Positions 1-64,000 of a stretch of 64,000 bases of DNA are shown one piece after another. Position 1 is the stretch's first letter. Every line of letters starts with the position of its first letter. Origin of the DNA: Pseudomonas sp. MAG733B (GTDB taxonomy: Bacteria > Pseudomonadota > Gammaproteobacteria > Pseudomonadales > Pseudomonadaceae); assembly GCF_036884845.1 (NCBI RefSeq), contig NZ_CP145732.1:6076001-6140000 (forward strand), in the 5' to 3' direction. A program made the position numbers and the translations under genes. The notes under the pieces were generated by a model, which ran no database searches, was not told where the DNA came from, and saw only the letters and a list, made by a program, of their open reading frames with translations.

Positions 1-578
1 GCGACGTGGTGATCCAGGACAGCAAGAACTGCATGATCCACGGCAACGGCAAACTGGTGTCGGTGATCGGCCTGGAAAACATCGTCGTGGTGGAAACCAA
101 GGACGCCATGATGATTGCGCACAAGGACAAGGTCCAAGGCGTGAAACAGATGGTCAACACCCTCAACGAACAGGGTCGCAGCGAAACCCAGAACCACTGC
201 GAAGTCTATCGTCCGTGGGGCTCCTACGACTCGGTGGACATGGGCGGCCGTTTCCAGGTCAAGCACATCTCGGTCAAGCCGGGCGCGTGCCTGTCGCTGC
301 AAATGCACCACCACCGCGCCGAACACTGGATCGTGGTCAGCGGCACCGCCGAAGTGACCTGCGATGAAAACGTGTTCCTGCTCACCGAGAACCAGTCGAC
401 CTACATCCCGATCGCTTCGGTCCACCGCTTGCGCAACCCGGGCAAGATTCCGCTGGAGATCATCGAAGTGCAATCGGGCAGCTATCTGGGTGAAGACGAT
501 ATCGAGCGGTTTGAAGATATCTACGGTCGCTCGACCCCGATCGAGCGTGGCGTGTCGGTGAAAACCATCGCGCAGTAA
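1..578 (+). CDS. algA: AlgA, bifunctional mannose-6-phosphate isomerase / mannose-1-phosphate guanylyltransferase (3' part)
   Basis: Only the C-terminal ~191 residues are inside the window; the reading frame enters at base 3 and ends at a TAA. The family makes fructose-6-P to mannose-6-P and mannose-1-P to GDP-mannose, the first and third steps of alginate precursor supply in the cytoplasm. What is seen is the end of the nucleotidyltransferase part followed by the cupin isomerase domain, with the metal-binding cluster QMHHHRAEHW and the later residues IPIASVHRLRNPG. Gene order suggests the last gene of the alginate operon, since a strong terminator follows immediately, but the upstream alg genes are outside the window, so a paralogue in another exopolysaccharide locus (PslB/WbpW type) is possible. 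Confidence 0.85.
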   Translation, partial: DVVIQDSKNCMIHGNGKLVSVIGLENIVVVETKDAMMIAHKDKVQGVKQMVNTLNEQGRSETQNHCEVYRPWGSYDSVDMGGRFQVKHISVKPGACLSLQMHHHRAEHWIVVSGTAEVTCDENVFLLTENQSTYIPIASVHRLRNPGKIPLEIIEVQSGSYLGEDDIERFEDIYGRSTPIERGVSVKTIAQ

Positions 579-593
579 CGTTCAGTAAGACTT

Positions 594-654
594 GAGCCCC
601 CGCCCCACCGGCTGCGTTCCCTGTCCGCAGCGGGTGGGTCGGGGGCTTTTTTTT
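594..654 (+). terminator. Rho-independent terminator of algA
   Basis: A GC-rich stem, gagcccccgcccc against its inverted copy ending in cgggggc, is followed by eight T residues. It starts 16 bases after the algA stop and faces the same direction. Confidence 0.88.
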
Positions 655-669
655 CATGCAAGAGCAAAA

Positions 670-737
670 GATCGCAGCCTTCGGCAGCTCCTACAGGAAA
701 CCGAATTCCCCTGTAGGAGCTGCCGAAGGCTGCGATC
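670..737. repeat. REPIN (inverted REP pair), GATCGCAGCC type
   Basis: Two 28-base perfect inverted arms (670-697 and 710-737), each containing gatcgcagccttcggcagc, flank a 12-base loop. This is the typical Pseudomonas REP doublet. It lies between algA and the next gene. Confidence 0.9.
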
Positions 738-817
738 CTTTGACTTTGCTCTTCCCATCGCCAACCCCACCCGCGCTTAGGTAGGATGGTCCTCTCTATT
801 CCCGAGGTTGGCGCGAC

Positions 818-1282
818 ATGTTCATCGGCATCCTGCTGGTCATTACCTGGCTGATCCTGTTGCTGCGCTATCCGGCAAAGGCCTTGCCTGTGTCCGTCGC
901 CGCCGCCGTGGGCCTGGGCATCGTCGCCACCTGGGTCATCTGGATGGACCACCGCGAGCTCAAGCAACTGCAACGCCTGGAGCTGCGCATCAGCTACGCG
1001 CCGCAGCACTGCCCCGCCGATCGCCCGTTGCAACTGACCATGAACAACGGCAACGACGTACCGTTGACCGAACTGCGCTGGCGTGTTGCTGCCTATGCGC
1101 CCGGTGACACGGTCAACCTCGCCGACAATCAATACACTGCCCCACGCTACCGTGGCCCCGGCGAATTGCAGGCTGGTGGCAACTGGGAAGACTGTTTGCC
1201 GCTGCCGCCACTGCGCCCCGGCTACCGCCCGGAAACCCTGGAGTTTCGCGCCGAGCGATTGCAGGGTAGTTTCTCCGACTGA
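818..1282 (+). CDS. Small membrane-anchored protein of unknown function
   Basis: The 154-residue protein starts with two hydrophobic segments (about residues 1-17 and 24-42) separated by a short basic turn. An extramembrane domain of about 110 residues follows, rich in Pro, Arg and Leu, with alternating strand-like stretches (LELRISYAP, LQLTMNNGND, ELRWRVAAY). This looks like a beta-sandwich on a membrane hairpin. I do not recognise an enzymatic motif. Homologues in pseudomonads are, as I recall, sometimes labelled multidrug transporter, but nothing in the sequence supports transport. The dehydrogenase gene begins 47 bases downstream on the same strand, so the two may be co-transcribed. The ATG at 818 is the first in frame. 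Confidence 0.7.
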   Translation: MFIGILLVITWLILLLRYPAKALPVSVAAAVGLGIVATWVIWMDHRELKQLQRLELRISYAPQHCPADRPLQLTMNNGNDVPLTELRWRVAAYAPGDTVNLADNQYTAPRYRGPGELQAGGNWEDCLPLPPLRPGYRPETLEFRAERLQGSFSD

Positions 1283-1329
1283 GCTTTCCCCACAGAGCCT
1301 CTCCCCACTGTTTGCACAAGGACCGCGCC

Positions 1330-2154
1330 ATGCCCGTTGCGTTGATTACCGGTTGTTCCAGCGGCATCGGCCGCGCCCTCGCCGATGTGTTCAAGGCTGC
1401 CGGCTATGAAGTCTGGGCCAGCGCCCGCAAGGCTGACGATGTCGCGCTGTTGAGCGCGGCAGGTTTCACGGCAGTGCAACTGGACGTCAACGACGGCGTC
1501 GCCCTTGAACAGCTCAGCGAACAGATCAATCAAACACACGGCGGCCTCGACGTGTTGATCAACAACGCCGGTTACGGCGCCATGGGGCCATTGCTCGATG
1601 GCGGCGTTCAGGCGATGCAACGCCAGTTCGAAACCAATGTCTTCGCCATCGTCGGTGTAACTCGGGCGATGTTCCCGGTACTGCGCCGGGCCAAAGGGAT
1701 CGTGGTCAATATCGGCAGCGTGTCCGGTGTTCTGGTCACTCCGTTCGCTGGCGCCTACTGCGCTTCGAAAGCCGCCGTGCACGCCTTGAGCGATGCCCTG
1801 CGCATGGAACTGGCGCCGTTCGGCGTGCGGGTCATGGAAGTCCAGCCCGGCGCCATCGCCTCCAGTTTCGCCAAGAATGCCGGCCACGAAGCCGAGCAAT
1901 TGATCAGCGAACAATCACCGTGGTTTCCGCTGCGCGAAGGCATTCGCGCCCGGGCCAAGGCTTCCCAGGACAACCCGACTCCGGCCAATGAGTTTGCAGC
2001 CGGATTGCTCAAGGCTGTGCAACAGAGCAAGCCACCGCGTCTGATTCGTCTGGGCAATGGCAGTCGTGCGTTGCCGCTGCTCGCCGGGCTGTTGCCCAAG
2101 GGGTTGCTGGAATCGGGATTGATGAAGCGGTTCGGGTTGCGTGGGCAGCTCTGA
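1330..2154 (+). CDS. Short-chain dehydrogenase/reductase (SDR family)
   Basis: A 274-residue classical SDR. The cofactor glycine motif TGCSSGIG is at residues 7-14, NNAG at 78-81, the catalytic Ser in NIGSVSG near 130 and YxxxK at Tyr143/Lys147. The end of the second beta strand (WASARK) carries basic residues, which favours NADP(H). The substrate cannot be read from the sequence. The family includes oxidoreductases acting on acyl, sterol-like or retinal-like carbonyls. The ATG at 1330 is chosen over an in-frame TTG 18 bases upstream because aagga stands about 8 bases before it and the SDR fold normally starts this close to the glycine motif. It lies between a small membrane protein and an NTF2-like gene on the same strand. 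Confidence 0.88.
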   Translation: MPVALITGCSSGIGRALADVFKAAGYEVWASARKADDVALLSAAGFTAVQLDVNDGVALEQLSEQINQTHGGLDVLINNAGYGAMGPLLDGGVQAMQRQFETNVFAIVGVTRAMFPVLRRAKGIVVNIGSVSGVLVTPFAGAYCASKAAVHALSDALRMELAPFGVRVMEVQPGAIASSFAKNAGHEAEQLISEQSPWFPLREGIRARAKASQDNPTPANEFAAGLLKAVQQSKPPRLIRLGNGSRALPLLAGLLPKGLLESGLMKRFGLRGQL

Positions 2155-2169
2155 GATCCCATTGACCCA

Positions 2170-2252
2170 ATCGCGGGCAAGCCTTGCTCCTACAGGATTA
2201 GCGCGATCCCAAAACTTGCGTATGACCTGTAGGAGCAAGGCTTGCCCGCGAT
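2170..2252. repeat. REPIN, GCGGGCAAGCCTTGCTCC type
   Basis: Perfect 27-base inverted arms (2170-2196 and 2226-2252) with core cgggcaagccttgctcctac. The element sits between the dehydrogenase and the NTF2-like gene. Confidence 0.9.
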
Positions 2253-2290
2253 GGCGCCCTAACAGACACCACAGAATTTCAGGTATCAAC

Positions 2291-2689
2291 ATGACCGACT
2301 ACACCGAATACTTCGACGAAGTGATCCAGGCCCACGTCGCCATCGAACAATGGCTGGCCGAGGAACGCGACGCGTCTGAACTGGAACAACTGCTGACACG
2401 ATTCTCGCCGCAATTTTCCATGGTTTCGCCATTGGGCCGGGTGCTGGATTTTGCTGCGCTGAACGAGTTGTTCACACTGGCGGGCGGCAAGAAACTCGGC
2501 TTTCGCATCGAACTCAGCGAGTTGCGCGGCATTGCGCTGTACGACGGTGGTGCGACCGTGAGTTATCGCGAGCAACAGACCGATGCCACCGGGTTGCACT
2601 CGGATCGCCGCTCCACCGTCGTGTTCGAAAAACAGGCGGATGGGCGGGTGATCTGGCGACATTTGCATGAGACGTTTTGCAAGGAGTGA
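2291..2689 (+). CDS. NTF2-like / SnoaL-type protein (DUF4440-like)
   Basis: A 132-residue soluble protein. It opens with an N-terminal helix (EVIQAHVAIEQWLAEE), continues with a short Phe-rich turn (FSPQFSMVSPLG) and ends with strand pairs (GATVSYREQQ, RSTVVFEKQ, VIWRHLHETF). This pattern matches the cone-shaped NTF2 fold of the DUF4440/SnoaL group, whose members are small ligand-binding proteins or isomerases with diverse roles. No specific catalytic dyad could be assigned by eye. The start at 2291 is used because the longer in-frame extension runs through the REPIN and has no family character. The gene is isolated between two REPINs. Confidence 0.7.
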   Translation: MTDYTEYFDEVIQAHVAIEQWLAEERDASELEQLLTRFSPQFSMVSPLGRVLDFAALNELFTLAGGKKLGFRIELSELRGIALYDGGATVSYREQQTDATGLHSDRRSTVVFEKQADGRVIWRHLHETFCKE

Positions 2690-2713
2690 GTGCCTGATGG
2701 ACCGCGTTGTACC

Positions 2714-2808
2714 CTTCGCGAGCAAGCCCGCTCCCACACTGGATCTTCAGTGAACTCAACATTTGCGCACGAAAGAGATCAAATGTGGGAGCGGGCTTGC
2801 TCGCGAAG
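2714..2808. repeat. REPIN, GCGAGCAAGCCCGCTCCCAC type
   Basis: Perfect 25-base inverted arms at 2714-2738 and 2784-2808 around a 45-base loop. It lies at the convergent junction between the NTF2-like gene and the efflux operon. Confidence 0.9.
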
Positions 2809-2828
2809 CAGGCAACTCGGTCTCACCG

Positions 2829-3692
2829 TTATGTCCCACTATCCTGCTTCACCACCACGGTGCAAGTAATCCCCGCCGCCAGCAACACCCCCTCCGGCAC
2901 TTCATCGATGTGAATGCGCACCGGCACCCGCTGCGCCAGTCGCACCCAGTTGAATGTCGGGTTCACGTCGGCGATCAGTTCGCGGCTCTCCGGGTTGTCG
3001 CGGTCGTAGATGCCGCGCGAAATGCTTTCCACATGGCCCTTGAGCACCTCACCGCTCATCAGTTGCATGTCGGCTTTGTCGCCAACGCGCACATGGGGCA
3101 GTTTGGTTTCTTCGAAGAATCCGTAGACCCAGAACGAATTCATGTCGACCACGGCCATTTTCGCCTCGCCGATGCGCGCGTAATCACCGCGATGCACATT
3201 GAGGTTGGTCACGTAGCCGTCCACTGCTGCGCGCACTTCAGTGCGTTTGAGATTGAGCTCGGCAGCCTCCAGTTGCGCCTGAGCCTGCTGATAATCGGCC
3301 AGGGCCGAGTCGGCGAGGTTGCTGGCGTCGTCGCGGTTTTCCCTGGAGATCACCAGGTTGTCCATGTCGGCGCGGCGATGGGCGTTGACCTTGCGCATCT
3401 CCCAACTGGCCTTACGCGAGGCCACCAGCGATTGCGCCTGTTTGACCGCAAGCCGGTAGTGCTCGGGGTCGATCTGCATCAGCAAGTCGCCCTTCTTTAC
3501 CAACTGGTTGTCGCGCACCGGCACGTTCACCACTTCGCCGGTGACGTCGGCGGCGACGTTGATGATGTCGGCGCGCACCCGGCCGTCGCGGGTCCACGGG
3601 GTTTCCATGTAATGCACCCACAGGGTCCGGCCGATCCATATCGCCAGCGCCAGCACCAGCAGGGTCGCGAGCAGGCTGAAAAACTTTTTCAT
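2829..3692 (-). CDS. HlyD-family membrane fusion protein, AaeA-like
   Basis: A 287-residue periplasmic adaptor. An N-terminal membrane anchor (about residues 4-24) is followed by a biotinyl-lipoyl-like strand region (VAADVTGEVVNVPVRDNQLV), a coiled-coil stretch rich in Ala/Gln (DYQQAQAQLEAAELNLKRTE) and a beta-barrel (VDGYVTNLNVHRGDYA). This is the layout of AaeA/EmrA adaptors that couple an inner-membrane permease to an outer membrane channel. It is the last gene of a four-gene minus-strand operon, beginning 7 bases after the DUF1656 gene stop. By analogy with E. coli AaeAB, aromatic carboxylic acids are likely substrates; this is inference from family only. Confidence 0.85.
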   Translation of the reverse strand: MKKFFSLLATLLVLALAIWIGRTLWVHYMETPWTRDGRVRADIINVAADVTGEVVNVPVRDNQLVKKGDLLMQIDPEHYRLAVKQAQSLVASRKASWEMRKVNAHRRADMDNLVISRENRDDASNLADSALADYQQAQAQLEAAELNLKRTEVRAAVDGYVTNLNVHRGDYARIGEAKMAVVDMNSFWVYGFFEETKLPHVRVGDKADMQLMSGEVLKGHVESISRGIYDRDNPESRELIADVNPTFNWVRLAQRVPVRIHIDEVPEGVLLAAGITCTVVVKQDSGT

Positions 3693-3699
3693 CAGGGCC

Positions 3700-3900
3700 T
3701 CAACGGTAGACAGTCAGCGCCATGGCGCCGAACAGACAGGTAAACAGACTCAGGCGCAGCAGCGCCGGGTGCCAGAAAAAACGGTACAGGTCGAAGCCAG
3801 ACAGGAAGCGGTCCAGCGCCCAGGCCACCACCGCGGCAATCAAAAACATCAGGGTCATGGTCGGCATGTACACGCCGTGGAAGGCGATTTCACGGGGCAT
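3700..3900 (-). CDS. DUF1656 small inner-membrane protein, AaeX-like
   Basis: A 66-residue protein with two membrane helices (about 11-29 and 42-62) and the family start MPREIAFHGVYMP. DUF1656 proteins are found beside AaeA/AaeB-type efflux genes and have no known individual function. The start at 3900 has an AAGGA site 7 bases upstream. The gene overlaps the 3' end of the FUSC permease gene by 11 bases, which suggests translational coupling. Confidence 0.85.
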   Translation of the reverse strand: MPREIAFHGVYMPTMTLMFLIAAVVAWALDRFLSGFDLYRFFWHPALLRLSLFTCLFGAMALTVYR

Positions 3901-6082
3901 GTTCAAGTCCTTCAGGCTTGGCAATGGCGTAGGCGGCAAGCGGCGATTGCGGGTCGAGCAACGAGGTGCGGATGAAGTGCAGGTAGCTCTTCACGCGACG
4001 CAACGCCGAGGTGTCGAAGTGCGGGGCGAACGGCTCGTCGGTGGACTGCACGCGGCTGATGGCGTGATCGACAGCAACCAATGCGCGCTCGAGGTTGCTC
4101 GCGTTCGGCTGCAGGAACAGCCGCACCAGCGAGCGCCCCATCACCCGGATCGACTGGCGCCACGGCTGGGATTCGGCATAGGCCGGATGCACCGGCAAAA
4201 TCGCTTGTTCCTTGCGCAACTCGATGATCGCGTGACCGACCTCCAGCACCACGAACATCCAGCGCAGCAGATTGCGCTGAACTTGCGGCTGCCCCGCCGC
4301 GAAGCCATAAGCCTGGTGCACCAGATCACGAGTGCGACTTTCGAAACTCGACGCCAGGCCCTTGAGTTTGCCGCTGATGGCGTACACCACCTGACCGCGC
4401 AAATCCTGCTCAAGCCGGCGCCACAGCCAGCGACTGTTGGGCGGCAGAATGATCGCCCCGGCCGCCGCGCACACCAGCATGCCGAGCACCATGGCGATGT
4501 AGTCGTTGATGAAGGTGTAGGGGTTGTAGACGGTCAGGTTGTCCGGCACCGAACCGGTGCTGAAGAAGATCAGCAAACCGAGCCCGACCCCGGCGTATTG
4601 CGGCCGCGACGCCAGGAACGAACCCAGCACGATGACCGGCGCGAGCATCACGCACAGCAACGGAAAACCGTCGATCCACGGAAAGATGAAGAACATCTCG
4701 ACGAAGCCGATCAGCGCCCCGAGCAACGTGCCGCACGCCATCTGGAACGCCATGCGCTTGGGGTTCGGCGTAGCAGCAGACAAGCCCACGGTGGCCGCCG
4801 CGATCAGGGTCATGGTCGCCCCGCTCGGCCATGCCGTGGCCACCCAGTAACTGCCCAACACAACGAGGATGAACGCCGCGCGAATCCCCGACGCCGCAGC
4901 AGCCATCCAGTTGGTTTGCGGGGTGAACGGCTCGTCCCATTGCTCGCGCGCATGGCTGTGATCGGCCAGGGACGCGTGGGTCTGTGCATAACTGTGCAGG
5001 TCATCGACAAAGCGATAGAGCAGTTCATAAGCGGTGTGGAAATCCAGTAGCTCGACGTCGCTCGGATCACTCTCCTGGAACATCGCCCGCAGGCTGCGCA
5101 CCCGCGCGGGCAAACCTTCCTTGTAAGCCGTCAGCACCGTGACCAGACGCGCGGCATCGGCGCTGGTCAGGGCGCGGCCGCTGAAGCCATCGAGCAATTC
5201 GGCCAGATCCTGCAAACCCGGTTTGATCGCCGCCACCGCATGATCGGTGCCGCTGCTGCGCAGGCGCTCCAGCAACTGGTGCAAGGCGTTGAAGCGGGTG
5301 GTGATGCCCATGAACTCGCTGTTCAAACGACTGAGCCGACCGTTGCGTCGACGCATGTGCGGGTCTTCGAACACGGTGACGCTGCGCAATCCTTCCAGGC
5401 CTACGGCCTCAGCGATGAAGCGCACGTTGCTGGCTTCGAACGCCTCCGGCCGACTGCGGCCGCGCAAGCCGTCGGTGACGAACAAGGCGAACACGCCGAA
5501 GCGCTGATACAAGGCATTGCGCATGGCGGCGCTGGCGGATTGCGGCAGGATCGCGGCGCTGACCAGGGTCGAGCAGAGAATCCCCAGGGAGATTTCCAGC
5601 ACTCGCCAGACCGCCATCATGAAGGCACCGTCGGGATGCGCCAGCGCTGGCAGTCCGACCATTGCGGCGGTGTAACCGGCCAGAACAAAACCATAGGCGC
5701 GAAAGTTGCGACTGCGCGCCGCGCCGGCCGTGCAGATGCCAACCCAGATAGCCAGCGAGCCAAGAAACAGTTCGGTGTTCTGCGCGAACAAAGCAATCAA
5801 CGCCACCATCACCGCCGATCCGGCCAGGGTGCCGAGGAAGCGATAGAAGCTCTTGGCGAACACTTGGCCGCTTTGCGGCTGCATGACGATGAACACGGTA
5901 ATCATCGCCGTGCGCGGCTGCGGCAACTCCAGGCGCATGGCCAGCCACAGCGTGAGGAACGCCGCGATCAGCACCTTGAAAATGTACACCCAGGTCACGC
6001 CGTCGCTGCGTGCCCAGTCGAAGAAACCCCGGCGCCATTCAAGGGAATACAGCCAGCGCAAAGGTGCGGGCAAGGAAGTCAT
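3890..6082 (-). CDS. FUSC-family permease, AaeB-like aromatic acid efflux pump
   Basis: A 730-residue inner-membrane protein with the two-block design of the FUSC/AaeB family. A cluster of about six hydrophobic helices (residues ~25-180, including the family-typical PRTAMITVFIVMQPQSG) is followed by a long soluble cytoplasmic part, a second helix cluster (~370-520) and a C-terminal soluble domain. It works with an HlyD-type adaptor to export p-hydroxybenzoate-like acids in the best studied case. An AGGAC site precedes the ATG at 6082. It is the second gene of the operon, after the outer membrane factor and before the DUF1656 protein. Substrate specificity cannot be judged from sequence. Confidence 0.88.
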   Translation of the reverse strand: MTSLPAPLRWLYSLEWRRGFFDWARSDGVTWVYIFKVLIAAFLTLWLAMRLELPQPRTAMITVFIVMQPQSGQVFAKSFYRFLGTLAGSAVMVALIALFAQNTELFLGSLAIWVGICTAGAARSRNFRAYGFVLAGYTAAMVGLPALAHPDGAFMMAVWRVLEISLGILCSTLVSAAILPQSASAAMRNALYQRFGVFALFVTDGLRGRSRPEAFEASNVRFIAEAVGLEGLRSVTVFEDPHMRRRNGRLSRLNSEFMGITTRFNALHQLLERLRSSGTDHAVAAIKPGLQDLAELLDGFSGRALTSADAARLVTVLTAYKEGLPARVRSLRAMFQESDPSDVELLDFHTAYELLYRFVDDLHSYAQTHASLADHSHAREQWDEPFTPQTNWMAAAASGIRAAFILVVLGSYWVATAWPSGATMTLIAAATVGLSAATPNPKRMAFQMACGTLLGALIGFVEMFFIFPWIDGFPLLCVMLAPVIVLGSFLASRPQYAGVGLGLLIFFSTGSVPDNLTVYNPYTFINDYIAMVLGMLVCAAAGAIILPPNSRWLWRRLEQDLRGQVVYAISGKLKGLASSFESRTRDLVHQAYGFAAGQPQVQRNLLRWMFVVLEVGHAIIELRKEQAILPVHPAYAESQPWRQSIRVMGRSLVRLFLQPNASNLERALVAVDHAISRVQSTDEPFAPHFDTSALRRVKSYLHFIRTSLLDPQSPLAAYAIAKPEGLEHAP

Positions 6083-6124
6083 CTAGTCCTGCTCACTGAG
6101 GAAAAATCTGAGACAGCGAGGACC

Positions 6125-6237
6125 TGTGGCGAGCGAGCTTGCTCGCGCTGGGCTGCGTAGCGGCCCCAAAACTCTGGTAAACCACGCCGGTTTTGTGAGT
6201 GCTGCGCACTCAAGCGGAAGCAAGCTCCCTCGCCACA
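6125..6237. repeat. REP pair, GGCGAGCGAGCTTGCTCGC type
   Basis: The left arm (tgtggcgagcgagcttgctc) and an imperfect inverted copy ending at 6237 (caagctccctcgccaca) enclose about 70 bases. It lies inside the efflux operon, between the outer membrane factor and permease genes, so the hairpin would be present in a polycistronic transcript. Confidence 0.8.
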
Positions 6238-6264
6238 AAGGTGGGTATGCCAGACACATCGCGT

Positions 6265-7776
6265 TCAATTTGAGAGGCTCTGAAGAAGAGCCGGGGTTTC
6301 CGGTGCAGCGGTCTGGCTGTCTTTCGGGACGTCGTTGCCGGAACCGAGACCACCGCCGAGGGCCGTTACCAATTCCGCGTGGGCACTCAAACGCGCCGCC
6401 TGCACCTGCTGCTGCACTTGCTGCTGTTTGAACAACAACGTCTGCGCGTTGAGCACGTTGAGGTAATCGGTGAGGCCGCGCTGGTAGGCGATCATGGCGA
6501 TGTCGTAGGTCTTCTGCGCGGTGGCCACGGACTCGGCGGCGAAGGCCTGCTGTTTGTTCATCGACTCGCGGCGGATCAACTGGTCGGAAATGTTTTTCAG
6601 CGCGTTGACCAGGGTCTGGTTGTAATGCGCGACGGCGATGTCATACCCGGCCGAGGCTTCACCCAGCTCCGAGCGCAAACGCCCGCCGTCGAAGATCGGC
6701 AGGGAAATCGCCGGGCCGACGCTGTAGTTGAGTTTCTTGCCGGTCAAAAACTCCAGCGCCCCACCGCCGGTGGCCATGTAGCCGAGGCTGCCAACCAGAT
6801 CGACGTTGGGATAAAAACCGGCATGGGCCACATCGATGCCCCGCGCCTGCGCCGCCACTTGCCAGCGACTGGCGACCACGTCCGGACGTTGGCCGAGCAA
6901 TTGCGCGGGCAACGACGACGGCAGTTTCAACGCGGCGGCCAATGACAGCGTCGGCCGTTGCAACTGCGCGCCTTCCCCCGGTCCTTTTCCAGCGAGCGCG
7001 GCGAGTTGGTTGCGGCTCAGGGCGATTTCTTCATCCAGTGCATCGATCTGCCGATGGGTTTCCGGCAGCGGTGTCTCGGCCTGACTGACTTCGAAATGAG
7101 TGCCGATGCCGCCGTTCAAGCGTTTCTGCGCCAACTCAAGAATCTGCTGTTGCTGCTGCAAAGTCGCTTCGACGATGTCCCGCTGTGCGTAATGCAACGA
7201 CAGTTCGATGTAGACGCGCACGATGTTGTTCTGCAATTCGAGCTGGGCCTGACGCGCTTCGGCGACGCTTATGTGGGCCATGTCTACGGCACGCTCGGTG
7301 GCATTGCTTTCGCGGCCCCAAAGGTCAAGCGCATAACTGAAGCCCAGCGCGGCGTTATTGTCCCAGGTCGTGGTGTTGGCCAGATCGCCCGGCCCGTAGA
7401 ACTGATCGGTGGGCCAGTTATGGCGCTTGAGGGTCGATTCGCCGTTGATCTGCAACGATTCGGCCGCTTCGGCAACACCGGCCATCGACTTCGCCTGCCG
7501 AACCCGTGCGGCGGCCATGTCCATGGTCGGGCTGCCTTGCAGCGCGAGCTCGATCCAGCGGTTCAGTTGCGGATCGCCGTAAGCCTGCCACCATTGCGCG
7601 GTGGGCCAATGCGCATCCTGGGCGGCGCTCTGGATGGCGTCGTCGGTGGCCAGAGAATTGGCCTCCAGCGCCTTGCCCTGCGGGGCAATACCTCCGGTTC
7701 CGATGCAGCCGCTGATTGCCAGGGTTAAAGCCAAAACACTGAGCGGCTGAAGCGCTCTGCTGATGCGAGGCGGCAC
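6265..7776 (-). CDS. NodT-family outer membrane efflux lipoprotein
   Basis: A 503-residue outer membrane factor of the TolC/OprM type. A lipoprotein signal with lipobox ISGC (Cys23) opens the protein. Two repeated OEP domains follow, with typical segments such as WWQAYGDPQLNRWIELAL, LGFSYALDLWG, LLGQRPDVVASRW and SLPIFDGGRLRSELG. It provides the outer membrane exit channel for the FUSC/HlyD pair encoded downstream. The start is a GTG at 7776 with AGGA about 10 bases upstream. The 182-base gap to the permease gene holds a REP pair, so the operon assignment is likely but not certain. Confidence 0.9.
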   Translation of the reverse strand: MPPRISRALQPLSVLALTLAISGCIGTGGIAPQGKALEANSLATDDAIQSAAQDAHWPTAQWWQAYGDPQLNRWIELALQGSPTMDMAAARVRQAKSMAGVAEAAESLQINGESTLKRHNWPTDQFYGPGDLANTTTWDNNAALGFSYALDLWGRESNATERAVDMAHISVAEARQAQLELQNNIVRVYIELSLHYAQRDIVEATLQQQQQILELAQKRLNGGIGTHFEVSQAETPLPETHRQIDALDEEIALSRNQLAALAGKGPGEGAQLQRPTLSLAAALKLPSSLPAQLLGQRPDVVASRWQVAAQARGIDVAHAGFYPNVDLVGSLGYMATGGGALEFLTGKKLNYSVGPAISLPIFDGGRLRSELGEASAGYDIAVAHYNQTLVNALKNISDQLIRRESMNKQQAFAAESVATAQKTYDIAMIAYQRGLTDYLNVLNAQTLLFKQQQVQQQVQAARLSAHAELVTALGGGLGSGNDVPKDSQTAAPETPALLQSLSN

Positions 7777-7806
7777 TGCTGAAGATTCCTGAGGAAAGGA
7801 GAAAAA

Positions 7807-7900
7807 CCTGTAGGAGCAAAGCTTGCTCGCGATGGCATCGCCGCGGTGAACCTGAATGCCATCGGTGAACCCATCGCGGGCAAGCCTTGCTCCTACAAGG
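7807..7900. repeat. REPIN, GAGCAAGCTTGCTCGCGATGG type
   Basis: Imperfect inverted arms at 7807-7835 and 7871-7900, differing at a few positions, lie in the divergent region between the outer membrane factor and the LysR gene. Confidence 0.85.
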
Positions 7901-7990
7901 ATCGGCGCAATTCTATGGGTGGCCGGTGTAAGCGATAAGCTGGGATTCCTGTGAATCTTTGTTACCGTTAACGAGATAATCCCTTTGTCG

Positions 7991-8003
7991 GGGTCTCAGA
8001 CCC
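7991..8003. promoter_or_regulatory. Perfect 13-base palindrome upstream of the LysR gene
   Basis: GGGTCT-C-AGACCC is a perfect dyad 45 bases before the regulator start in the divergent intergenic region. LysR proteins usually bind T-N11-A dyads, so this may be an operator or only a hairpin in the leader. This is inference. Confidence 0.3.
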
Positions 8004-8047
8004 TGAAACTTCGTGTCACAATTTGCCATCGAACCCGAGAGCACCCC

Positions 8048-9016
8048 ATGGACACTTTGCAAAACATGCGCGCCTTCAGTTACGTGGCCGAAGCCGGCAG
8101 CTTCACCGCCGCCGCCGTGCAACTGGACACCACCACCGCCAACGTCTCGCGCGCGGTCTCCAACCTGGAAGCCCACCTGCAAACCCGCCTGCTCAACCGA
8201 ACGACCCGCCGCATCGCCCTGACCGAAGCCGGCAAGCGCTACCTGCTGCGCTGCGAGCAGATCCTGGCCTACGTCGAAGAAGCCGAAGCCGAAGCCAGCG
8301 ACGCCCACGCACGCCCGGCCGGGCAACTGAAAGTGCACACCATGACCGGCATTGGTCAGCACTTCGTGATCGACGCCATCGCCCGCTACCGCAAGACCCA
8401 CCCGGACGTGACCTTCGACCTGACCATGGCCAACCGCGTACCGGACTTGCTGGACGAGGGTTACGACGTGTCCATCGTCCTGGCCCGCGAACTGCCGGAC
8501 TCGGGCTTCGTCTCCCAGCGCCTGGGCATCACCTACAGCATCGTTTGCGCCTCCCCGGCCTACGTCAAAGCCAACGGCTGCGCACAAAAACCCAGCGACC
8601 TGCTCAACCACGCCTGCCTGCGCCTGGTGAGCCCGGTCATCCCCCTGGAAAAATGGGCCTTCGACGGCCCCGATGGCCAGGAAATGGTCACCATCAACAG
8701 CTCACCGTTCCTGGTGAACTCCGCCGACGCGATGAAATCCGCGATCACCAGCGGCATGGGCGTTGGCGTCCTGCCGCTGTACGCAGCGATCGACGGCTTG
8801 CGCGACGGCACGCTGGTGCGCGTCATGCCCAAATACCGCTCGCAGGAACTGAACCTGTATGCGATCTACCCTTCGCGGCAATATCTGGATGCGAAGATCA
8901 AGACCTGGGTGGAGTATCTGCGGGGGTCGCTGCCGGAGCTGTTGGCCGCGCATCAGGCGGAATTGGCGGCGTATGAATTGAGCGGGAGTCTGGGTGGGGT
9001 TCGGGTGGCGAATTGA
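8048..9016 (+). CDS. LysR-family transcriptional regulator
   Basis: A 322-residue regulator with an N-terminal winged helix-turn-helix (residues 1-60, AFSYVAEAGSFTAAAVQLDT and SRAVSNLEAHLQTRLLNRTT). A substrate-binding domain of the type-2 periplasmic fold (about 90-290) follows and should bind a small effector. It belongs to the large AaeR/CrgA-like subgroup. It is divergent from the four-gene efflux operon, with 271 bases between them, and is the likely regulator of that operon, as AaeR is for aaeXAB. The ATG at 8048 fits the family start (MDTLQNMRAF); an in-frame upstream extension has no family character. Confidence 0.9.
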   Translation: MDTLQNMRAFSYVAEAGSFTAAAVQLDTTTANVSRAVSNLEAHLQTRLLNRTTRRIALTEAGKRYLLRCEQILAYVEEAEAEASDAHARPAGQLKVHTMTGIGQHFVIDAIARYRKTHPDVTFDLTMANRVPDLLDEGYDVSIVLARELPDSGFVSQRLGITYSIVCASPAYVKANGCAQKPSDLLNHACLRLVSPVIPLEKWAFDGPDGQEMVTINSSPFLVNSADAMKSAITSGMGVGVLPLYAAIDGLRDGTLVRVMPKYRSQELNLYAIYPSRQYLDAKIKTWVEYLRGSLPELLAAHQAELAAYELSGSLGGVRVAN

Positions 9017-9074
9017 GTCGCTCCTACAATTAAATTGTGGCCATGCCTGTGAGAGATTGGTCGGATGGCAGACC

Positions 9075-9173
9075 GCTATCGCCAGCAGGCTGGCTCCCAC
9101 AGTTGGATTGGGTACATCCGTAGAAATCAGGTTGGCTGTCAGGCCGCCATCGCTGGCAAGCTAGCTCCCACAG
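9075..9173. repeat. Two REP units in direct orientation
   Basis: Two copies of a REP core in the same orientation (9080-9100 cgccagcaggctggctcccac and 9151-9171 cgctggcaagctagctcccac), with about 70 bases from start to start and related flanks. This differs from the inverted pairs elsewhere in the window. Confidence 0.75.
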
Positions 9174-9186
9174 TGGAGCGGCGTAC

Positions 9187-9577
9187 ACCCAGGCTTTTCA
9201 CCACTCAACAGGCCGAGCGTTAGCTCGCCTGCCGCTTTTGATCCACCCGCCCCATCGGAAGGCTGAGTGGAGGCGTTCATCCGGGGAGTGGCGCGCAGCG
9301 CCGTTCGACGCAGTCGAACACGCTGCATGTAGGTCGTCGCGCAGCAGACCGGAGGGCAGTGTCCCCGGATGAATACCGGAGCGAAGAAACCCCGAGCCTT
9401 AGCGAGGGGCCGTACGTTCGGGGCGAGACCTTTTGGTTCCTTTGGGCTGGGCCGGCACTCCGGCGTCTGCCAAAAGGGACTCGCCGTAAGGGCGAAACCC
9501 TAAGCCGCCGTGACCGCAGCAACGGATATGTACCCACTCAACCCACAGCCTGGTCGGCCCAGAGGCCGCCAAGGCCC
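9187..9577. repeat. Long dispersed-type intergenic repeat (~390 bases)
   Basis: A non-coding-looking block with dense dyads. A 12-base perfect inverted repeat (9276-9287 / 9362-9373, ttcatccgggga) encloses a second stem (gttcga at 9303-9308 / tcgaac at 9314-9319). I recall closely similar blocks, with phrases such as gagccttagcgaggggccg and cgtaagggcgaaaccctaag, in many intergenic sites of other Pseudomonas genomes. Both strands carry small open frames here, but with Arg/Ser-rich shadow-like translations and no start signals. Boundaries are estimated from memory of the conserved part. Confidence 0.6.
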
Positions 9578-9679
9578 AAACTGACAGCGCCGTCAGTTAG
9601 CAGTCACCTTCCCGACCCCCAAACAGGTTTATAAAGGAAAATACCTTTCGACCAAAACCAGCCCTGGCGCCCCACTCGC

Positions 9680-10840
9680 ATGCGAATCCAGCAAAAACCC
9701 GCCCTGCTCGTCGCCCTCCTGATCATCCTGGCAGCGCTGGGCCTGTGGTACGCCACCAAACCCGCCAAGGCAAAACTCGCCGCCCCCACCGCCATCCCCG
9801 TACGCGTGGTCAGCGTCGCCGAAAAAGACGTCCCCCGCTTCGTCAGCGGCATCGGCTCGGTCCTGTCCCTGCACAGCGTCGTCGTCCGCCCGCAAATCGA
9901 CGGCATCCTCACCAAAATCATGGTCAAGGAAGGCCAACTGGTGAAAAAAGGCGACCTGCTCGCCACCATCGACGACCGCTCGATCCGCGCCAGTCTCGAT
10001 CAGGCCCAGGCACAACTCGGCGAAAGCCAGGCGCAACTGCAAGTCGCACTGGTCAACCTCAAGCGCTACAAACTGCTGAGCGTCGACGACGGCGTTTCCA
10101 AACAGACCTACGACCAACAACAGGCACTGGTCAACCAGCTCAAGGCCACCGCTCAAGGCAATCAGGCTTCGATTGATGCCGCCCAAGTGCAACTGTCCTA
10201 CACGCAGATTCGTTCTCCGGTCACCGGTCGCGTCGGCATTCGTACCGTGGATGAGGGCAACTTCCTGCGCATGACCGACACCCAAGGCCTGTTCACCGTC
10301 ACCCAGATCGACCCGATCGCCGTCGAGTTCTCCCTGCCGCAACAAATGCTGCCGACCCTGCAAGGCCTGATCAGCGATCCGCAACACGCTCAGGTAAAGG
10401 CCTACATCGGTGCCGACACCGATGGCGAAACCGGCAACCTGCTGGGCGAAGGCCATCTGACCCTGATCGATAACCAGATCAACGCCAACACCGGCACCAT
10501 CCGCGCCAAGGCCGAATTCAACAACGCCGGGCAGAAGCTCTGGCCAGGCCTGCTGGTGACGGTAAAGATTCAGACAGCACTGGATAAAGATGCGCTGGTC
10601 GTACCGCCAAACGTCGTACAACGTGGCCTCGATCAGCATTTCGTCTATCGCCTCAATGGCGACAAAGTCGAAACCGTGCCGGTGCAAATGGTCTATCAGG
10701 ACAGCGGCCAGAACATCATCAAAGGCGTGCAGCCTGGGGATAAGTTGGTCAGCGACGGTCAGTCGCGACTCAAGCCCGGCTCGACGGTGCAGGTGCTGAC
10801 CGATCCGCCGCAAGTGGTGCAATCGGAGTCGACACCATGA
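9680..10840 (+). CDS. RND efflux periplasmic adaptor (MdtA/MexA-like)
   Basis: A 386-residue membrane fusion protein. An N-terminal anchor (about residues 8-26) is followed by the lipoyl half-motifs (VVRPQIDGILTKIMVKEGQL and SPVTGRVGIRTVDEGNFLRM) around an Ala/Gln-rich alpha-hairpin (~90-165), then the beta-barrel and membrane-proximal domains (VVPPNVVQRGLDQHFVY). It bridges the RND permease to an outer membrane channel. Its stop overlaps the permease start by 4 bases (ATGA), so the two are translationally coupled. No outer membrane factor gene is present in this operon. The 5' region is occupied by a repeat block, so its promoter should be in the last ~100 bases before the ATG. Confidence 0.93.
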   Translation: MRIQQKPALLVALLIILAALGLWYATKPAKAKLAAPTAIPVRVVSVAEKDVPRFVSGIGSVLSLHSVVVRPQIDGILTKIMVKEGQLVKKGDLLATIDDRSIRASLDQAQAQLGESQAQLQVALVNLKRYKLLSVDDGVSKQTYDQQQALVNQLKATAQGNQASIDAAQVQLSYTQIRSPVTGRVGIRTVDEGNFLRMTDTQGLFTVTQIDPIAVEFSLPQQMLPTLQGLISDPQHAQVKAYIGADTDGETGNLLGEGHLTLIDNQINANTGTIRAKAEFNNAGQKLWPGLLVTVKIQTALDKDALVVPPNVVQRGLDQHFVYRLNGDKVETVPVQMVYQDSGQNIIKGVQPGDKLVSDGQSRLKPGSTVQVLTDPPQVVQSESTP

Positions 10841-13800
10841 AGGGCCATGGTTCGGTTTCAGCCTGGTGCATCGATCACCCGGTGGCGACCATTCTCCTGA
10901 CCTTTGCCTTGGTGCTGCTGGGCGCAATCGCCTTCCCCCGCCTGCCCATCGCGCCGCTGCCGGAAGCGGAGTTCCCGACCATCCAGGTCGCCGCACAACT
11001 GCCCGGCGCCAGCCCGGAAACCATGGCATCGTCGGTCGCCACACCCCTCGAAGTGCAATTCAGCGCCATCCCCGGCGTGACCCAGATGACATCGAGCAGT
11101 GCGCTCGGTTCGACCAACCTGACCCTGCAATTCACCCTCGACAAGAGCATCGACACCGCCGCCCAGGAAGTCCAGGCCGCGATCAACACCGCCGCCGGCA
11201 AGCTGCCCAAGGACATGCCGAACCTGCCGACCTGGCGCAAGGTCAACCCGGCCGACAGCCCGGTACTGATCCTCAGCGTCAACTCGTCGCTGATGCCCGG
11301 CCCGGAGCTCAGCGACTTGACTGAAACCCTGTTGTCCCGTCAGCTCAGTCAGGTCGACGGTGTAGGACAGGTCGCCATTACCGGTCAGCAACGTCCGGCG
11401 ATTCGCGTCCAGGTCTCGGCGGACAAACTGGCAGCAATCGGCCTGACCCTCGCCGACATTCGTCTGGCGATCCAGCAAACCAGCCTCAATCTGGCCAAAG
11501 GTGCGCTGTACGGCGAGTCGAGCATTTCAACGCTTTCGACCAACGATCAACTGTTCCATCCCGACGAATACAGCCAGTTGATCGTTTCCTACAAGGATGG
11601 CGCACCGGTTCACCTCAAGGACGTCGCCAAAGTCGTCAACGGTTCGGAAGATGCCTACGTGCAGGCTTGGGCCGGCTCACAGCCAGGCGTGAACCTGGTG
11701 ATCTTCCGCCAGCCCGGCGCCAACATCGTCGAGACCGTGGATCGCATTCAGGCGGCACTGCCGGGGCTGGAAGCGATGCTGCCGGCCTCGGTGCAGGTCA
11801 AGGTGCTGATCGACCGCACCCAGACCATCCGCGCGTCCTTGCATGAAGTGGAAATTACCCTGCTGATTGCCGTCATGCTGGTGGTGGCGGTGATGGCGTT
11901 GTTCCTGCGCCAGCTGTCAGCCACGTTGATTGTGTCGGCGGTACTCGGTGTGTCGCTGATTGCCAGTTTTGCCCTGATGTATGTAATGGGCTTCAGCCTG
12001 AATAACCTGACGCTGGTGGCGATCGTGGTGGCCGTGGGGTTTGTGGTCGACGATGCAATCGTGGTGGTGGAAAACATTCACCGCCACCTGGAGGCCGGCG
12101 ACGGCATGCGCGAGGCGGCGATCAAAGGCGCCGGGGAAATCGGTTTTACCGTGGTGTCGATCAGTTTCTCGCTGGTGGCGGCGTTCATTCCGCTGCTGTT
12201 CATGGGCGGCGTGGTCGGGCGGCTGTTCAAGGAATTCGCCCTGACCGCCACCTCGACCATCATGATTTCGGTGGTGGTCTCGCTGACCTTGGCGCCGACG
12301 CTGGCCGCGCTGTTCATGCGCGCGCCGGTGCATCATGCCCACGACAAACCGGGCTTCGGTGAACGCCTGCTGGCGTGGTACGAAAAAGGCCTGCGCCGCG
12401 CCCTCGCCCACCAGAAAACCATGATCGGCGTGTTCGCTGTGTCGCTGGCTCTGGCCGTCGCCGGTTACATCTTTATTCCCAAAGGTTTCTTCCCGATTCA
12501 GGACACCGGTTTCGTCCTCGGCACCACCGAAGCCGCCGCCGATATTTCCTACGGCGACATGGTGAAAAAACACCTGGCGATGGCCGAAATCGTCGCTGCC
12601 GACCCCGCAGTCGAAACCTTCTCGCACTCGGTTGGCGTATCCGGCAGTAACCAGACCATCGCCAACGGCCGGTTCTGGATCACCCTGAAAAAACGCGGTG
12701 ACCGCGATGTCTCGGCCAGCCAGTTCATCGACCGGATTCGCCCGCAACTGATGAAAGTACCGGGCATCGTCCTGTACCTGCGTGCAGGGCAAGACATCAA
12801 CCTCAGTTCCGGCCCGAGCCGCGCCCAGTATCAATACGTGCTCAAGAGCAACGATGGCCCGACCCTGAGCACCTGGACCCAGCGCCTGACGGAAAAACTG
12901 CGGGCCAATCCGGCGTTCCGCGATATTTCCAATGACCTGCAACTGGGCGGCAGCATCACCCACATCAGCATCGACCGCAGCGCCGCAGCCCGTTTTGGCC
13001 TGACCGCCAGCGATGTCGACGAAGCGCTGTACGACGCATTCGGTCAGCGCCAGATCAACGAATTCCAGACCCAGATCAACCAGTACAACGTGATTCTGGA
13101 ACTGGACACCAAGCAGCGCGGCAAGGCCGAAAGTCTCAACTACTTCTACCTGCGCTCGCCCCTGAGCGGCGAGATGGTGCCGCTGTCGGCGCTGGCTAAA
13201 TTCGATGCGCCGACCATCGGCCCGCTGTCCATCGCCCACGATGGCATGTTCCCGGCCGCCAACCTGTCGTTCAACCTCGCGCCCGGCGTGGCGTTGGGCG
13301 ATGCGGTGATCATGCTCAATCAGGCGAAGGCCGACATCGGCATGCCGGCGGCCATCAGCGGTAACTTCCAGGGCGCGGCGCAGGCGTTCCAGAGTTCGCT
13401 GGCCAGTCAGCCGTGGCTGATTCTGGCGGCGCTGGTGGCGGTGTACATCATTCTCGGCGTGCTCTACGAGAGCTTCGTGCATCCGCTGACGATCATTTCG
13501 ACGCTGCCTTCGGCCGGCCTCGGTGCAGTGATCATGTTGTGGATCTGCGGCCAGGATTTTTCGATCATGGCGCTGATCGGGCTGGTGCTGTTGATCGGTA
13601 TCGTGAAGAAGAACGGCATCCTGATGATCGACTTCGCCCTCGAAGCGCAGCGCAACGGTGGCTTGTCGCCGGAAGAGGCAATCTTCAAGGCCTGTATCAC
13701 GCGGTTCCGACCGATCATCATGACCACCCTCGCCGCCCTGCTCGGCGCCCTGCCGCTGATGCTCGGCTACGGCACCGGCGCCGAACTGCGCCAACCCTTG

Positions 13801-13950
13801 GGGATTGCGGTGGTTGGTGGCTTGCTGGTGAGCCAGGCGCTGACGCTGTTCACCACGCCGGTCATATACTTATGGCTTGAGCGATTATTTCATCGGCACA
13901 CTCTCTCACCAGCGCCTCCGCCCGTGCCGGCGCTGGCGACCACAGACTGA
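10837..13950 (+). CDS. RND-family multidrug efflux permease (HAE-1/MdtB-like)
   Basis: A full-length 1037-residue inner-membrane proton antiporter. The first helix is near residues 12-30, the TM4 motif VGFVVDDAIVVVENI carries the paired Asp405-Asp406 of the proton relay, and two large periplasmic loops (about 35-335 and 560-860) flank the helix bundles. The DD pair marks a drug-type (HAE) pump; heavy-metal pumps have a different TM4 motif. It is coupled to the adaptor upstream and is followed 9 bases later by the response regulator gene, so pump and two-component system probably share a transcript. Confidence 0.95.
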   Translation: MKGHGSVSAWCIDHPVATILLTFALVLLGAIAFPRLPIAPLPEAEFPTIQVAAQLPGASPETMASSVATPLEVQFSAIPGVTQMTSSSALGSTNLTLQFTLDKSIDTAAQEVQAAINTAAGKLPKDMPNLPTWRKVNPADSPVLILSVNSSLMPGPELSDLTETLLSRQLSQVDGVGQVAITGQQRPAIRVQVSADKLAAIGLTLADIRLAIQQTSLNLAKGALYGESSISTLSTNDQLFHPDEYSQLIVSYKDGAPVHLKDVAKVVNGSEDAYVQAWAGSQPGVNLVIFRQPGANIVETVDRIQAALPGLEAMLPASVQVKVLIDRTQTIRASLHEVEITLLIAVMLVVAVMALFLRQLSATLIVSAVLGVSLIASFALMYVMGFSLNNLTLVAIVVAVGFVVDDAIVVVENIHRHLEAGDGMREAAIKGAGEIGFTVVSISFSLVAAFIPLLFMGGVVGRLFKEFALTATSTIMISVVVSLTLAPTLAALFMRAPVHHAHDKPGFGERLLAWYEKGLRRALAHQKTMIGVFAVSLALAVAGYIFIPKGFFPIQDTGFVLGTTEAAADISYGDMVKKHLAMAEIVAADPAVETFSHSVGVSGSNQTIANGRFWITLKKRGDRDVSASQFIDRIRPQLMKVPGIVLYLRAGQDINLSSGPSRAQYQYVLKSNDGPTLSTWTQRLTEKLRANPAFRDISNDLQLGGSITHISIDRSAAARFGLTASDVDEALYDAFGQRQINEFQTQINQYNVILELDTKQRGKAESLNYFYLRSPLSGEMVPLSALAKFDAPTIGPLSIAHDGMFPAANLSFNLAPGVALGDAVIMLNQAKADIGMPAAISGNFQGAAQAFQSSLASQPWLILAALVAVYIILGVLYESFVHPLTIISTLPSAGLGAVIMLWICGQDFSIMALIGLVLLIGIVKKNGILMIDFALEAQRNGGLSPEEAIFKACITRFRPIIMTTLAALLGALPLMLGYGTGAELRQPLGIAVVGGLLVSQALTLFTTPVIYLWLERLFHRHTLSPAPPPVPALATTD

Positions 13951-13959
13951 GGCGGGGTC

Positions 13960-14637
13960 ATGCGCGTTCTGATTATCGAAGACGAAGAAAAAACCGCGGA
14001 CTATCTGCACCGCGGCCTGACGGAACAGGGTTACACCGTGGACCTCGCCCGCGATGGGGTCGAGGGTCTGCACCTGGCGCTGGAAAGCGACTACGCGGTG
14101 ATCGTCCTCGACGTGATGTTGCCGGGCCTTGATGGCTTTGGCGTGCTGCGCGCGCTGCGTGCACGCAAGCAAACCCCGGTGATCATGCTCACCGCCCGCG
14201 AGCGTGTCGAAGACCGCATCAGAGGCCTGCGCGATGGCGCCGACGATTACCTGGGCAAGCCGTTTTCCTTCCTCGAACTGGTGGCGCGCCTGCAAGCGCT
14301 GACCCGCCGCAGCGGCGGCCATGAACCGGTGCAAGTGAGCATTGCCGACCTGTGGATAGATTTGATCAGCCGCAAGGCGACCCGCGCGGGCTCGCGTCTG
14401 GACCTGACCGCCAAGGAGTTTTCGCTGCTCAGCGTTTTGGCCCGGCGTCAGGGTGAAATCCTCTCGAAAACCGCCATCGCCGAAATGGTCTGGGACATCA
14501 ATTTCGACAGCGACGCCAACGTCGTCGAAGTGGCGATCAAACGCCTGAGGGCCAAGCTCGACGGGCCGTTCGAAGAGAAATTGCTGCACACGATCCGGGG
14601 CATGGGTTATGTGCTGGAGAGCCGTGGTGTCCAGTAA
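13960..14637 (+). CDS. OmpR/PhoB-family response regulator (CopR/CzcR/IrlR type)
   Basis: A 225-residue regulator. The receiver domain (1-~118) has Asp51 in VLDVMLP as phosphorylation site and Lys100 in YLGKPF, where the usual residue before Lys is Val. A winged-helix DNA-binding domain (~125-222) follows, with DLTAKEFSLLSVLARRQGE and the recognition helix region VVEVAIKRLRAKLD. The sequence resembles regulators usually named heavy metal response regulators. It starts 9 bases after the RND permease stop and overlaps the sensor kinase gene, so it likely controls the pump operon. The ATG at 13960 follows gaggcgggg. Confidence 0.92.
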   Translation: MRVLIIEDEEKTADYLHRGLTEQGYTVDLARDGVEGLHLALESDYAVIVLDVMLPGLDGFGVLRALRARKQTPVIMLTARERVEDRIRGLRDGADDYLGKPFSFLELVARLQALTRRSGGHEPVQVSIADLWIDLISRKATRAGSRLDLTAKEFSLLSVLARRQGEILSKTAIAEMVWDINFDSDANVVEVAIKRLRAKLDGPFEEKLLHTIRGMGYVLESRGVQ

Positions 14638-15991
14638 CTCGATTGCGCTGCGCCTGAGCGGGATGTTCACGCTGGTGGCACTTTTGGTGTTTTTGTTGAT
14701 CGGTTGGGCACTCTACCAACAGGTCGACAAGGGGCTTGGCTTGTTGCCCGAAGCGGAACTGGACGCGCGTTACAGCGTGCTCGAATCCACCGTCGGCCGT
14801 TACGGCACGCCCGAGCATTGGGTGAAGATCAACAACAAGCTCAAGTTGCTCGGCGAAGAAGACAAGCGCATCAGTTTCTGGATCGTCAGCGGCGATCCTC
14901 GCTATGAATACGGCAACCCGACGCCGCAGATCCGCGCTTTTGCCGAAGGGCCGCTGGGCATGCGCGACATGCAGCTGCCGGATCAGCCCTACCCGCTGAA
15001 AGTGCTGGTCAGCCAGTTTCCGGCCAAGGACCAGCGCCCGCCGCTGCGCTTCATGATCGGCATCGACACCGAGACCTTTCACCAGACGCAACACCAACTG
15101 CTGATCGCGCTGATTGCACTGGCGATTGTCGGCGTGCTGATGGCTTCGGCGCTGGGGTATTGGGTGGCGCGGATCGGCCTCAAACCGTTGATCAAACTGT
15201 CCCATGAAGCCCAGCGATTGGCCCCACCGTTGCGCTCGGGGCGCTTGCGACTGTCGCCGTTGCCGCCGGAACTGAATCAGTTCGTCAACTCGTTCAACTC
15301 CACGCTGGAGCGGGTCGAACAGGCCTACTCGCGGCTGGAATCGTTCAACGCCGATGTCGCCCATGAACTGCGTTCGCCGTTGACCAACCTGATCGGCCAG
15401 ACCCAGGTGGCGCTGACTCGCGGACGTTCCGCCGAACATTACTTCGAGGTGCTGCAATCGAACCTCGAAGAGCTTGAACGACTGCGTTCGATCATCAACG
15501 ACATGCTATTCCTCGCCAGCGCCGATCAGGGCAGCAAGGCCACCAAGCTGACGTCCACTTCGTTGGCTGATGAGGTGGCGACGACCCTGGAATACCTGGA
15601 CTTCATTCTTGAGGACGCTCGGGTCGAGGTGCAGGTCAGCGGTGATGCCCAGGTGCGAATCGAGATCGCGCATCTGCGCCGGGCGCTGATCAACCTGTTG
15701 AGCAACGCGGTGCAGCACACCGAGCCCGGGCAAGTGATTCAGGTACGCATCGAAGCCGAGGAGCATCAGGTCAGCATCGGCGTCGCCAACCCCGGATTAC
15801 CGATTGCCAGCGAGCATCTTCCGCGCCTGTTCGAACGCTTCTACCGTGTCGACGCTTCGCGCAGCAATAGCGGCAACAATCACGGTCTGGGGCTGGCGAT
15901 CGTCAAGGCAATTGCGCTGATGCACGGCGGCGATGTGTTTGTGCGCAGTGACCATGGAATGAATACTTTCGGTATCCATCTGCCTGTCTGA
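14627..15991 (+). CDS. Heavy-metal-type sensor histidine kinase
   Basis: A ~454-residue membrane kinase. TM1 is at about residues 11-29, a periplasmic sensor domain covers ~30-155, TM2 is at ~158-178 and a HAMP region follows. The HisKA domain has the phospho-acceptor His246 in ADVAHELRSPLTN, and the ATPase has the N box LINLLSNAVQHT and G box NNHGLGLAIVKAI. I choose a GTG start at 14627, because ggagag stands 6 bases upstream and the reading gives VSSNSIALRLSG; this start overlaps the regulator gene by 11 bases. An ATG at 14609 would add six atypical residues. The domain set matches CusS/CzcS/IrlS kinases, but the pump it accompanies is of the drug type. Confidence 0.9.
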   Translation: MSSNSIALRLSGMFTLVALLVFLLIGWALYQQVDKGLGLLPEAELDARYSVLESTVGRYGTPEHWVKINNKLKLLGEEDKRISFWIVSGDPRYEYGNPTPQIRAFAEGPLGMRDMQLPDQPYPLKVLVSQFPAKDQRPPLRFMIGIDTETFHQTQHQLLIALIALAIVGVLMASALGYWVARIGLKPLIKLSHEAQRLAPPLRSGRLRLSPLPPELNQFVNSFNSTLERVEQAYSRLESFNADVAHELRSPLTNLIGQTQVALTRGRSAEHYFEVLQSNLEELERLRSIINDMLFLASADQGSKATKLTSTSLADEVATTLEYLDFILEDARVEVQVSGDAQVRIEIAHLRRALINLLSNAVQHTEPGQVIQVRIEAEEHQVSIGVANPGLPIASEHLPRLFERFYRVDASRSNSGNNHGLGLAIVKAIALMHGGDVFVRSDHGMNTFGIHLPV

Positions 15992-16127
15992 CAGGTTGGG
16001 GCTGCGTTCGGACGATCTTTGCTTTTTGCGTAACAGTCCTTTCATGAATCCGCTCTTTTTCCCGGCGCCCGACATCCCTATCTTTGCCCGCACCAAACAG
16101 CACTTGCCAAGCAAGAAGGTTTTAAAG

Positions 16128-16352
16128 ATGTCCAACAGTATGGGTATTGCCAGCGCTTTCGTTTTGTCCTCTTTGTTCCTGTCTCCTTTCGCCATGGCTG
16201 AAGAGTCGCAGGCCTTCGTCGCACACAACAGCGCACGCGCCGCCGCTTTCGAAGAGCAGCAGATCGAGATGACAGCCAAAGCCCAGGAAGCCACCCAGGC
16301 TCCGCAAGCATCCAGCACTGAGGACCAGACCCAGGCCCTGAAAGACAGCTGA
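16128..16352 (+). CDS. Small secreted/periplasmic protein of unknown function
   Basis: A 74-residue protein with a clear Sec signal peptide (hydrophobic 7-20, cleavage predicted after AMA at ~25). The mature part of about 50 residues is hydrophilic, rich in Gln, Ala and Glu, with no Cys and likely disordered or helical (ARAAAFEEQQIEMTAKAQEA). AGAAGG-like bases (agaagg) stand 9 bases before the ATG. It lies 136 bases after the sensor kinase and before a good terminator, so it may be the last gene of the pump/two-component operon. I do not recognise the family. Confidence 0.6.
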   Translation: MSNSMGIASAFVLSSLFLSPFAMAEESQAFVAHNSARAAAFEEQQIEMTAKAQEATQAPQASSTEDQTQALKDS

Positions 16353-16420
16353 TTTCTGCGCCTCGCTCCAGTTTCCCTCGACACTTTTCATCGGCTCTTC
16401 CCCTTGGAAAGTTGCCCGCC

Positions 16421-16448
16421 AAGCCGCTGCCATCAGCGGCTTTTTTTC
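16421..16448 (+). terminator. Rho-independent terminator
   Basis: The stem gccgctg / cagcggc with loop ccat is followed by seven T residues. It ends the unit containing the small secreted protein and lies 105 bases before the diguanylate cyclase gene. Confidence 0.8.
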
Positions 16449-16552
16449 GTTTTGACTTAACTGTTGTTCATTGCAAATGCCGCAACGATGGCCGCCGGCT
16501 GCTAGGGTTATGGGACTACGCTTACCCAGTCATTCCAGCAGACATCAGCCCC

Positions 16553-18052
16553 ATGACCGAACGCCGTACCCCACCCGCTTCAGGCAGCACCGGACGGCCC
16601 GAGATCCTGGTCATCCTCGGAAGCAGCCTGACGGTCATTGCGATTCTCAGCATCGTGACCTTTCTGCTGATTCGCGAACACGCCAACGCCCAGCAGGCGG
16701 CCACACGCAGCGCGACCACCGTCGCGCAATTGATCGACGCCGACGTGCTGCGCACGGTGGAACTCTACGACCTGACCCTGCAAGGCCTGATCGCCGCTGC
16801 GCAACGGGACGACCTCAAGCAGGTTTCAGCGCAGATCCGCCACCTGGTGCTCTTCGATCGTTCCACCACGGCGCGCTACAAGGGCGACATCCTGTTGCTG
16901 GACAAGCACGGCGAGGTGCTGGCCGACTCGTCGTTGATCGAGCCCAAACCGGGCAACTTCGCTGATCGCGATTATTTCCTCACCCATGCCTTCAACCGCG
17001 ACAGTGGCATGTTCATCAGCCGGCCGTTCAAACCCCGCTGCGACTGCGCCTACAGCGACGAATGGCAAATCAGCTTCAGTCGGCGCATCTCTTCGCCCAC
17101 CGGGGAGTTTTTAGGTGTGGCGGTGGCCTCGATGCGCCTGGCTTACTTCGATCAGCTGTTCAACAGCCTGGACATCGGCACCGGCAGCACGTTGGCCATC
17201 ATCAACGACGATGGTGTTCTGTTGGCGCAGAAACCGTTTCTCGAAGGCAACTCGATCGGCAAAAGCTTCGCCACCCGGCCCAACGTCGTGCGCATGTTGC
17301 GTGAGGGCAGTGGCAGCTTCGACAGCGTATCCAGTGTCGACGAGCAGCAACGCCTGTACACCTTCAGCCGGGTCGGCAATTTGCCCCTGACGGTTATCGT
17401 CGCCCTATCCGGTGATGAGGTGTTCGCCACCTGGAACCGCACGGCCATTGTGATCAGCGGCGCCACCGGCATCCTGTGCATTGCGTTGCTGTGGCTGACC
17501 TGGCTGCTCTGTCGCGAGCTGCGTCTGCGCTATAACGCCGAGCAAGAGTTGGCGCAACTGGCGGCCACCGATGCCTTGACCGGCGTGGCCAACCGGCGAA
17601 CCCTCGATCAGACCCTGCGCCACGAATGGTTTCGGGCCCAGCGGTCGGGCAAACCGATGTCGGTGCTGATGATCGATGCCGATCACTTCAAGGCGTTCAA
17701 CGACCGTCATGGCCACCAGGCCGGCGACGAAGCGCTGCGTTCACTGGCTGAAGTCATTGGCGCCAACGTGCATCGCCCGACAGACCTGGTGGCCCGCTAC
17801 GGCGGCGAGGAGTTTTCGGTGATCCTGGCGGAAACCGGCCATGAAGGCGCGCGGCAGATCGCCGAGCATATCCGTGCGCAGGTGGAGCAACTGCCCTTGG
17901 TGGCGCCTGATGAATCGCCGATGACCGTGAGCATTGGCATCAGTACCTGGAACACCGCGAGCGACATCAGCCTGGAGCAATTGCTGTTTTTGGCGGACAA
18001 GGCGCTGTATCAGGCCAAGGAAAGGGGGCGGAATCGGGTGGTGGCCGCCTGA
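16553..18052 (+). CDS. Membrane diguanylate cyclase (dCache sensor + GGDEF)
   Basis: A 499-residue protein. TM1 is at ~18-40, a periplasmic double-Cache-like sensor domain covers ~45-285 (FDRSTTARYKGDILLLDKHG, DRDYFLTHAF), TM2 is at ~300-322 and a GGDEF domain follows (~335-495). The active-site signature is intact as GGEEF at 417-421, and an inhibitory I-site RPTD lies five residues upstream, so the protein should synthesise c-di-GMP with product inhibition. TDALTGVANRR is also present. It stands alone between two terminators. The ATG at 16553 is preferred; the longer in-frame extension runs into the upstream terminator. The sensed ligand is unknown. Confidence 0.93.
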   Translation: MTERRTPPASGSTGRPEILVILGSSLTVIAILSIVTFLLIREHANAQQAATRSATTVAQLIDADVLRTVELYDLTLQGLIAAAQRDDLKQVSAQIRHLVLFDRSTTARYKGDILLLDKHGEVLADSSLIEPKPGNFADRDYFLTHAFNRDSGMFISRPFKPRCDCAYSDEWQISFSRRISSPTGEFLGVAVASMRLAYFDQLFNSLDIGTGSTLAIINDDGVLLAQKPFLEGNSIGKSFATRPNVVRMLREGSGSFDSVSSVDEQQRLYTFSRVGNLPLTVIVALSGDEVFATWNRTAIVISGATGILCIALLWLTWLLCRELRLRYNAEQELAQLAATDALTGVANRRTLDQTLRHEWFRAQRSGKPMSVLMIDADHFKAFNDRHGHQAGDEALRSLAEVIGANVHRPTDLVARYGGEEFSVILAETGHEGARQIAEHIRAQVEQLPLVAPDESPMTVSIGISTWNTASDISLEQLLFLADKALYQAKERGRNRVVAA

Positions 18053-18067
18053 AATCTGCGGCGCGGC

Positions 18068-18092
18068 CCATCGCGAGCAAGCTCGCTCCCAC
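18068..18092. repeat. Single REP unit
   Basis: One REP core (ccatcgcgagcaagctcgc, followed by tcccac) without a partner arm. It lies in the convergent junction between the diguanylate cyclase gene and lpxC. Confidence 0.75.
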
Positions 18093-18122
18093 GGTAGATC
18101 GTGTTCTCACAAAATCCAGGCA

Positions 18123-18154
18123 TAAAAAAAGGCCACCCGAAGGTAGCCTTTAAA
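18123..18154 (-). terminator. Terminator of lpxC / dcw cluster
   Basis: Read on the minus strand, AAAGGCTACC-TTCG-GGTGGCC is followed by seven T residues. It has a TTCG tetraloop and ends the cluster 20 bases after the lpxC stop. A-rich sequence on the other side could let it work for the opposing gene too. Confidence 0.9.
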
Positions 18155-18174
18155 AAACTAGAGAGGTTTTTTAC

Positions 18175-19122
<948 letters not shown>

Positions 19123-19198
19123 TCAACAAAGGCTGGCGATGATAGCAGACCACGCCTTTGCTGAACACCAATCACCTTCATAGCCCTGATACATTTCA

Positions 19199-20392
19199 TC
19201 AATCGGCCTGACGACGCAGGAATGCCGGGATGTCCAGGTAATCCAGATCGTCTTGCGGATTCATCTTCGCGGCAGCCGCAGCACCGGCCTGAGCCTGGTT
19301 GCGCATGACGGTCGGACGGTCCAGGTCGCGGTAGTTCACCGCTGGAGCTTCCTGACGAACAGGGGCTTGTTGTTGTGGCTGCGAAGCCATCGAAGTGTGA
19401 ACGGTATTGTCGATGACCTTGACAGGCTTCTCGATTTTAGCGCCCAGACCGGTCGCAACGACAGTCACGTGCAGCTCGTCGCGCATGTCCGGATCGATAA
19501 CAGTACCGACCTTGACCATAGCATGCTCGGAAGCGAAGGCTTCGATGATGCTACCCACGTCGGAGTACTCACCCAGGGACAGGTCAGGACCGGCGGTGAT
19601 GTTCACCAGGATGCCGCGTGCGCCTTGCAGGTTCACGTCTTCGAGCAACGGGTTGCGGATGGCCGCTTCAGTCGCTTCACGTGCACGGTTCGGACCGCTG
19701 GCGCAGCCAGTGCCCATCATCGCCATGCCCATTTCGCTCATCACGGTCCGTACGTCGGCAAAGTCGACGTTGATCATGCCCGGACGCTTGATGATGTCGG
19801 AGATACCGCGAACGGCACCGGCCAGTACATCGTCAGCCTTGGCGAAAGCCGACAGCAGGCTGGCGTCTTTACCGAGGATGGTCAGCAGCTTCTCGTTGGG
19901 AATGGTGATCAACGAGTCAACGCTTTCAGACAGCAGACGAATACCTTCGTCGGCCAGCTGCATGCGCTTGCGGCCTTCGAACGGGAACGGACGGGTCACC
20001 ACCGCAACGGTGAGGATCCCCATTTCCTTGGCCACTTCGGCAATGATCGGCGCAGCACCGGTACCGGTACCACCGCCCATGCCAGTGGTGATGAACACCA
20101 TGTTGGTGCCCTGCAGGACTTCGGCAATGCGCTCACGGTCTTCGAGAGCGGCCTGACGACCTACTTCAGGGTTGGCGCCGGCGCCCAGACCTTTGGTCAC
20201 ACCGGTACCCAGTTGCAGGATGGTCCGCGCGCTGATGCTCTTCAGCGCCTGGGCATCAGTGTTGGCGCAGATGAACTCAACGCCTTCAATGTTACTCTTG
20301 ACCATGTGGTTGACAGCGTTGCCGCCGCCTCCGCCAACACCGATAACCTTAATGACCGGGCTTGCGGGGATGTTGTCTACGAGTTCGAACAT
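19199..20392 (-). CDS. ftsZ: FtsZ, cell division tubulin homologue
   Basis: A 397-residue GTPase that polymerises into the Z ring. The nucleotide loop GGGTGTG is at 106-112, preceded by the N-terminal glycine-rich strand (VIGVGGGGGNAVNHM). The T7-loop region (NVDFADVRTVMSEMG) supplies the Asp that activates GTP hydrolysis in the neighbouring subunit. The C-terminal linker is Gln/Ala/Pro-rich and the tail DYLDIPAFLRRQAD is the conserved FtsA/ZipA-binding peptide. A strong AAGGAGAGGG site precedes the ATG. Order ftsQ-ftsA-ftsZ-lpxC is standard. Confidence 0.99.
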   Translation of the reverse strand: MFELVDNIPASPVIKVIGVGGGGGNAVNHMVKSNIEGVEFICANTDAQALKSISARTILQLGTGVTKGLGAGANPEVGRQAALEDRERIAEVLQGTNMVFITTGMGGGTGTGAAPIIAEVAKEMGILTVAVVTRPFPFEGRKRMQLADEGIRLLSESVDSLITIPNEKLLTILGKDASLLSAFAKADDVLAGAVRGISDIIKRPGMINVDFADVRTVMSEMGMAMMGTGCASGPNRAREATEAAIRNPLLEDVNLQGARGILVNITAGPDLSLGEYSDVGSIIEAFASEHAMVKVGTVIDPDMRDELHVTVVATGLGAKIEKPVKVIDNTVHTSMASQPQQQAPVRQEAPAVNYRDLDRPTVMRNQAQAGAAAAAKMNPQDDLDYLDIPAFLRRQAD

Positions 20393-20463
20393 TTTCCCTC
20401 TCCTTTACGTTCTCTAGTTTTTTCGCCTACTGCGTGTATCTACAACGGTGCTGCGGTAAATCT

Positions 20464-21723
20464 TCAGAAATTGCCCTGGACCCAGCTCTTGATGCGATCG
20501 AGCAAGGCGCCTTTCGGCTCTTCGTTGCTGTAGCTGTCGCGACTGCCGATGCCCGAGAACGAAATGCCGTCGGATTGCTTCTGCAGGCCGTACATCAACA
20601 GGCCAACACCAGTGGAATAAATCGGGTTGCGGACCACGTCATCCAAGCCCTTCACACCGTGAGGCACGCCCAGGCGTACCGGCATGTGGAAGATTTCCTC
20701 GGCCAGTTCGGTGGCGCCTTCCATCTTCGACGTACCGCCGGTCAGCACGATGCCGGCCGGGATCAGGTCTTCGTAGCCGCTGCGACGCAGTTCGGCCTGG
20801 ATCAGCGTGAACAGCTCGTCGTAACGCGGCTCGACCACTTCGGCCAGGGCCTGACGGGACAGCTCGCGCGGTGGACGGTCGCCAACGCTTGGCACCTTGA
20901 TGGTTTCACCGGCACCGGCCAGTTTGGCCAGGGCGCAGGCGTAGCGAATCTTGATTTCTTCGGCGTACTGGGTCGGAGTGCGCAACGCCATGGCGATGTC
21001 GTTGGTCACCTGGTCGCCGGCAATCGGGATCACCGCGGTGTGACGGATCGCGCCTTCGGTGAAGATCGCGATATCGGTGGTGCCGCCACCGATGTCCACC
21101 AGGCACACGCCCAGTTCTTTCTCGTCGTCGGTAAGCACCGAGTAAGCCGAAGCCAGTTGCTCGAGAATGATGTCGTCGATTTCCAGACCGCAGCGACGCA
21201 CGCATTTTTCAATGTTCTGTGCGGCGTTGACGGCGCAGGTGACCACGTGAACCTTGGCTTCCAGACGAACGCCGGACATGCCCAGTGGTTCGCGGACGCC
21301 TTCCTGGTTATCGATCACGTAATCCTGCGGCAGGGTGTGCAGCACGCGCTGGTCAGCCGGGATCGCCACAGCCTGGGCGGCATCGAGCACGCGCTCGAGG
21401 TCGGCAGAGCTGACTTCGCGATCACGAATCGCCACGATGCCGTGGGAGTTCAGGCTGCGGATGTGATTGCCGGCCACGCCGACAAATGCCGAGTGAATGC
21501 GGCAACCAGCCATCAGCTGCGCTTCTTCGATCGCGCGCTGGATCGACTGCACGGTGGACTCGATGTTCACCACCACGCCTTTCTTCAGGCCACGGGACGG
21601 ATGGGTACCGATCCCGACGATATTCAGCGTGCCGTCGTCCCCGACCTCGCCCACCAGCGCCACCACTTTGGAGGTGCCGATATCGAGACCGACGATCATT
21701 TTGCCGCTTTGCACGTTTGCCAT
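20464..21723 (-). CDS. ftsA: FtsA, actin-like Z-ring membrane tether
   Basis: A 419-residue actin-fold ATPase. The phosphate-1 motif VGLDIGTSKVVALVGE is at the N terminus, the second phosphate motif is CLVDIGGGTTDIAIF and the adenosine motif is GIVLTGGTSKMEG. The C-terminal end (LLDRIKSWVQGNF) is an amphipathic helix that anchors the protein to the inner membrane. It starts 15 bases after ftsQ and is followed by ftsZ after 71 bases. Confidence 0.98.
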   Translation of the reverse strand: MANVQSGKMIVGLDIGTSKVVALVGEVGDDGTLNIVGIGTHPSRGLKKGVVVNIESTVQSIQRAIEEAQLMAGCRIHSAFVGVAGNHIRSLNSHGIVAIRDREVSSADLERVLDAAQAVAIPADQRVLHTLPQDYVIDNQEGVREPLGMSGVRLEAKVHVVTCAVNAAQNIEKCVRRCGLEIDDIILEQLASAYSVLTDDEKELGVCLVDIGGGTTDIAIFTEGAIRHTAVIPIAGDQVTNDIAMALRTPTQYAEEIKIRYACALAKLAGAGETIKVPSVGDRPPRELSRQALAEVVEPRYDELFTLIQAELRRSGYEDLIPAGIVLTGGTSKMEGATELAEEIFHMPVRLGVPHGVKGLDDVVRNPIYSTGVGLLMYGLQKQSDGISFSGIGSRDSYSNEEPKGALLDRIKSWVQGNF

Positions 21724-21738
21724 GGGTCCTGCCTCTTC

Positions 21739-22605
21739 TTAATTCTTCGCGACAGCGGGTTGGGCTGTCGTGGGCGCTACAGGTTCCCGCCAGCCAACAG
21801 CGAGGCCGTTGGCGTAGCGCAGATCGATGCGCGCAATGTTCGTAATCTGTTCTTTGAGCGTCTTGTCATAGATGGCAATGAAGCGGCGCATCTTTTCCAC
21901 CAGGTTGCCGCGTCCCAGCAGCAGTTCGATTCCGGGGCCCGCGCTGCCGGGGCCAGTGGTCAGGAACCAGCTGCCTCGCTCACGCAACTCCAGGCGCGCA
22001 ATCGAGAAGCCCATTGGCCTGAGCATCTGGCTCAGGACCTGGTATTGCTGCATTACTTGCTGCTGAGCCCGTTGTGGGCCGAACAGCTGTGGCAGGTGTT
22101 CGTAGTTCGCCAGCTCACGCGGGGTGAACGCCTGGCCCTGGTTGTTCAACAGCGACTCGTCGCCCCAGCGGGCCACCGGCAGTTGTTCTTCCAGGCGGAT
22201 GACCACTTGATCCGGCCATACCCGACGCACTTCGGCGTGGGCAATCCATGGCATCTGTTCCAGCTCCGAGCGCATGCTCGCCAGGTCGACGGTGAAAAAG
22301 CTCGACGCCACATACGGGGCAATCCGCTGCTGCACCGCTTGCTGGCTGATGTAACTCAAGTCGCCCTGCACGTTGATCTTGGTGATCGGCCGGTCGGCGT
22401 ACGGCAGCAATCGCTGTGCACCTTCGTAAGTACCGAACCCCAATGCCACCAGCAGCACCGGCCAGAACAGGCTTTTCAGAAAACCGAAATTGGCTTTCGG
22501 CAGGCGCGCAGACATCGGCTCTTTGGCCACCATTCGGCTGGCACCCCGCGGCACCGGCTTGCGGCCGGGTGCGGGTGGCTGATGTCTGACTTGAGCGCCG
22601 TGCAT
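21739..22605 (-). CDS. ftsQ: FtsQ, divisome membrane protein
   Basis: A 288-residue bitopic protein. A basic N-terminal cytoplasmic tail is followed by one helix (about residues 43-60), a POTRA domain ([20 protein letters not shown]) and a beta-domain ([20 protein letters not shown]). It connects FtsB/FtsL to the rest of the divisome. The start at 22605 is chosen because GAGAGG lies 8 bases upstream and it follows ddlB by only 4 bases; a longer in-frame reading would sit inside ddlB. Confidence 0.96.
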
Positions 22606-22609
22606 GGTC

Positions 22610-25018
<2,409 letters not shown>

Positions 25019-25026
<8 letters not shown>

Positions 25027-26089
25027 GGGCCACCTCCAGACAGGTATCGACCACGTTACGGGTGGCATCGGGTTTGGCCAGACGGCGGGCCGCTTGGGCC
25101 ATTTCTTCGAGTCGTTGCGGTTGCATCAGGACCTCTGTCAGGCGCGCGGCAAGATCCGCTGCGCCAGTCGTTCTTTGCGGCATCAGGAAGGCTGCGCCTT
25201 CACGGGCCAAATAATCGGCGTTGCGGGTCTGGTGATCGTCAATCGCGTGGGGCAATGGCACCAGCATCGAGGGCAGACCGGCGGCAGCCAGTTCACTGAT
25301 GGTCAGCGCACCTGCGCGACATACCACCAGGTCGGCCCAGCCATAGGCTTGGGCCATGTCTTTGATGAAGGGCTGCACCTGCGCCTCGACGCCAGCCGCG
25401 CGGTAGCGCTCTGCAGTCACTTCATCGTGGTTTTTGCCGGCCTGATGGAACACGTCCGGGCGCAGGTCGACGGCGACTTGCGACAGGGCTTCAGGCAGCA
25501 ACTTGTTCAACGGCTCTGCGCCCAGGCTTCCGCCAAGGATCAGCAAACGCGCCTTGCGACCGGCCAGGGCTGGTCGCGGTGTTTCGAGGAACAGCTCGGT
25601 GCGCACCGGGTTACCGGTGGTTCGACGGCTGTTCGACAGGGTAAAGGTGTCGGGGAACGCTTCACAGACTCGGGCGGCCAACGGCACCAGCAACCGATTG
25701 GCGGTACCGGCCACGGCGTTCTGTTCATGAACGATCACCGGCACGCCGGCCAGTTTGGCGGCAACACCGCCAGGACCGGTCACATAGCCACCAAAGCCGA
25801 CCACACAGGCTGGCCGCAGTTGACGAATGATCGCCCGCGCCTGCCAGACCGATTTGAGCAACATGAACGGCGCTTTGAGCAACGACAATTTGCCTTTGCC
25901 CCGCAGTCCGCTGGCGTTGATCCGATGCAGTTCGATGCCGGCCGCCGGGACCAGTTCGTTTTCGATGCCGCGCGGCGTACCCAACCAATGCACGGTGTAA
26001 CCGCGCGCCTGGAATTCGCGGGCGCAGGCCAGCGCCGGGAATACATGCCCACCGGTGCCGCCAGCCATGATCAATACGTTAGCGCCCAT
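25019..26089 (-). CDS. murG: MurG, lipid II synthase (GT28 glycosyltransferase)
   Basis: A 356-residue peripheral inner-membrane GT-B enzyme that transfers GlcNAc to lipid I. The N-terminal glycine-rich loop is [15 protein letters not shown], a second glycine-rich loop is [14 protein letters not shown] and the donor-binding region is [20 protein letters not shown]. The start at 26089 matches the family and overlaps the ftsW 3' end by 11 bases. Confidence 0.98.
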
Positions 26090-27296
26090 GGTTCGGCTCC
26101 TCGGCGAAGTCGCTCTCATGGAACTCCATCTCTTCACTGCCCAAGTGGGTTCGACTCTCCCACTCGATGCGCAGCAACAAGCCGAGACAGGCACAGCAAA
26201 TCACCAGGGAACTGCCGCCATAACTGAGGAACGGCAAGGTCAGGCCCTTGGTAGGCAGCAGGCCGACGTTCACGCCGATGTTGATCAGGAACTGACCGAT
26301 CCACAGGAACGACAAACCGTAGGCCACATAAGCTGCGAAGAACTGCTTGGCCTTCTCGGCCCACAAACCGATGTACATGCCGCGAATACAGACGAAGACG
26401 AACAGCGCGACCGTGCACAAGGAACCCACGGCGCCCAGCTCTTCGGCCAGGACCGAGAACACGAAGTCGGTGTGCGCTTCCGGCAGATAGAACTGTTTCT
26501 GCACGCTGTTGCCCAGGCCAACGCCCAGCCACTCGCCGCGACCGAACGCGATCAAGGCCTGGGACAGCTGATAGCCGGCACCGAACTGGTCAGCCCACGG
26601 GTCGGCGAAGTTGGTCAGACGCGCCATTCGATACGGCTGCATCTGGATCAACAGCACCACCGCACCGACCGCGAGCACCACCATCAGAGAGAACCGGAAC
26701 AAGCCGACTCCGCCGAGGAACAGCATCGCCGCCGCAGCCCCCATCATCACGACGGTGGCCCCGAAGTCAGGTTCCATCAGCAACAGGCCCGCCATTGGCA
26801 GCAGAACGATGAACGGCTTGAAGAAGCCCATCCAGCTTTCACGCACTTCTTTCTGGCGACGCACCAGATAACCGGCGAGGTAAATCACCACGAACACCTT
26901 GGCGATTTCGGACGGCTGCACGTTGAAGAAACTGAAACCGATCCAGCGCATCGAACCGTTCACTTCACGGCCGATGCCGGGGATGATCACCATCACCAGC
27001 AAGCCGAACGCGCCCAGCAGCATCAGCCAGCCCAGGCGTTGCCAGGTGGCGATCGGAATCATCATGGTGACGATGCAGGCGCCGAGCCCCAGCACCACAT
27101 AGATAAGGTGGCGAATCATGTAATACAGGGCGCTGCCCGACTGCACGGCTGCCACTTCAGTGGAGGCCGAGGCAATCATGATCAGCCCGAGGCCGAGCAA
27201 CGCCAGGCACCCGGCGAGCATCGGGAAGTCGAGGTCGATACCGCGCCCGGTGATCAGTGGCGATGGGTACGGCTTGATGATGTTCAGCAGGCTCAT
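26079..27296 (-). CDS. ftsW: FtsW, SEDS peptidoglycan glycosyltransferase
   Basis: A 405-residue polytopic protein with about ten membrane helices. SEDS signatures are visible: the region around GSMRWIGFSFFNVQPSEIAK and the C-terminal GLTLPFLSYGGSS. It polymerises septal glycan together with FtsI, encoded in the same cluster. Its start overlaps the murD stop by 4 bases. Confidence 0.98.
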   Translation of the reverse strand: MSLLNIIKPYPSPLITGRGIDLDFPMLAGCLALLGLGLIMIASASTEVAAVQSGSALYYMIRHLIYVVLGLGACIVTMMIPIATWQRLGWLMLLGAFGLLVMVIIPGIGREVNGSMRWIGFSFFNVQPSEIAKVFVVIYLAGYLVRRQKEVRESWMGFFKPFIVLLPMAGLLLMEPDFGATVVMMGAAAAMLFLGGVGLFRFSLMVVLAVGAVVLLIQMQPYRMARLTNFADPWADQFGAGYQLSQALIAFGRGEWLGVGLGNSVQKQFYLPEAHTDFVFSVLAEELGAVGSLCTVALFVFVCIRGMYIGLWAEKAKQFFAAYVAYGLSFLWIGQFLINIGVNVGLLPTKGLTLPFLSYGGSSLVICCACLGLLLRIEWESRTHLGSEEMEFHESDFAEEPNHGR

Positions 27297-28639
27297 GCCA
27301 GTTCCTCCACAGCTTGGACGAACTGGTGACCACGGTCTTCGTAGTTCTTGAACATGTCGAAGCTGGCGCAGGCTGGCGACAGCAGCACCACGTCACCCGG
27401 TTGCGCAGCGGCGCGACATTGCTCAACGGCATCAATCAATGTGGTTGCGCGAATCAGCGGTACAGCATCGCCGATGGCCTCGCCGATCTTGTCGGAGTCG
27501 CGGCCCATGAGGATCACGGCGCGGCAGTTGGCCGCCACCGGATCACGCAGGTCGTTGAACTCGGCACCTTTGCCATCGCCACCGGCGATCAGCACGACCT
27601 TGCCGTCGATGTCCGCGCCCAGGCCTTCGATGGCTGCCAGTGCGGCGCCCACGTTGGTGGCCTTGGAATCGTTGTAATAGCCCACGCCATCCAGGTCACG
27701 CACCCACTGGCAGCGATGCTCAAGACCGGCGAAGGTGCGCAGGGCCGAGAGCATGGCGTCGAACGGCAGGCCCACGGCATGACCGAGCGCCAATGCCGCG
27801 AGGGCATTGGACTGGTTATGTGCACCGCGAATTTTCAGCTCGCGCACCGGCATCAGGTTCTGGAATTCGAAGGCCAGGTACTTCTCGCCGTCTTCTTCAC
27901 GGATACCGAAAGCCTTGAAATCCGGTTTGGTCAGGCCGAAGGTCCAGCACGGCTGCCCCTCGCCCATCAGCGGACGGCTCAGGGCGTCCTGACGGTTGAC
28001 CACAAACTGCTTGGCACCACGGAAAATCCGGTGCTTGGCCAGGTGATAAGCCGGCAGACCGCTGTAGCGGTCCATGTGGTCTTCGCTGATGTTGAGCACG
28101 GTCGCCACTTCGGCGTTGAGCTGGTCGGTGGTTTCCAGTTGGAAACTCGACAACTCCATTACGTACAGCTCGATGTCGTCGCTCAGCAGGTCCAGCGCCG
28201 GCGTGCCGAGGTTGCCGCCGACGGCGACACGCTTGCCGGCCGCAGCCGCCATCTCGCCGACCAGGGTGGTCACGGTGCTTTTTGCGTTGGAACCGCTGAT
28301 GGCCACGATCGGCGCCTTCGCGTTACGCGCGAACAGCTCGATATCGCCGGACAATTTCACGCCACGGGCAGCGGCAGCCTGCAAGGCCGGGGTCGCCAGC
28401 GCCAGACCTGGACTCACGTAGAGCTCGTCGGCACGGCACAGGAATTCGACGTCCAGCTCGCCACAACGCACTTCCACGTGCGGATAGTCACGCTTGAGCG
28501 TGGCCAGTTCCGGTGGATTTTCCCGCGTATCGGCCACGGCAAACGCCACGCCCCGGTTCGCCAGGAAGCGAACCAGGGACATGCCGCTCTTGCCGAGGCC
28601 GACAACGATGCGGAAGTGGTCAGAAGCGATCAGAGACAC
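27293..28639 (-). CDS. murD: MurD, UDP-MurNAc-L-Ala--D-Glu ligase
   Basis: A 448-residue Mur ligase adding D-glutamate. The N-terminal Rossmann-like domain has VVGLGKSGMSLVRFL, and the ATP loop is GSNAKSTVTTLVG, with Ala where other Mur ligases have Gly, a variant I recall as normal for Pseudomonas MurD. GGDGKGAEFNDL and LSPACASFDMFKNYEDRGH are the C-terminal family motifs. It starts 6 bases after mraY. Confidence 0.98.
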   Translation of the reverse strand: MSLIASDHFRIVVGLGKSGMSLVRFLANRGVAFAVADTRENPPELATLKRDYPHVEVRCGELDVEFLCRADELYVSPGLALATPALQAAAARGVKLSGDIELFARNAKAPIVAISGSNAKSTVTTLVGEMAAAAGKRVAVGGNLGTPALDLLSDDIELYVMELSSFQLETTDQLNAEVATVLNISEDHMDRYSGLPAYHLAKHRIFRGAKQFVVNRQDALSRPLMGEGQPCWTFGLTKPDFKAFGIREEDGEKYLAFEFQNLMPVRELKIRGAHNQSNALAALALGHAVGLPFDAMLSALRTFAGLEHRCQWVRDLDGVGYYNDSKATNVGAALAAIEGLGADIDGKVVLIAGGDGKGAEFNDLRDPVAANCRAVILMGRDSDKIGEAIGDAVPLIRATTLIDAVEQCRAAAQPGDVVLLSPACASFDMFKNYEDRGHQFVQAVEELA

Positions 28640-28645
28640 GAGTTT

Positions 28646-29728
28646 CTACCTCAGCTTCAGGGTGGCAAGGCCGACCAACACGAGAATCACGGTGATGATC
28701 CAGAAACGGACGATCACGCGCGGCTCGGGCCAGCCCTTGAGTTCAAAGTGGTGGTGTATCGGTGCCATGCGGAATACGCGGCGACCGGTCAGCTTAAAGG
28801 AGGCAACCTGAATGACCACTGACAGGGTTTCCATCACGAACACGCCGCCCATGATGAACAGGACTATTTCCTGACGGACGATCACCGCGATGGTGCCCAG
28901 GGCCGCGCCCAGCGCCAGTGCGCCGACGTCACCCATGAAGACTTGTGCCGGATAGGTGTTGAACCAGAGGAAGCCCAGGCCGGCTCCGATCAACGCGCCG
29001 CAGAACACGATCAGCTCGCCCGCACCCGGCACATAAGGAATCAGCAGGTATTCGGCGAATTTCACGTTACCGGACAGGTAGCAGAAAATGCCCAGGCCAC
29101 CACCGACCATCACGGTCGGCATGATCGCCAGGCCGTCGAGGCCATCGGTCAGGTTGACCGCGTTGCTCGAACCGACGATTACGAAGTAGGTCAGCACGAT
29201 GAAGCCGGCGCCCAGCGGAATGCTGTAATCCTTGAGCATCGGCAGGATCAGGGTGGTTTCCACCGGAGTGGCGGCGGTCATATAAAGGAAGATCGCCGCG
29301 CCGAGGCCAAATACCGACTGCCAGAAATACTTCCAGCGGCTTGGCAAGCCACGGGAGTTCTTCTCGATCACTTTGCGGTAGTCGTCGACCCAGCCGATGG
29401 CGCCGAACAGCAAGGTCACCAGCAACACGACCCAGACGTAACGGTTGGACAGGTCAGCCCACAGCAGGGTGCTGACGCCGATGGACGACAGGATCAACGC
29501 GCCACCCATGGTCGGAGTACCCGACTTGGACAGGTGAGATTGCGGGCCATCATTACGAACGGACTGGCCGATCTGACGGTTCTGCAGGGTGCGGATCATC
29601 CACGGTCCATAGCACAGCGACAAGACCAGCGCGGTCAGTACACCGAGAATCCCGCGCAGGGTCAGGTACTGGAAGACCGCGAAGCCTTTGTAGAACTGTT
29701 GCAGATACTCCGCTAGCAGCAGCAGCAT
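28646..29728 (-). CDS. mraY: MraY, phospho-MurNAc-pentapeptide translocase
   Basis: A 360-residue integral membrane enzyme with about ten helices that makes lipid I on undecaprenyl phosphate. Conserved pieces are [10 protein letters not shown], the Asp-rich loop [21 protein letters not shown] and the C-terminal [14 protein letters not shown]. The start at 29728 shares one base with the murF stop (TAATG). A GGAGAAAC site lies upstream. Confidence 0.98.
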
Positions 29729-31095
29729 TAATGTTTCTCCAGGCTGGTCCCGCACAAAGCGGCGACGATGTTTTCCATCGCGGCGCTGCGCGAGCCCTTG
29801 ATCAAAATGGTGGTGTTTGTGTCTTGCTCGGCGCCCAGGGCCTTGATCAGTTCAGCCTGCGTGCTGAAGTGAAAAGCCTGTGGACCGAAGGCGTTGGCGG
29901 CGTGAACCATCATGGGTCCGACGGCGTACAGCGCGGAAACCTTGCCACGGGCGTACTCGCCCACGTCGCGATGCCCCTGCTCCGCCCAATCGCCCAACTC
30001 GCCGATATCCCCGAGCACCAGAACGGTGCGTCCGGAAAAGCCGGCGAGTATATCAACGGCGGCGCACATCGAGGTGGGGTTTGCGTTGTAAGTGTCATCG
30101 ATCACGCGCATGCCGTTGGTCGCCAGTTGCGCAACGGTACGACCCTTGACCGGTTGCACTGCGCCGAGGCCGGTGGCGATGCCGAACAGCGACACACCCA
30201 ACGCATGGGCAGCCGCCGCAGCGGCCATGGCATTAGCCACGTTGTGGGTGCCGAGCAGGTTCAATTGCACGCGCTCCACACCTTCGGGGCTGTGCAGATT
30301 GAACGCCGGGCAACCGCGCGCATCGGTGGCCAGGTCGCTGCCGTAGAAGTCAGCGCTGGTGTTGCTCAAGGCGAACGTCAGCACTTTGCGATCACCGGCG
30401 CGCGTCTTCCAGATACCGAATGCCTTGTCGTCGAGATTGAGAACGGCGACGCCATCGGCCTCCAGCCCTTCAATAATCTCGCCCTTGGCTTCGACGATTT
30501 TTTCCGGCCCGCCGAACTCGCCAACGTGGGCGGTCCCGGCATTGTTGAGAATGGCCACGTGGGGTTTGGTCATGGCCACGGTGTAGGCAATTTCACCCAG
30601 GCGCGAGGCACCCAGTTCGATCACGGCGGCGGTATGCTCCGGCGCCAGTTCGAGCAGGGTCAGCGGAACGCCGAGGTCATTATTCAGATTGCCACGGGTC
30701 GCCAGCACCGGACCGCGCGTGCGCAGGATGCTCGCGAGCATTTCCTTGACTGTGGTCTTGCCGCTGGAACCGGTGACCGCTGCGACCTGATGCGTGAAGG
30801 CTTTGCGGTTCAGCGCGCCCAACTGGCCGAGTGCCTGACGGGTATCGCTGACCAGCAATTGCAGCAGTGTGCTGTCGGCCACTTCACGCTCGACCAATGC
30901 CGCCACGGCGCCCTTGGCCGCCACGTCATTGAGGTAGTCATGACCATCGAAGCGCGGACCGGCCAAGGCAATGAACAGCTGACCCGGTTTGATCGCACGG
31001 CTGTCGATGCTGACACCGTCGAAGCTGGCATCGGCAGAAATCAGGCGGGCATTCAGCGCGCCGGCCAGATCACTCAGTTTCAAGGCTTTAAGCAC
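29728..31095 (-). CDS. murF: MurF, UDP-MurNAc-tripeptide--D-Ala-D-Ala ligase
   Basis: A 455-residue Mur ligase that attaches D-Ala-D-Ala. Seen are the ATP loop [14 protein letters not shown], the N-terminal [16 protein letters not shown] and the C-terminal [13 protein letters not shown]. It overlaps murE by 8 bases and mraY by one. Confidence 0.98.
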
Positions 31096-32550
31096 GGGCC
31101 ACCTCCCACGCGGTCAGGGCATGATCAGCCTCGACCAGATCGGAGAAGGCGTGGCGTTCGCCATTGATTTCCTGATAGTCCTCGTGACCTTTGCCGGCCA
31201 ACACGATCACGTCGTCCGCCGACGCACTCGCGATCAACTGGGCAATCGCCTGGCCACGGCCAGCGACGAAGGTGACTTTATCCACAGCCGTGAAACCGGC
31301 GCGGATGTCGTCAAAAATCACTGAAGGATCTTCGGTGCGAGGATTGTCGTCGGTGACCAGCACGCCGTCGGCCAGACGCTCGACCACTTCCGCCATCAGC
31401 GGACGCTTGCCGCGATCGCGGTCGCCGCCACAGCCGAACAGGCACAGCAACCGACCTTTTACGTGCGGACGCAATGCCGTCAGAACTTTTTCCAGAGCAT
31501 CCGGGGTGTGAGCGTAATCGACCACCACCAACGGTTGAGTACCACCACCGAGGCGCTGCATGCGACCCGCCGGGCCTTCGAGTTTCGGCAGTACCTTGAG
31601 AATTTCGTCCAGCGCGTAATCCAGACCGAGCAAAGCGCCGACCGCTGCCAGTACGTTGCTCAGATTAAAACGACCGAGCAAGGTGCTGCGCAAATGGTGC
31701 TCGCCCTGCGGCGTGACCAGCGTGGCGCGCACGCCTTCGTCGTCGAACTGCGCTTCGCGGCAATAGAGATAGGCGCTGCTGTCGAGCAGGCTGTAGGAGA
31801 TCAGCCGCGATTCACGTTTTTCGGCGGCCAGTTGCCGGCCGAAATCGTCGTCGAGGTTCACCACCCGGCACTTCAAATCGTTCCAGGCAAAAAGCTTGGC
31901 CTTGGCTTCGCCATAAGCCTGCATGGTGCCGTGATAGTCCAGATGATCGCGGGACAGGTTGGTCATCACCGCCACATCAAACGCCAGTGCGGTAACACGG
32001 CCCTGATCCAGACCATGGGACGACACTTCCATGGCGACCGCTTTGGCACCGGCCTTTTTCAGATCGCCCAGGGTCGCTTGCACGGCAATCGGATTCGGCG
32101 TGGTGTGCAGGCCGCTTTCCAGCGCGCCGTAGAAACCGGAGCCGAGCGTGCCGACGATGCCGCAGTGCTGACCGAGCAGGTCCAGCGCCTGGGCAACCAG
32201 TTGGGTCACGCTGGTCTTGCCGTTGGTGCCAGTCACGCCCACCAGGTTCAGGTGATGACTCGGCTCGCCATAAAAACGCCCGGCGATGTCCGACAACTGG
32301 GCCGCCAGGCCTTTGACCGGAATCAATGGCACGTCAGTGATCGGCAGCACAGTGGCGCCTTCCACTTCATAAGCCACGGCAGACGCGCCGCGCGCCAGTG
32401 CATCGGCGATGTGTGCACGGCCATCGAATTTGCCGCCCGGCACCGCCAGGAACAGGTCCCCGGCACGTACGTTGCGACTGTCCAGTGCCAATTCACGGAT
32501 CAACAGATCGTGGCCGGCGTGGGGGAATATCTTGTTCAGACTTAATGACA

Positions 32551-32551
<1 letters not shown>
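31088..32551 (-). CDS. murE: MurE, UDP-MurNAc-L-Ala-D-Glu--meso-DAP ligase
   Basis: A 487-residue Mur ligase. The ATP loop is GVTGTNGKTSVTQL. The motif DNPR in TDDNPRTEDP is the determinant for meso-diaminopimelate rather than lysine, as expected in a Gram-negative. Its ATG shares one base with the ftsI stop (TGATG). Confidence 0.98.
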
Positions 32552-34579
<2,028 letters not shown>

Positions 34580-34583
<4 letters not shown>

Positions 34584-35527
34584 CGCAGCTTCTCCGCCAC
34601 ACGCATGACAGCGCTACGCGAACGTGGGTTGGCTTTGAGTTCGGCGTCGGAGGCCGTCTGCGCTTTGCCATGGACTTTGATTTTCGGTTCGAAGGCGACG
34701 TGCCGAACCGGCAGGTTGCGCGGCAGGTTGTCGGCTTCACCCTTCACCAGCTTGCGCATGAACAATTTGACGATGCGGTCTTCAAGCGAGTGGAAGCTGA
34801 TCACCACCAGGCGACCGCCCACTTCCAGGCATTCCAGCGCGGCTTCGAGGCCGGTTTCCAGATCGCCCAGTTCGTTGTTGACGTGAATACGCAGGCCCTG
34901 GAACGCACGGGTCGCAGGGTTCTTGCCCTTTTCCCACGCAGGGTTGGCGACTTTCAACACTTCAGCCAGATCGGCGGTACGCTCGAACGGCTTGATGTCA
35001 CGACGCTCGGCCACGGCACGGGCCATGCGACCGGAAAAACGCTCTTCGCCGTATTCCTTGAACACCCGGGCGATTTCTTCCGCGGGCGCGGTGTTGACGA
35101 ACTCGGCCGCACTGATTCCGCGGGACGGGTCCATGCGCATGTCGAGCGGGCCATCGTTGAGGAAACTGAAGCCGCGTTCAGGATCGTCGAGCTGCGGCGA
35201 AGACACGCCAAGATCCAGCAAAATGCCACTGACCTTGCCGTGCAGACCGCGCTCGGCCACTTCGGATCCGAGTTCGGCAAAGCTACGCTGCACAACGACA
35301 AAGCGGCCGTCTTCGGCCGCTAGCGTCTGCCCGGTGGCAATCGCTTGAGGATCCTTGTCGAATCCCAGCAACCGGCCATCTGGACCGAGCTGGCTGAGGA
35401 TCAACCGGCTATGCCCGCCGCGCCCGAACGTGCCATCCAGATAGCAGCCATCAGGACGTACGGCGAGAGCCTCGACGGCTTCGTCAAGCAGTACGGTGAT
35501 GTGGTTAAAGCCGCTATCAATAGTCAC
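34580..35527 (-). CDS. rsmH: RsmH (MraW), 16S rRNA m4C1402 methyltransferase
   Basis: A 315-residue SAM-dependent methyltransferase that N4-methylates C1402 of 16S rRNA. Seen are [13 protein letters not shown], the SAM loop [36 protein letters not shown] and [14 protein letters not shown]. The GTG start overlaps the mraZ stop (GTGA). Together with RsmI, encoded nearby at 36.8 kb, it would produce m4Cm1402. Confidence 0.97.
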
Positions 35528-35979
35528 AGGATCAAATCACGCAGTTCGTCAGGCATGGCGCCCGGTTGTTGAATAGCAGCCAGGTCAGCGGCAGCAACCG
35601 CATCCCAGGCATCCTCGTCCCACAATTGGAACTTGTTCAGTTGGCCTACCAACATCGCGCGCTTATCCAACTTGGCATATTCACGAAGACGCGGTGGAAC
35701 CAGAAAACGACCACTGCCATCGAGCTCGAGGTCGACGGCATTACCAATCAGTAAACGTTGCAGGCGGCGGTTCTCTTCGCGAAGCGAAGGCAGTGCGCGC
35801 AGTTTGGTTTCAATAATTTCCCACTCATCGAGGGGGTAAACACACAAACACGGATCAACGGCATCAATTGTGACGATCAACTGACCGGAACTACGCGAAA
35901 CGAGCTCGTCACGGTACCGGCTCGGCATGGCGAGACGGCCCTTTGCATCGAGACTGATAGCGTTGGCTCCGCGAAACAC
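35524..35979 (-). CDS. mraZ: MraZ, transcriptional regulator of the dcw cluster
   Basis: A 151-residue protein with two SpoVT/AbrB-like beta-hairpin domains, beginning [20 protein letters not shown] and repeated at [18 protein letters not shown]. It forms rings that bind spaced TGGG-type boxes upstream of its own gene and represses the cluster. The codon at 35979 is GTG, with GGAGAAA upstream. Three matching boxes lie 42-71 bases upstream of this start. Confidence 0.96.
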
Positions 35980-36020
35980 GTCAGCGTTTCTCCAAATTCT
36001 AGCGTTTTGAGTTCAAAAAA

Positions 36021-36050
36021 CCCACTTCATGCCACTTTCCGCCACTTGCG
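36021..36050 (-). promoter_or_regulatory. MraZ operator: three 10-base direct repeats
   Basis: On the minus strand three units in a row read CGCAAGTGGC, GGAAAGTGGC and ATGAAGTGGG, each with AAGTGG at exactly 10-base spacing. This is the known MraZ box arrangement. The boxes lie just downstream of the -10, within the initially transcribed region, which fits repression. Confidence 0.85.
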
Positions 36051-36053
36051 CAC

Positions 36054-36083
36054 ACTATAGGAATGCGCCCACCACACCGTCAA
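36054..36083 (-). promoter_or_regulatory. Sigma-70 promoter of the dcw cluster
   Basis: On the minus strand TTGACG (36078-36083) and TATAGT (36054-36059) are separated by 18 bases. Each hexamer matches the consensus at five of six positions. The promoter is followed directly by the MraZ boxes. Confidence 0.8.
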
Positions 36084-36331
36084 GGCGCGGATTAAAGGAA
36101 AACCCTTACAGAACTGAGATTTAGGAGCATAAAAGGAGGGGTAACGAGAATTCGGCAGGTGAAACTGCCCGATAACTTGAATCAGCACAGACGGCTGCGT
36201 TCGGAAGTTAAAGTAATTTATTAAGAGTAAGATTTTTTCGGTATTACAACAGGGGTTCTGCAGATGATTGTGTAAGAAGGGAAATTGCTATCACCGCCCC
36301 CTGCTCAATGATTTAAGCAGAGGAGAGAAAA

Positions 36332-36687
36332 AGGTGGAGAGTCGATCTGTAAGCCGGGTTCTGTCTTGAACAGTCATTCGTCTACGATGGCCATCACTGG
36401 ACATCTTTAGCAACCTACCCGGTCCCAGCGCGGGCCACGCCTTGGGACCCTATTTGGTCTTGCTCCAAGTGGGGTTTACCTAGCCACGAACTGTTGCCAG
36501 ACGTGCGGTGCGCTCTTACCGCACCTTTTCACCCTTACCGGCGCCGAAGCGCTTAGGCGGTTATTTTCTGTGGCACTTTCCGTAGGCTCACGCCTCCCAG
36601 GCATTACCTGGCACTTCGCCCTATGGAGCCCGGACTTTCCTCCCCCCCCTAATTTTCATAGAGGGCAGCGACTGTCCGATCGACTCT
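36332..36687 (-). ncRNA. rnpB: RNase P RNA (M1 RNA), bacterial type A
   Basis: About 355 bases. The 5' end AGAGTCGATCGGACAG and the 3' end AGATCGACTCTCCACC pair to form helix P1. Internal universal landmarks are seen on the minus strand: GAGGAAAGTCCGGGCTCC, GCCTACGGAAAGTGCCACAG, GGTAAGGGTGAAAAGGTGCG and AACCCGGCTTACAG near the 3' end. This is the catalytic RNA that matures tRNA 5' ends. A short T run after the 3' end (CTTTTTCTCT) probably contributes to termination. Ends are estimated to within a few bases. Confidence 0.96.
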
Positions 36688-36696
36688 CCGCCGCGA

Positions 36697-36725
36697 AGGT
36701 TAACGGCAGAGCGCCCGAAGAACAA
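36697..36725 (-). promoter_or_regulatory. Possible rnpB promoter
   Basis: On the minus strand TTGTTC and TAACCT are separated by 17 bases, and the -10 ends 9 bases before the predicted rnpB 5' end. Hexamer matches are weak (three of six each), so the call rests mainly on position. Confidence 0.35.
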
Positions 36726-36762
36726 GCGCTAAACGCCTTTGAGCATGCCTATGCGTCGGGTT

Positions 36763-37635
36763 TTACTCGCTTTTCTGTTTATCCAGCGCGACCTGATAAA
36801 GAACATTCTTACGCTCGCCGGTAATTTGCGCTGCCAATGCCGCGGCACGCTTGAGCGGCATTTCTTCGAGCAACAGATTCAGAATGCGCATCGCCTCACT
36901 GCTGACCGCATCTTCGGACTCAGGCGCGGTCCAGCCCGACACCAATACCACGCATTCACCGCGCTGCTGATTGCTGTCCGACTCGACGAACTGGCGCAAT
37001 TCGGCCAGGGGCAAGCCCTTGAGGGTTTCGAACGTCTTGGTCAGTTCGCGAGCCAGCAATGCCGGACGCTCGGCGCCGAACACCAGCTCCATATCCTGCA
37101 GACATTCAAGGATGCGGTGCGGGGCTTCGTAAAAGATCAGCGTGCGCGGCTCTTCCTTTATCGCCTCGAGACGAGCGCGTCGTCCCACCGCCTTGGCCGG
37201 CAGAAAACCTTCGAAGATAAAACGGTCCGACGGCAACCCGGCTGCCGACAATGCCGCGATCAACGCGCAGGCACCCGGCACCGGCACCACATTGATCCCG
37301 GCAGCGCGGGCCTGGCGCACCAGGTGATAACCCGGATCGGAAATCAGCGGCGTCCCGGCATCGGAGATCAACGCCACACTGTCGCCGGCGAGGAGACGGG
37401 TAATGAAACGACTGCCTTCATCGCGCTCATTGTGCTCATGGCAAGCTGCCAGCGGCGTCTGGATACCGAAGTGCTGCATCAAACGCTGTGAATGGCGGGT
37501 GTCCTCGGCGGCGATCAACGCGACATCGCGCAGGATTTTCAGCGCACGCGCACTGATGTCGTCCAGGTTGCCGATGGGCGTCGCCACCACATAAAGCGAG
37601 CCAGCAGCGGAATTCAAAGCACCTGGAGCAGTCAA
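36763..37635 (-). CDS. rsmI: RsmI, 16S rRNA 2'-O-ribose C1402 methyltransferase
   Basis: A ~290-residue tetrapyrrole-methylase-fold enzyme. Seen are SLYVVATPIGNLDDIS, IAAEDTRHSQRLMQHF, ALISDAGTPLISDPGYHLV and TLIFYEAPHRILECL. It 2'-O-methylates C1402 of 16S rRNA. I choose a TTG start at 37635 because GAGG lies about 7 bases upstream and the reading LTAPGALNSAAGSLYVV fits the family. A GTG 9 bases further upstream is an alternative. Divergent from lpoA across 208 bases. Confidence 0.93.
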   Translation of the reverse strand: MTAPGALNSAAGSLYVVATPIGNLDDISARALKILRDVALIAAEDTRHSQRLMQHFGIQTPLAACHEHNERDEGSRFITRLLAGDSVALISDAGTPLISDPGYHLVRQARAAGINVVPVPGACALIAALSAAGLPSDRFIFEGFLPAKAVGRRARLEAIKEEPRTLIFYEAPHRILECLQDMELVFGAERPALLARELTKTFETLKGLPLAELRQFVESDSNQQRGECVVLVSGWTAPESEDAVSSEAMRILNLLLEEMPLKRAAALAAQITGERKNVLYQVALDKQKSE

Positions 37636-37843
37636 AGCGCACACCTCATGATCGATAAAGCCGCCATTGTAACGCGTCGCGACGCTCGCGATACGCGCAA
37701 GCAGCACTCGGTTTTGCAGCCGTTTTTGCCGCACCGCAACATTTTCACCAGCTAAATTGATCGATTGATGCCAGTAACATCGCGCCCCGGCCAGTGCTTG
37801 GGTACAATTCCACGCTAATTTGATCGAGTATCAGGAACACTAC

Positions 37844-39654
37844 ATGATCGCTTGCCTGCGGCTGTTCACTGCCCTCTGCCTCGCTGCCTTGCTGGCGGCT
37901 TGCGCCAGCTCGCCCTCCTCCAGCCTTGGCGAACTTCCACGGACCCCGGATGCCAGTATCGAGCAACTGCTCGAGAAGGCCGCCCAAAGCAAATCGCCAG
38001 AAGACGCCGCCCTGTTGCGCCTGAGCGCAGCAGACCTGGCCTACCGTCAGGGCAATGCCGCCCAGTCCGCGCAAATCCTGCAACAAGTGCCCGTGGAGCA
38101 ACTCAAGCCCGGCCAGCAGGTATTTGCCAGCACACTGGCCGCAGAGCTGGCCATGACCCGCAATCAGCCGAAAGCTGCGCTGACCGCTTTGAGTCATCCA
38201 AGCATGCAGCGCCTGGGCGAATTGCCGGAAGAGCAACAGATCCGCACCGGCACCGTTCGCGCTCGCGCCCTTGAAGCCGATGGCCAGACACTGGCCGCCG
38301 CAAAGGAACGCATCTTTATCGCGCCGATGCTCAAAGGTGAAGCCGCCAGCAAAAACCACGAAGCGATCTGGGCACTGATCGCTTCACTGCCGACCGACCA
38401 ATTGCAGCCAAACACCACTGACGACCTCGGCGGCTGGATGGGCCTGGCGCTGGCGGTGAAAACTGCTGGCACTCTGGAGCAGCAGCAGGCCGCCATCGAC
38501 AACTGGCGCAAGCAGAATCCAAAACACCCGGCCGCCGTTGAACTGCCGCTGCCACTGACCAAGCTCAAGGAACTGGCCAGCCAGCCCCTGAGCAAGATCG
38601 CCCTGCTGCTGCCACAGGACGGGCCGCTGGCTTCGGTCGGCAAGGCGCTTCGCGAAGGTTTCATGGCCGCGCACTACCAGGCACAACAAGCCGGACAGAA
38701 GCCGCCAGCCATCGAGTTCTATGACAGCTCGCGCCTGACGTCCATGGACGAGTTCTATCGCAAGGCCCAGGCCGATGGCGTGCAACTGGTGGTCGGCCCA
38801 CTGGAGAAGCCGCTGGTCAAACAGCTGAGCACTCGCCCGCAATTGCCGATCACCACCTTGGCGCTGAACTACAGCGAAGGCGATCAAGGTCCGGCGCAAC
38901 TGTTCCAGTTTGGTCTGGCCGCAGAAGACGAAGCCCGTGAAGTGTCCCGCCGCGCTCGCGCCGACGGCCTGCATCGCGCAGCCATCATGGTGCCGAAAGG
39001 CGAATGGGGCGACCGCGTACTTCGGGCGTTCAGCCAGGATTGGCAAGCGAACGGCGGCAGCATTGTCGCCACCGAACGCGTCGACCAACCGGTTCAACTG
39101 GCCCAGCAGATTGCCGACATGTTCCAGCTGCGCCAGAGCGAAGGTCGCGCCAAGAGCCTGCAAAGCACGGTCGGCTCGCAAGTCGCCGCCCAGCCTTCGC
39201 GTCGCCAGGACATCGAATTCATCTTCCTGGCCGCCACGCCACAACAGGCGCAACAGATCAAACCGACCCTGAACTTCCAGTACGCGGGTGACGTGCCGGT
39301 CTACGCCACTTCCCACGTGTTCAGCGCCAGCGGCGACGTAAACCAGTACAACGACATGAACGGCATTCGCTTCTGCGAAACCCCATGGCTGCTGGATGCC
39401 AATGATCCCCTGCGCCAACAAGTCACGGCTCAATGGCCGCAAGCGGCCGGCAGCCTGGGTCGTTTGTACGCAATGGGCGTCGACGCCTATCGCCTGGCGC
39501 CACGCCTGGGACAACTCAAGGCCCTGCCGGACAGCCGCATCGAAGGCCAGTCGGGCAGCCTGAGCATGACCCAGAACCAGCGCGTCGTGCGGCAGTTGCC
39601 ATGGGCCGAGTTCGTCAACGGTCAGGTTCAACGCCTGCCGAACACACCTCGCTG

Positions 39655-39655
<1 letters not shown>
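37844..39655 (+). CDS. lpoA: LpoA-like penicillin-binding protein activator lipoprotein
   Basis: A 603-residue outer membrane lipoprotein with lipobox LAAC (Cys20). The N-terminal TPR-like helical domain covers about 35-260, and the C-terminal domain (~280-600) has the periplasmic binding-protein fold (KIALLLPQDGPLASVGKALR, VVGPLEKPLVKQL). In E. coli LpoA reaches through the wall to stimulate PBP1A. AGGAAC lies 8 bases before the ATG; an upstream in-frame ATG is rejected because it would spoil the signal peptide. The next gene overlaps its stop by one base. Confidence 0.93.
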
Positions 39656-41287
<1,632 letters not shown>

Positions 41288-41295
41288 TCCCACTT

Positions 41296-41365
41296 CTGCA
41301 GGAGCACAGCTTGCTGGCGATAGCGCCCTGAAGATCGCCATCGCCAGCAAGCTGTGCTCCTACAG
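41296..41365. repeat. REPIN, GAGCACAGCTTGCTGGCGAT type
   Basis: Inverted arms (ctgcaggagcacagcttgct and its copy ending at 41365, with one mismatch) enclose a short loop. It lies between dolP and the bidirectional terminator. Confidence 0.88.
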
Positions 41366-41382
41366 GACGAATCAGCAGACAC

Positions 41383-41415
41383 AAAAAAGGCGATCCATTC
41401 GGATCGCCTTTTTTA
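41383..41415. terminator. Bidirectional terminator between dolP and sspB
   Basis: The stem ggcgatcc / ggatcgcc with loop attc has six A residues on one side and six T on the other, so it can work for both convergent units. Confidence 0.92.
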
Positions 41416-41829
41416 TTACTTCACCACCTTCAAACTTGGCCGTCCGCTTGGCCGCGGCGGCTCGCTGTCCGGTGGCGGAAGATCATCATCCGGCTCGATG
41501 TCGTCGTCTTCGCCCATAGGCGATTCCAGATCAAACACCATGCCCTGACCGTTCTCCCGGGCGTAGATCCCCAGGATCGATGCGATAGGCACGTACAGCG
41601 TATGCGGCACACCACCGAAGCGGCCTTCGAAGCTCACCGCGTCGTTGTCCATGTGCAAATGACGCACGGCTTGCGGCGATACGTTCAGGACAATCTGCCC
41701 GTCACTGGCAAAACCCTGCGGCACCTGTACCGAGGGATACTCGGAGTTGACCAGCATGTGCGGGGTGCAATCGTTATCAACAATCCACTCGTAGAGCGCG
41801 CGGACCAGATAAGGTCGACTGGAGTTCAT
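41416..41829 (-). CDS. sspB: SspB, ClpXP protease specificity-enhancing factor
   Basis: A 137-residue adaptor with an N-terminal substrate-binding domain (MNSSRPYLVRALYEWIVDNDC, QIVLNVSPQAVRHLHMDN). A flexible acidic/Pro linker (PMGEDDDIEPDDDLPPP) leads to a C-terminal ClpX-docking peptide ending RPSLKVVK. It delivers ssrA-tagged proteins to ClpXP. It follows sspA by 16 bases. Confidence 0.96.
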   Translation of the reverse strand: MNSSRPYLVRALYEWIVDNDCTPHMLVNSEYPSVQVPQGFASDGQIVLNVSPQAVRHLHMDNDAVSFEGRFGGVPHTLYVPIASILGIYARENGQGMVFDLESPMGEDDDIEPDDDLPPPDSEPPRPSGRPSLKVVK

Positions 41830-41845
41830 AGCGGCTCCTTAAGCC

Positions 41846-42463
41846 TTAGCGCATATCGCGTTCGACACCAGACAGACTCGCCTGGAAAGCCTCACGCGCA
41901 AACTGGCGCTCCATGTAATCAAGCAGCGGCTTGGCAGGCCGCGGCAGTTCTATACCTAGAATCGGCAATCGCCAGAGTATTGGCAATAGGCAGCAATCCA
42001 CCAGGCTTTGTTCCTCACTGAGGAAAAACGGCTTGTCGGCGAACAACGGCGACACGCCAGTCAGGCTTTCACGCAACTCTTTACGCGCCACGACGCGAGC
42101 GGCTTCCTTGGTCCGCGAATCCAGGATCAGATCCACCAGACCACACCAGTCGCGCTGGATACGGTGTATCAACAGACGACTGTTGGCACGCGCCACCGGA
42201 TAAACCGGCAGGAGTGGCGGGTGCGGGTAACGCTCATCCAGGTATTCCATCACCACCGTAGATTCCCACAACGCCAGGTCACGATCGACCAGGGTGGGCA
42301 AACTGCCGTAAGGGTTCACTTCGATCAGTTTAGGCGGCTGGCGGCCAGCTTCCACGTAAATGATCTCGGCGCTGACACCCTTCTCTGCCAGTACGATTCG
42401 CACTCGGTGGGAATAGTGGTCGGCGGGGTCGGAGTAACAGGCCAACCGATTGGTCACGCCCAT
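41846..42463 (-). CDS. sspA: SspA, stringent starvation protein A
   Basis: A 205-residue GST-fold protein that binds RNA polymerase and modulates stationary-phase and virulence transcription. A thioredoxin-like N-terminal domain ([41 protein letters not shown]) is followed by an all-helical C-terminal domain. The catalytic GST residues are not conserved, as usual for SspA. GAGGAGG stands 6 bases before the ATG. First gene of the sspAB pair. Confidence 0.96.
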
Positions 42464-42613
42464 GGCGGTCCTCCTCGCTTGTAGAAATTATCGTAAGCGG
42501 AAAAACGAGCGCGCCCAGAGGACGCCTCCCGTAACGCCTGGAAGACCAGGCTCGTTACACTTTCAGAGGCGCCCTTGGGCGCGCGCGATTAACAGCAATT
42601 GCTTGAAGCTTTA

Positions 42614-43396
42614 TCAGTGCACGTCTTTCCAGTATTCACGCTTGAGCAAGTAAGCGAATACGAAGAAGAACGCGAGGTACAGCAATACATACGTACCGAT
42701 GCGCTGATGTTGCAGCTTAACCGGGTTAGCCGAGTAAGCCAGGAAGGTTACCAGATTCTTGACCTTCTCATCGAACTGCTCTTCGGTCAAAGCACCGCTT
42801 TTCGGCACGATGGTCAGCTGATCGCACGCTTCATGGGTCAGCGGCGTACCGGTCAGCGGGTCATATTGCTTCTTGCCGTCTTCGACGATCTGAACCTGTT
42901 TGCAACCGACAACCTGACGACCTTGCAGGCCGACCAGCACGTTCGGCATACCGACGTTCGGGAAGACCTTGTTGTTCACGCCCCAAGGACGCGACGGATC
43001 TTCATAGAACGACTTCAGGTAACCATAGAGCCAGTCGGTACCGCGAACGCGAGCAACCAGGGTCAGGTCGGGTGGTGCCGCACCGAACCAGGTCTTGGCG
43101 TCAGCCGGCTGCATGCCGATGCTCATGTGGTCGCCGATCTTGGCGCCGGTGAACACCAGCTTCTCAAGCATCAACTCGTGAGGAATGCCCAGGTCATCGG
43201 CAACACGCTCATACCGCTGGAACTTGGCACTGTGGCAACCCATGCAATAGTTGGCGAACGTACGTGCGCCATCCTGCATGGCAGCCTTGTCGGAAACGTC
43301 GATGTCGACTTTTTCCAGCTCGGGACCACCGTGTTCAGCAGCAAAAGCGAATACCGGCAGTGCGGCAAGCATCAATACAGCAAATAGTTTTTTCAT
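42614..43396 (-). CDS. petC: Cytochrome c1 of the bc1 complex
   Basis: A 260-residue protein with a signal peptide (cleavage after AFA, ~20), the haem c motif CMGCH and a C-terminal membrane anchor (about 235-254) ending YLLKREYWKDVH. The axial Met is probably in the MPNVL region. It accepts electrons from the Rieske protein and passes them to soluble cytochrome c. Its ATG shares one base with the petB stop (TGATG). Confidence 0.97.
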   Translation of the reverse strand: MKKLFAVLMLAALPVFAFAAEHGGPELEKVDIDVSDKAAMQDGARTFANYCMGCHSAKFQRYERVADDLGIPHELMLEKLVFTGAKIGDHMSIGMQPADAKTWFGAAPPDLTLVARVRGTDWLYGYLKSFYEDPSRPWGVNNKVFPNVGMPNVLVGLQGRQVVGCKQVQIVEDGKKQYDPLTGTPLTHEACDQLTIVPKSGALTEEQFDEKVKNLVTFLAYSANPVKLQHQRIGTYVLLYLAFFFVFAYLLKREYWKDVH

Positions 43397-44607
43397 CAGC
43401 CAGTCACCCTTTCCGGTACCGGTTTGGTCTTCTCGAGCCGGGTGTAGAACGGCATCAGAATGAAGTAGGCGAAGTACAGGAAGGTACATACCTGCGACAG
43501 CAGCGTACGGCCTGGAGTCGGAGCCAGAACACCCAACACGCCCAGGATCACGAACGAGATGCAGAACACCCACAGCCAGATCCTGCTCAGCCAGCCTTTG
43601 TAGCGCATCGACTTGACCGGGCTACGGTCCAGCCACGGCAGAACAAATAGCATGGCAATCGAAGCGCCCATGGCAATTACGCCCATCAGCTTGTCCGGAA
43701 TCGCCCGCAGAATTGCGTAGAACGGTGTGAAGTACCAGACCGGAGCGATGTGCTCTGGGGTCTTGAAGGCGTTCGCCACTTCAAAGTTCGGCTTCTCGAG
43801 GAAATAACCACCCATTTCCGGGAAGAAGAACACGATCGAACAGAAGATGAACAGGAACACCACCACGCCGACGATATCTTTCACGGTGTAGTACGGGTGG
43901 AAGGCAATGCCGTCCAGCGGTATGCCGTTTTCGTCTTTGTGTTTCTTGATGTCCACGCCGTCCGGGTTGTTCGAACCCACTTCGTGCAGCGCCAGGATGT
44001 GCAGCACCACCAGACCGAGAATCACGATCGGCAAGGCCACCACGTGCAAGGCGAAGAAGCGGTTCAGGGTAATACCGGAAATCAGGTAGTCACCACGGAT
44101 CCACTGGGTCAGGTCGTTGCCGATGACCGGGATCGCACCGAACAGCGAGATGATCACCTGGGCGCCCCAGTAGGACATCTGGCCCCACGGCAGCAAGTAG
44201 CCCATGAAGGCTTCAGCCATCAACGCCAGGTAGATCAGCATGCCGAAGACCCACACCAGCTCACGCGGCTTCTGGTACGAACCGTAGAGCAAGCCACGGA
44301 ACATGTGCAGATAGACCACGATGAAGAACGCCGAAGCGCCGGTGGAGTGCAGCAGACGCAGGATCGAGCCGTACTCGACGTCGCGCATGATGTATTCGAC
44401 GGAAGCAAATGCCTCTTCCGCCGACGGGGTGTAGCTCATGGTCAGCCAGACACCAGTGACGATCTGGTTGACCAGAACGAGCAATGCCAGGGAACCAAAG
44501 AAATAGAAGAAGTTGAAGTTCTTCGGGGCGTAATACTTGCTGAGATGGTCTTCCCACATTTTGGTTGCGGGGAAGCGCGCATCAACCCAATCCATGAACT
44601 TGCTCAT
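43396..44607 (-). CDS. petB: Cytochrome b of the bc1 complex
   Basis: A 403-residue membrane protein with eight to nine helices, haem-ligating His pairs (LLHSTGASAFFIVVYLHMFR and LNRFFALHVVALPIVILGL) and the quinol-site motif PEHIAPVWYF, the PEWY-loop region, here reading PVWYF. The ATG at 44607 is preferred to the GTG three bases before it because of spacing from GGAGAAA and the TGATG junction with petA. Confidence 0.97.
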   Translation of the reverse strand: MSKFMDWVDARFPATKMWEDHLSKYYAPKNFNFFYFFGSLALLVLVNQIVTGVWLTMSYTPSAEEAFASVEYIMRDVEYGSILRLLHSTGASAFFIVVYLHMFRGLLYGSYQKPRELVWVFGMLIYLALMAEAFMGYLLPWGQMSYWGAQVIISLFGAIPVIGNDLTQWIRGDYLISGITLNRFFALHVVALPIVILGLVVLHILALHEVGSNNPDGVDIKKHKDENGIPLDGIAFHPYYTVKDIVGVVVFLFIFCSIVFFFPEMGGYFLEKPNFEVANAFKTPEHIAPVWYFTPFYAILRAIPDKLMGVIAMGASIAMLFVLPWLDRSPVKSMRYKGWLSRIWLWVFCISFVILGVLGVLAPTPGRTLLSQVCTFLYFAYFILMPFYTRLEKTKPVPERVTG

Positions 44608-45200
44608 CACGCTTTCTCCGTATCGACGCCAATGACAATGATGTCATCGGTCTCATAGGAATGCGGGGGAACTGGCAGGTTCAAAGGCGCGGGTTGCGAC
44701 TTGTAGACGCGGCCAGCCAGGTCGTAGTGGGAGCCGTGGCAAGGGCAGAAATAGCCACCTACCCAGTCCTTGCCCAGGTCAGCAGGTGCCACTTCGGGAC
44801 GGAAGGTCGGCGAGCAACCCAGGTGGGTGCAGATACCGATCAGCAGCAGAATTTCAGGTTTGATCGACCGAACTTCCGGGTCGACATAGGTCGGTTGTGT
44901 CGAGTTCTTGGAGGTCGGGTCAGACAACTGGCCCTCGATCTTTTTCAGATTCCCCAGGATTTCCTGTGTACGGCGGACGATGAATACCGGCTGGCCGCGC
45001 CACTCAGCAATCATCTGCTGGCCTGGCTCGATTTTACTGACATTCACTTTCACCGGTGCACCTGCGGCTTTCGCCTTGGCACTGGGAAACCATGACCCCA
45101 CGAACGGGACCGCAGCCCCCACCGCTCCTGCAGCACCCACCACGGATGTGGCTGCTACCAAGAAGCGACGCCGGCCTGCATTCACGCCGTCATTGCTCAT
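44607..45200 (-). CDS. petA: Rieske iron-sulfur protein of the bc1 complex
   Basis: A 197-residue protein. A Tat-type signal anchor has the twin-arginine stretch NAGRRRFLVAAT, and a Rieske domain carries both cluster-binding boxes, CTHLGC and CPCHGSH. It transfers electrons from quinol to cytochrome c1. First gene of petABC on the minus strand. Confidence 0.98.
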   Translation of the reverse strand: MSNDGVNAGRRRFLVAATSVVGAAGAVGAAVPFVGSWFPSAKAKAAGAPVKVNVSKIEPGQQMIAEWRGQPVFIVRRTQEILGNLKKIEGQLSDPTSKNSTQPTYVDPEVRSIKPEILLLIGICTHLGCSPTFRPEVAPADLGKDWVGGYFCPCHGSHYDLAGRVYKSQPAPLNLPVPPHSYETDDIIVIGVDTEKA

Positions 45201-45282
45201 TCAGTCCTCTCCCATCAGCTTTGTGGCCTGTTAAATCAGGCATCTACTAAGTAAATCTATGTACTTATAAAAATTTTGCCGA

Positions 45283-45311
45283 ATGGTAATGAAAAGCCCC
45301 AATTCTGACAA
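45283..45311 (-). promoter_or_regulatory. Possible petABC promoter
   Basis: On the minus strand TTGTCA and TACCAT are separated by 17 bases, ending about 83 bases before the petA start. An AT-rich stretch follows. The hexamers match the consensus at five and four positions. Confidence 0.45.
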
Positions 45312-45410
45312 GGTAATTACCCCAGGGCACCACTGCCAAGCCTTGTAGTATAGGGCGTCTACGGCTGTGGCAAGTTGTCACAGCGCAATTCTTTGATAAA
45401 TCGCACGCAT

Positions 45411-45453
45411 AAAAAAACGCCCGGTTCCGTGAGGAATCCGGGCGTTCTTTTTT
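45411..45453 (-). terminator. Terminator of the rplM-rpsI operon
   Basis: The stem cgcccgg(a/t)ttcc with an inverted copy has runs of T/A on both sides. It begins 16 bases after the rpsI stop and could stop transcription from either side. Confidence 0.9.
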
Positions 45454-45468
45454 GAACGTGGAAGCGAA

Positions 45469-45861
45469 TTAACGCTTCGAGTACTGCGGACGCTTACGCG
45501 CTTTACGCAGACCAACTTTCTTACGTTCAACTTCACGTGCATCGCGGGTTACGAAGCCGGCTTTACGCAGAGCACTGCGCAGAGTCTCGTCGTAGTCCAT
45601 CAGAGCGCGAGTGATGCCGTGGCGGATTGCGCCAGCTTGACCACTTACACCACCGCCGATCACGGTGACGTAGATGTCGAACTTCTCGACAGTCTCAGTC
45701 AATTCCAGCGGCTGACGAACTACCATGCGGGCAGTTTCGCGGCCGAAGAAATTATCCAGCGAACGGTTGTTGATGGAGATGTTACCAGTACCCGGACGCA
45801 GGAAAACGCGTGCGGTTGCGGTCTTGCGACGGCCAGTGCCGTAATTTTGAGTCGCCGACAT
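45469..45861 (-). CDS. rpsI: 30S ribosomal protein S9
   Basis: A 130-residue S9. Seen are [39 protein letters not shown] and the basic C-terminal tail ending RKRPQYSKR that reaches the P-site tRNA. It follows rplM by 14 bases. Confidence 0.99.
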
Positions 45862-45875
45862 AATGTACTATTCCG

Positions 45876-46304
45876 TTAAAACTTCAGTTCTTGGGGCTGC
45901 TGAGCAGTATGTGGGTGTGCAGCGCCCGCATAGACTTTCAGCTTACGGTACATGTCGCGACCCAGCGGGTTCTTAGGCAGCATGCCTTTGACCGCGGTCT
46001 CGATCACGCGCTCAGGGGCCTTGGCGATCAGCTTTTCAAAGTTGATCGACTTGATGCCGCCCGGGAAACCGGAGTGGGAGTAGTAGATTTTGTCAGTGGT
46101 TTTAGCGCCAGTAACACGGATCTGCTCAGCGTTGATTACGACGATGTAGTCGCCGGTGTCAACGTGAGGAGTGTACTCAGGCTTGTGCTTGCCACGCAGA
46201 CGGCTCGCGATTTCGGTGGCCAGACGACCCAGGGTCTGACCAGCAGCGTCGACGACAAACCAGTCGCGCTTTACTGTTTCCGGTTTAGCAGTAAAAGTTT
46301 TCAT
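45876..46304 (-). CDS. rplM: 50S ribosomal protein L13
   Basis: A 142-residue L13 with [34 protein letters not shown] and the C-terminal [20 protein letters not shown]. It heads the rplM-rpsI operon, which has a well-placed promoter 42 bases upstream. Confidence 0.99.
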
Positions 46305-46345
46305 TCTTTATAGCCTCAGGGGCCGCCCTGTAAATTAGACGGCGG

Positions 46346-46374
46346 ATCTTACTGAATAGTGCGTACTTTGACAA
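46346..46374 (-). promoter_or_regulatory. Promoter of rplM-rpsI
   Basis: On the minus strand TTGTCA (46369-46374) and TAAGAT (46346-46351) are separated by 17 bases, matching the consensus at five and four positions, with a short leader to the rplM start. Confidence 0.7.
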
Positions 46375-46549
46375 GTCAAAGGCAGCCGGATACAGACGCT
46401 TTCGGGGGCTCGGGTCGGCGCGTCCGTTCAACGGCAAGATTCTTCGGCGGCGGCGCATCACTTCCACTGCAGAAAGAGGTGCGCAATTATGCAGATTGCG
46501 AAAAATATTTCAACCTGCTTTTATGATTGTTTTGCCCAAGGAGCACCCG

Positions 46550-47590
46550 ATGGACTATCGCCAGCTAGGCCGGACCAATCTGAATGTGAGTGCCCTCTGC
46601 CTCGGAACCATGACCTGGGGCGAGCAAAACAGCGAAGCAGACGCCTTCGCCCAGATTGAACGGGCCAAGAGCGCAGGGATCAATTTCATCGACACCGCCG
46701 AGATGTACCCGGTGCCGCCCAAGGCCGAAACCTACGCCACCACCGAACACTACATCGGCAATTACTTCAAGAGCCGCGGTGACCGTGCCGACTGGATCCT
46801 GGCCAGCAAGATCGCCGGGCCGGGCAACACCATCGACTACATCCGCGACAAGAATCTTCGGCACAATCGACAGCACATCACCGAAGCCGTGGATGCCAGC
46901 CTCCAGCGCTTGCAGACCGACTACATCGATCTGTACCAACTGCACTGGCCGGAGCGCAGCACCAATTTCTTCGGTCAGTTGGGCTACAAGCACAAGATCG
47001 AAGCCAACCTGACGCCGCTCGAAGACACCCTCGAAGCACTGGACGAACAGGTCAAGGCCGGCAAGATCCGCCACATCGGCCTGTCCAACGAAACCCCGTG
47101 GGGCACCATGCGTTTCCTTGCCCTGGCCGAAGCCCGTGGCTGGCCACGCGCGGTGTCGATCCAGAACCCGTACAACCTGCTCAACCGCAGCTTCGAAGTC
47201 GGCCTGGCGGAAATCGCCATTCGCGAACAGTGCGGCCTGCTCGCCTATTCGCCGCTGGCGTTTGGCTTCCTGTCAGGCAAGTACGAAGGTGGCGCGCGCC
47301 CGCCAAAAGGTCGCCTGAGCCTCTACAGCCGCTTCAGCCGCTATTTCAACCCGCAGTCGGAAGCCGCATGCAGCCGCTATGTGGCACTGGCCCGTGAACA
47401 CGGCCTGGACCCGGCGCAAATGGCCCTGGCATTCGTGACGCAGCAGCCTTTCGTGACCAGCAATATCATCGGCGCGACCACGATGGAGCAACTGGAGAGC
47501 AACATTGCCAGTTTTGATCTGAAGCTATCGGATGAAGTGCTGGAAGGGATCGAGGCGATTCACAAGGATCATCCGAATCCTGCGCCTTGA
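46550..47590 (+). CDS. Aldo/keto reductase, Tas-like
   Basis: A 346-residue NADP(H)-dependent (beta/alpha)8 reductase. The tetrad is visible: Asp and Tyr in INFIDTAEMYPV, Lys in WILASKIAGP and His in YQLHWPERSTNFFG. Cofactor-binding parts are AVSIQNPYNLLNR and IIGATTMEQLESNI. Length and the WPERSTNFFGQ region match E. coli Tas, whose physiological substrate is not settled. AAGGAG lies 6 bases before the ATG; a longer in-frame reading is rejected. Divergent from rplM. Confidence 0.92.
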   Translation: MDYRQLGRTNLNVSALCLGTMTWGEQNSEADAFAQIERAKSAGINFIDTAEMYPVPPKAETYATTEHYIGNYFKSRGDRADWILASKIAGPGNTIDYIRDKNLRHNRQHITEAVDASLQRLQTDYIDLYQLHWPERSTNFFGQLGYKHKIEANLTPLEDTLEALDEQVKAGKIRHIGLSNETPWGTMRFLALAEARGWPRAVSIQNPYNLLNRSFEVGLAEIAIREQCGLLAYSPLAFGFLSGKYEGGARPPKGRLSLYSRFSRYFNPQSEAACSRYVALAREHGLDPAQMALAFVTQQPFVTSNIIGATTMEQLESNIASFDLKLSDEVLEGIEAIHKDHPNPAP

Positions 47591-47607
47591 TCGATAGATA
47601 AACAGCA

Positions 47608-47691
47608 TTCGCGAGCAAGCCCGCTCCCACATTTTTGACCGTATTCCCTTGGGAGAACTCGATTGAATGTGGGAGCGGGCTTGCTCGCGAA
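47608..47691. repeat. REPIN, GCGAGCAAGCCCGCTCCCAC type
   Basis: Perfect 26-base inverted arms (47608-47633 and 47666-47691) lie at the convergent junction of the aldo/keto reductase and acyl-CoA dehydrogenase genes. Confidence 0.92.
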
Positions 47692-47715
47692 GGCGTCCGC
47701 CCAGTCACTGCAAAT

Positions 47716-48852
47716 TCAAAGCGACCTAGCAATAATCTCCTTCATGATCTCATTGGTCCCCGCATAAATCCGCTGCACCCGTGCATCCGCCCACGCCCGT
47801 GCAATCGGGTACTCCCACATGAAGCCGTACCCGCCATGCAACTGCACGCACTCGTCGAGCACCTTGCATTGCAGGTCAGTGCCCCAGTACTTGGCCATCG
47901 CCGCCGTCGGTACGTCGAGCTTGCCTTGCAGGTGCAGTTCCAGGCAGCGATCGACGAAAACCCGGCCGATCTGAATTTCGGTCGCCATCTCCGCCAGTTT
48001 GAAACGAGTGTTCTGGAAATCGGCAATCGCCTTGCCGAACGCCTTGCGGTCGCGGGTGTAGTCCAGCGTCCATTGCAGCGCCGCTTCGGCTGAAGCCAGG
48101 CCACCAATGGCCACGGTCAGGCGCTCCTGCGGCAATTCCTGCATCAGGTAAGCGAAGCCCATCCCGGCCTGGCCCAGCAGGTTTTCCTTCGGCACGCGCA
48201 CGTCCTGGAAGAACAGTTCCGAGGTGTCCTGGGCTTTCATCCCGACTTTTTCCAGGCGCTTGCCCTTCTCGAACCCCGGCGTATTCGCTTCGACCAGAAA
48301 CAGACTGGTGCCTTTTGCGCCAGCCTTCGGATCGGTCTTGGCCACGACGATGACCAGGTCGGCGAGAAACCCGTTGGTGATAAAGGTCTTCGAGCCGTTG
48401 ATCACGTACTCATCACCATCGAGCACCGCAGTGGTCTTCACCCCTTGCAGATCAGAGCCCGCGCCCGGCTCCGTCATGGCGATGGCAGTCACCATCTCCC
48501 CGGAAACCAGTTTCGGCAGGTATTTGTGTTTCAGCGTTTCACTGCCGTAATGCAGGATGTACGGCGCGACGATGTCCGAATGCAGGGAGAAACCGATGCC
48601 GGTCAAACCCAGGCGCCCTACTTCCTCGATCACCACCGCACTGTAGAGAAAATCCGCCCCCAGCCCGCCGTACTCTTCCGGCAGGTGCGAGCACAACATC
48701 CCCGCCTCGCCTGCCTTGTTCCAGAGTTTGCGATCGATATAGCCCTGTTTTTCCCATTGCCCATGGAACGGCACCGCCTCTTTTTCGAGGAACGTTCGCA
48801 CGCTGTCGCGGAAAAGTTCGTGCTCGGAGCTGAACAGGGTTCTGGGGATCAT
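47716..48852 (-). CDS. Acyl-CoA dehydrogenase, long-chain-like
   Basis: A 378-residue flavoprotein with the full ACAD fold. Seen are IAMTEPGAGSDLQGVKTTA, YVINGSKTFITNGFLADLVI, RKAFGKAIADFQNTRFKLAE and HGGYGFMWEYPIARAWAD. It would introduce the alpha-beta double bond in an acyl-CoA and pass electrons to ETF. The C-terminal motif is YAGTNEIMKEII, close to the LCAD pattern and without the MCAD-type Glu. The position where LCAD-like enzymes often have Glu reads ALQWT, with Gln, so the catalytic base is not obvious. The start at 48852 has AAGGTG 6 bases upstream; a longer in-frame start is not family-like. Divergent from an AraC-type regulator. Confidence 0.9.
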   Translation of the reverse strand: MIPRTLFSSEHELFRDSVRTFLEKEAVPFHGQWEKQGYIDRKLWNKAGEAGMLCSHLPEEYGGLGADFLYSAVVIEEVGRLGLTGIGFSLHSDIVAPYILHYGSETLKHKYLPKLVSGEMVTAIAMTEPGAGSDLQGVKTTAVLDGDEYVINGSKTFITNGFLADLVIVVAKTDPKAGAKGTSLFLVEANTPGFEKGKRLEKVGMKAQDTSELFFQDVRVPKENLLGQAGMGFAYLMQELPQERLTVAIGGLASAEAALQWTLDYTRDRKAFGKAIADFQNTRFKLAEMATEIQIGRVFVDRCLELHLQGKLDVPTAAMAKYWGTDLQCKVLDECVQLHGGYGFMWEYPIARAWADARVQRIYAGTNEIMKEIIARSL

Positions 48853-48998
48853 GCGGCACCTTTTCTTTGTTTTTAGAAGGAGTTGACCTTCAGAGACTAT
48901 GCCTCGCTTCCGATACAGGACACTGGACACATCCGACAAAAAATAAGACGATCCAGCCGTCTGGTGACCACTTTCCCCTATAAGAATAAAGTTGAATT

Positions 48999-49994
48999 AT
49001 GTCTAACCAAGCCTCCACGCCTTTGCGGCGCGTCAGCATCCTGGCCATCGACCGGGTTTTCGCATCCACCCTCATGCAAGCCAAGGATTTCTTCCACCTC
49101 GCCAGCCTGCGCTACGGCAAGCAGCTGGGCCAAGGCCTGACCCCGGCGTTCGAAACCCGCTTGGTCAGCCCCGATGGCAAACCGGTCAACACCTTCAGCG
49201 ACGTGATGATTCCGGTGGATGGCGGACTGGAAAATGCTGACATTATCGTGCTTCCAGCCTTCTGGGACGATTTCGATTCGCTGTGCAAACGTTATCCACA
49301 GGTCCTGCCCTGGCTGCGCCAGCAACACGCGCGCGGCGCGGTGCTGTGTGGCGAGGCCACGGGTGTGTTCTGGCTGGCCGAAGCCGGATTGCTCAACGGC
49401 AAGGAAGCGACCACTTACTGGCGCTTCTTCAACGCCTTCGCCGAACGCTTCCCACAGGTCCAGCTCAATCAGGACAAACACCTGACCGACGCCGACAACC
49501 TGTATTGCGCAGGCGGCACCACCTCGGCCTGTGATCTGTACATTTACCTGATCGAACGTTTCTGCGGGGCCAACGTATCCCAGGCTGTGGCGCGGGACAT
49601 TCTGTATGAAGTGCAACGCAGCTATTCGCCGGGACGAATCGGTTTTGGCGGACAGAAGCTGCACCAGGACGTGATCATCCTGCAGATCCAGCACTGGCTC
49701 GAAGAACATTTCGCCGACAAGTTCCGCTTCGAAGACGTCGCCCGCGAACACGGCATGAGCATCCGCAACTTCATGCGCCGCTTCCAGACCGCCACCGGCG
49801 ACAAGCCGCTGCATTACCTGCAACGCCTGCGCATCGAAACCGCCAAGGGCCTGTTGTCCGGCAGCCGCAAGAGCATCAAGACCATCAGCTACGAAGTCGG
49901 CTACGACGATGCCAGCTTCTTCGCACGGTTGTTCCGCCAGCACACGGAGCTGTCGCCGAACCAGTATCGGCAGCAGTTTCAACAAGCGGCGTAA
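48999..49994 (+). CDS. GATase1-like AraC-family transcriptional regulator (GlxA type)
   Basis: A 331-residue regulator. The DJ-1/PfpI-like N-terminal domain (about 10-185) includes GAVLCGEATGVFWLAEAGLL with the elbow-type Cys, and the AraC DNA-binding domain (about 225-325) ends in the signature KSIKTISYEVGYDDASFFAR. This subfamily includes CdhR, GbdR and ArgR, which control amino acid and quaternary-amine catabolism in Pseudomonas. It is divergent from the acyl-CoA dehydrogenase (146 bases) and precedes the amino-acid monooxygenase cluster on the same strand by 192 bases; either could be its target. The Shine-Dalgarno site is weak. Confidence 0.9.
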   Translation: MSNQASTPLRRVSILAIDRVFASTLMQAKDFFHLASLRYGKQLGQGLTPAFETRLVSPDGKPVNTFSDVMIPVDGGLENADIIVLPAFWDDFDSLCKRYPQVLPWLRQQHARGAVLCGEATGVFWLAEAGLLNGKEATTYWRFFNAFAERFPQVQLNQDKHLTDADNLYCAGGTTSACDLYIYLIERFCGANVSQAVARDILYEVQRSYSPGRIGFGGQKLHQDVIILQIQHWLEEHFADKFRFEDVAREHGMSIRNFMRRFQTATGDKPLHYLQRLRIETAKGLLSGSRKSIKTISYEVGYDDASFFARLFRQHTELSPNQYRQQFQQAA

Positions 49995-50004
49995 CAACTA
50001 AACC

Positions 50005-50032
50005 CAGTGGGAGCAGGCTCGCTCCCACTGGT
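50005..50032. repeat. REP-like hairpin after the AraC regulator
   Basis: A perfect 11-base stem ccagtgggagc / gctcccactgg with a 6-base loop starts 10 bases after the regulator stop. It resembles a half REP and may act as a weak terminator, though no T run follows. Confidence 0.7.
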
Positions 50033-50186
50033 TCTGGCGGGTGACTTCACCGAAGGGATTACTTTTCCTACGCAAAACCCGGAATACAGAACCACGAAGC
50101 ATACGATTTGGCTGATGGTCACCAGCCCCTTCGCCACGCAACTATTTCCCTGCACACACCTTCAGTGCTGACAGGGACGTTCAACA

Positions 50187-52133
50187 GTGACTATCGGATC
50201 AAGCTACAACTACCCCTCATTCGTGGCCAAGGAAGCCACCCGCACAAAGCGCGCGGCTGAAAACAAATGGGCGGCCCGCTTTCCAAACCCACCCGACTTG
50301 TGCTTCGACTACCGGGCCTTGGTCGAGCAAAAAGACGGCATCGCCAAAGCAACCGACCCCAATCATAGAATCTGCATCATTGGCGCCGGCGTGACAGGCC
50401 TGACTGCCGCCAGAGAGCTCTACCGGTGCGGCTTTACCCAGATAACACTCATCGAACAATCCAGACGCGTCGGCGGCAGACACCTGACCGTTCCCGGAAG
50501 CCCCAACTCGGCAGCGAGCCATACACCGTTTGAAATGGGTGCCATGCGCATGCCGTTTTTCAACCGGGCGGATGAGCCGCCGACAGAAGGCCGGTCGCTG
50601 ATGGCTTACTACGCCCAAGCGTTTGACCTGGCACATTCGGATTTTGCCAACCCCGGAAGCCAGTGGGTCACCTCGACCGGGATCTACCTTCGTGAAGGCA
50701 GCCTGGGAGGCGGAGCAGCTCCGCAGATGCTGATATGGAAGAACGAAGACGGCTTGACCCCGCCTCCTGGCGAGGAACTGCACAAGGTCTATGCCAAATG
50801 GAAAGCCTTTGCCGATCAAATCACCCGCCAGGTTGCAGAAAGTTATGCCAGCCCGGAGTGGGAAGCCATATGGGCCGCCATCGTCGATAAATACCAGAGC
50901 GTTTCCTTTAGGGATCTGGTCAGCATGCCGGCCCTTCAAGCCTGGGATAAACGCGCCCCCGGGGATTTTGGCGGAATGGGCATGACCGCCGAGGAGTCGG
51001 CGATTTTCTACGCCATTGGTATCGGCGACGGCAGTTGGGGCGCCTTTTACGACGTGTGCTGCCTTTATCCCCTGCGTACGGCCATTTTTGGTTTCAGCAG
51101 CCAGTTGCAACTGATTCACGGCCGGGTAGATGCCAACGGTGATCCTCTGGCTTCACCCTACTTGCACAGTGAAGCTGTTTACGACTCGACAGGCCTGAGC
51201 TTCGACAGACCTCGCTACATCGGGCTCGCCGCACTGGACGAATGCCTGTTGTTCATGAACATCGATGAAACCGGAAAATCCGTCTACGAACACAGCCGTG
51301 AACGAAGCAATGGCCTGCTGACGGACTCATCCGTCACCCGACTCAAAAAGCTTACCAACCGGCAAACCCGCGTGTACTTCAATTGGAAACACAGCCTGCC
51401 CGAAGAAACCCAGGAGCACTTCGATGACTTTGACTCGGTCATCGTCACCCTTCCGTCCTGGCTGATCGAAACCCGAATCAGGCTCGAGGATTTCACCCAA
51501 GAGATGCTGCCATTCGAGACGATCAATGCCTGGAAAACGGCGCACTGGGAAACCAGTTGCAAGGTGTATGCGCCGTTGAAAAAGTCGTTCCTTTCGAACA
51601 ACACCAAAATCCCGCAAGCAATCGTCACCGACAGCTTCATCCATGACGTCTACACCTATCGCTACAACGACAATTACAGCTATGACTGCATCCTGCTGAG
51701 TTACACATGGGAGGATGACGCCACCAAACTCGCCGCATTCACCGACAAAGAACTGGTCAGCAAGTGCGTCAGGGAACTGGATCGCATCCTCATGAATTCT
51801 GCCAACGTCCAGCAGCGCATTTCGCCCTATGTCGGTGTCGATCAAGCCGTGGTCCAACGCTGGATAACCGATAAAAACGCCTTGGGTTGCGCAAAGCTTT
51901 ATCGGCCCGGCACGTATTACGACGCCGTCGGTTTGATGAAATACAACAGAGACTTTGGGCATGTTTCAGGTCTGTACTTTTCCGGCGAGTCGTTCTCGGT
52001 CGACGCCGGCTGGACGGAACCTTGTTTGCGGGGAGCCGTGGACGCTGTCATCCATATCTGCAACAAAACGGACGCCTCGTTCAATGGCGATTTTTCCATG
52101 ACCGATTACCCGCATTACCAAGTCAAACCCTGA
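50187..52133 (+). CDS. FAD-dependent amino-acid 2-monooxygenase/oxidase (amine oxidase fold)
   Basis: A 648-residue flavoprotein. The dinucleotide-binding motif ICIIGAGVTGLTAARELYR starts at 62, with the ribose-binding Glu90 and the VGGR box at 96. The early FAD contact EMGAMRMPF, the stretch SYTWEDDATKL (505-515) and the C-terminal FSGESFSVDAGWTEP follow. The SYTWEDD and GAMR elements resemble L-phenylalanine oxidase (P-501 type), lysine 2-monooxygenase DavB and tryptophan 2-monooxygenase IaaM as I remember them. Such enzymes convert an amino acid to the one-carbon-shorter amide plus CO2, or to the keto acid. About 60 residues precede the FAD motif, and no signal peptide is visible. It starts with GTG, with aggga upstream. 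The substrate is unknown. Confidence 0.8.
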   Translation: MTIGSSYNYPSFVAKEATRTKRAAENKWAARFPNPPDLCFDYRALVEQKDGIAKATDPNHRICIIGAGVTGLTAARELYRCGFTQITLIEQSRRVGGRHLTVPGSPNSAASHTPFEMGAMRMPFFNRADEPPTEGRSLMAYYAQAFDLAHSDFANPGSQWVTSTGIYLREGSLGGGAAPQMLIWKNEDGLTPPPGEELHKVYAKWKAFADQITRQVAESYASPEWEAIWAAIVDKYQSVSFRDLVSMPALQAWDKRAPGDFGGMGMTAEESAIFYAIGIGDGSWGAFYDVCCLYPLRTAIFGFSSQLQLIHGRVDANGDPLASPYLHSEAVYDSTGLSFDRPRYIGLAALDECLLFMNIDETGKSVYEHSRERSNGLLTDSSVTRLKKLTNRQTRVYFNWKHSLPEETQEHFDDFDSVIVTLPSWLIETRIRLEDFTQEMLPFETINAWKTAHWETSCKVYAPLKKSFLSNNTKIPQAIVTDSFIHDVYTYRYNDNYSYDCILLSYTWEDDATKLAAFTDKELVSKCVRELDRILMNSANVQQRISPYVGVDQAVVQRWITDKNALGCAKLYRPGTYYDAVGLMKYNRDFGHVSGLYFSGESFSVDAGWTEPCLRGAVDAVIHICNKTDASFNGDFSMTDYPHYQVKP

Positions 52134-52249
52134 TCCTGCTTCGGAGCCATGCACGCGATGTGCTGGCTCATCCTCCCCGCCCCGTTAATGCATCTTCGGA
52201 CAAGGACTACACCCGTACCGGAAGCGGCTGACTTCCGCCCGCTTGCTGT

Positions 52250-52283
52250 TTGACCTCTTATAAACACGCACTTAAACGGCGTG
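52250..52283 (+). promoter_or_regulatory. Possible promoter/operator before the amidase gene
   Basis: TTGACC (52250-52255) and TAAACG (52273-52278) are 17 bases apart, and an inverted repeat cacgc...gcgtg (52265-52283) overlaps the -10. The -10 is a weak match. The 178-base gap to the previous gene leaves room for an internal promoter. Confidence 0.3.
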
Positions 52284-52311
52284 AATAACAATAAAAAAGA
52301 GGTTATCGGGA

Positions 52312-53199
52312 ATGAGCAATCCAACCAGTCCTGTTCGTGTAGCAGTCGTGCAGTTCGATCCACAAGTCGGCATCGAGAATCGTGAAGGCAATCTGCGTCG
52401 AAGCCTGGAATTGGCTTTAGAGGCGGTAAACGGCGGTGCGAATCTCATCGTCCTGCCCGAGCTTTCCAACACAGGTTATTTCTTTAGCACCCGCCAGGAT
52501 GCCTTCGACCATTCGGAGTCAGTGCCCGATGGGCCAAGTGTGCAGACCTGGATGGATTTCGCGCGCCAGCACAAGGTTTACCTTGTCGCGGGTTTAGCCG
52601 AACGCGATGGCATGCGACTCTTCAACACCGGCGTTCTTTGCGGGCCTGACGGTTTTATCGGCAAGTATCGCAAAGCCCATTTGTGGAATCTGGAGAAACT
52701 CTGGTTCACACCGGGCGACCTGGGTTTTCCGGTTTTTGAAACGCCCATCGGCCGCATCGGATTGTTGATCTGCTGGGACATCTGGTTCCCGGAGGTGCCG
52801 CGCATCCTCAGCCAACAAGGCGCGGACATCATTTGCAGCCTGAACAACTGGGTCTGGACGCCACCGCCGCTGTTCGATGAGGCGGGCAAATGCATGGCGT
52901 CGTATCTGACGATGACCGCAGCTCACGTCAACAACGTGTTTATCGCCGCCGCCAGTCGTATCGGCGAAGAACGCGGCGCTCGCTACCTGGGCTGTTCCCT
53001 GATTGCCGGAACCAATGGCTGGCCAATAGGCAACGTGGCATCGGCGGACCAACAGGAAATCCTGTTTGCCGACATTGACCTGACCAGTTCCCGCAGCGCG
53101 CCAATCTGGAACAACCTGAACGACCTGCATCGCGATCGCCGAACAGATCTCTACGATCAAATGCTCGGCTGCATCCAACACGCTTGTCTCCCGCGTTGA
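52312..53199 (+). CDS. Nitrilase-superfamily carbon-nitrogen hydrolase (amidase)
   Basis: A 295-residue hydrolase with the full Glu-Lys-Cys triad: Glu50 in IVLPELSNTGYF, Lys121 in GKYRKAHLWN and Cys154 in LLICWDIWFPE. The N-terminal strand VRVAVVQFDPQVG is typical. Such enzymes hydrolyse amides, carbamoyl compounds or nitriles. Placed just after an amino-acid 2-monooxygenase-like gene, it is best read as the amidase that converts the amide product to a carboxylate and ammonia, as DavA does after DavB. GAGG lies about 13 bases before the ATG, so spacing is long. Closest subfamily could be DavA-like or N-carbamoyl-type; this cannot be decided by eye. Confidence 0.85.
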   Translation: MSNPTSPVRVAVVQFDPQVGIENREGNLRRSLELALEAVNGGANLIVLPELSNTGYFFSTRQDAFDHSESVPDGPSVQTWMDFARQHKVYLVAGLAERDGMRLFNTGVLCGPDGFIGKYRKAHLWNLEKLWFTPGDLGFPVFETPIGRIGLLICWDIWFPEVPRILSQQGADIICSLNNWVWTPPPLFDEAGKCMASYLTMTAAHVNNVFIAAASRIGEERGARYLGCSLIAGTNGWPIGNVASADQQEILFADIDLTSSRSAPIWNNLNDLHRDRRTDLYDQMLGCIQHACLPR

Positions 53200-53218
53200 T
53201 GAAGGGGGGACCTGACTG

Positions 53219-54421
53219 ATGGAAATCACAACCGACAAAAAACCGCTGACCCGAAGTTCTCCTTTTGATCTGGCGGTCATCATGCTGCTGATCGGAATCG
53301 CTGTGCTGGCTGTCTGGCTTTCATTTTCCTACCGTTCCTTGTGGTCTGCTCACTGGCCGAGCTACAGCGACATGGTGTCCTCGCTGCCCGAGCCGATCGC
53401 ATGGCTGCGCTGGGTTGTGGGCGACATCAGCGAAGTGGCGTTCTACAAACACGAGTTCGCTTCAATTGGGCTGCTAGCAGGCGCCTACCTCGCCTACTGG
53501 GCAAATCGAACGGGGAAATCCTGGCAAGGTTTTGCCATTTCCTATGGAACGGGGCTTTGGCCGTGGCTGGTCACCAGTTCATTGCTCGGGTTGTTGCTGA
53601 GTAACCTGCTATGGGGCTGGACGGTGAACGCCAATGACTGGCAACCCACATTCGCCGCGTTTGTATCGCTACCTGCGGCGATGGTGCTGATGTTTGGCGG
53701 CGGCTGGAAAGTTGCGATCAACGGCGCAATCCTGGGCGCTGCACTCGTCACGCCCATGTGCCTGCTGATCGTCAACTACGTATGCAACCCGTTGGTCTTG
53801 CCCGCAGTGATCGGCAACGTGCTGGGCATGGCGATTGCCAGCGTCCTGGCGTTTCTGCTCTGTCGATATTGGCCAGCGCTGATGAAGTCCGAGCAACCCG
53901 AGATACCAGCCCTCACGACCGTAGCGCACGTCACCAAAAAGGCACCGGACTACGGCGTGATCTGGAGTTTGCGCCGGGTACTGGCGGACTTTTCCGAAGC
54001 GCCGTTCTTCGGCAATGAGCTGGCCAGCCTTGGCCTGCTGGCAGGCGCATTGCTGGCGTACAGCTTGAACCCCATGAGCCCCGCGTATGGATCGGGCCTG
54101 CTGCCGCACATCATTGCCGGCCAGGCTCTGACGTCGGCCATCGGGGTGCTGGTCTGGCGCCGACAGTGGATGTTGCTCGGCTGGTATCCGACTTACGTGC
54201 CATTGGTGTCAGTGGTTCCTGCGGCGATTCTGGCCTACGGCGGCAGTTGGCAGGTGATCGTTTCCAGCGCCCTGCTGGGGGCACTTGTTGCGCCGCCTCT
54301 GGCGTGTGCACTGTCCAGACGATTACCGGCCGACATGCACGCCTACATTGGCAATGTGCTGTCCATGGCTATCAGCACGCTGCTGATCGTTTCACTGATC
54401 GGCTATCTGATCGCGGATTAA
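53219..54421 (+). CDS. Uncharacterised membrane protein with internal duplication
   Basis: A 400-residue protein with a short cytoplasmic N-terminus, one leading helix (18-37) and two homologous membrane units, ~63-217 and ~253-397. Matching pieces are SEVAFYKHEFASIGLLAGAY (71-90) with SEAPFFGNELASLGLLAGAL (259-278), WQPT...GGGWKVAINGAILGAAL (141-177) with WYPT...GGSWQVIVSSALLGALV (322-357), and IGNVLGMAI (198-206) with IGNVLSMAI (377-385). Each unit has about four to five helices, separated by a soluble Pro/Lys-rich linker (219-250). Such duplication suggests a pseudo-symmetric transporter. I do not recognise the family. aaggggggac precedes the ATG, 19 bases after the amidase stop, so the two are co-transcribed. 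Confidence 0.8.
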   Translation: MEITTDKKPLTRSSPFDLAVIMLLIGIAVLAVWLSFSYRSLWSAHWPSYSDMVSSLPEPIAWLRWVVGDISEVAFYKHEFASIGLLAGAYLAYWANRTGKSWQGFAISYGTGLWPWLVTSSLLGLLLSNLLWGWTVNANDWQPTFAAFVSLPAAMVLMFGGGWKVAINGAILGAALVTPMCLLIVNYVCNPLVLPAVIGNVLGMAIASVLAFLLCRYWPALMKSEQPEIPALTTVAHVTKKAPDYGVIWSLRRVLADFSEAPFFGNELASLGLLAGALLAYSLNPMSPAYGSGLLPHIIAGQALTSAIGVLVWRRQWMLLGWYPTYVPLVSVVPAAILAYGGSWQVIVSSALLGALVAPPLACALSRRLPADMHAYIGNVLSMAISTLLIVSLIGYLIAD

Positions 54422-54497
54422 CGCCCCAGCCATTTGGCTGTATCACGGCCAGAAACCGGGTACAGCCACTTTTCATGACAAACAATCGAGGTATGAC

Positions 54498-55493
54498 ATG
54501 GACCTGCCCAAACTGGCCATCGCAGCGCTCGGCGGTACGGTAAGCATGCAAGCAAGAAATGCCGGTGAAGGCGTTATTCCGACCGTCAGCGGCGAAACCC
54601 TGTTGGCCTCCCTTCCGGAACTGTCGACGCAGGCCCGAGTGACCGTTGAGACGCTCGGCCTGCTACCCAGCGCCTCGCTGGATTTCGAGTTTTTGCTGAG
54701 CGTCTTGTCCTGGGCGAGTTTTCAGGTAAAACAAGGCGCCGCGGGTGTCGTGATCACCCAAGGCACCGACACCCTCGAAGAGACGGCGATGTTTTTCGAA
54801 TACCTGTGGCCCCACGACACGCCACTGGTATTGACTGGCGCCATGCGTTCGGCAGCACAGCCAGGCGCCGACGGACCAGCGAATTTGCTGGATGCGTGCC
54901 GCGTTGCCCTGGCTGACGGCAGCCGGCAGCGCGGTGTTCAGGTAGTGATGAACGGGCAGATTCATCAAGCATCCAGCGTGCGCAAAACCGATTCGCTCGC
55001 GTTGCAGGCATTTTCCTCTCCGGTCACCGGACCCGTTGGCCTGTTGATGGAGGACCGCGTTTGTTACCTGCACCCTCCGGTGCAGCGTAAGGTTTTGCTC
55101 CTGCCGCAACAGACCACTCAGAAGGTCGCAATGCTCGAGGCATCGCTTTCGGCAGACACCCTGCTGCTGGAGAACATCCTCGCGCTCGGCTACGACGGGC
55201 TGGTGATCGCCGGTTTCGGTGCCGGTCACGTCTCGCAGCGCTGGGCGACGATTATTGAGCGCATCGCCGAAAAAATCCCGGTGATCATTGCGACCCGCAC
55301 CGGCTCGGGTTCCACCGCGCAAGCCACTTATGGCTTTGACGGCAGCGAGATGGACCTGATCCGCAAAGGTGCCTTGATGGCTGGATTTCTTTGTCCGCGC
55401 AAAGCCAGGATTTTTCTGTGGCTGCTGATTGGCTGTCAGCGACAGCATGAGCTGTCGCACTATCTCAATGACGATAGCGGCCTTAAAAATTGA
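54498..55493 (+). CDS. Asparaginase-family amidohydrolase, cytoplasmic
   Basis: A 331-residue member of the bacterial asparaginase/glutaminase family. The first catalytic Thr14 is in LGGTVSM, the second pair Thr90-Asp91 in VVITQGTDTLEET, and the third conserved block is VLTGAMRSAAQPGADGPANL. No signal peptide is visible, so it resembles cytoplasmic type I enzymes or relatives with altered specificity. It follows the duplicated membrane protein by 76 bases, with GAGG 6 bases before the ATG, and is followed by a terminator. In this setting it may deamidate a pathway intermediate rather than act as a housekeeping asparaginase; this is inference. Confidence 0.88.
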   Translation: MDLPKLAIAALGGTVSMQARNAGEGVIPTVSGETLLASLPELSTQARVTVETLGLLPSASLDFEFLLSVLSWASFQVKQGAAGVVITQGTDTLEETAMFFEYLWPHDTPLVLTGAMRSAAQPGADGPANLLDACRVALADGSRQRGVQVVMNGQIHQASSVRKTDSLALQAFSSPVTGPVGLLMEDRVCYLHPPVQRKVLLLPQQTTQKVAMLEASLSADTLLLENILALGYDGLVIAGFGAGHVSQRWATIIERIAEKIPVIIATRTGSGSTAQATYGFDGSEMDLIRKGALMAGFLCPRKARIFLWLLIGCQRQHELSHYLNDDSGLKN

Positions 55494-55534
55494 TGCATAA
55501 CCCTGTGGGAGCAAGACAGAAAGATTTTCGTGCA

Positions 55535-55565
55535 TAAAAAAGGCCTGCAATTGCAGGCCTTTTTG
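55535..55565. terminator. Bidirectional terminator
   Basis: The perfect palindrome aggcctgcaattgcaggcct is flanked by A and T runs. It separates the convergent asparaginase and zapE genes. Confidence 0.93.
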
Positions 55566-55579
55566 CTTTCCGAATCGTC

Positions 55580-56674
55580 CTACGGCTTGTGCGCCCGGGA
55601 CAGGAATTCGTGGGACTGCATTTCCAGCAGACGGCTCAGAGTACGCTGGAACTCGAAGTTCAAGCGTCCGCCGGTGTACAGATCCTTGAGCTCGACTTCA
55701 GCAGAAATGATCAGTTTCACATTGCGGTCGTAGAACTCGTCGACCATGTTGATGAAGCGACGGGCGATGTCGTCGGTGGTGACGCTCATCTGCTCGACGC
55801 CGCTGAGCAGCACGGCGTGGAAAATCTTGCCCAGTTCGATGTAGTCGTTCTGGCTGCGTGGACCGTCGCACAGCTCTCGGAATTCGAACCAGGCCACGTC
55901 ATCGCAGGTGCGCAGGGCACGGATTTCGCGGTTCTCGATCATCAGCACGTCATTCTCGACCGCTGCGGTGCATTCCGGTGTCAGCGCCCGGAAGCTCTTG
56001 CGCAGGCTTTCGTGGGACGCCTCGTCGAGCGGGAAGTGAAACAGTTCCGCTTGTTCGAGGTGACGCAGACGGTAATCGACGCCGCTGTCGACGTTGACGA
56101 TCTCGGTGTTCTGCTTGATCAGCGCGATGGCCGGCAGGAAGCGCGCGCGTTGCAGACCGTCCTTGTACAGGCCGTCCGGCACGATGTTCGACGTTGCGAC
56201 CAGGGTCACGCCGTTCTTGAACAACTCTTCCATCAGCGTGCCGAGAATCATGGCGTCGGTGATGTCGGAAACGAAGAATTCATCGAAGCAGATCACCCGG
56301 GCTTCGGTGGAGAAACGTTTGGCGATGATGGTCAGCGGATTTTTCTCGCCACCCAGGGTCTTCATCTCTTCGTGCACGCGCTTCATGAAGCGGTGGAAGT
56401 GAGTGCGGGTCTTTTCCTTGAACGGCAGCGCTTCAAAGAAGGTGTCGACCAGGTAGGTCTTGCCGCGACCTACGCCGCCCCAGAAGTACAGGCCCTTGAC
56501 CGGGGTCTGATCCTTTTTGCCAAACAGTTTGCCCAGCAGGCCCGGTTTATTTTGCTCGGCCGCGACCAGATCGTCGTACAGGCGCTGCAAATGACGCACG
56601 GCCGTTTCCTGCGCGGCGTCATGGAAGAATTCCGGGCGTTTCAGATCAGCTTGATATCGTTCTAGGGGCGTCAT
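55580..56674 (-). CDS. zapE: ZapE (AFG1-like) cell division ATPase
   Basis: A 364-residue AAA-type ATPase. The Walker A loop GGVGRGKT is at 66-73, the Walker B-like motif is VICFDEFFVSDITDAM and sensor regions include LVATSNIVPDGLY. ZapE appears at the septum late in division under low oxygen or heat and destabilises FtsZ bundles in E. coli; eukaryotic AFG1 relatives act in mitochondrial quality control. Monocistronic on the minus strand. Confidence 0.95.
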   Translation of the reverse strand: MTPLERYQADLKRPEFFHDAAQETAVRHLQRLYDDLVAAEQNKPGLLGKLFGKKDQTPVKGLYFWGGVGRGKTYLVDTFFEALPFKEKTRTHFHRFMKRVHEEMKTLGGEKNPLTIIAKRFSTEARVICFDEFFVSDITDAMILGTLMEELFKNGVTLVATSNIVPDGLYKDGLQRARFLPAIALIKQNTEIVNVDSGVDYRLRHLEQAELFHFPLDEASHESLRKSFRALTPECTAAVENDVLMIENREIRALRTCDDVAWFEFRELCDGPRSQNDYIELGKIFHAVLLSGVEQMSVTTDDIARRFINMVDEFYDRNVKLIISAEVELKDLYTGGRLNFEFQRTLSRLLEMQSHEFLSRAHKP

Positions 56675-56764
56675 AATTCGTTAGCAAGGCAACAAAAACG
56701 GGCCGACACTGTAGCGACGGCCCGCAGGAATGGCAATCGGCCCTTGGTAGGGCCGAACCGTTGT

Positions 56765-58120
56765 TTATTCCTGAACCGGGGTCAGGGCGATCCGCAAAGC
56801 TTCGATGGCAGCGTCTCGCGCAGTGCTGTCGGCGAAGGGCGGGCTATCGGCAACGCACTCGCCTTCCAGCCACACGCTGAAGCTCAGATCTTCATTGCGC
56901 ACGTCCAGTGGCTGGACGGATTGCAGCTGCTTGGTCACCTGACCGGCGGTCTTGCCATCGGCGAAGTTGCGCGACAACAGCAGTTGCTCGCCATCGGCCG
57001 CCAGCAGACGGAAGCGGAAACTGCCGTCGTCTTCGCGGAAGCTGACAAAACGTGCGGCTTTCGCGGCTTTCTTCTTGGTGGTCGCCGCCACTTGGGTCTG
57101 GGCCACGAAAGAACGCAGGCCAACGGCTTCACGCAGTTCGTTGAGGAACGGCGTCGCTACCGAACGGGCCTTTTTCGCGCCGTGCTGCAGGATGTCTTCG
57201 AGATCCGCCGGACGCTCGATCAGCTGGTTATAGCGCTCGCGAGACTCGCCCAATTCGTTGTCCAGCAACTGGAACAGACGATTTTTCGCCTCACCCCAGC
57301 CCAGGCCTTGCAGCAGTTCACTGCGGAACTCGTCGGCCTGCGCCGGAGTAGCAAAGGCCTGGAACAGGGTGAACAGGTGCGAATTGTCCGGATCTTTCGC
57401 TTCGCCCGGCGCGCGGGAGTCGGTGACGATCCGCGAGATCGCGTCCTTCATCTCTTTGGCGCTGCTGAACAACGGGATGGTGTTGTCGTAGCTCTTCGAC
57501 ATCTTCCGGCCGTCGAGGCCCGGTAGCGTGGCAACGCTTTCTTCAATCAGCGCTTCAGGCATGGTGAAGAATTCTTTGCCCTGGCCAAACAGATGGTTGA
57601 AACGCTGGCCGATGTCGCGGGCCATTTCCACGTGCTGGATCTGGTCGCGACCGACCGGCACCTTGTGCGCGTTGAACATAAGAATGTCAGCGGCCATCAG
57701 TACCGGGTAGCTGTACAAGCCCATGGTGATGCCCGCGTCCGGGTCTTCGCCGGTCTCGACGTTTTTGTCCACCGAAGCCTTGTAGGCGTGGGCGCGGTTG
57801 AGCAGGCCCTTGGCGGCGACGCAGGTCAGCAGCCAGGTCAGCTCGGGGATTTCCGGAATGTCGGACTGGCGATAGAACGTCACGCGGTCCACATCCAGGC
57901 CACCGGCCAGCCAGGTCGCGGCGATTTCCAGACGCGAGCGCTGGATGCGCAGCGGGTCATCGCACTTGATCAGGGCGTGGTAATCCGCCAGGAAGTAGAA
58001 CGAATCGGCATTGCTGTCACGGCTGGCCAGGATCGCCGGGCGGATGGCGCCGGCGTAGTTGCCCAGGTGCGGCGTGCCGGTGGTGGTAATGCCGGTGAGG
58101 ATACGGGTACGAGTCGTCAT
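56765..58120 (-). CDS. trpS: Tryptophanyl-tRNA synthetase
   Basis: A ~451-residue class I synthetase. The HIGH-type motif is present as [11 protein letters not shown] and the KMSKS motif as [10 protein letters not shown], with the tryptophan-binding region [11 protein letters not shown] before them. It is longer than the usual ~335 residues, because a C-terminal extension of about 100 residues follows (including Lys/Ala-rich [16 protein letters not shown]), a form common in pseudomonads. The start at 58120 is preferred because it fits the family; no strong ribosome-binding site is visible, and an in-frame ATG 24 bases upstream is possible. Confidence 0.95.
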
Positions 58121-58144
58121 GGGTAATCGCTTGTCAGACTGCAA

Positions 58145-58774
58145 TCAATTCGAGAGGCGCGGCAGGATCAGATCCTTGAGATCGGTCAGCTTGCCATGAA
58201 AAAAGTGTCCGCATTCTGCCACTTTCAGCAGCTCATGGGGACGTTCGAGCTTGTCGGACCATTGGTAAACCAGCTGCGGATCGATCACTTCGTCGGTTTC
58301 CGGCTGAATCACAGTGAGCTCGCCGTGTTGTGGCAGTTGATCCTGATCGCCCAGGCGCATCACCGCTGGCGCCACCATGAACAGGTGTTTGAGCTGCTCG
58401 CCCTGCGCTTCAAGACGTCCGCCGAGACTTGCTGCAACAAAACCGCCGAAGGAGAAACCGAACAGGGTCAGCGGCAGATCCGGGTGTTTTTCCCGAAACC
58501 ATGCGGCAACAGCCTGGGCATCATCGACTTCACCGGTGCCCATGTCGTGGGAACCTTCGCTGGCGCCAACGCCGCGATAGTTGAAGCGCAAGGTGATCAA
58601 ACCGGCATCGCGGGCGGTGCGCTGCAGGGTCGAGACCACTTTGTTGAGCATGGTGCCGCCCTGCACCGGGTTTGGATGGCAGATCAGTGCCAGGCCGCGC
58701 GGCTGTTCGCTGTCAAGGTAAAGTGCTTCCAGTTGACCAACCGGGCCATCAATCACTACAGGGGTTTCACGCAT
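58145..58774 (-). CDS. Alpha/beta hydrolase, YheT/CocE-like dienelactone-hydrolase type
   Basis: A 209-residue small alpha/beta hydrolase. The oxyanion/HxxP-type entry is ALICHPNPVQGGTMLNKVV, the nucleophile elbow GFSFGG carries the catalytic Ser, and the late His is in VAECGHFFHGKL. The acid is probably in ETDEVIDPQ. This family is widespread in Proteobacteria as a predicted hydrolase without defined substrate. The ATG at 58774 gives the usual N-terminus; a TTG 6 bases earlier, closer to a GGAG, is an alternative. Confidence 0.88.
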   Translation of the reverse strand: MRETPVVIDGPVGQLEALYLDSEQPRGLALICHPNPVQGGTMLNKVVSTLQRTARDAGLITLRFNYRGVGASEGSHDMGTGEVDDAQAVAAWFREKHPDLPLTLFGFSFGGFVAASLGGRLEAQGEQLKHLFMVAPAVMRLGDQDQLPQHGELTVIQPETDEVIDPQLVYQWSDKLERPHELLKVAECGHFFHGKLTDLKDLILPRLSN

Positions 58775-58918
58775 CAGCAAGGAAAGAACTCCGTGACCTC
58801 GAATCGGGTCGACTCGTCTAGCAAATTGTCTGCAACTGTCTATTGCGAGCGAATCGCGGTATACAGCGCAGGTTCGAGCCGTTAACGTAAAGCAAAGCCG
58901 TTTATAGAGGAAGGACTC

Positions 58919-59353
58919 GTGGAACACTCGCTCTTAGTTTGGTTGTTGCCGACTCTTGCCCTGGTTGTGGGTGTCGCCATTGGTTTCCTGATCGCTCGCC
59001 TGGCGCCGAATGCCGCGCCAAGCAGTACCCAACGTCAGCTGGACGATATTCAGGAACGTTTCGACAGTTATCAGAACGAAGTGGTGACCCACTTCAACAG
59101 CACCGCGACACTGGTCAAGAAACTGACTGCGAGCTATCAGGAAGTGCAGGATCATCTCGCCGAGGGTGCCAACCGCCTGGCCCTGGACGAGCAGACCCGC
59201 CAACGCTTGCTGGCCTCCCTGCACGCCGACGCGGCGCAGGCTCCACGGGAACGCCTGACGCCACCGCGCAATCAGGAACCGCCACGCGACTACGCGCCCA
59301 AAGCCCCGAACGCCCCGGGCATGCTCGATGAGCATTACGGCCTGAAGAAGTAA
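58919..59353 (+). CDS. zapG: ZapG/YhcB (DUF1043) inner-membrane protein
   Basis: A 144-residue protein with one N-terminal helix (about 6-27) and a long cytoplasmic coiled coil (TQRQLDDIQERFDSYQNEVV). It ends in a Pro-rich disordered tail and the short conserved end DEHYGLKK. In E. coli YhcB/ZapG links envelope growth and division. The start is GTG at 58919, with gaggaagg upstream. Followed by a strong terminator. Confidence 0.93.
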   Translation: MEHSLLVWLLPTLALVVGVAIGFLIARLAPNAAPSSTQRQLDDIQERFDSYQNEVVTHFNSTATLVKKLTASYQEVQDHLAEGANRLALDEQTRQRLLASLHADAAQAPRERLTPPRNQEPPRDYAPKAPNAPGMLDEHYGLKK

Positions 59354-59371
59354 TCAGGTTTCAGGCGATGT

Positions 59372-59414
59372 AAAAAGCCCCCGGACAAGTGATTGTCCGG
59401 GGGCTTTTTTGTTT
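59372..59414 (+). terminator. Terminator after zapG
   Basis: A 12-base stem agcccccggaca / tgtccgggggct has A residues before and six T after. It starts 18 bases past the zapG stop. Confidence 0.93.
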
Positions 59415-59435
59415 TTGACGAGTCAATTGAGGCGG

Positions 59436-59520
59436 GTAGGAGCTGTCGAGTGCAACGAGGCTGCGATCTTTTGATTCCAAGAAGCAAGATCAAAAGATCG
59501 CAGCCTGCGGCAGCTCCTAC
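59436..59520. repeat. REPIN, GATCGCAGCC type with one damaged arm
   Basis: The right arm (59489-59520) is intact with agatcgcagcctgcggcagc. The left arm carries the same ends but an altered middle (gtcgagtgcaacgag), a few bases longer. It lies between zapG and doeD at a convergent junction. Confidence 0.85.
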
Positions 59521-59541
59521 AGGTGACCGTTGTGGCGGGGG

Positions 59542-60927
59542 TTAGCCCAGCACCTCCCCGGCCACCTGATCAATCGCATCCTTGGTGATACCAACAATCA
59601 AGTCCGCCTCAGCCTCAGTCAACACCAGCGGCGGTGCAAAACCAAGGATGTCGCCATGGGGCATCGCCCGGGCGATCATGCCGCGCTCCAGGCAGGCCGC
59701 CGACACTTTCGGACCGACCTTCAAAGCCGCATCGAATGCCGTGCGCTGTTCACGATCAGCCATGAACTCAACGGCCGCGAGCATCCCGTCACCGCGCACT
59801 TCACCCACCAGCGGATGGCCTTCGAGCGTCTCGCGCAGCCGACGGTTGAGATAAGCGCCAACCTTGTCGGCATTGGCCGTAAGGTTCTCCCGCTCCAGAA
59901 TGTCGAGGTTGGCCAATGCCGCCGCCGCGCATATCGGATGCCCGGAATACGTCCAGCCATGGCCCATGGCGCCTTGGGATTCAGAGGCTTTTTCGATCAC
60001 ATCCCAAACCTTTTCGCCGACGATCACTGCCGACAAAGGCGCATAAGCGCTGGTCAGGCCTTTTGCGGTGGTGATCAGATCCGGGCGCATGCCATAACGC
60101 TGGCTGCCCATCTTCGAACCCAGGCGACCGAAGGCGCAGACCACTTCGTCGGCGATCAACAACACGTCGTACTTGTTCAGCACTGCCTGAATCGCCGCCC
60201 AGTAACCGGCCGGCGGAACGATGATGCCGCCAGTGCCCATCAATGGTTCACCGATGAAGGCTGCAACGGTGTCCGGCCCTTCGGCGAGGATCATTTTTTC
60301 CAGCTCGTCGGCGCAGTAGCGCACGAACGCGGCTTCATCCATGCCGGTCGGCGCCTTGCGATACCAGTGCGGACACACGGTGTGCTTGATGCCTTCGGCC
60401 GGCAGGTCGAAATGCTGATGGAAGCTCGGCAGGCCGGTCAGGCTACCGGTCATGATGCCCGAGCCGTGATAACCGCGATCGCGGGAGATGATTTTCTTTT
60501 TCTGCGGGCGACCGAGCACGTTGTTGTAGTAGCGCACCAGTTTGATCTGGGTCTCGTTGGCATCGGAACCGGAGAGGCCGTAGTAGACCTTCTTCATGCC
60601 TTCAGGCGCCCAGTCGATGATGCGGCTCGACAGTTCGATGATCGCCTCGGTCGAGTGCCCCATGTAGGTGTGGTAATAGGCCAGTTCCTTGGCTTGCTTG
60701 TAGATTGCGTCGGCGACTTCGGTACGGCCGTAACCGATGTTCACGCAATACAGGCCAGCGAAGGCATCGATCAGTTCGCGGCCTTCGTGGTCGCGGATGC
60801 GGATGCCCGACGCGCCCTTGATAATGCGTCCCTTGAGTGCGCCGCTGGCGTGGTCATGGGCGTGAGTGGACGGGTGCATGAAATGCGCACGATCTTGCTC
60901 GAACAGGGTGTCGAATTCTTGGCTCAT
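59542..60927 (-). CDS. doeD: Class III aminotransferase, diaminobutyrate transaminase-like
   Basis: A 461-residue PLP enzyme. The cofactor Lys289 is in LITTAKGLTSAYAPL, the PLP-ring Asp260 in LLIADEVVCAFGR, and SGSDANETQIKLVRYYNN and YSGHPICAAAALANLD are class III signatures. In ectoine breakdown DoeD moves the gamma-amino group of diaminobutyrate to an acceptor, giving aspartate semialdehyde. The assignment rests on context (doeC, doeX and doeB follow upstream); by motif alone it could be another omega-aminotransferase. The start at 60927 has GAGGAG about 7 bases upstream and lies 11 bases after the doeC stop. Confidence 0.75.
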   Translation of the reverse strand: MSQEFDTLFEQDRAHFMHPSTHAHDHASGALKGRIIKGASGIRIRDHEGRELIDAFAGLYCVNIGYGRTEVADAIYKQAKELAYYHTYMGHSTEAIIELSSRIIDWAPEGMKKVYYGLSGSDANETQIKLVRYYNNVLGRPQKKKIISRDRGYHGSGIMTGSLTGLPSFHQHFDLPAEGIKHTVCPHWYRKAPTGMDEAAFVRYCADELEKMILAEGPDTVAAFIGEPLMGTGGIIVPPAGYWAAIQAVLNKYDVLLIADEVVCAFGRLGSKMGSQRYGMRPDLITTAKGLTSAYAPLSAVIVGEKVWDVIEKASESQGAMGHGWTYSGHPICAAAALANLDILERENLTANADKVGAYLNRRLRETLEGHPLVGEVRGDGMLAAVEFMADREQRTAFDAALKVGPKVSAACLERGMIARAMPHGDILGFAPPLVLTEAEADLIVGITKDAIDQVAGEVLG

Positions 60928-60938
60928 GGTAGATCTCC

Positions 60939-62420
60939 TCAGAACTGGCCTTGATGGTGCAGGCAGAAGTATTTGGTTTCGACAAAGGCTTCGAAGCCCT
61001 CGGTGCCGCCCTCGCGGCCCAGCCCCGAGGCTTTCATGCCACCGAACGGGATCGGATGGCCGGTGAACTTGACGCCATTGACCGCGACCATCGCGTGGTC
61101 GAGTCGGCGGATCAGCGGGTAAATCAGGTCCAGGCGATTGGAACAAATGTAGGCGGCCAGACCGTATTCAGTGTCGTTGGCCATCTCGACGGCCTGATCG
61201 AGGGTGTCGAACGGCATCACCCCGGCGATTGGCGCGAAGTTTTCTTCGCGATAGATGCGCATTTGTGGTGTGACGTCGGCCAGCACCGTTGGCTGGTAGA
61301 ACAAGCCGCCGAGGGCGTGCGCCTCCCCGCCCACCAGCCGCTGCGCGCCATGTTGCAGGGCATCGGCGACACGTTCGGCGGTGACATCGAAGGCGGCCTG
61401 ATGCATCAACGGGCCAATGTCGACCTGTTGCTCGCGGTCGCCGATCATGGCCGGGCCGACCTTCAACTCACGCACGGCAACGGCAAAGCGCTTGAGAAAC
61501 TCCGGATAAACCGAACGCTCGACCATGATCCGGTTGGCCGCACAGCAATCCTGGCCGGAAGTCTGGAATTTGGCCGCCACCGCGACTTTCACCGCCAGCT
61601 CAAGGTCGGCATCGGCGCAAACAATGAACGGCGCGTTGCCGCCCAACTCCAGCGCAACCTTTTTCACGTCCTGCGCTGCGGCTTGCAGCACCAACTTACC
61701 GACACGGGTCGAGCCGGTGAAACTCACCGAGCGCACGCGGTTGTCCTGCACCAGGGTTTGCATGGCCATCTGCGGTTCGCCCAGTACCACGTTGAACACG
61801 CCGCCCGGGAAACCCGCTTCCTCGGCGAGTTGCGCCAGGGCGAATGCCGAGTACGGCGTTTCATGGGCGGGCTTGATGACTACGGTACAACCGGCAGCCA
61901 GGGCGGCGGCGGCTTTGCGGGTGATCATCGCCGAGGGGAAATTCCATGGCGTCAGCAATGCACAGACCCCAACCGGTTCCTTGACTGTTCCCAAATGGGC
62001 GCCGGGAATGTGGCTGGGAATGTTTTGCCCATTGAGGCGCCGAGCCTCTTCGGCGAACCACGGAATGAAACTGGCTGCGTAGGCAATTTCGCCACGGGAC
62101 TCGGCCAGGGACTTGCCCTGCTCCAGACTGAGAATCCGCGCCAGGTCTTCCTGATGATCAAGAATCAAAGCTGCCCAGCGCCGCAAAATCGCCCCGCGCG
62201 CCTCCAGGCTTTGTTCGCGCCAATCGGCGAACGCGCGGTGCGCGGCATCGATGGCAGCGACGATTTGCGGCTGATCGAGCATTGGCACATGACCGATCAG
62301 TTTTTGATCCGCGGGGTTATGCACCGCGATGCTGTGGCCGCTGTCGCTGTGTACCCAATAGCCGTCGACGTAGCAAAGGGCCTTGAACAGCAGTGGATGT
62401 TTGTAAGTCATGGCGTTCAC
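60939..62420 (-). CDS. doeC: Aldehyde dehydrogenase, aspartate-semialdehyde oxidising type
   Basis: A 493-residue NAD(P)-dependent aldehyde dehydrogenase. Seen are LLTPWNFPSAMITRKAAAAL, the cofactor loop VSFTGSTRVGK, the general base Glu258 in VALELGGNAPF and the nucleophile Cys292 in TSGQDCCAANR, followed by a second Cys293. It resembles succinate-semialdehyde dehydrogenases. Next to the doeD/doeX/doeB-like genes it most likely oxidises aspartate semialdehyde to aspartate. It is followed by doeD after 11 bases, so they form one operon. Confidence 0.78.
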   Translation of the reverse strand: MNAMTYKHPLLFKALCYVDGYWVHSDSGHSIAVHNPADQKLIGHVPMLDQPQIVAAIDAAHRAFADWREQSLEARGAILRRWAALILDHQEDLARILSLEQGKSLAESRGEIAYAASFIPWFAEEARRLNGQNIPSHIPGAHLGTVKEPVGVCALLTPWNFPSAMITRKAAAALAAGCTVVIKPAHETPYSAFALAQLAEEAGFPGGVFNVVLGEPQMAMQTLVQDNRVRSVSFTGSTRVGKLVLQAAAQDVKKVALELGGNAPFIVCADADLELAVKVAVAAKFQTSGQDCCAANRIMVERSVYPEFLKRFAVAVRELKVGPAMIGDREQQVDIGPLMHQAAFDVTAERVADALQHGAQRLVGGEAHALGGLFYQPTVLADVTPQMRIYREENFAPIAGVMPFDTLDQAVEMANDTEYGLAAYICSNRLDLIYPLIRRLDHAMVAVNGVKFTGHPIPFGGMKASGLGREGGTEGFEAFVETKYFCLHHQGQF

Positions 62421-62549
62421 TCCAACCGTGTGCGTGGAACCATGCTAGGGCAGCGAAGCCGTGGGGATTTGGCGTTTGGAGGGGGTGCGGCAGGTGGTTT
62501 TTTCTGATTGGGCGGGGTCAATCGTGGATTTTTGCGATTGAAGCAAAAC

Positions 62550-62644
62550 CCCTGTGGGAGCTAGCCTGCTAGCGATGGCGCCCTTTCAGTCACATCAATG
62601 TTGGATGTGCCGACGTCATCGCTAGCAGGCTAGCTCCCACAGGG
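62550..62644. repeat. REPIN, GAGCTAGCCTGCTAGCGATG type
   Basis: Nearly perfect inverted arms (62550-62577 and 62617-62644) with cores built on ctagcctgctag. It lies in the 237-base gap between doeX and doeC. Confidence 0.92.
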
Positions 62645-62657
62645 ATTTTCGGTGATT

Positions 62658-63137
62658 TCAGGAATCTTGAGAAAGTTCGGCCGGCAAGGCGCCGCCGATC
62701 TTGATGGTTTTGGTGACGATGTAGGTGAAGTAGCGTTCGATACCCAGGTCGTCGAGCAGCAACTGATCGATGAAGCGCTGGTAATGATCGATGTCCGGCG
62801 CCTGGATCATCGCCATGTAATCGACGCCGCCGCCGGTGGCGTAACAGAACGCGACTTCGGGGGCTTCGCTCATGCGTTGCTCGAATCGCCGCATGTCTGG
62901 CGCGGTATGGCGGGCCAAGGTGATTTCCACCAGCACCTGCTGACTTTTGAACACCGCGTTCCAGTCGATTTGCGCACGGTAGCCCTTGATCAGGCCGAGG
63001 GCCTCAAGTTTGCGCACCCGTTCCCAGGCCGGGGTTACCGAAAGATTGATCGCCTCGGCCAGGCTCGACTTGGTGATACGCCCGTCGTCAGCGAGGATTC
63101 GCAGGATTTTCAGGTCATAGCGATCGAGTTTGTGCAT
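62658..63137 (-). CDS. doeX: Lrp/AsnC-family transcriptional regulator, DoeX-like
   Basis: A 159-residue regulator. The N-terminal helix-turn-helix is DLKILRILADDGRITKSSLA with NLSVTPAWERVRKLEALGLI, and a C-terminal RAM/ACT-like effector domain includes VLVEITLARHT and the glycine stretch YATGGGVDYM. DoeX regulates ectoine catabolism in Halomonas. The start at 63137 is chosen because AGGAG precedes it and a longer in-frame reading crosses the REPIN. It lies between doeB and doeC, separated from each by a REPIN. Confidence 0.82.
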   Translation of the reverse strand: MHKLDRYDLKILRILADDGRITKSSLAEAINLSVTPAWERVRKLEALGLIKGYRAQIDWNAVFKSQQVLVEITLARHTAPDMRRFEQRMSEAPEVAFCYATGGGVDYMAMIQAPDIDHYQRFIDQLLLDDLGIERYFTYIVTKTIKIGGALPAELSQDS

Positions 63138-63169
63138 GGGCCGGGAATCTCCTGAATGGAATGGGGAAC

Positions 63170-63263
63170 CCTGTGGGAGCGGGCTTGCTCGCGAAGAGGG
63201 CGTGTCAGACACCATCAATGTTGACTGACACGCCCTCTTCGCGAGCAAGCCCGCTCCCACAGG
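63170..63263. repeat. REPIN with 39-base perfect arms
   Basis: Arms at about 63170-63208 and 63225-63263 are perfect inverted copies of cctgtgggagcgggcttgct plus the following bases to gtgtcag, around a 16-base loop. This is the longest hairpin in the window and lies between doeB and doeX. Confidence 0.95.
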
Positions 63264-63270
63264 ATAGGGT

Positions 63271-64000
63271 TTAGGTCAATACATCCGCGATCACCGCAAT
63301 GGTATCGCCACACCCCACCAGCCCAGGAAAGTGTCGCGCCGCCAGCAAACCGCTGCGCGCCGCGCGATATTCCACCGGGGCCACGCCGCTGCGGGTGGCG
63401 TCGTAGACGCGGGCGATTACTTCGCCCTTGTTCACGTTATCGCCCAGGTCACGGCACATTTCCAGCAGGCCGTCGTGCTCGCTGGCAATGAAGCAATCGC
63501 CGTCGGGCATGTCGAGCATGATCGACGGCGCCGTCTGCACTTCGCCCTCAATAATCCCGGCATGCACCAACAGATTGCGCACCCCGCGCTCGGCAATCGC
63601 CACGCTGCGCGCCGTGGACGAACCACCGCCGCCCAACTCGGTCGTGACGAAGACTTTGCCCTGGGACTCGGCGGCGGTGTCGTACATCGCCCCGGCATCG
63701 AGCTCCAGCATTCGCATGCTGTATGGCGCATTGAACGCACGCATGCCGGCCTCGCATTGCGCCTGTTGCTGTTTGTCCGGCAGCACATGACACGCGGCGA
63801 ACGGCAGGAAATCCAGGGTGCGCCCACCGGAGTGGATGTCCAGCACGATGTCGGCCAAGGGCAACAAGGTTCGAGTGAAATAGTCGGCGATCTTCTCAGT
63901 CACCGTGCCGTCCGGCTTGCCGGGAAAGCTGCGGTTGAGGTTGCCCTTGTCGATCGGCGACGTGCGCCGCCCGGCATGGAACGCCGGGGTGTTCATGAAC
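63271..64000 (-). CDS. doeB: DoeB-like N-acetyl-diaminobutyrate deacetylase (3' part)
   Basis: The C-terminal ~242 residues of a succinylglutamate desuccinylase/aspartoacylase-family zinc hydrolase; the start lies beyond the right edge. Seen are GNLNRSFPGKPDG, the metal-ligand motif VLDIHSGGRTLDF and the catalytic Glu in VTTELGGGGSST. The C-terminal barrel-sandwich part holds DNVNKGEVIARVYD. In ectoine degradation DoeB removes acetate from N-alpha-acetyl-L-2,4-diaminobutyrate. The neighbouring genes match that pathway; doeA (ectoine hydrolase) would be expected just beyond the edge. Confidence 0.82.
   Translation of the reverse strand, partial: FMNTPAFHAGRRTSPIDKGNLNRSFPGKPDGTVTEKIADYFTRTLLPLADIVLDIHSGGRTLDFLPFAACHVLPDKQQQAQCEAGMRAFNAPYSMRMLELDAGAMYDTAAESQGKVFVTTELGGGGSSTARSVAIAERGVRNLLVHAGIIEGEVQTAPSIMLDMPDGDCFIASEHDGLLEMCRDLGDNVNKGEVIARVYDATRSGVAPVEYRAARSGLLAARHFPGLVGCGDTIAVIADVLT

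Follow-up and report, generated by a model that had tools for sequence, protein, structure and literature searches.

A candidate amino-acid-to-amide-to-acid gene cluster in Pseudomonas with a membrane protein of predicted urea-transporter fold

We found that a flavoenzyme (FMO), a nitrilase-superfamily hydrolase (NIT), a membrane protein (MP) and an asparaginase-family protein (ASN) are encoded by four linked genes in Pseudomonas, and we lean, with modest confidence, towards the view that they form a module that converts an amino acid through an amide to an acid and has its own channel for small amides. To our knowledge, few amino acids undergo oxidative decarboxylation to an amide, and we know of no channel in the DavBA or IaaM/IaaH pairs. 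The individual enzymes are new members of families already described; what is new is the combination, together with its fixed partner of predicted urea-transporter (UT) fold. No paper describing the four-gene set was found in the open-licence literature searched, in agreement with the original prediction, which could match the combination to no described system. If the proposed reading is true, it would add a pathway and a possible amide channel in Pseudomonas, and genes now named tryptophan 2-monooxygenase would likely need correction.

Four same-strand genes under purifying selection

The four open reading frames predicted for this locus were confirmed, all on the + strand of the window (the whole stretch of 64,000 nucleotides that was analysed), and their types held up. 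FMO, an FAD-dependent L-amino-acid 2-monooxygenase/oxidase-like enzyme (50187..52133, +; 648 aa, GTG start), matches Pfam PF01593. It is followed by NIT, a C-N hydrolase matching PF00795 (52312..53199, +; 295 aa), by MP, which is duplicated and has a predicted UT fold (53219..54421, +; 400 aa), and by ASN, an amidohydrolase matching PF00710 and PF17763 (54498..55493, +; 331 aa). The start of FMO, MTIGSSYNYP, agrees with the consensus of 49 sequences. Comparison of the window with its relatives indicated purifying selection on all four genes, with a median dN/dS of 0.081 for FMO (46/60 pairs unsaturated), 0.061 for NIT (87/94), 0.143 for MP (86/86) and 0.12 for ASN (63/63). A promoter and terminator scan gave numbers near chance (promoters, 1 versus 2.0 expected; terminators, 9 versus 6.0 expected). 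The host genome is a single contig of 6,652,015 bases.

The four genes are linked across Pseudomonas genomes

We searched the same set of 149 Pseudomonas genomes with each of the four proteins. NIT was present in 54 genomes (threshold E 1e-90), MP in 49 (split in G037 and G046), ASN in 35 (threshold E 1e-70) and near-full-length FMO in 35 (at least 57% identity, among the matches listed). In counting MP we set aside one weak match (G109, E 3.4e-4), the extra copy in G023 and the second pieces in G037 and G046; FMO matches below 57% identity were likewise left out and taken as DavB-like or other oxidases. Among the matches listed, FMO was split or partial in 8 further genomes, which were counted apart. 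A single stop codon interrupts FMO in 2 of its 35 genomes (G037 and G121) and ASN in 3 of 35 (G037, G086 and G102). Nesting was strict: every near-full-length FMO (35/35) and every ASN (35/35) fell within the 49 genomes with MP, which in turn all belong to the 54 NIT genomes. The hypergeometric p value was 5e-23 each for ASN and FMO within the MP genomes, with kinship ignored. The linkage far exceeds that of chance neighbours, and on this co-occurrence across the 149 genomes we rejected chance adjacency of the four genes.

The original prediction would have failed had the four genes been neighbours nowhere else. They do stay together: all four are clustered on a single contig in 26 of the 49 MP genomes, and in one more the cluster is broken by a contig end. 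ASN is missing in 14 of the 49, and near-full-length FMO is lacking in 14, of which 7 have FMO pieces and 7 have no FMO among the matches listed. Ignoring FMO pieces, the gene orders were FMO-NIT-MP-ASN in 24 genomes, NIT-MP-ASN in 8, FMO-NIT-MP in 8, NIT-MP in 6 and MP-FMO-NIT-ASN in 2, with one split by a contig end. In the two genomes with altered order (G051 and G086) the genes are still near one another; in G086, MP and FMO are 3.5 kb apart. By gene names assigned by eye, a ZapE-type gene lies downstream in 57 of 96 loci, and 48 have an AraC-type gene upstream. Elsewhere the cluster is flanked by FKBP-like and lipoprotein genes, by a formate-dehydrogenase-like gene or by acetolactate-synthase-like and UPF0149-like genes, besides some single cases. 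Such changes of order with the genes kept near, together with the differing flanks, point to selection for the set. The AraC-type gene of the window (48999-49994) was rejected as a dedicated regulator: it keeps its neighbours with or without FMO and was not seen next to the cluster at the sites with other flanks.

Because NIT-MP often persists without FMO, at several sites, and ASN is missing in 14/49, NIT-MP, and not the oxidase, forms the core of the system; FMO has been repeatedly lost or broken. Among 156 named loci found through MP, the best 80 include 53 with an FMO frame of at least 90% length. One of the 8 genomes with split or partial FMO (G024) has an ASN piece as well but lacks MP. 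No near-full-length FMO was found without NIT-MP in the 149 genomes among the matches listed, which ties FMO to the module.

FMO resembles amino-acid monooxygenases with an altered pocket

Sequence and structural model place FMO closest to the branch of flavin amine oxidases that includes L-AAO/MOG, TMO and PAO, within which sequence cannot separate oxidase from monooxygenase. TMO was the nearest solved sequence, and L-AAO/MOG and TMO were the nearest folds; fold Z was 21.9 for monooxygenases versus 19.9 for amino-acid oxidases, a small margin. The carboxylate Arg, flavin Lys, Tyr/Trp and cage Trp of this branch are all present in FMO, where Arg121, Lys459, Tyr506, Trp508 and Trp609 are invariant (61/61 sequences); we take Lys459 to be the flavin Lys. 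Arg121 (50547..50549, +) aligns with Arg102 of L-AAO/MOG, which binds the substrate carboxylate (PMC5832979).

The pocket differs at two places, both invariant in 61/61 sequences and both in regions of low model confidence. Trp284-Gly-Ala-Phe287 (51036..51047, +) aligns with Trp235...Asp238 of L-AAO/MOG, a side-chain specificity site, so that by alignment Phe287 would occupy the Asp238 position. A D238F mutant of L-AAO/MOG had added activity on Leu, Met and Phe (PMC5832979). Ala569 (51891..51893, +) aligns with the aromatic-cage residues Phe473 of L-AAO/MOG and Phe476 of TMO (the latter number counted off the printed alignment), and by this alignment the second cage aromatic is absent from FMO. 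The FMO model has a pLDDT of 62, falling below 50 at residues 276-311 and 561-577; since it is weak around the active site, the residue mapping depends on alignments at 21-24% identity.

As originally proposed, FMO and NIT are not plain DavB and DavA. About 510 kb further on in the host genome, an amine oxidase gene (L147:3961-5643) adjoins a C-N hydrolase gene (L147:5656-6450), and we take these as the DavB/DavA-type pair because the oxidase scores 1220 bits over 559 residues against 3we0, the solved L-amino acid oxidase/monooxygenase from Pseudomonas sp. AIU 813. FMO and this oxidase share 24% identity over 525 columns with hhalign (21% over 284 residues with blastp), and NIT is 33% identical to the neighbouring hydrolase. 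The present cluster resembles DavB/DavA and L-AAO/MOG in having a flavin 2-monooxygenase-type enzyme beside a nitrilase-superfamily hydrolase, with the same fold and the Arg/Tyr/Trp substrate residues, but it has Phe287 in place of Asp238, the side-chain ammonium site, and Ala569 in place of Phe473, and it is extended by MP, which resembles a channel, and by the asparaginase-family ASN. FMO was also ruled out as VioA (19.7 bits versus a cut-off of 600 for NCBIfam NF053546). Some source records call FMO relatives 'tryptophan 2-monooxygenase'.

MP has a predicted urea-transporter-type fold

MP had been described as a duplicated membrane protein of no known family. The duplication was borne out, with profiles of residues 57-222 and 245-400 aligning at an hhalign E of 9e-24 (39% identity over 141 columns), and no match at E 0.001 was found in Pfam or NCBIfam; what no longer stands is the lack of an identity, which is now likely, as predicted from the structural model, to be a UT-type fold. 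In the model, of middling confidence, each half consists of a short helix and five helices. The UT fold was its top fold match, far above the next fold and about 10 Z units apart from Rh, and a Foldseek search with the model gave only one match better than E 0.001. UTs are built from ten transmembrane helices and two pore helices (PMC10541013), and the MP model has the corresponding two repeats, each made up of one pore helix plus five transmembrane helices.

The relation between MP and UTs (SLC14, PF03253) is known by predicted fold only. MP has no detectable match to PF03253 and is absent among the places matched by it, and it has an extra N-terminal helix. Even at E 10, a profile of the MP alignment retrieved no sequence from the PDB, and hhalign comparison of MP with Pseudomonas UTs was not significant, at a probability of at most 23% for the full length and at most 67% for the halves, the latter match being out of register.

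The pore helices of UTs carry functional Gln/Glu residues. In MP we took as pore helices the two short helices of the model, at residues 59-75 of the first half (53393..53443, +; GDISEVAF with Glu72) and residues 247-263 of the second (53957..54007, +; ADFSEAPF with Glu260). Glu72 and Glu260 are each present in 87/87 sequences and are likened to the UT pore-helix Gln/Glu by motif and position only. Early in the first half, the Pseudomonas UTs that we scanned contain a G-x-S/A-Q-V/I motif; whereas MP has Glu in both short helices, these UTs have Gln in the first half and either Gln or Glu in the second. MP also differs from UTs in its linkage to genes for amide hydrolases and for an enzyme resembling amino-acid oxidases.

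Some source records name MP relatives threonine/serine exporter. We rejected this assignment: the ThrE profile matched at E 0.0025 with 17.7 bits versus a cut-off of 26.3, and of four MPs only that of the window gave this match.

NIT and ASN belong to two unrelated hydrolase families

NIT matches PF00795 with 181.5 bits (cut-off, 23.2), and its Glu50-Lys121-Cys154 triad is intact, as the original prediction had it: Glu50 and Lys121 are present in 95/95 sequences, the window included, and Cys154 in 93/95. Among the best 60 of 63 matches, the closest solved sequence was nitrilase 3ivz (E 1e-59), and N-carbamoyl amidases were more distant solved relatives; these family names leave the substrate of NIT unfixed. 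The N-carbamoylputrescine amidase AguB was ruled out as its identity (153.6 bits versus a cut-off of 410 for NCBIfam TIGR03381).

ASN looks catalytic by sequence. Thr14, Thr90, Asp91 and Lys163, which we take to be the asparaginase catalytic residues, are kept in 64/64 sequences, and the closest solved sequence among the best 60 of 89 matches is the type II-like asparaginase 9d91 (E 7e-40), which shares both Pfam domains and the catalytic Thr/Thr-Asp/Lys. In type II asparaginases, a substrate-binding Gln and a flexible-loop Tyr lie around the asparagine. ASN, unlike these enzymes, has Ala59 in place of the Gln (64/64), has no Tyr at 24-30, where the loop alignment is uncertain, and scores 189 bits versus the type II cut-off of 314. 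By eye, it begins straight at the catalytic domain with no signal peptide seen, as had been predicted. Its substrate may well be other than asparagine. The host genome has two further asparaginase-family genes.

A proposed pathway and its alternatives

In the proposed pathway, Arg121 of FMO would bind a non-basic L-amino acid by its carboxylate, and FMO, with FAD and O2, would catalyse an oxidative decarboxylation to CO2 and an amide one carbon shorter, possibly alongside some keto acid, as in L-AAO/MOG. NIT would hydrolyse this amide to an acid and ammonia, and ASN may act on a second or related amide, such as a diamide, an amic acid or an amide that NIT refuses. MP may be a UT-type channel that passes the small amide, or urea, across the inner membrane; NIT and MP could also work without FMO, presumably on external amides. 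The apparent single chemical theme of a predicted urea-type channel, two putative amide hydrolases and a putative amide-making enzyme was counted for the pathway. The original proposal of a parallel amino-acid route with a dedicated transporter and a second amidohydrolase thus fared unevenly: the distinction from DavBA, the linkage and the predicted UT-type fold are in its favour, but NIT-MP often occurs without FMO and ASN is often missing, and the core lies in NIT-MP.

The P. aeruginosa amidase operon comprises an amidase and an AmiS/UreI-type amide channel. The NIT-MP pair is similar in joining an amidase to a predicted small-amide channel, whereas the channel fold and the amidase branch presumably differ from those of MP and NIT, and the present cluster adds an enzyme that may produce the amide from an amino acid. 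A bolder and tentative extension, which we hold to be somewhat doubtful, is that MP founds a family of UT-fold channels for small carboxamides that lies outside PF03253, NIT-MP being the UT-fold counterpart of amidase/AmiS. The cluster would then encode a so far undescribed route of amino-acid catabolism (or of signalling), with an amide that the cell makes, shares or imports through MP, and cleaves with two unrelated amidases.

The strongest rival, which we consider unlikely, is that NIT, MP and, where present, ASN serve scavenging: the channel would import small amides, or compounds resembling urea, of plant or soil origin, the hydrolases would free ammonia, and FMO would be an accessory that feeds the amide pool in some strains. 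The presence of NIT and MP in 49/49 genomes, the 7 with FMO in pieces and 7 where it was not found, and the sites with NIT-MP alone are what this account would lead one to expect; against it stand the FMO-NIT-MP-ASN order kept in 24/49 and the lack of any near-full-length FMO without NIT-MP among the matches listed in the 149 genomes. We regard as more improbable still the idea that FMO is mainly an L-amino-acid oxidase yielding keto acid, ammonia and H2O2, with MP moving ammonia as part of a wider UT/Rh fold group and the hydrolases as further ammonia sources, since monooxygenases are the top matches of FMO by sequence and fold, UT and Rh are about 10 Z units apart, and two amide hydrolases are sensible only with an amide that is made or imported.

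Database names also suggest an indole-3-acetamide route to auxin of the IaaM/IaaH type, in keeping with TMO as the best solved match of FMO and with the naming of some of its relatives. Two sources read Pseudomonas iaaM-like genes, perhaps other than the present FMO, as an auxin route (PMC8515041, PMC3596284). The pocket of FMO nevertheless differs from that of TMO at three positions (Trp284 versus Phe244, Phe287 versus Val247 and Ala569 versus Phe476). IaaH is an amidase-signature enzyme, whereas NIT belongs to the nitrilase superfamily; the cluster also adds a membrane protein and a second hydrolase, and a urea-type pore would fit small amides, not an indole amide. We consider the auxin route very improbable.

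The set appears confined to Pseudomonadaceae

Among the best 80 of 156 loci, all named relatives are Pseudomonas. A protein search with MP matched 1082 proteins, of which the best 120 were considered, and gives no test of range beyond Pseudomonadaceae. MP was found in 1 of 369 genomes of a class sample, the host's own, in 2 of 388 genomes of a phylum sample, both of the host's genus, and in 13 of 248 genomes of a family sample, and the set therefore seems to be confined to Pseudomonadaceae within these samples. One of the 13 belongs to another genus, and FMO is also present there (L185).

Gene content of related loci

Truncated or fragmented copies of the gene for FMO, the FAD amino-acid 2-monooxygenase/oxidase-like enzyme, were found where NIT, the nitrilase-superfamily C–N hydrolase, and MP, the duplicated membrane protein, were still present (loci L065, L070, L077, L089, L094, L096 and L102; genomes G122, G102, G076, G085, G057, G081 and G067). 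The survival of NIT and MP where FMO is cut or broken suggests that this oxidase has been lost repeatedly. In protein searches of 149 Pseudomonas genomes, G017, G091, G139, G140 and G142 carried NIT relatives (66–83% identical), and neither MP, near-full-length FMO nor ASN, the asparaginase-family amidohydrolase, was found in them.

Directly upstream of the set lies a gene for an AraC-type regulator with a DJ-1/PfpI domain (window 48999–49994). Among the loci of relatives that we compared, this gene kept its own neighbours whether FMO was present or absent, and thus it probably lies outside the FMO–NIT–MP–ASN set. An inverted repeat of 12 pairs (window 50004–50031), terminator-like on the minus strand, separates it from FMO.

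Genome G023 has a second MP copy (L131:5967–7148; 50% identical), with no adjoining NIT, approximately 6 kb ahead of FMO, which is itself immediately preceded by LysR, DUF969 and DUF979 genes. At locus L188, MP is accompanied by a piece of FMO and adjoins, on the opposite strand, genes that we judged by eye to be gabD- and gabT-like (L188:5149–8190).
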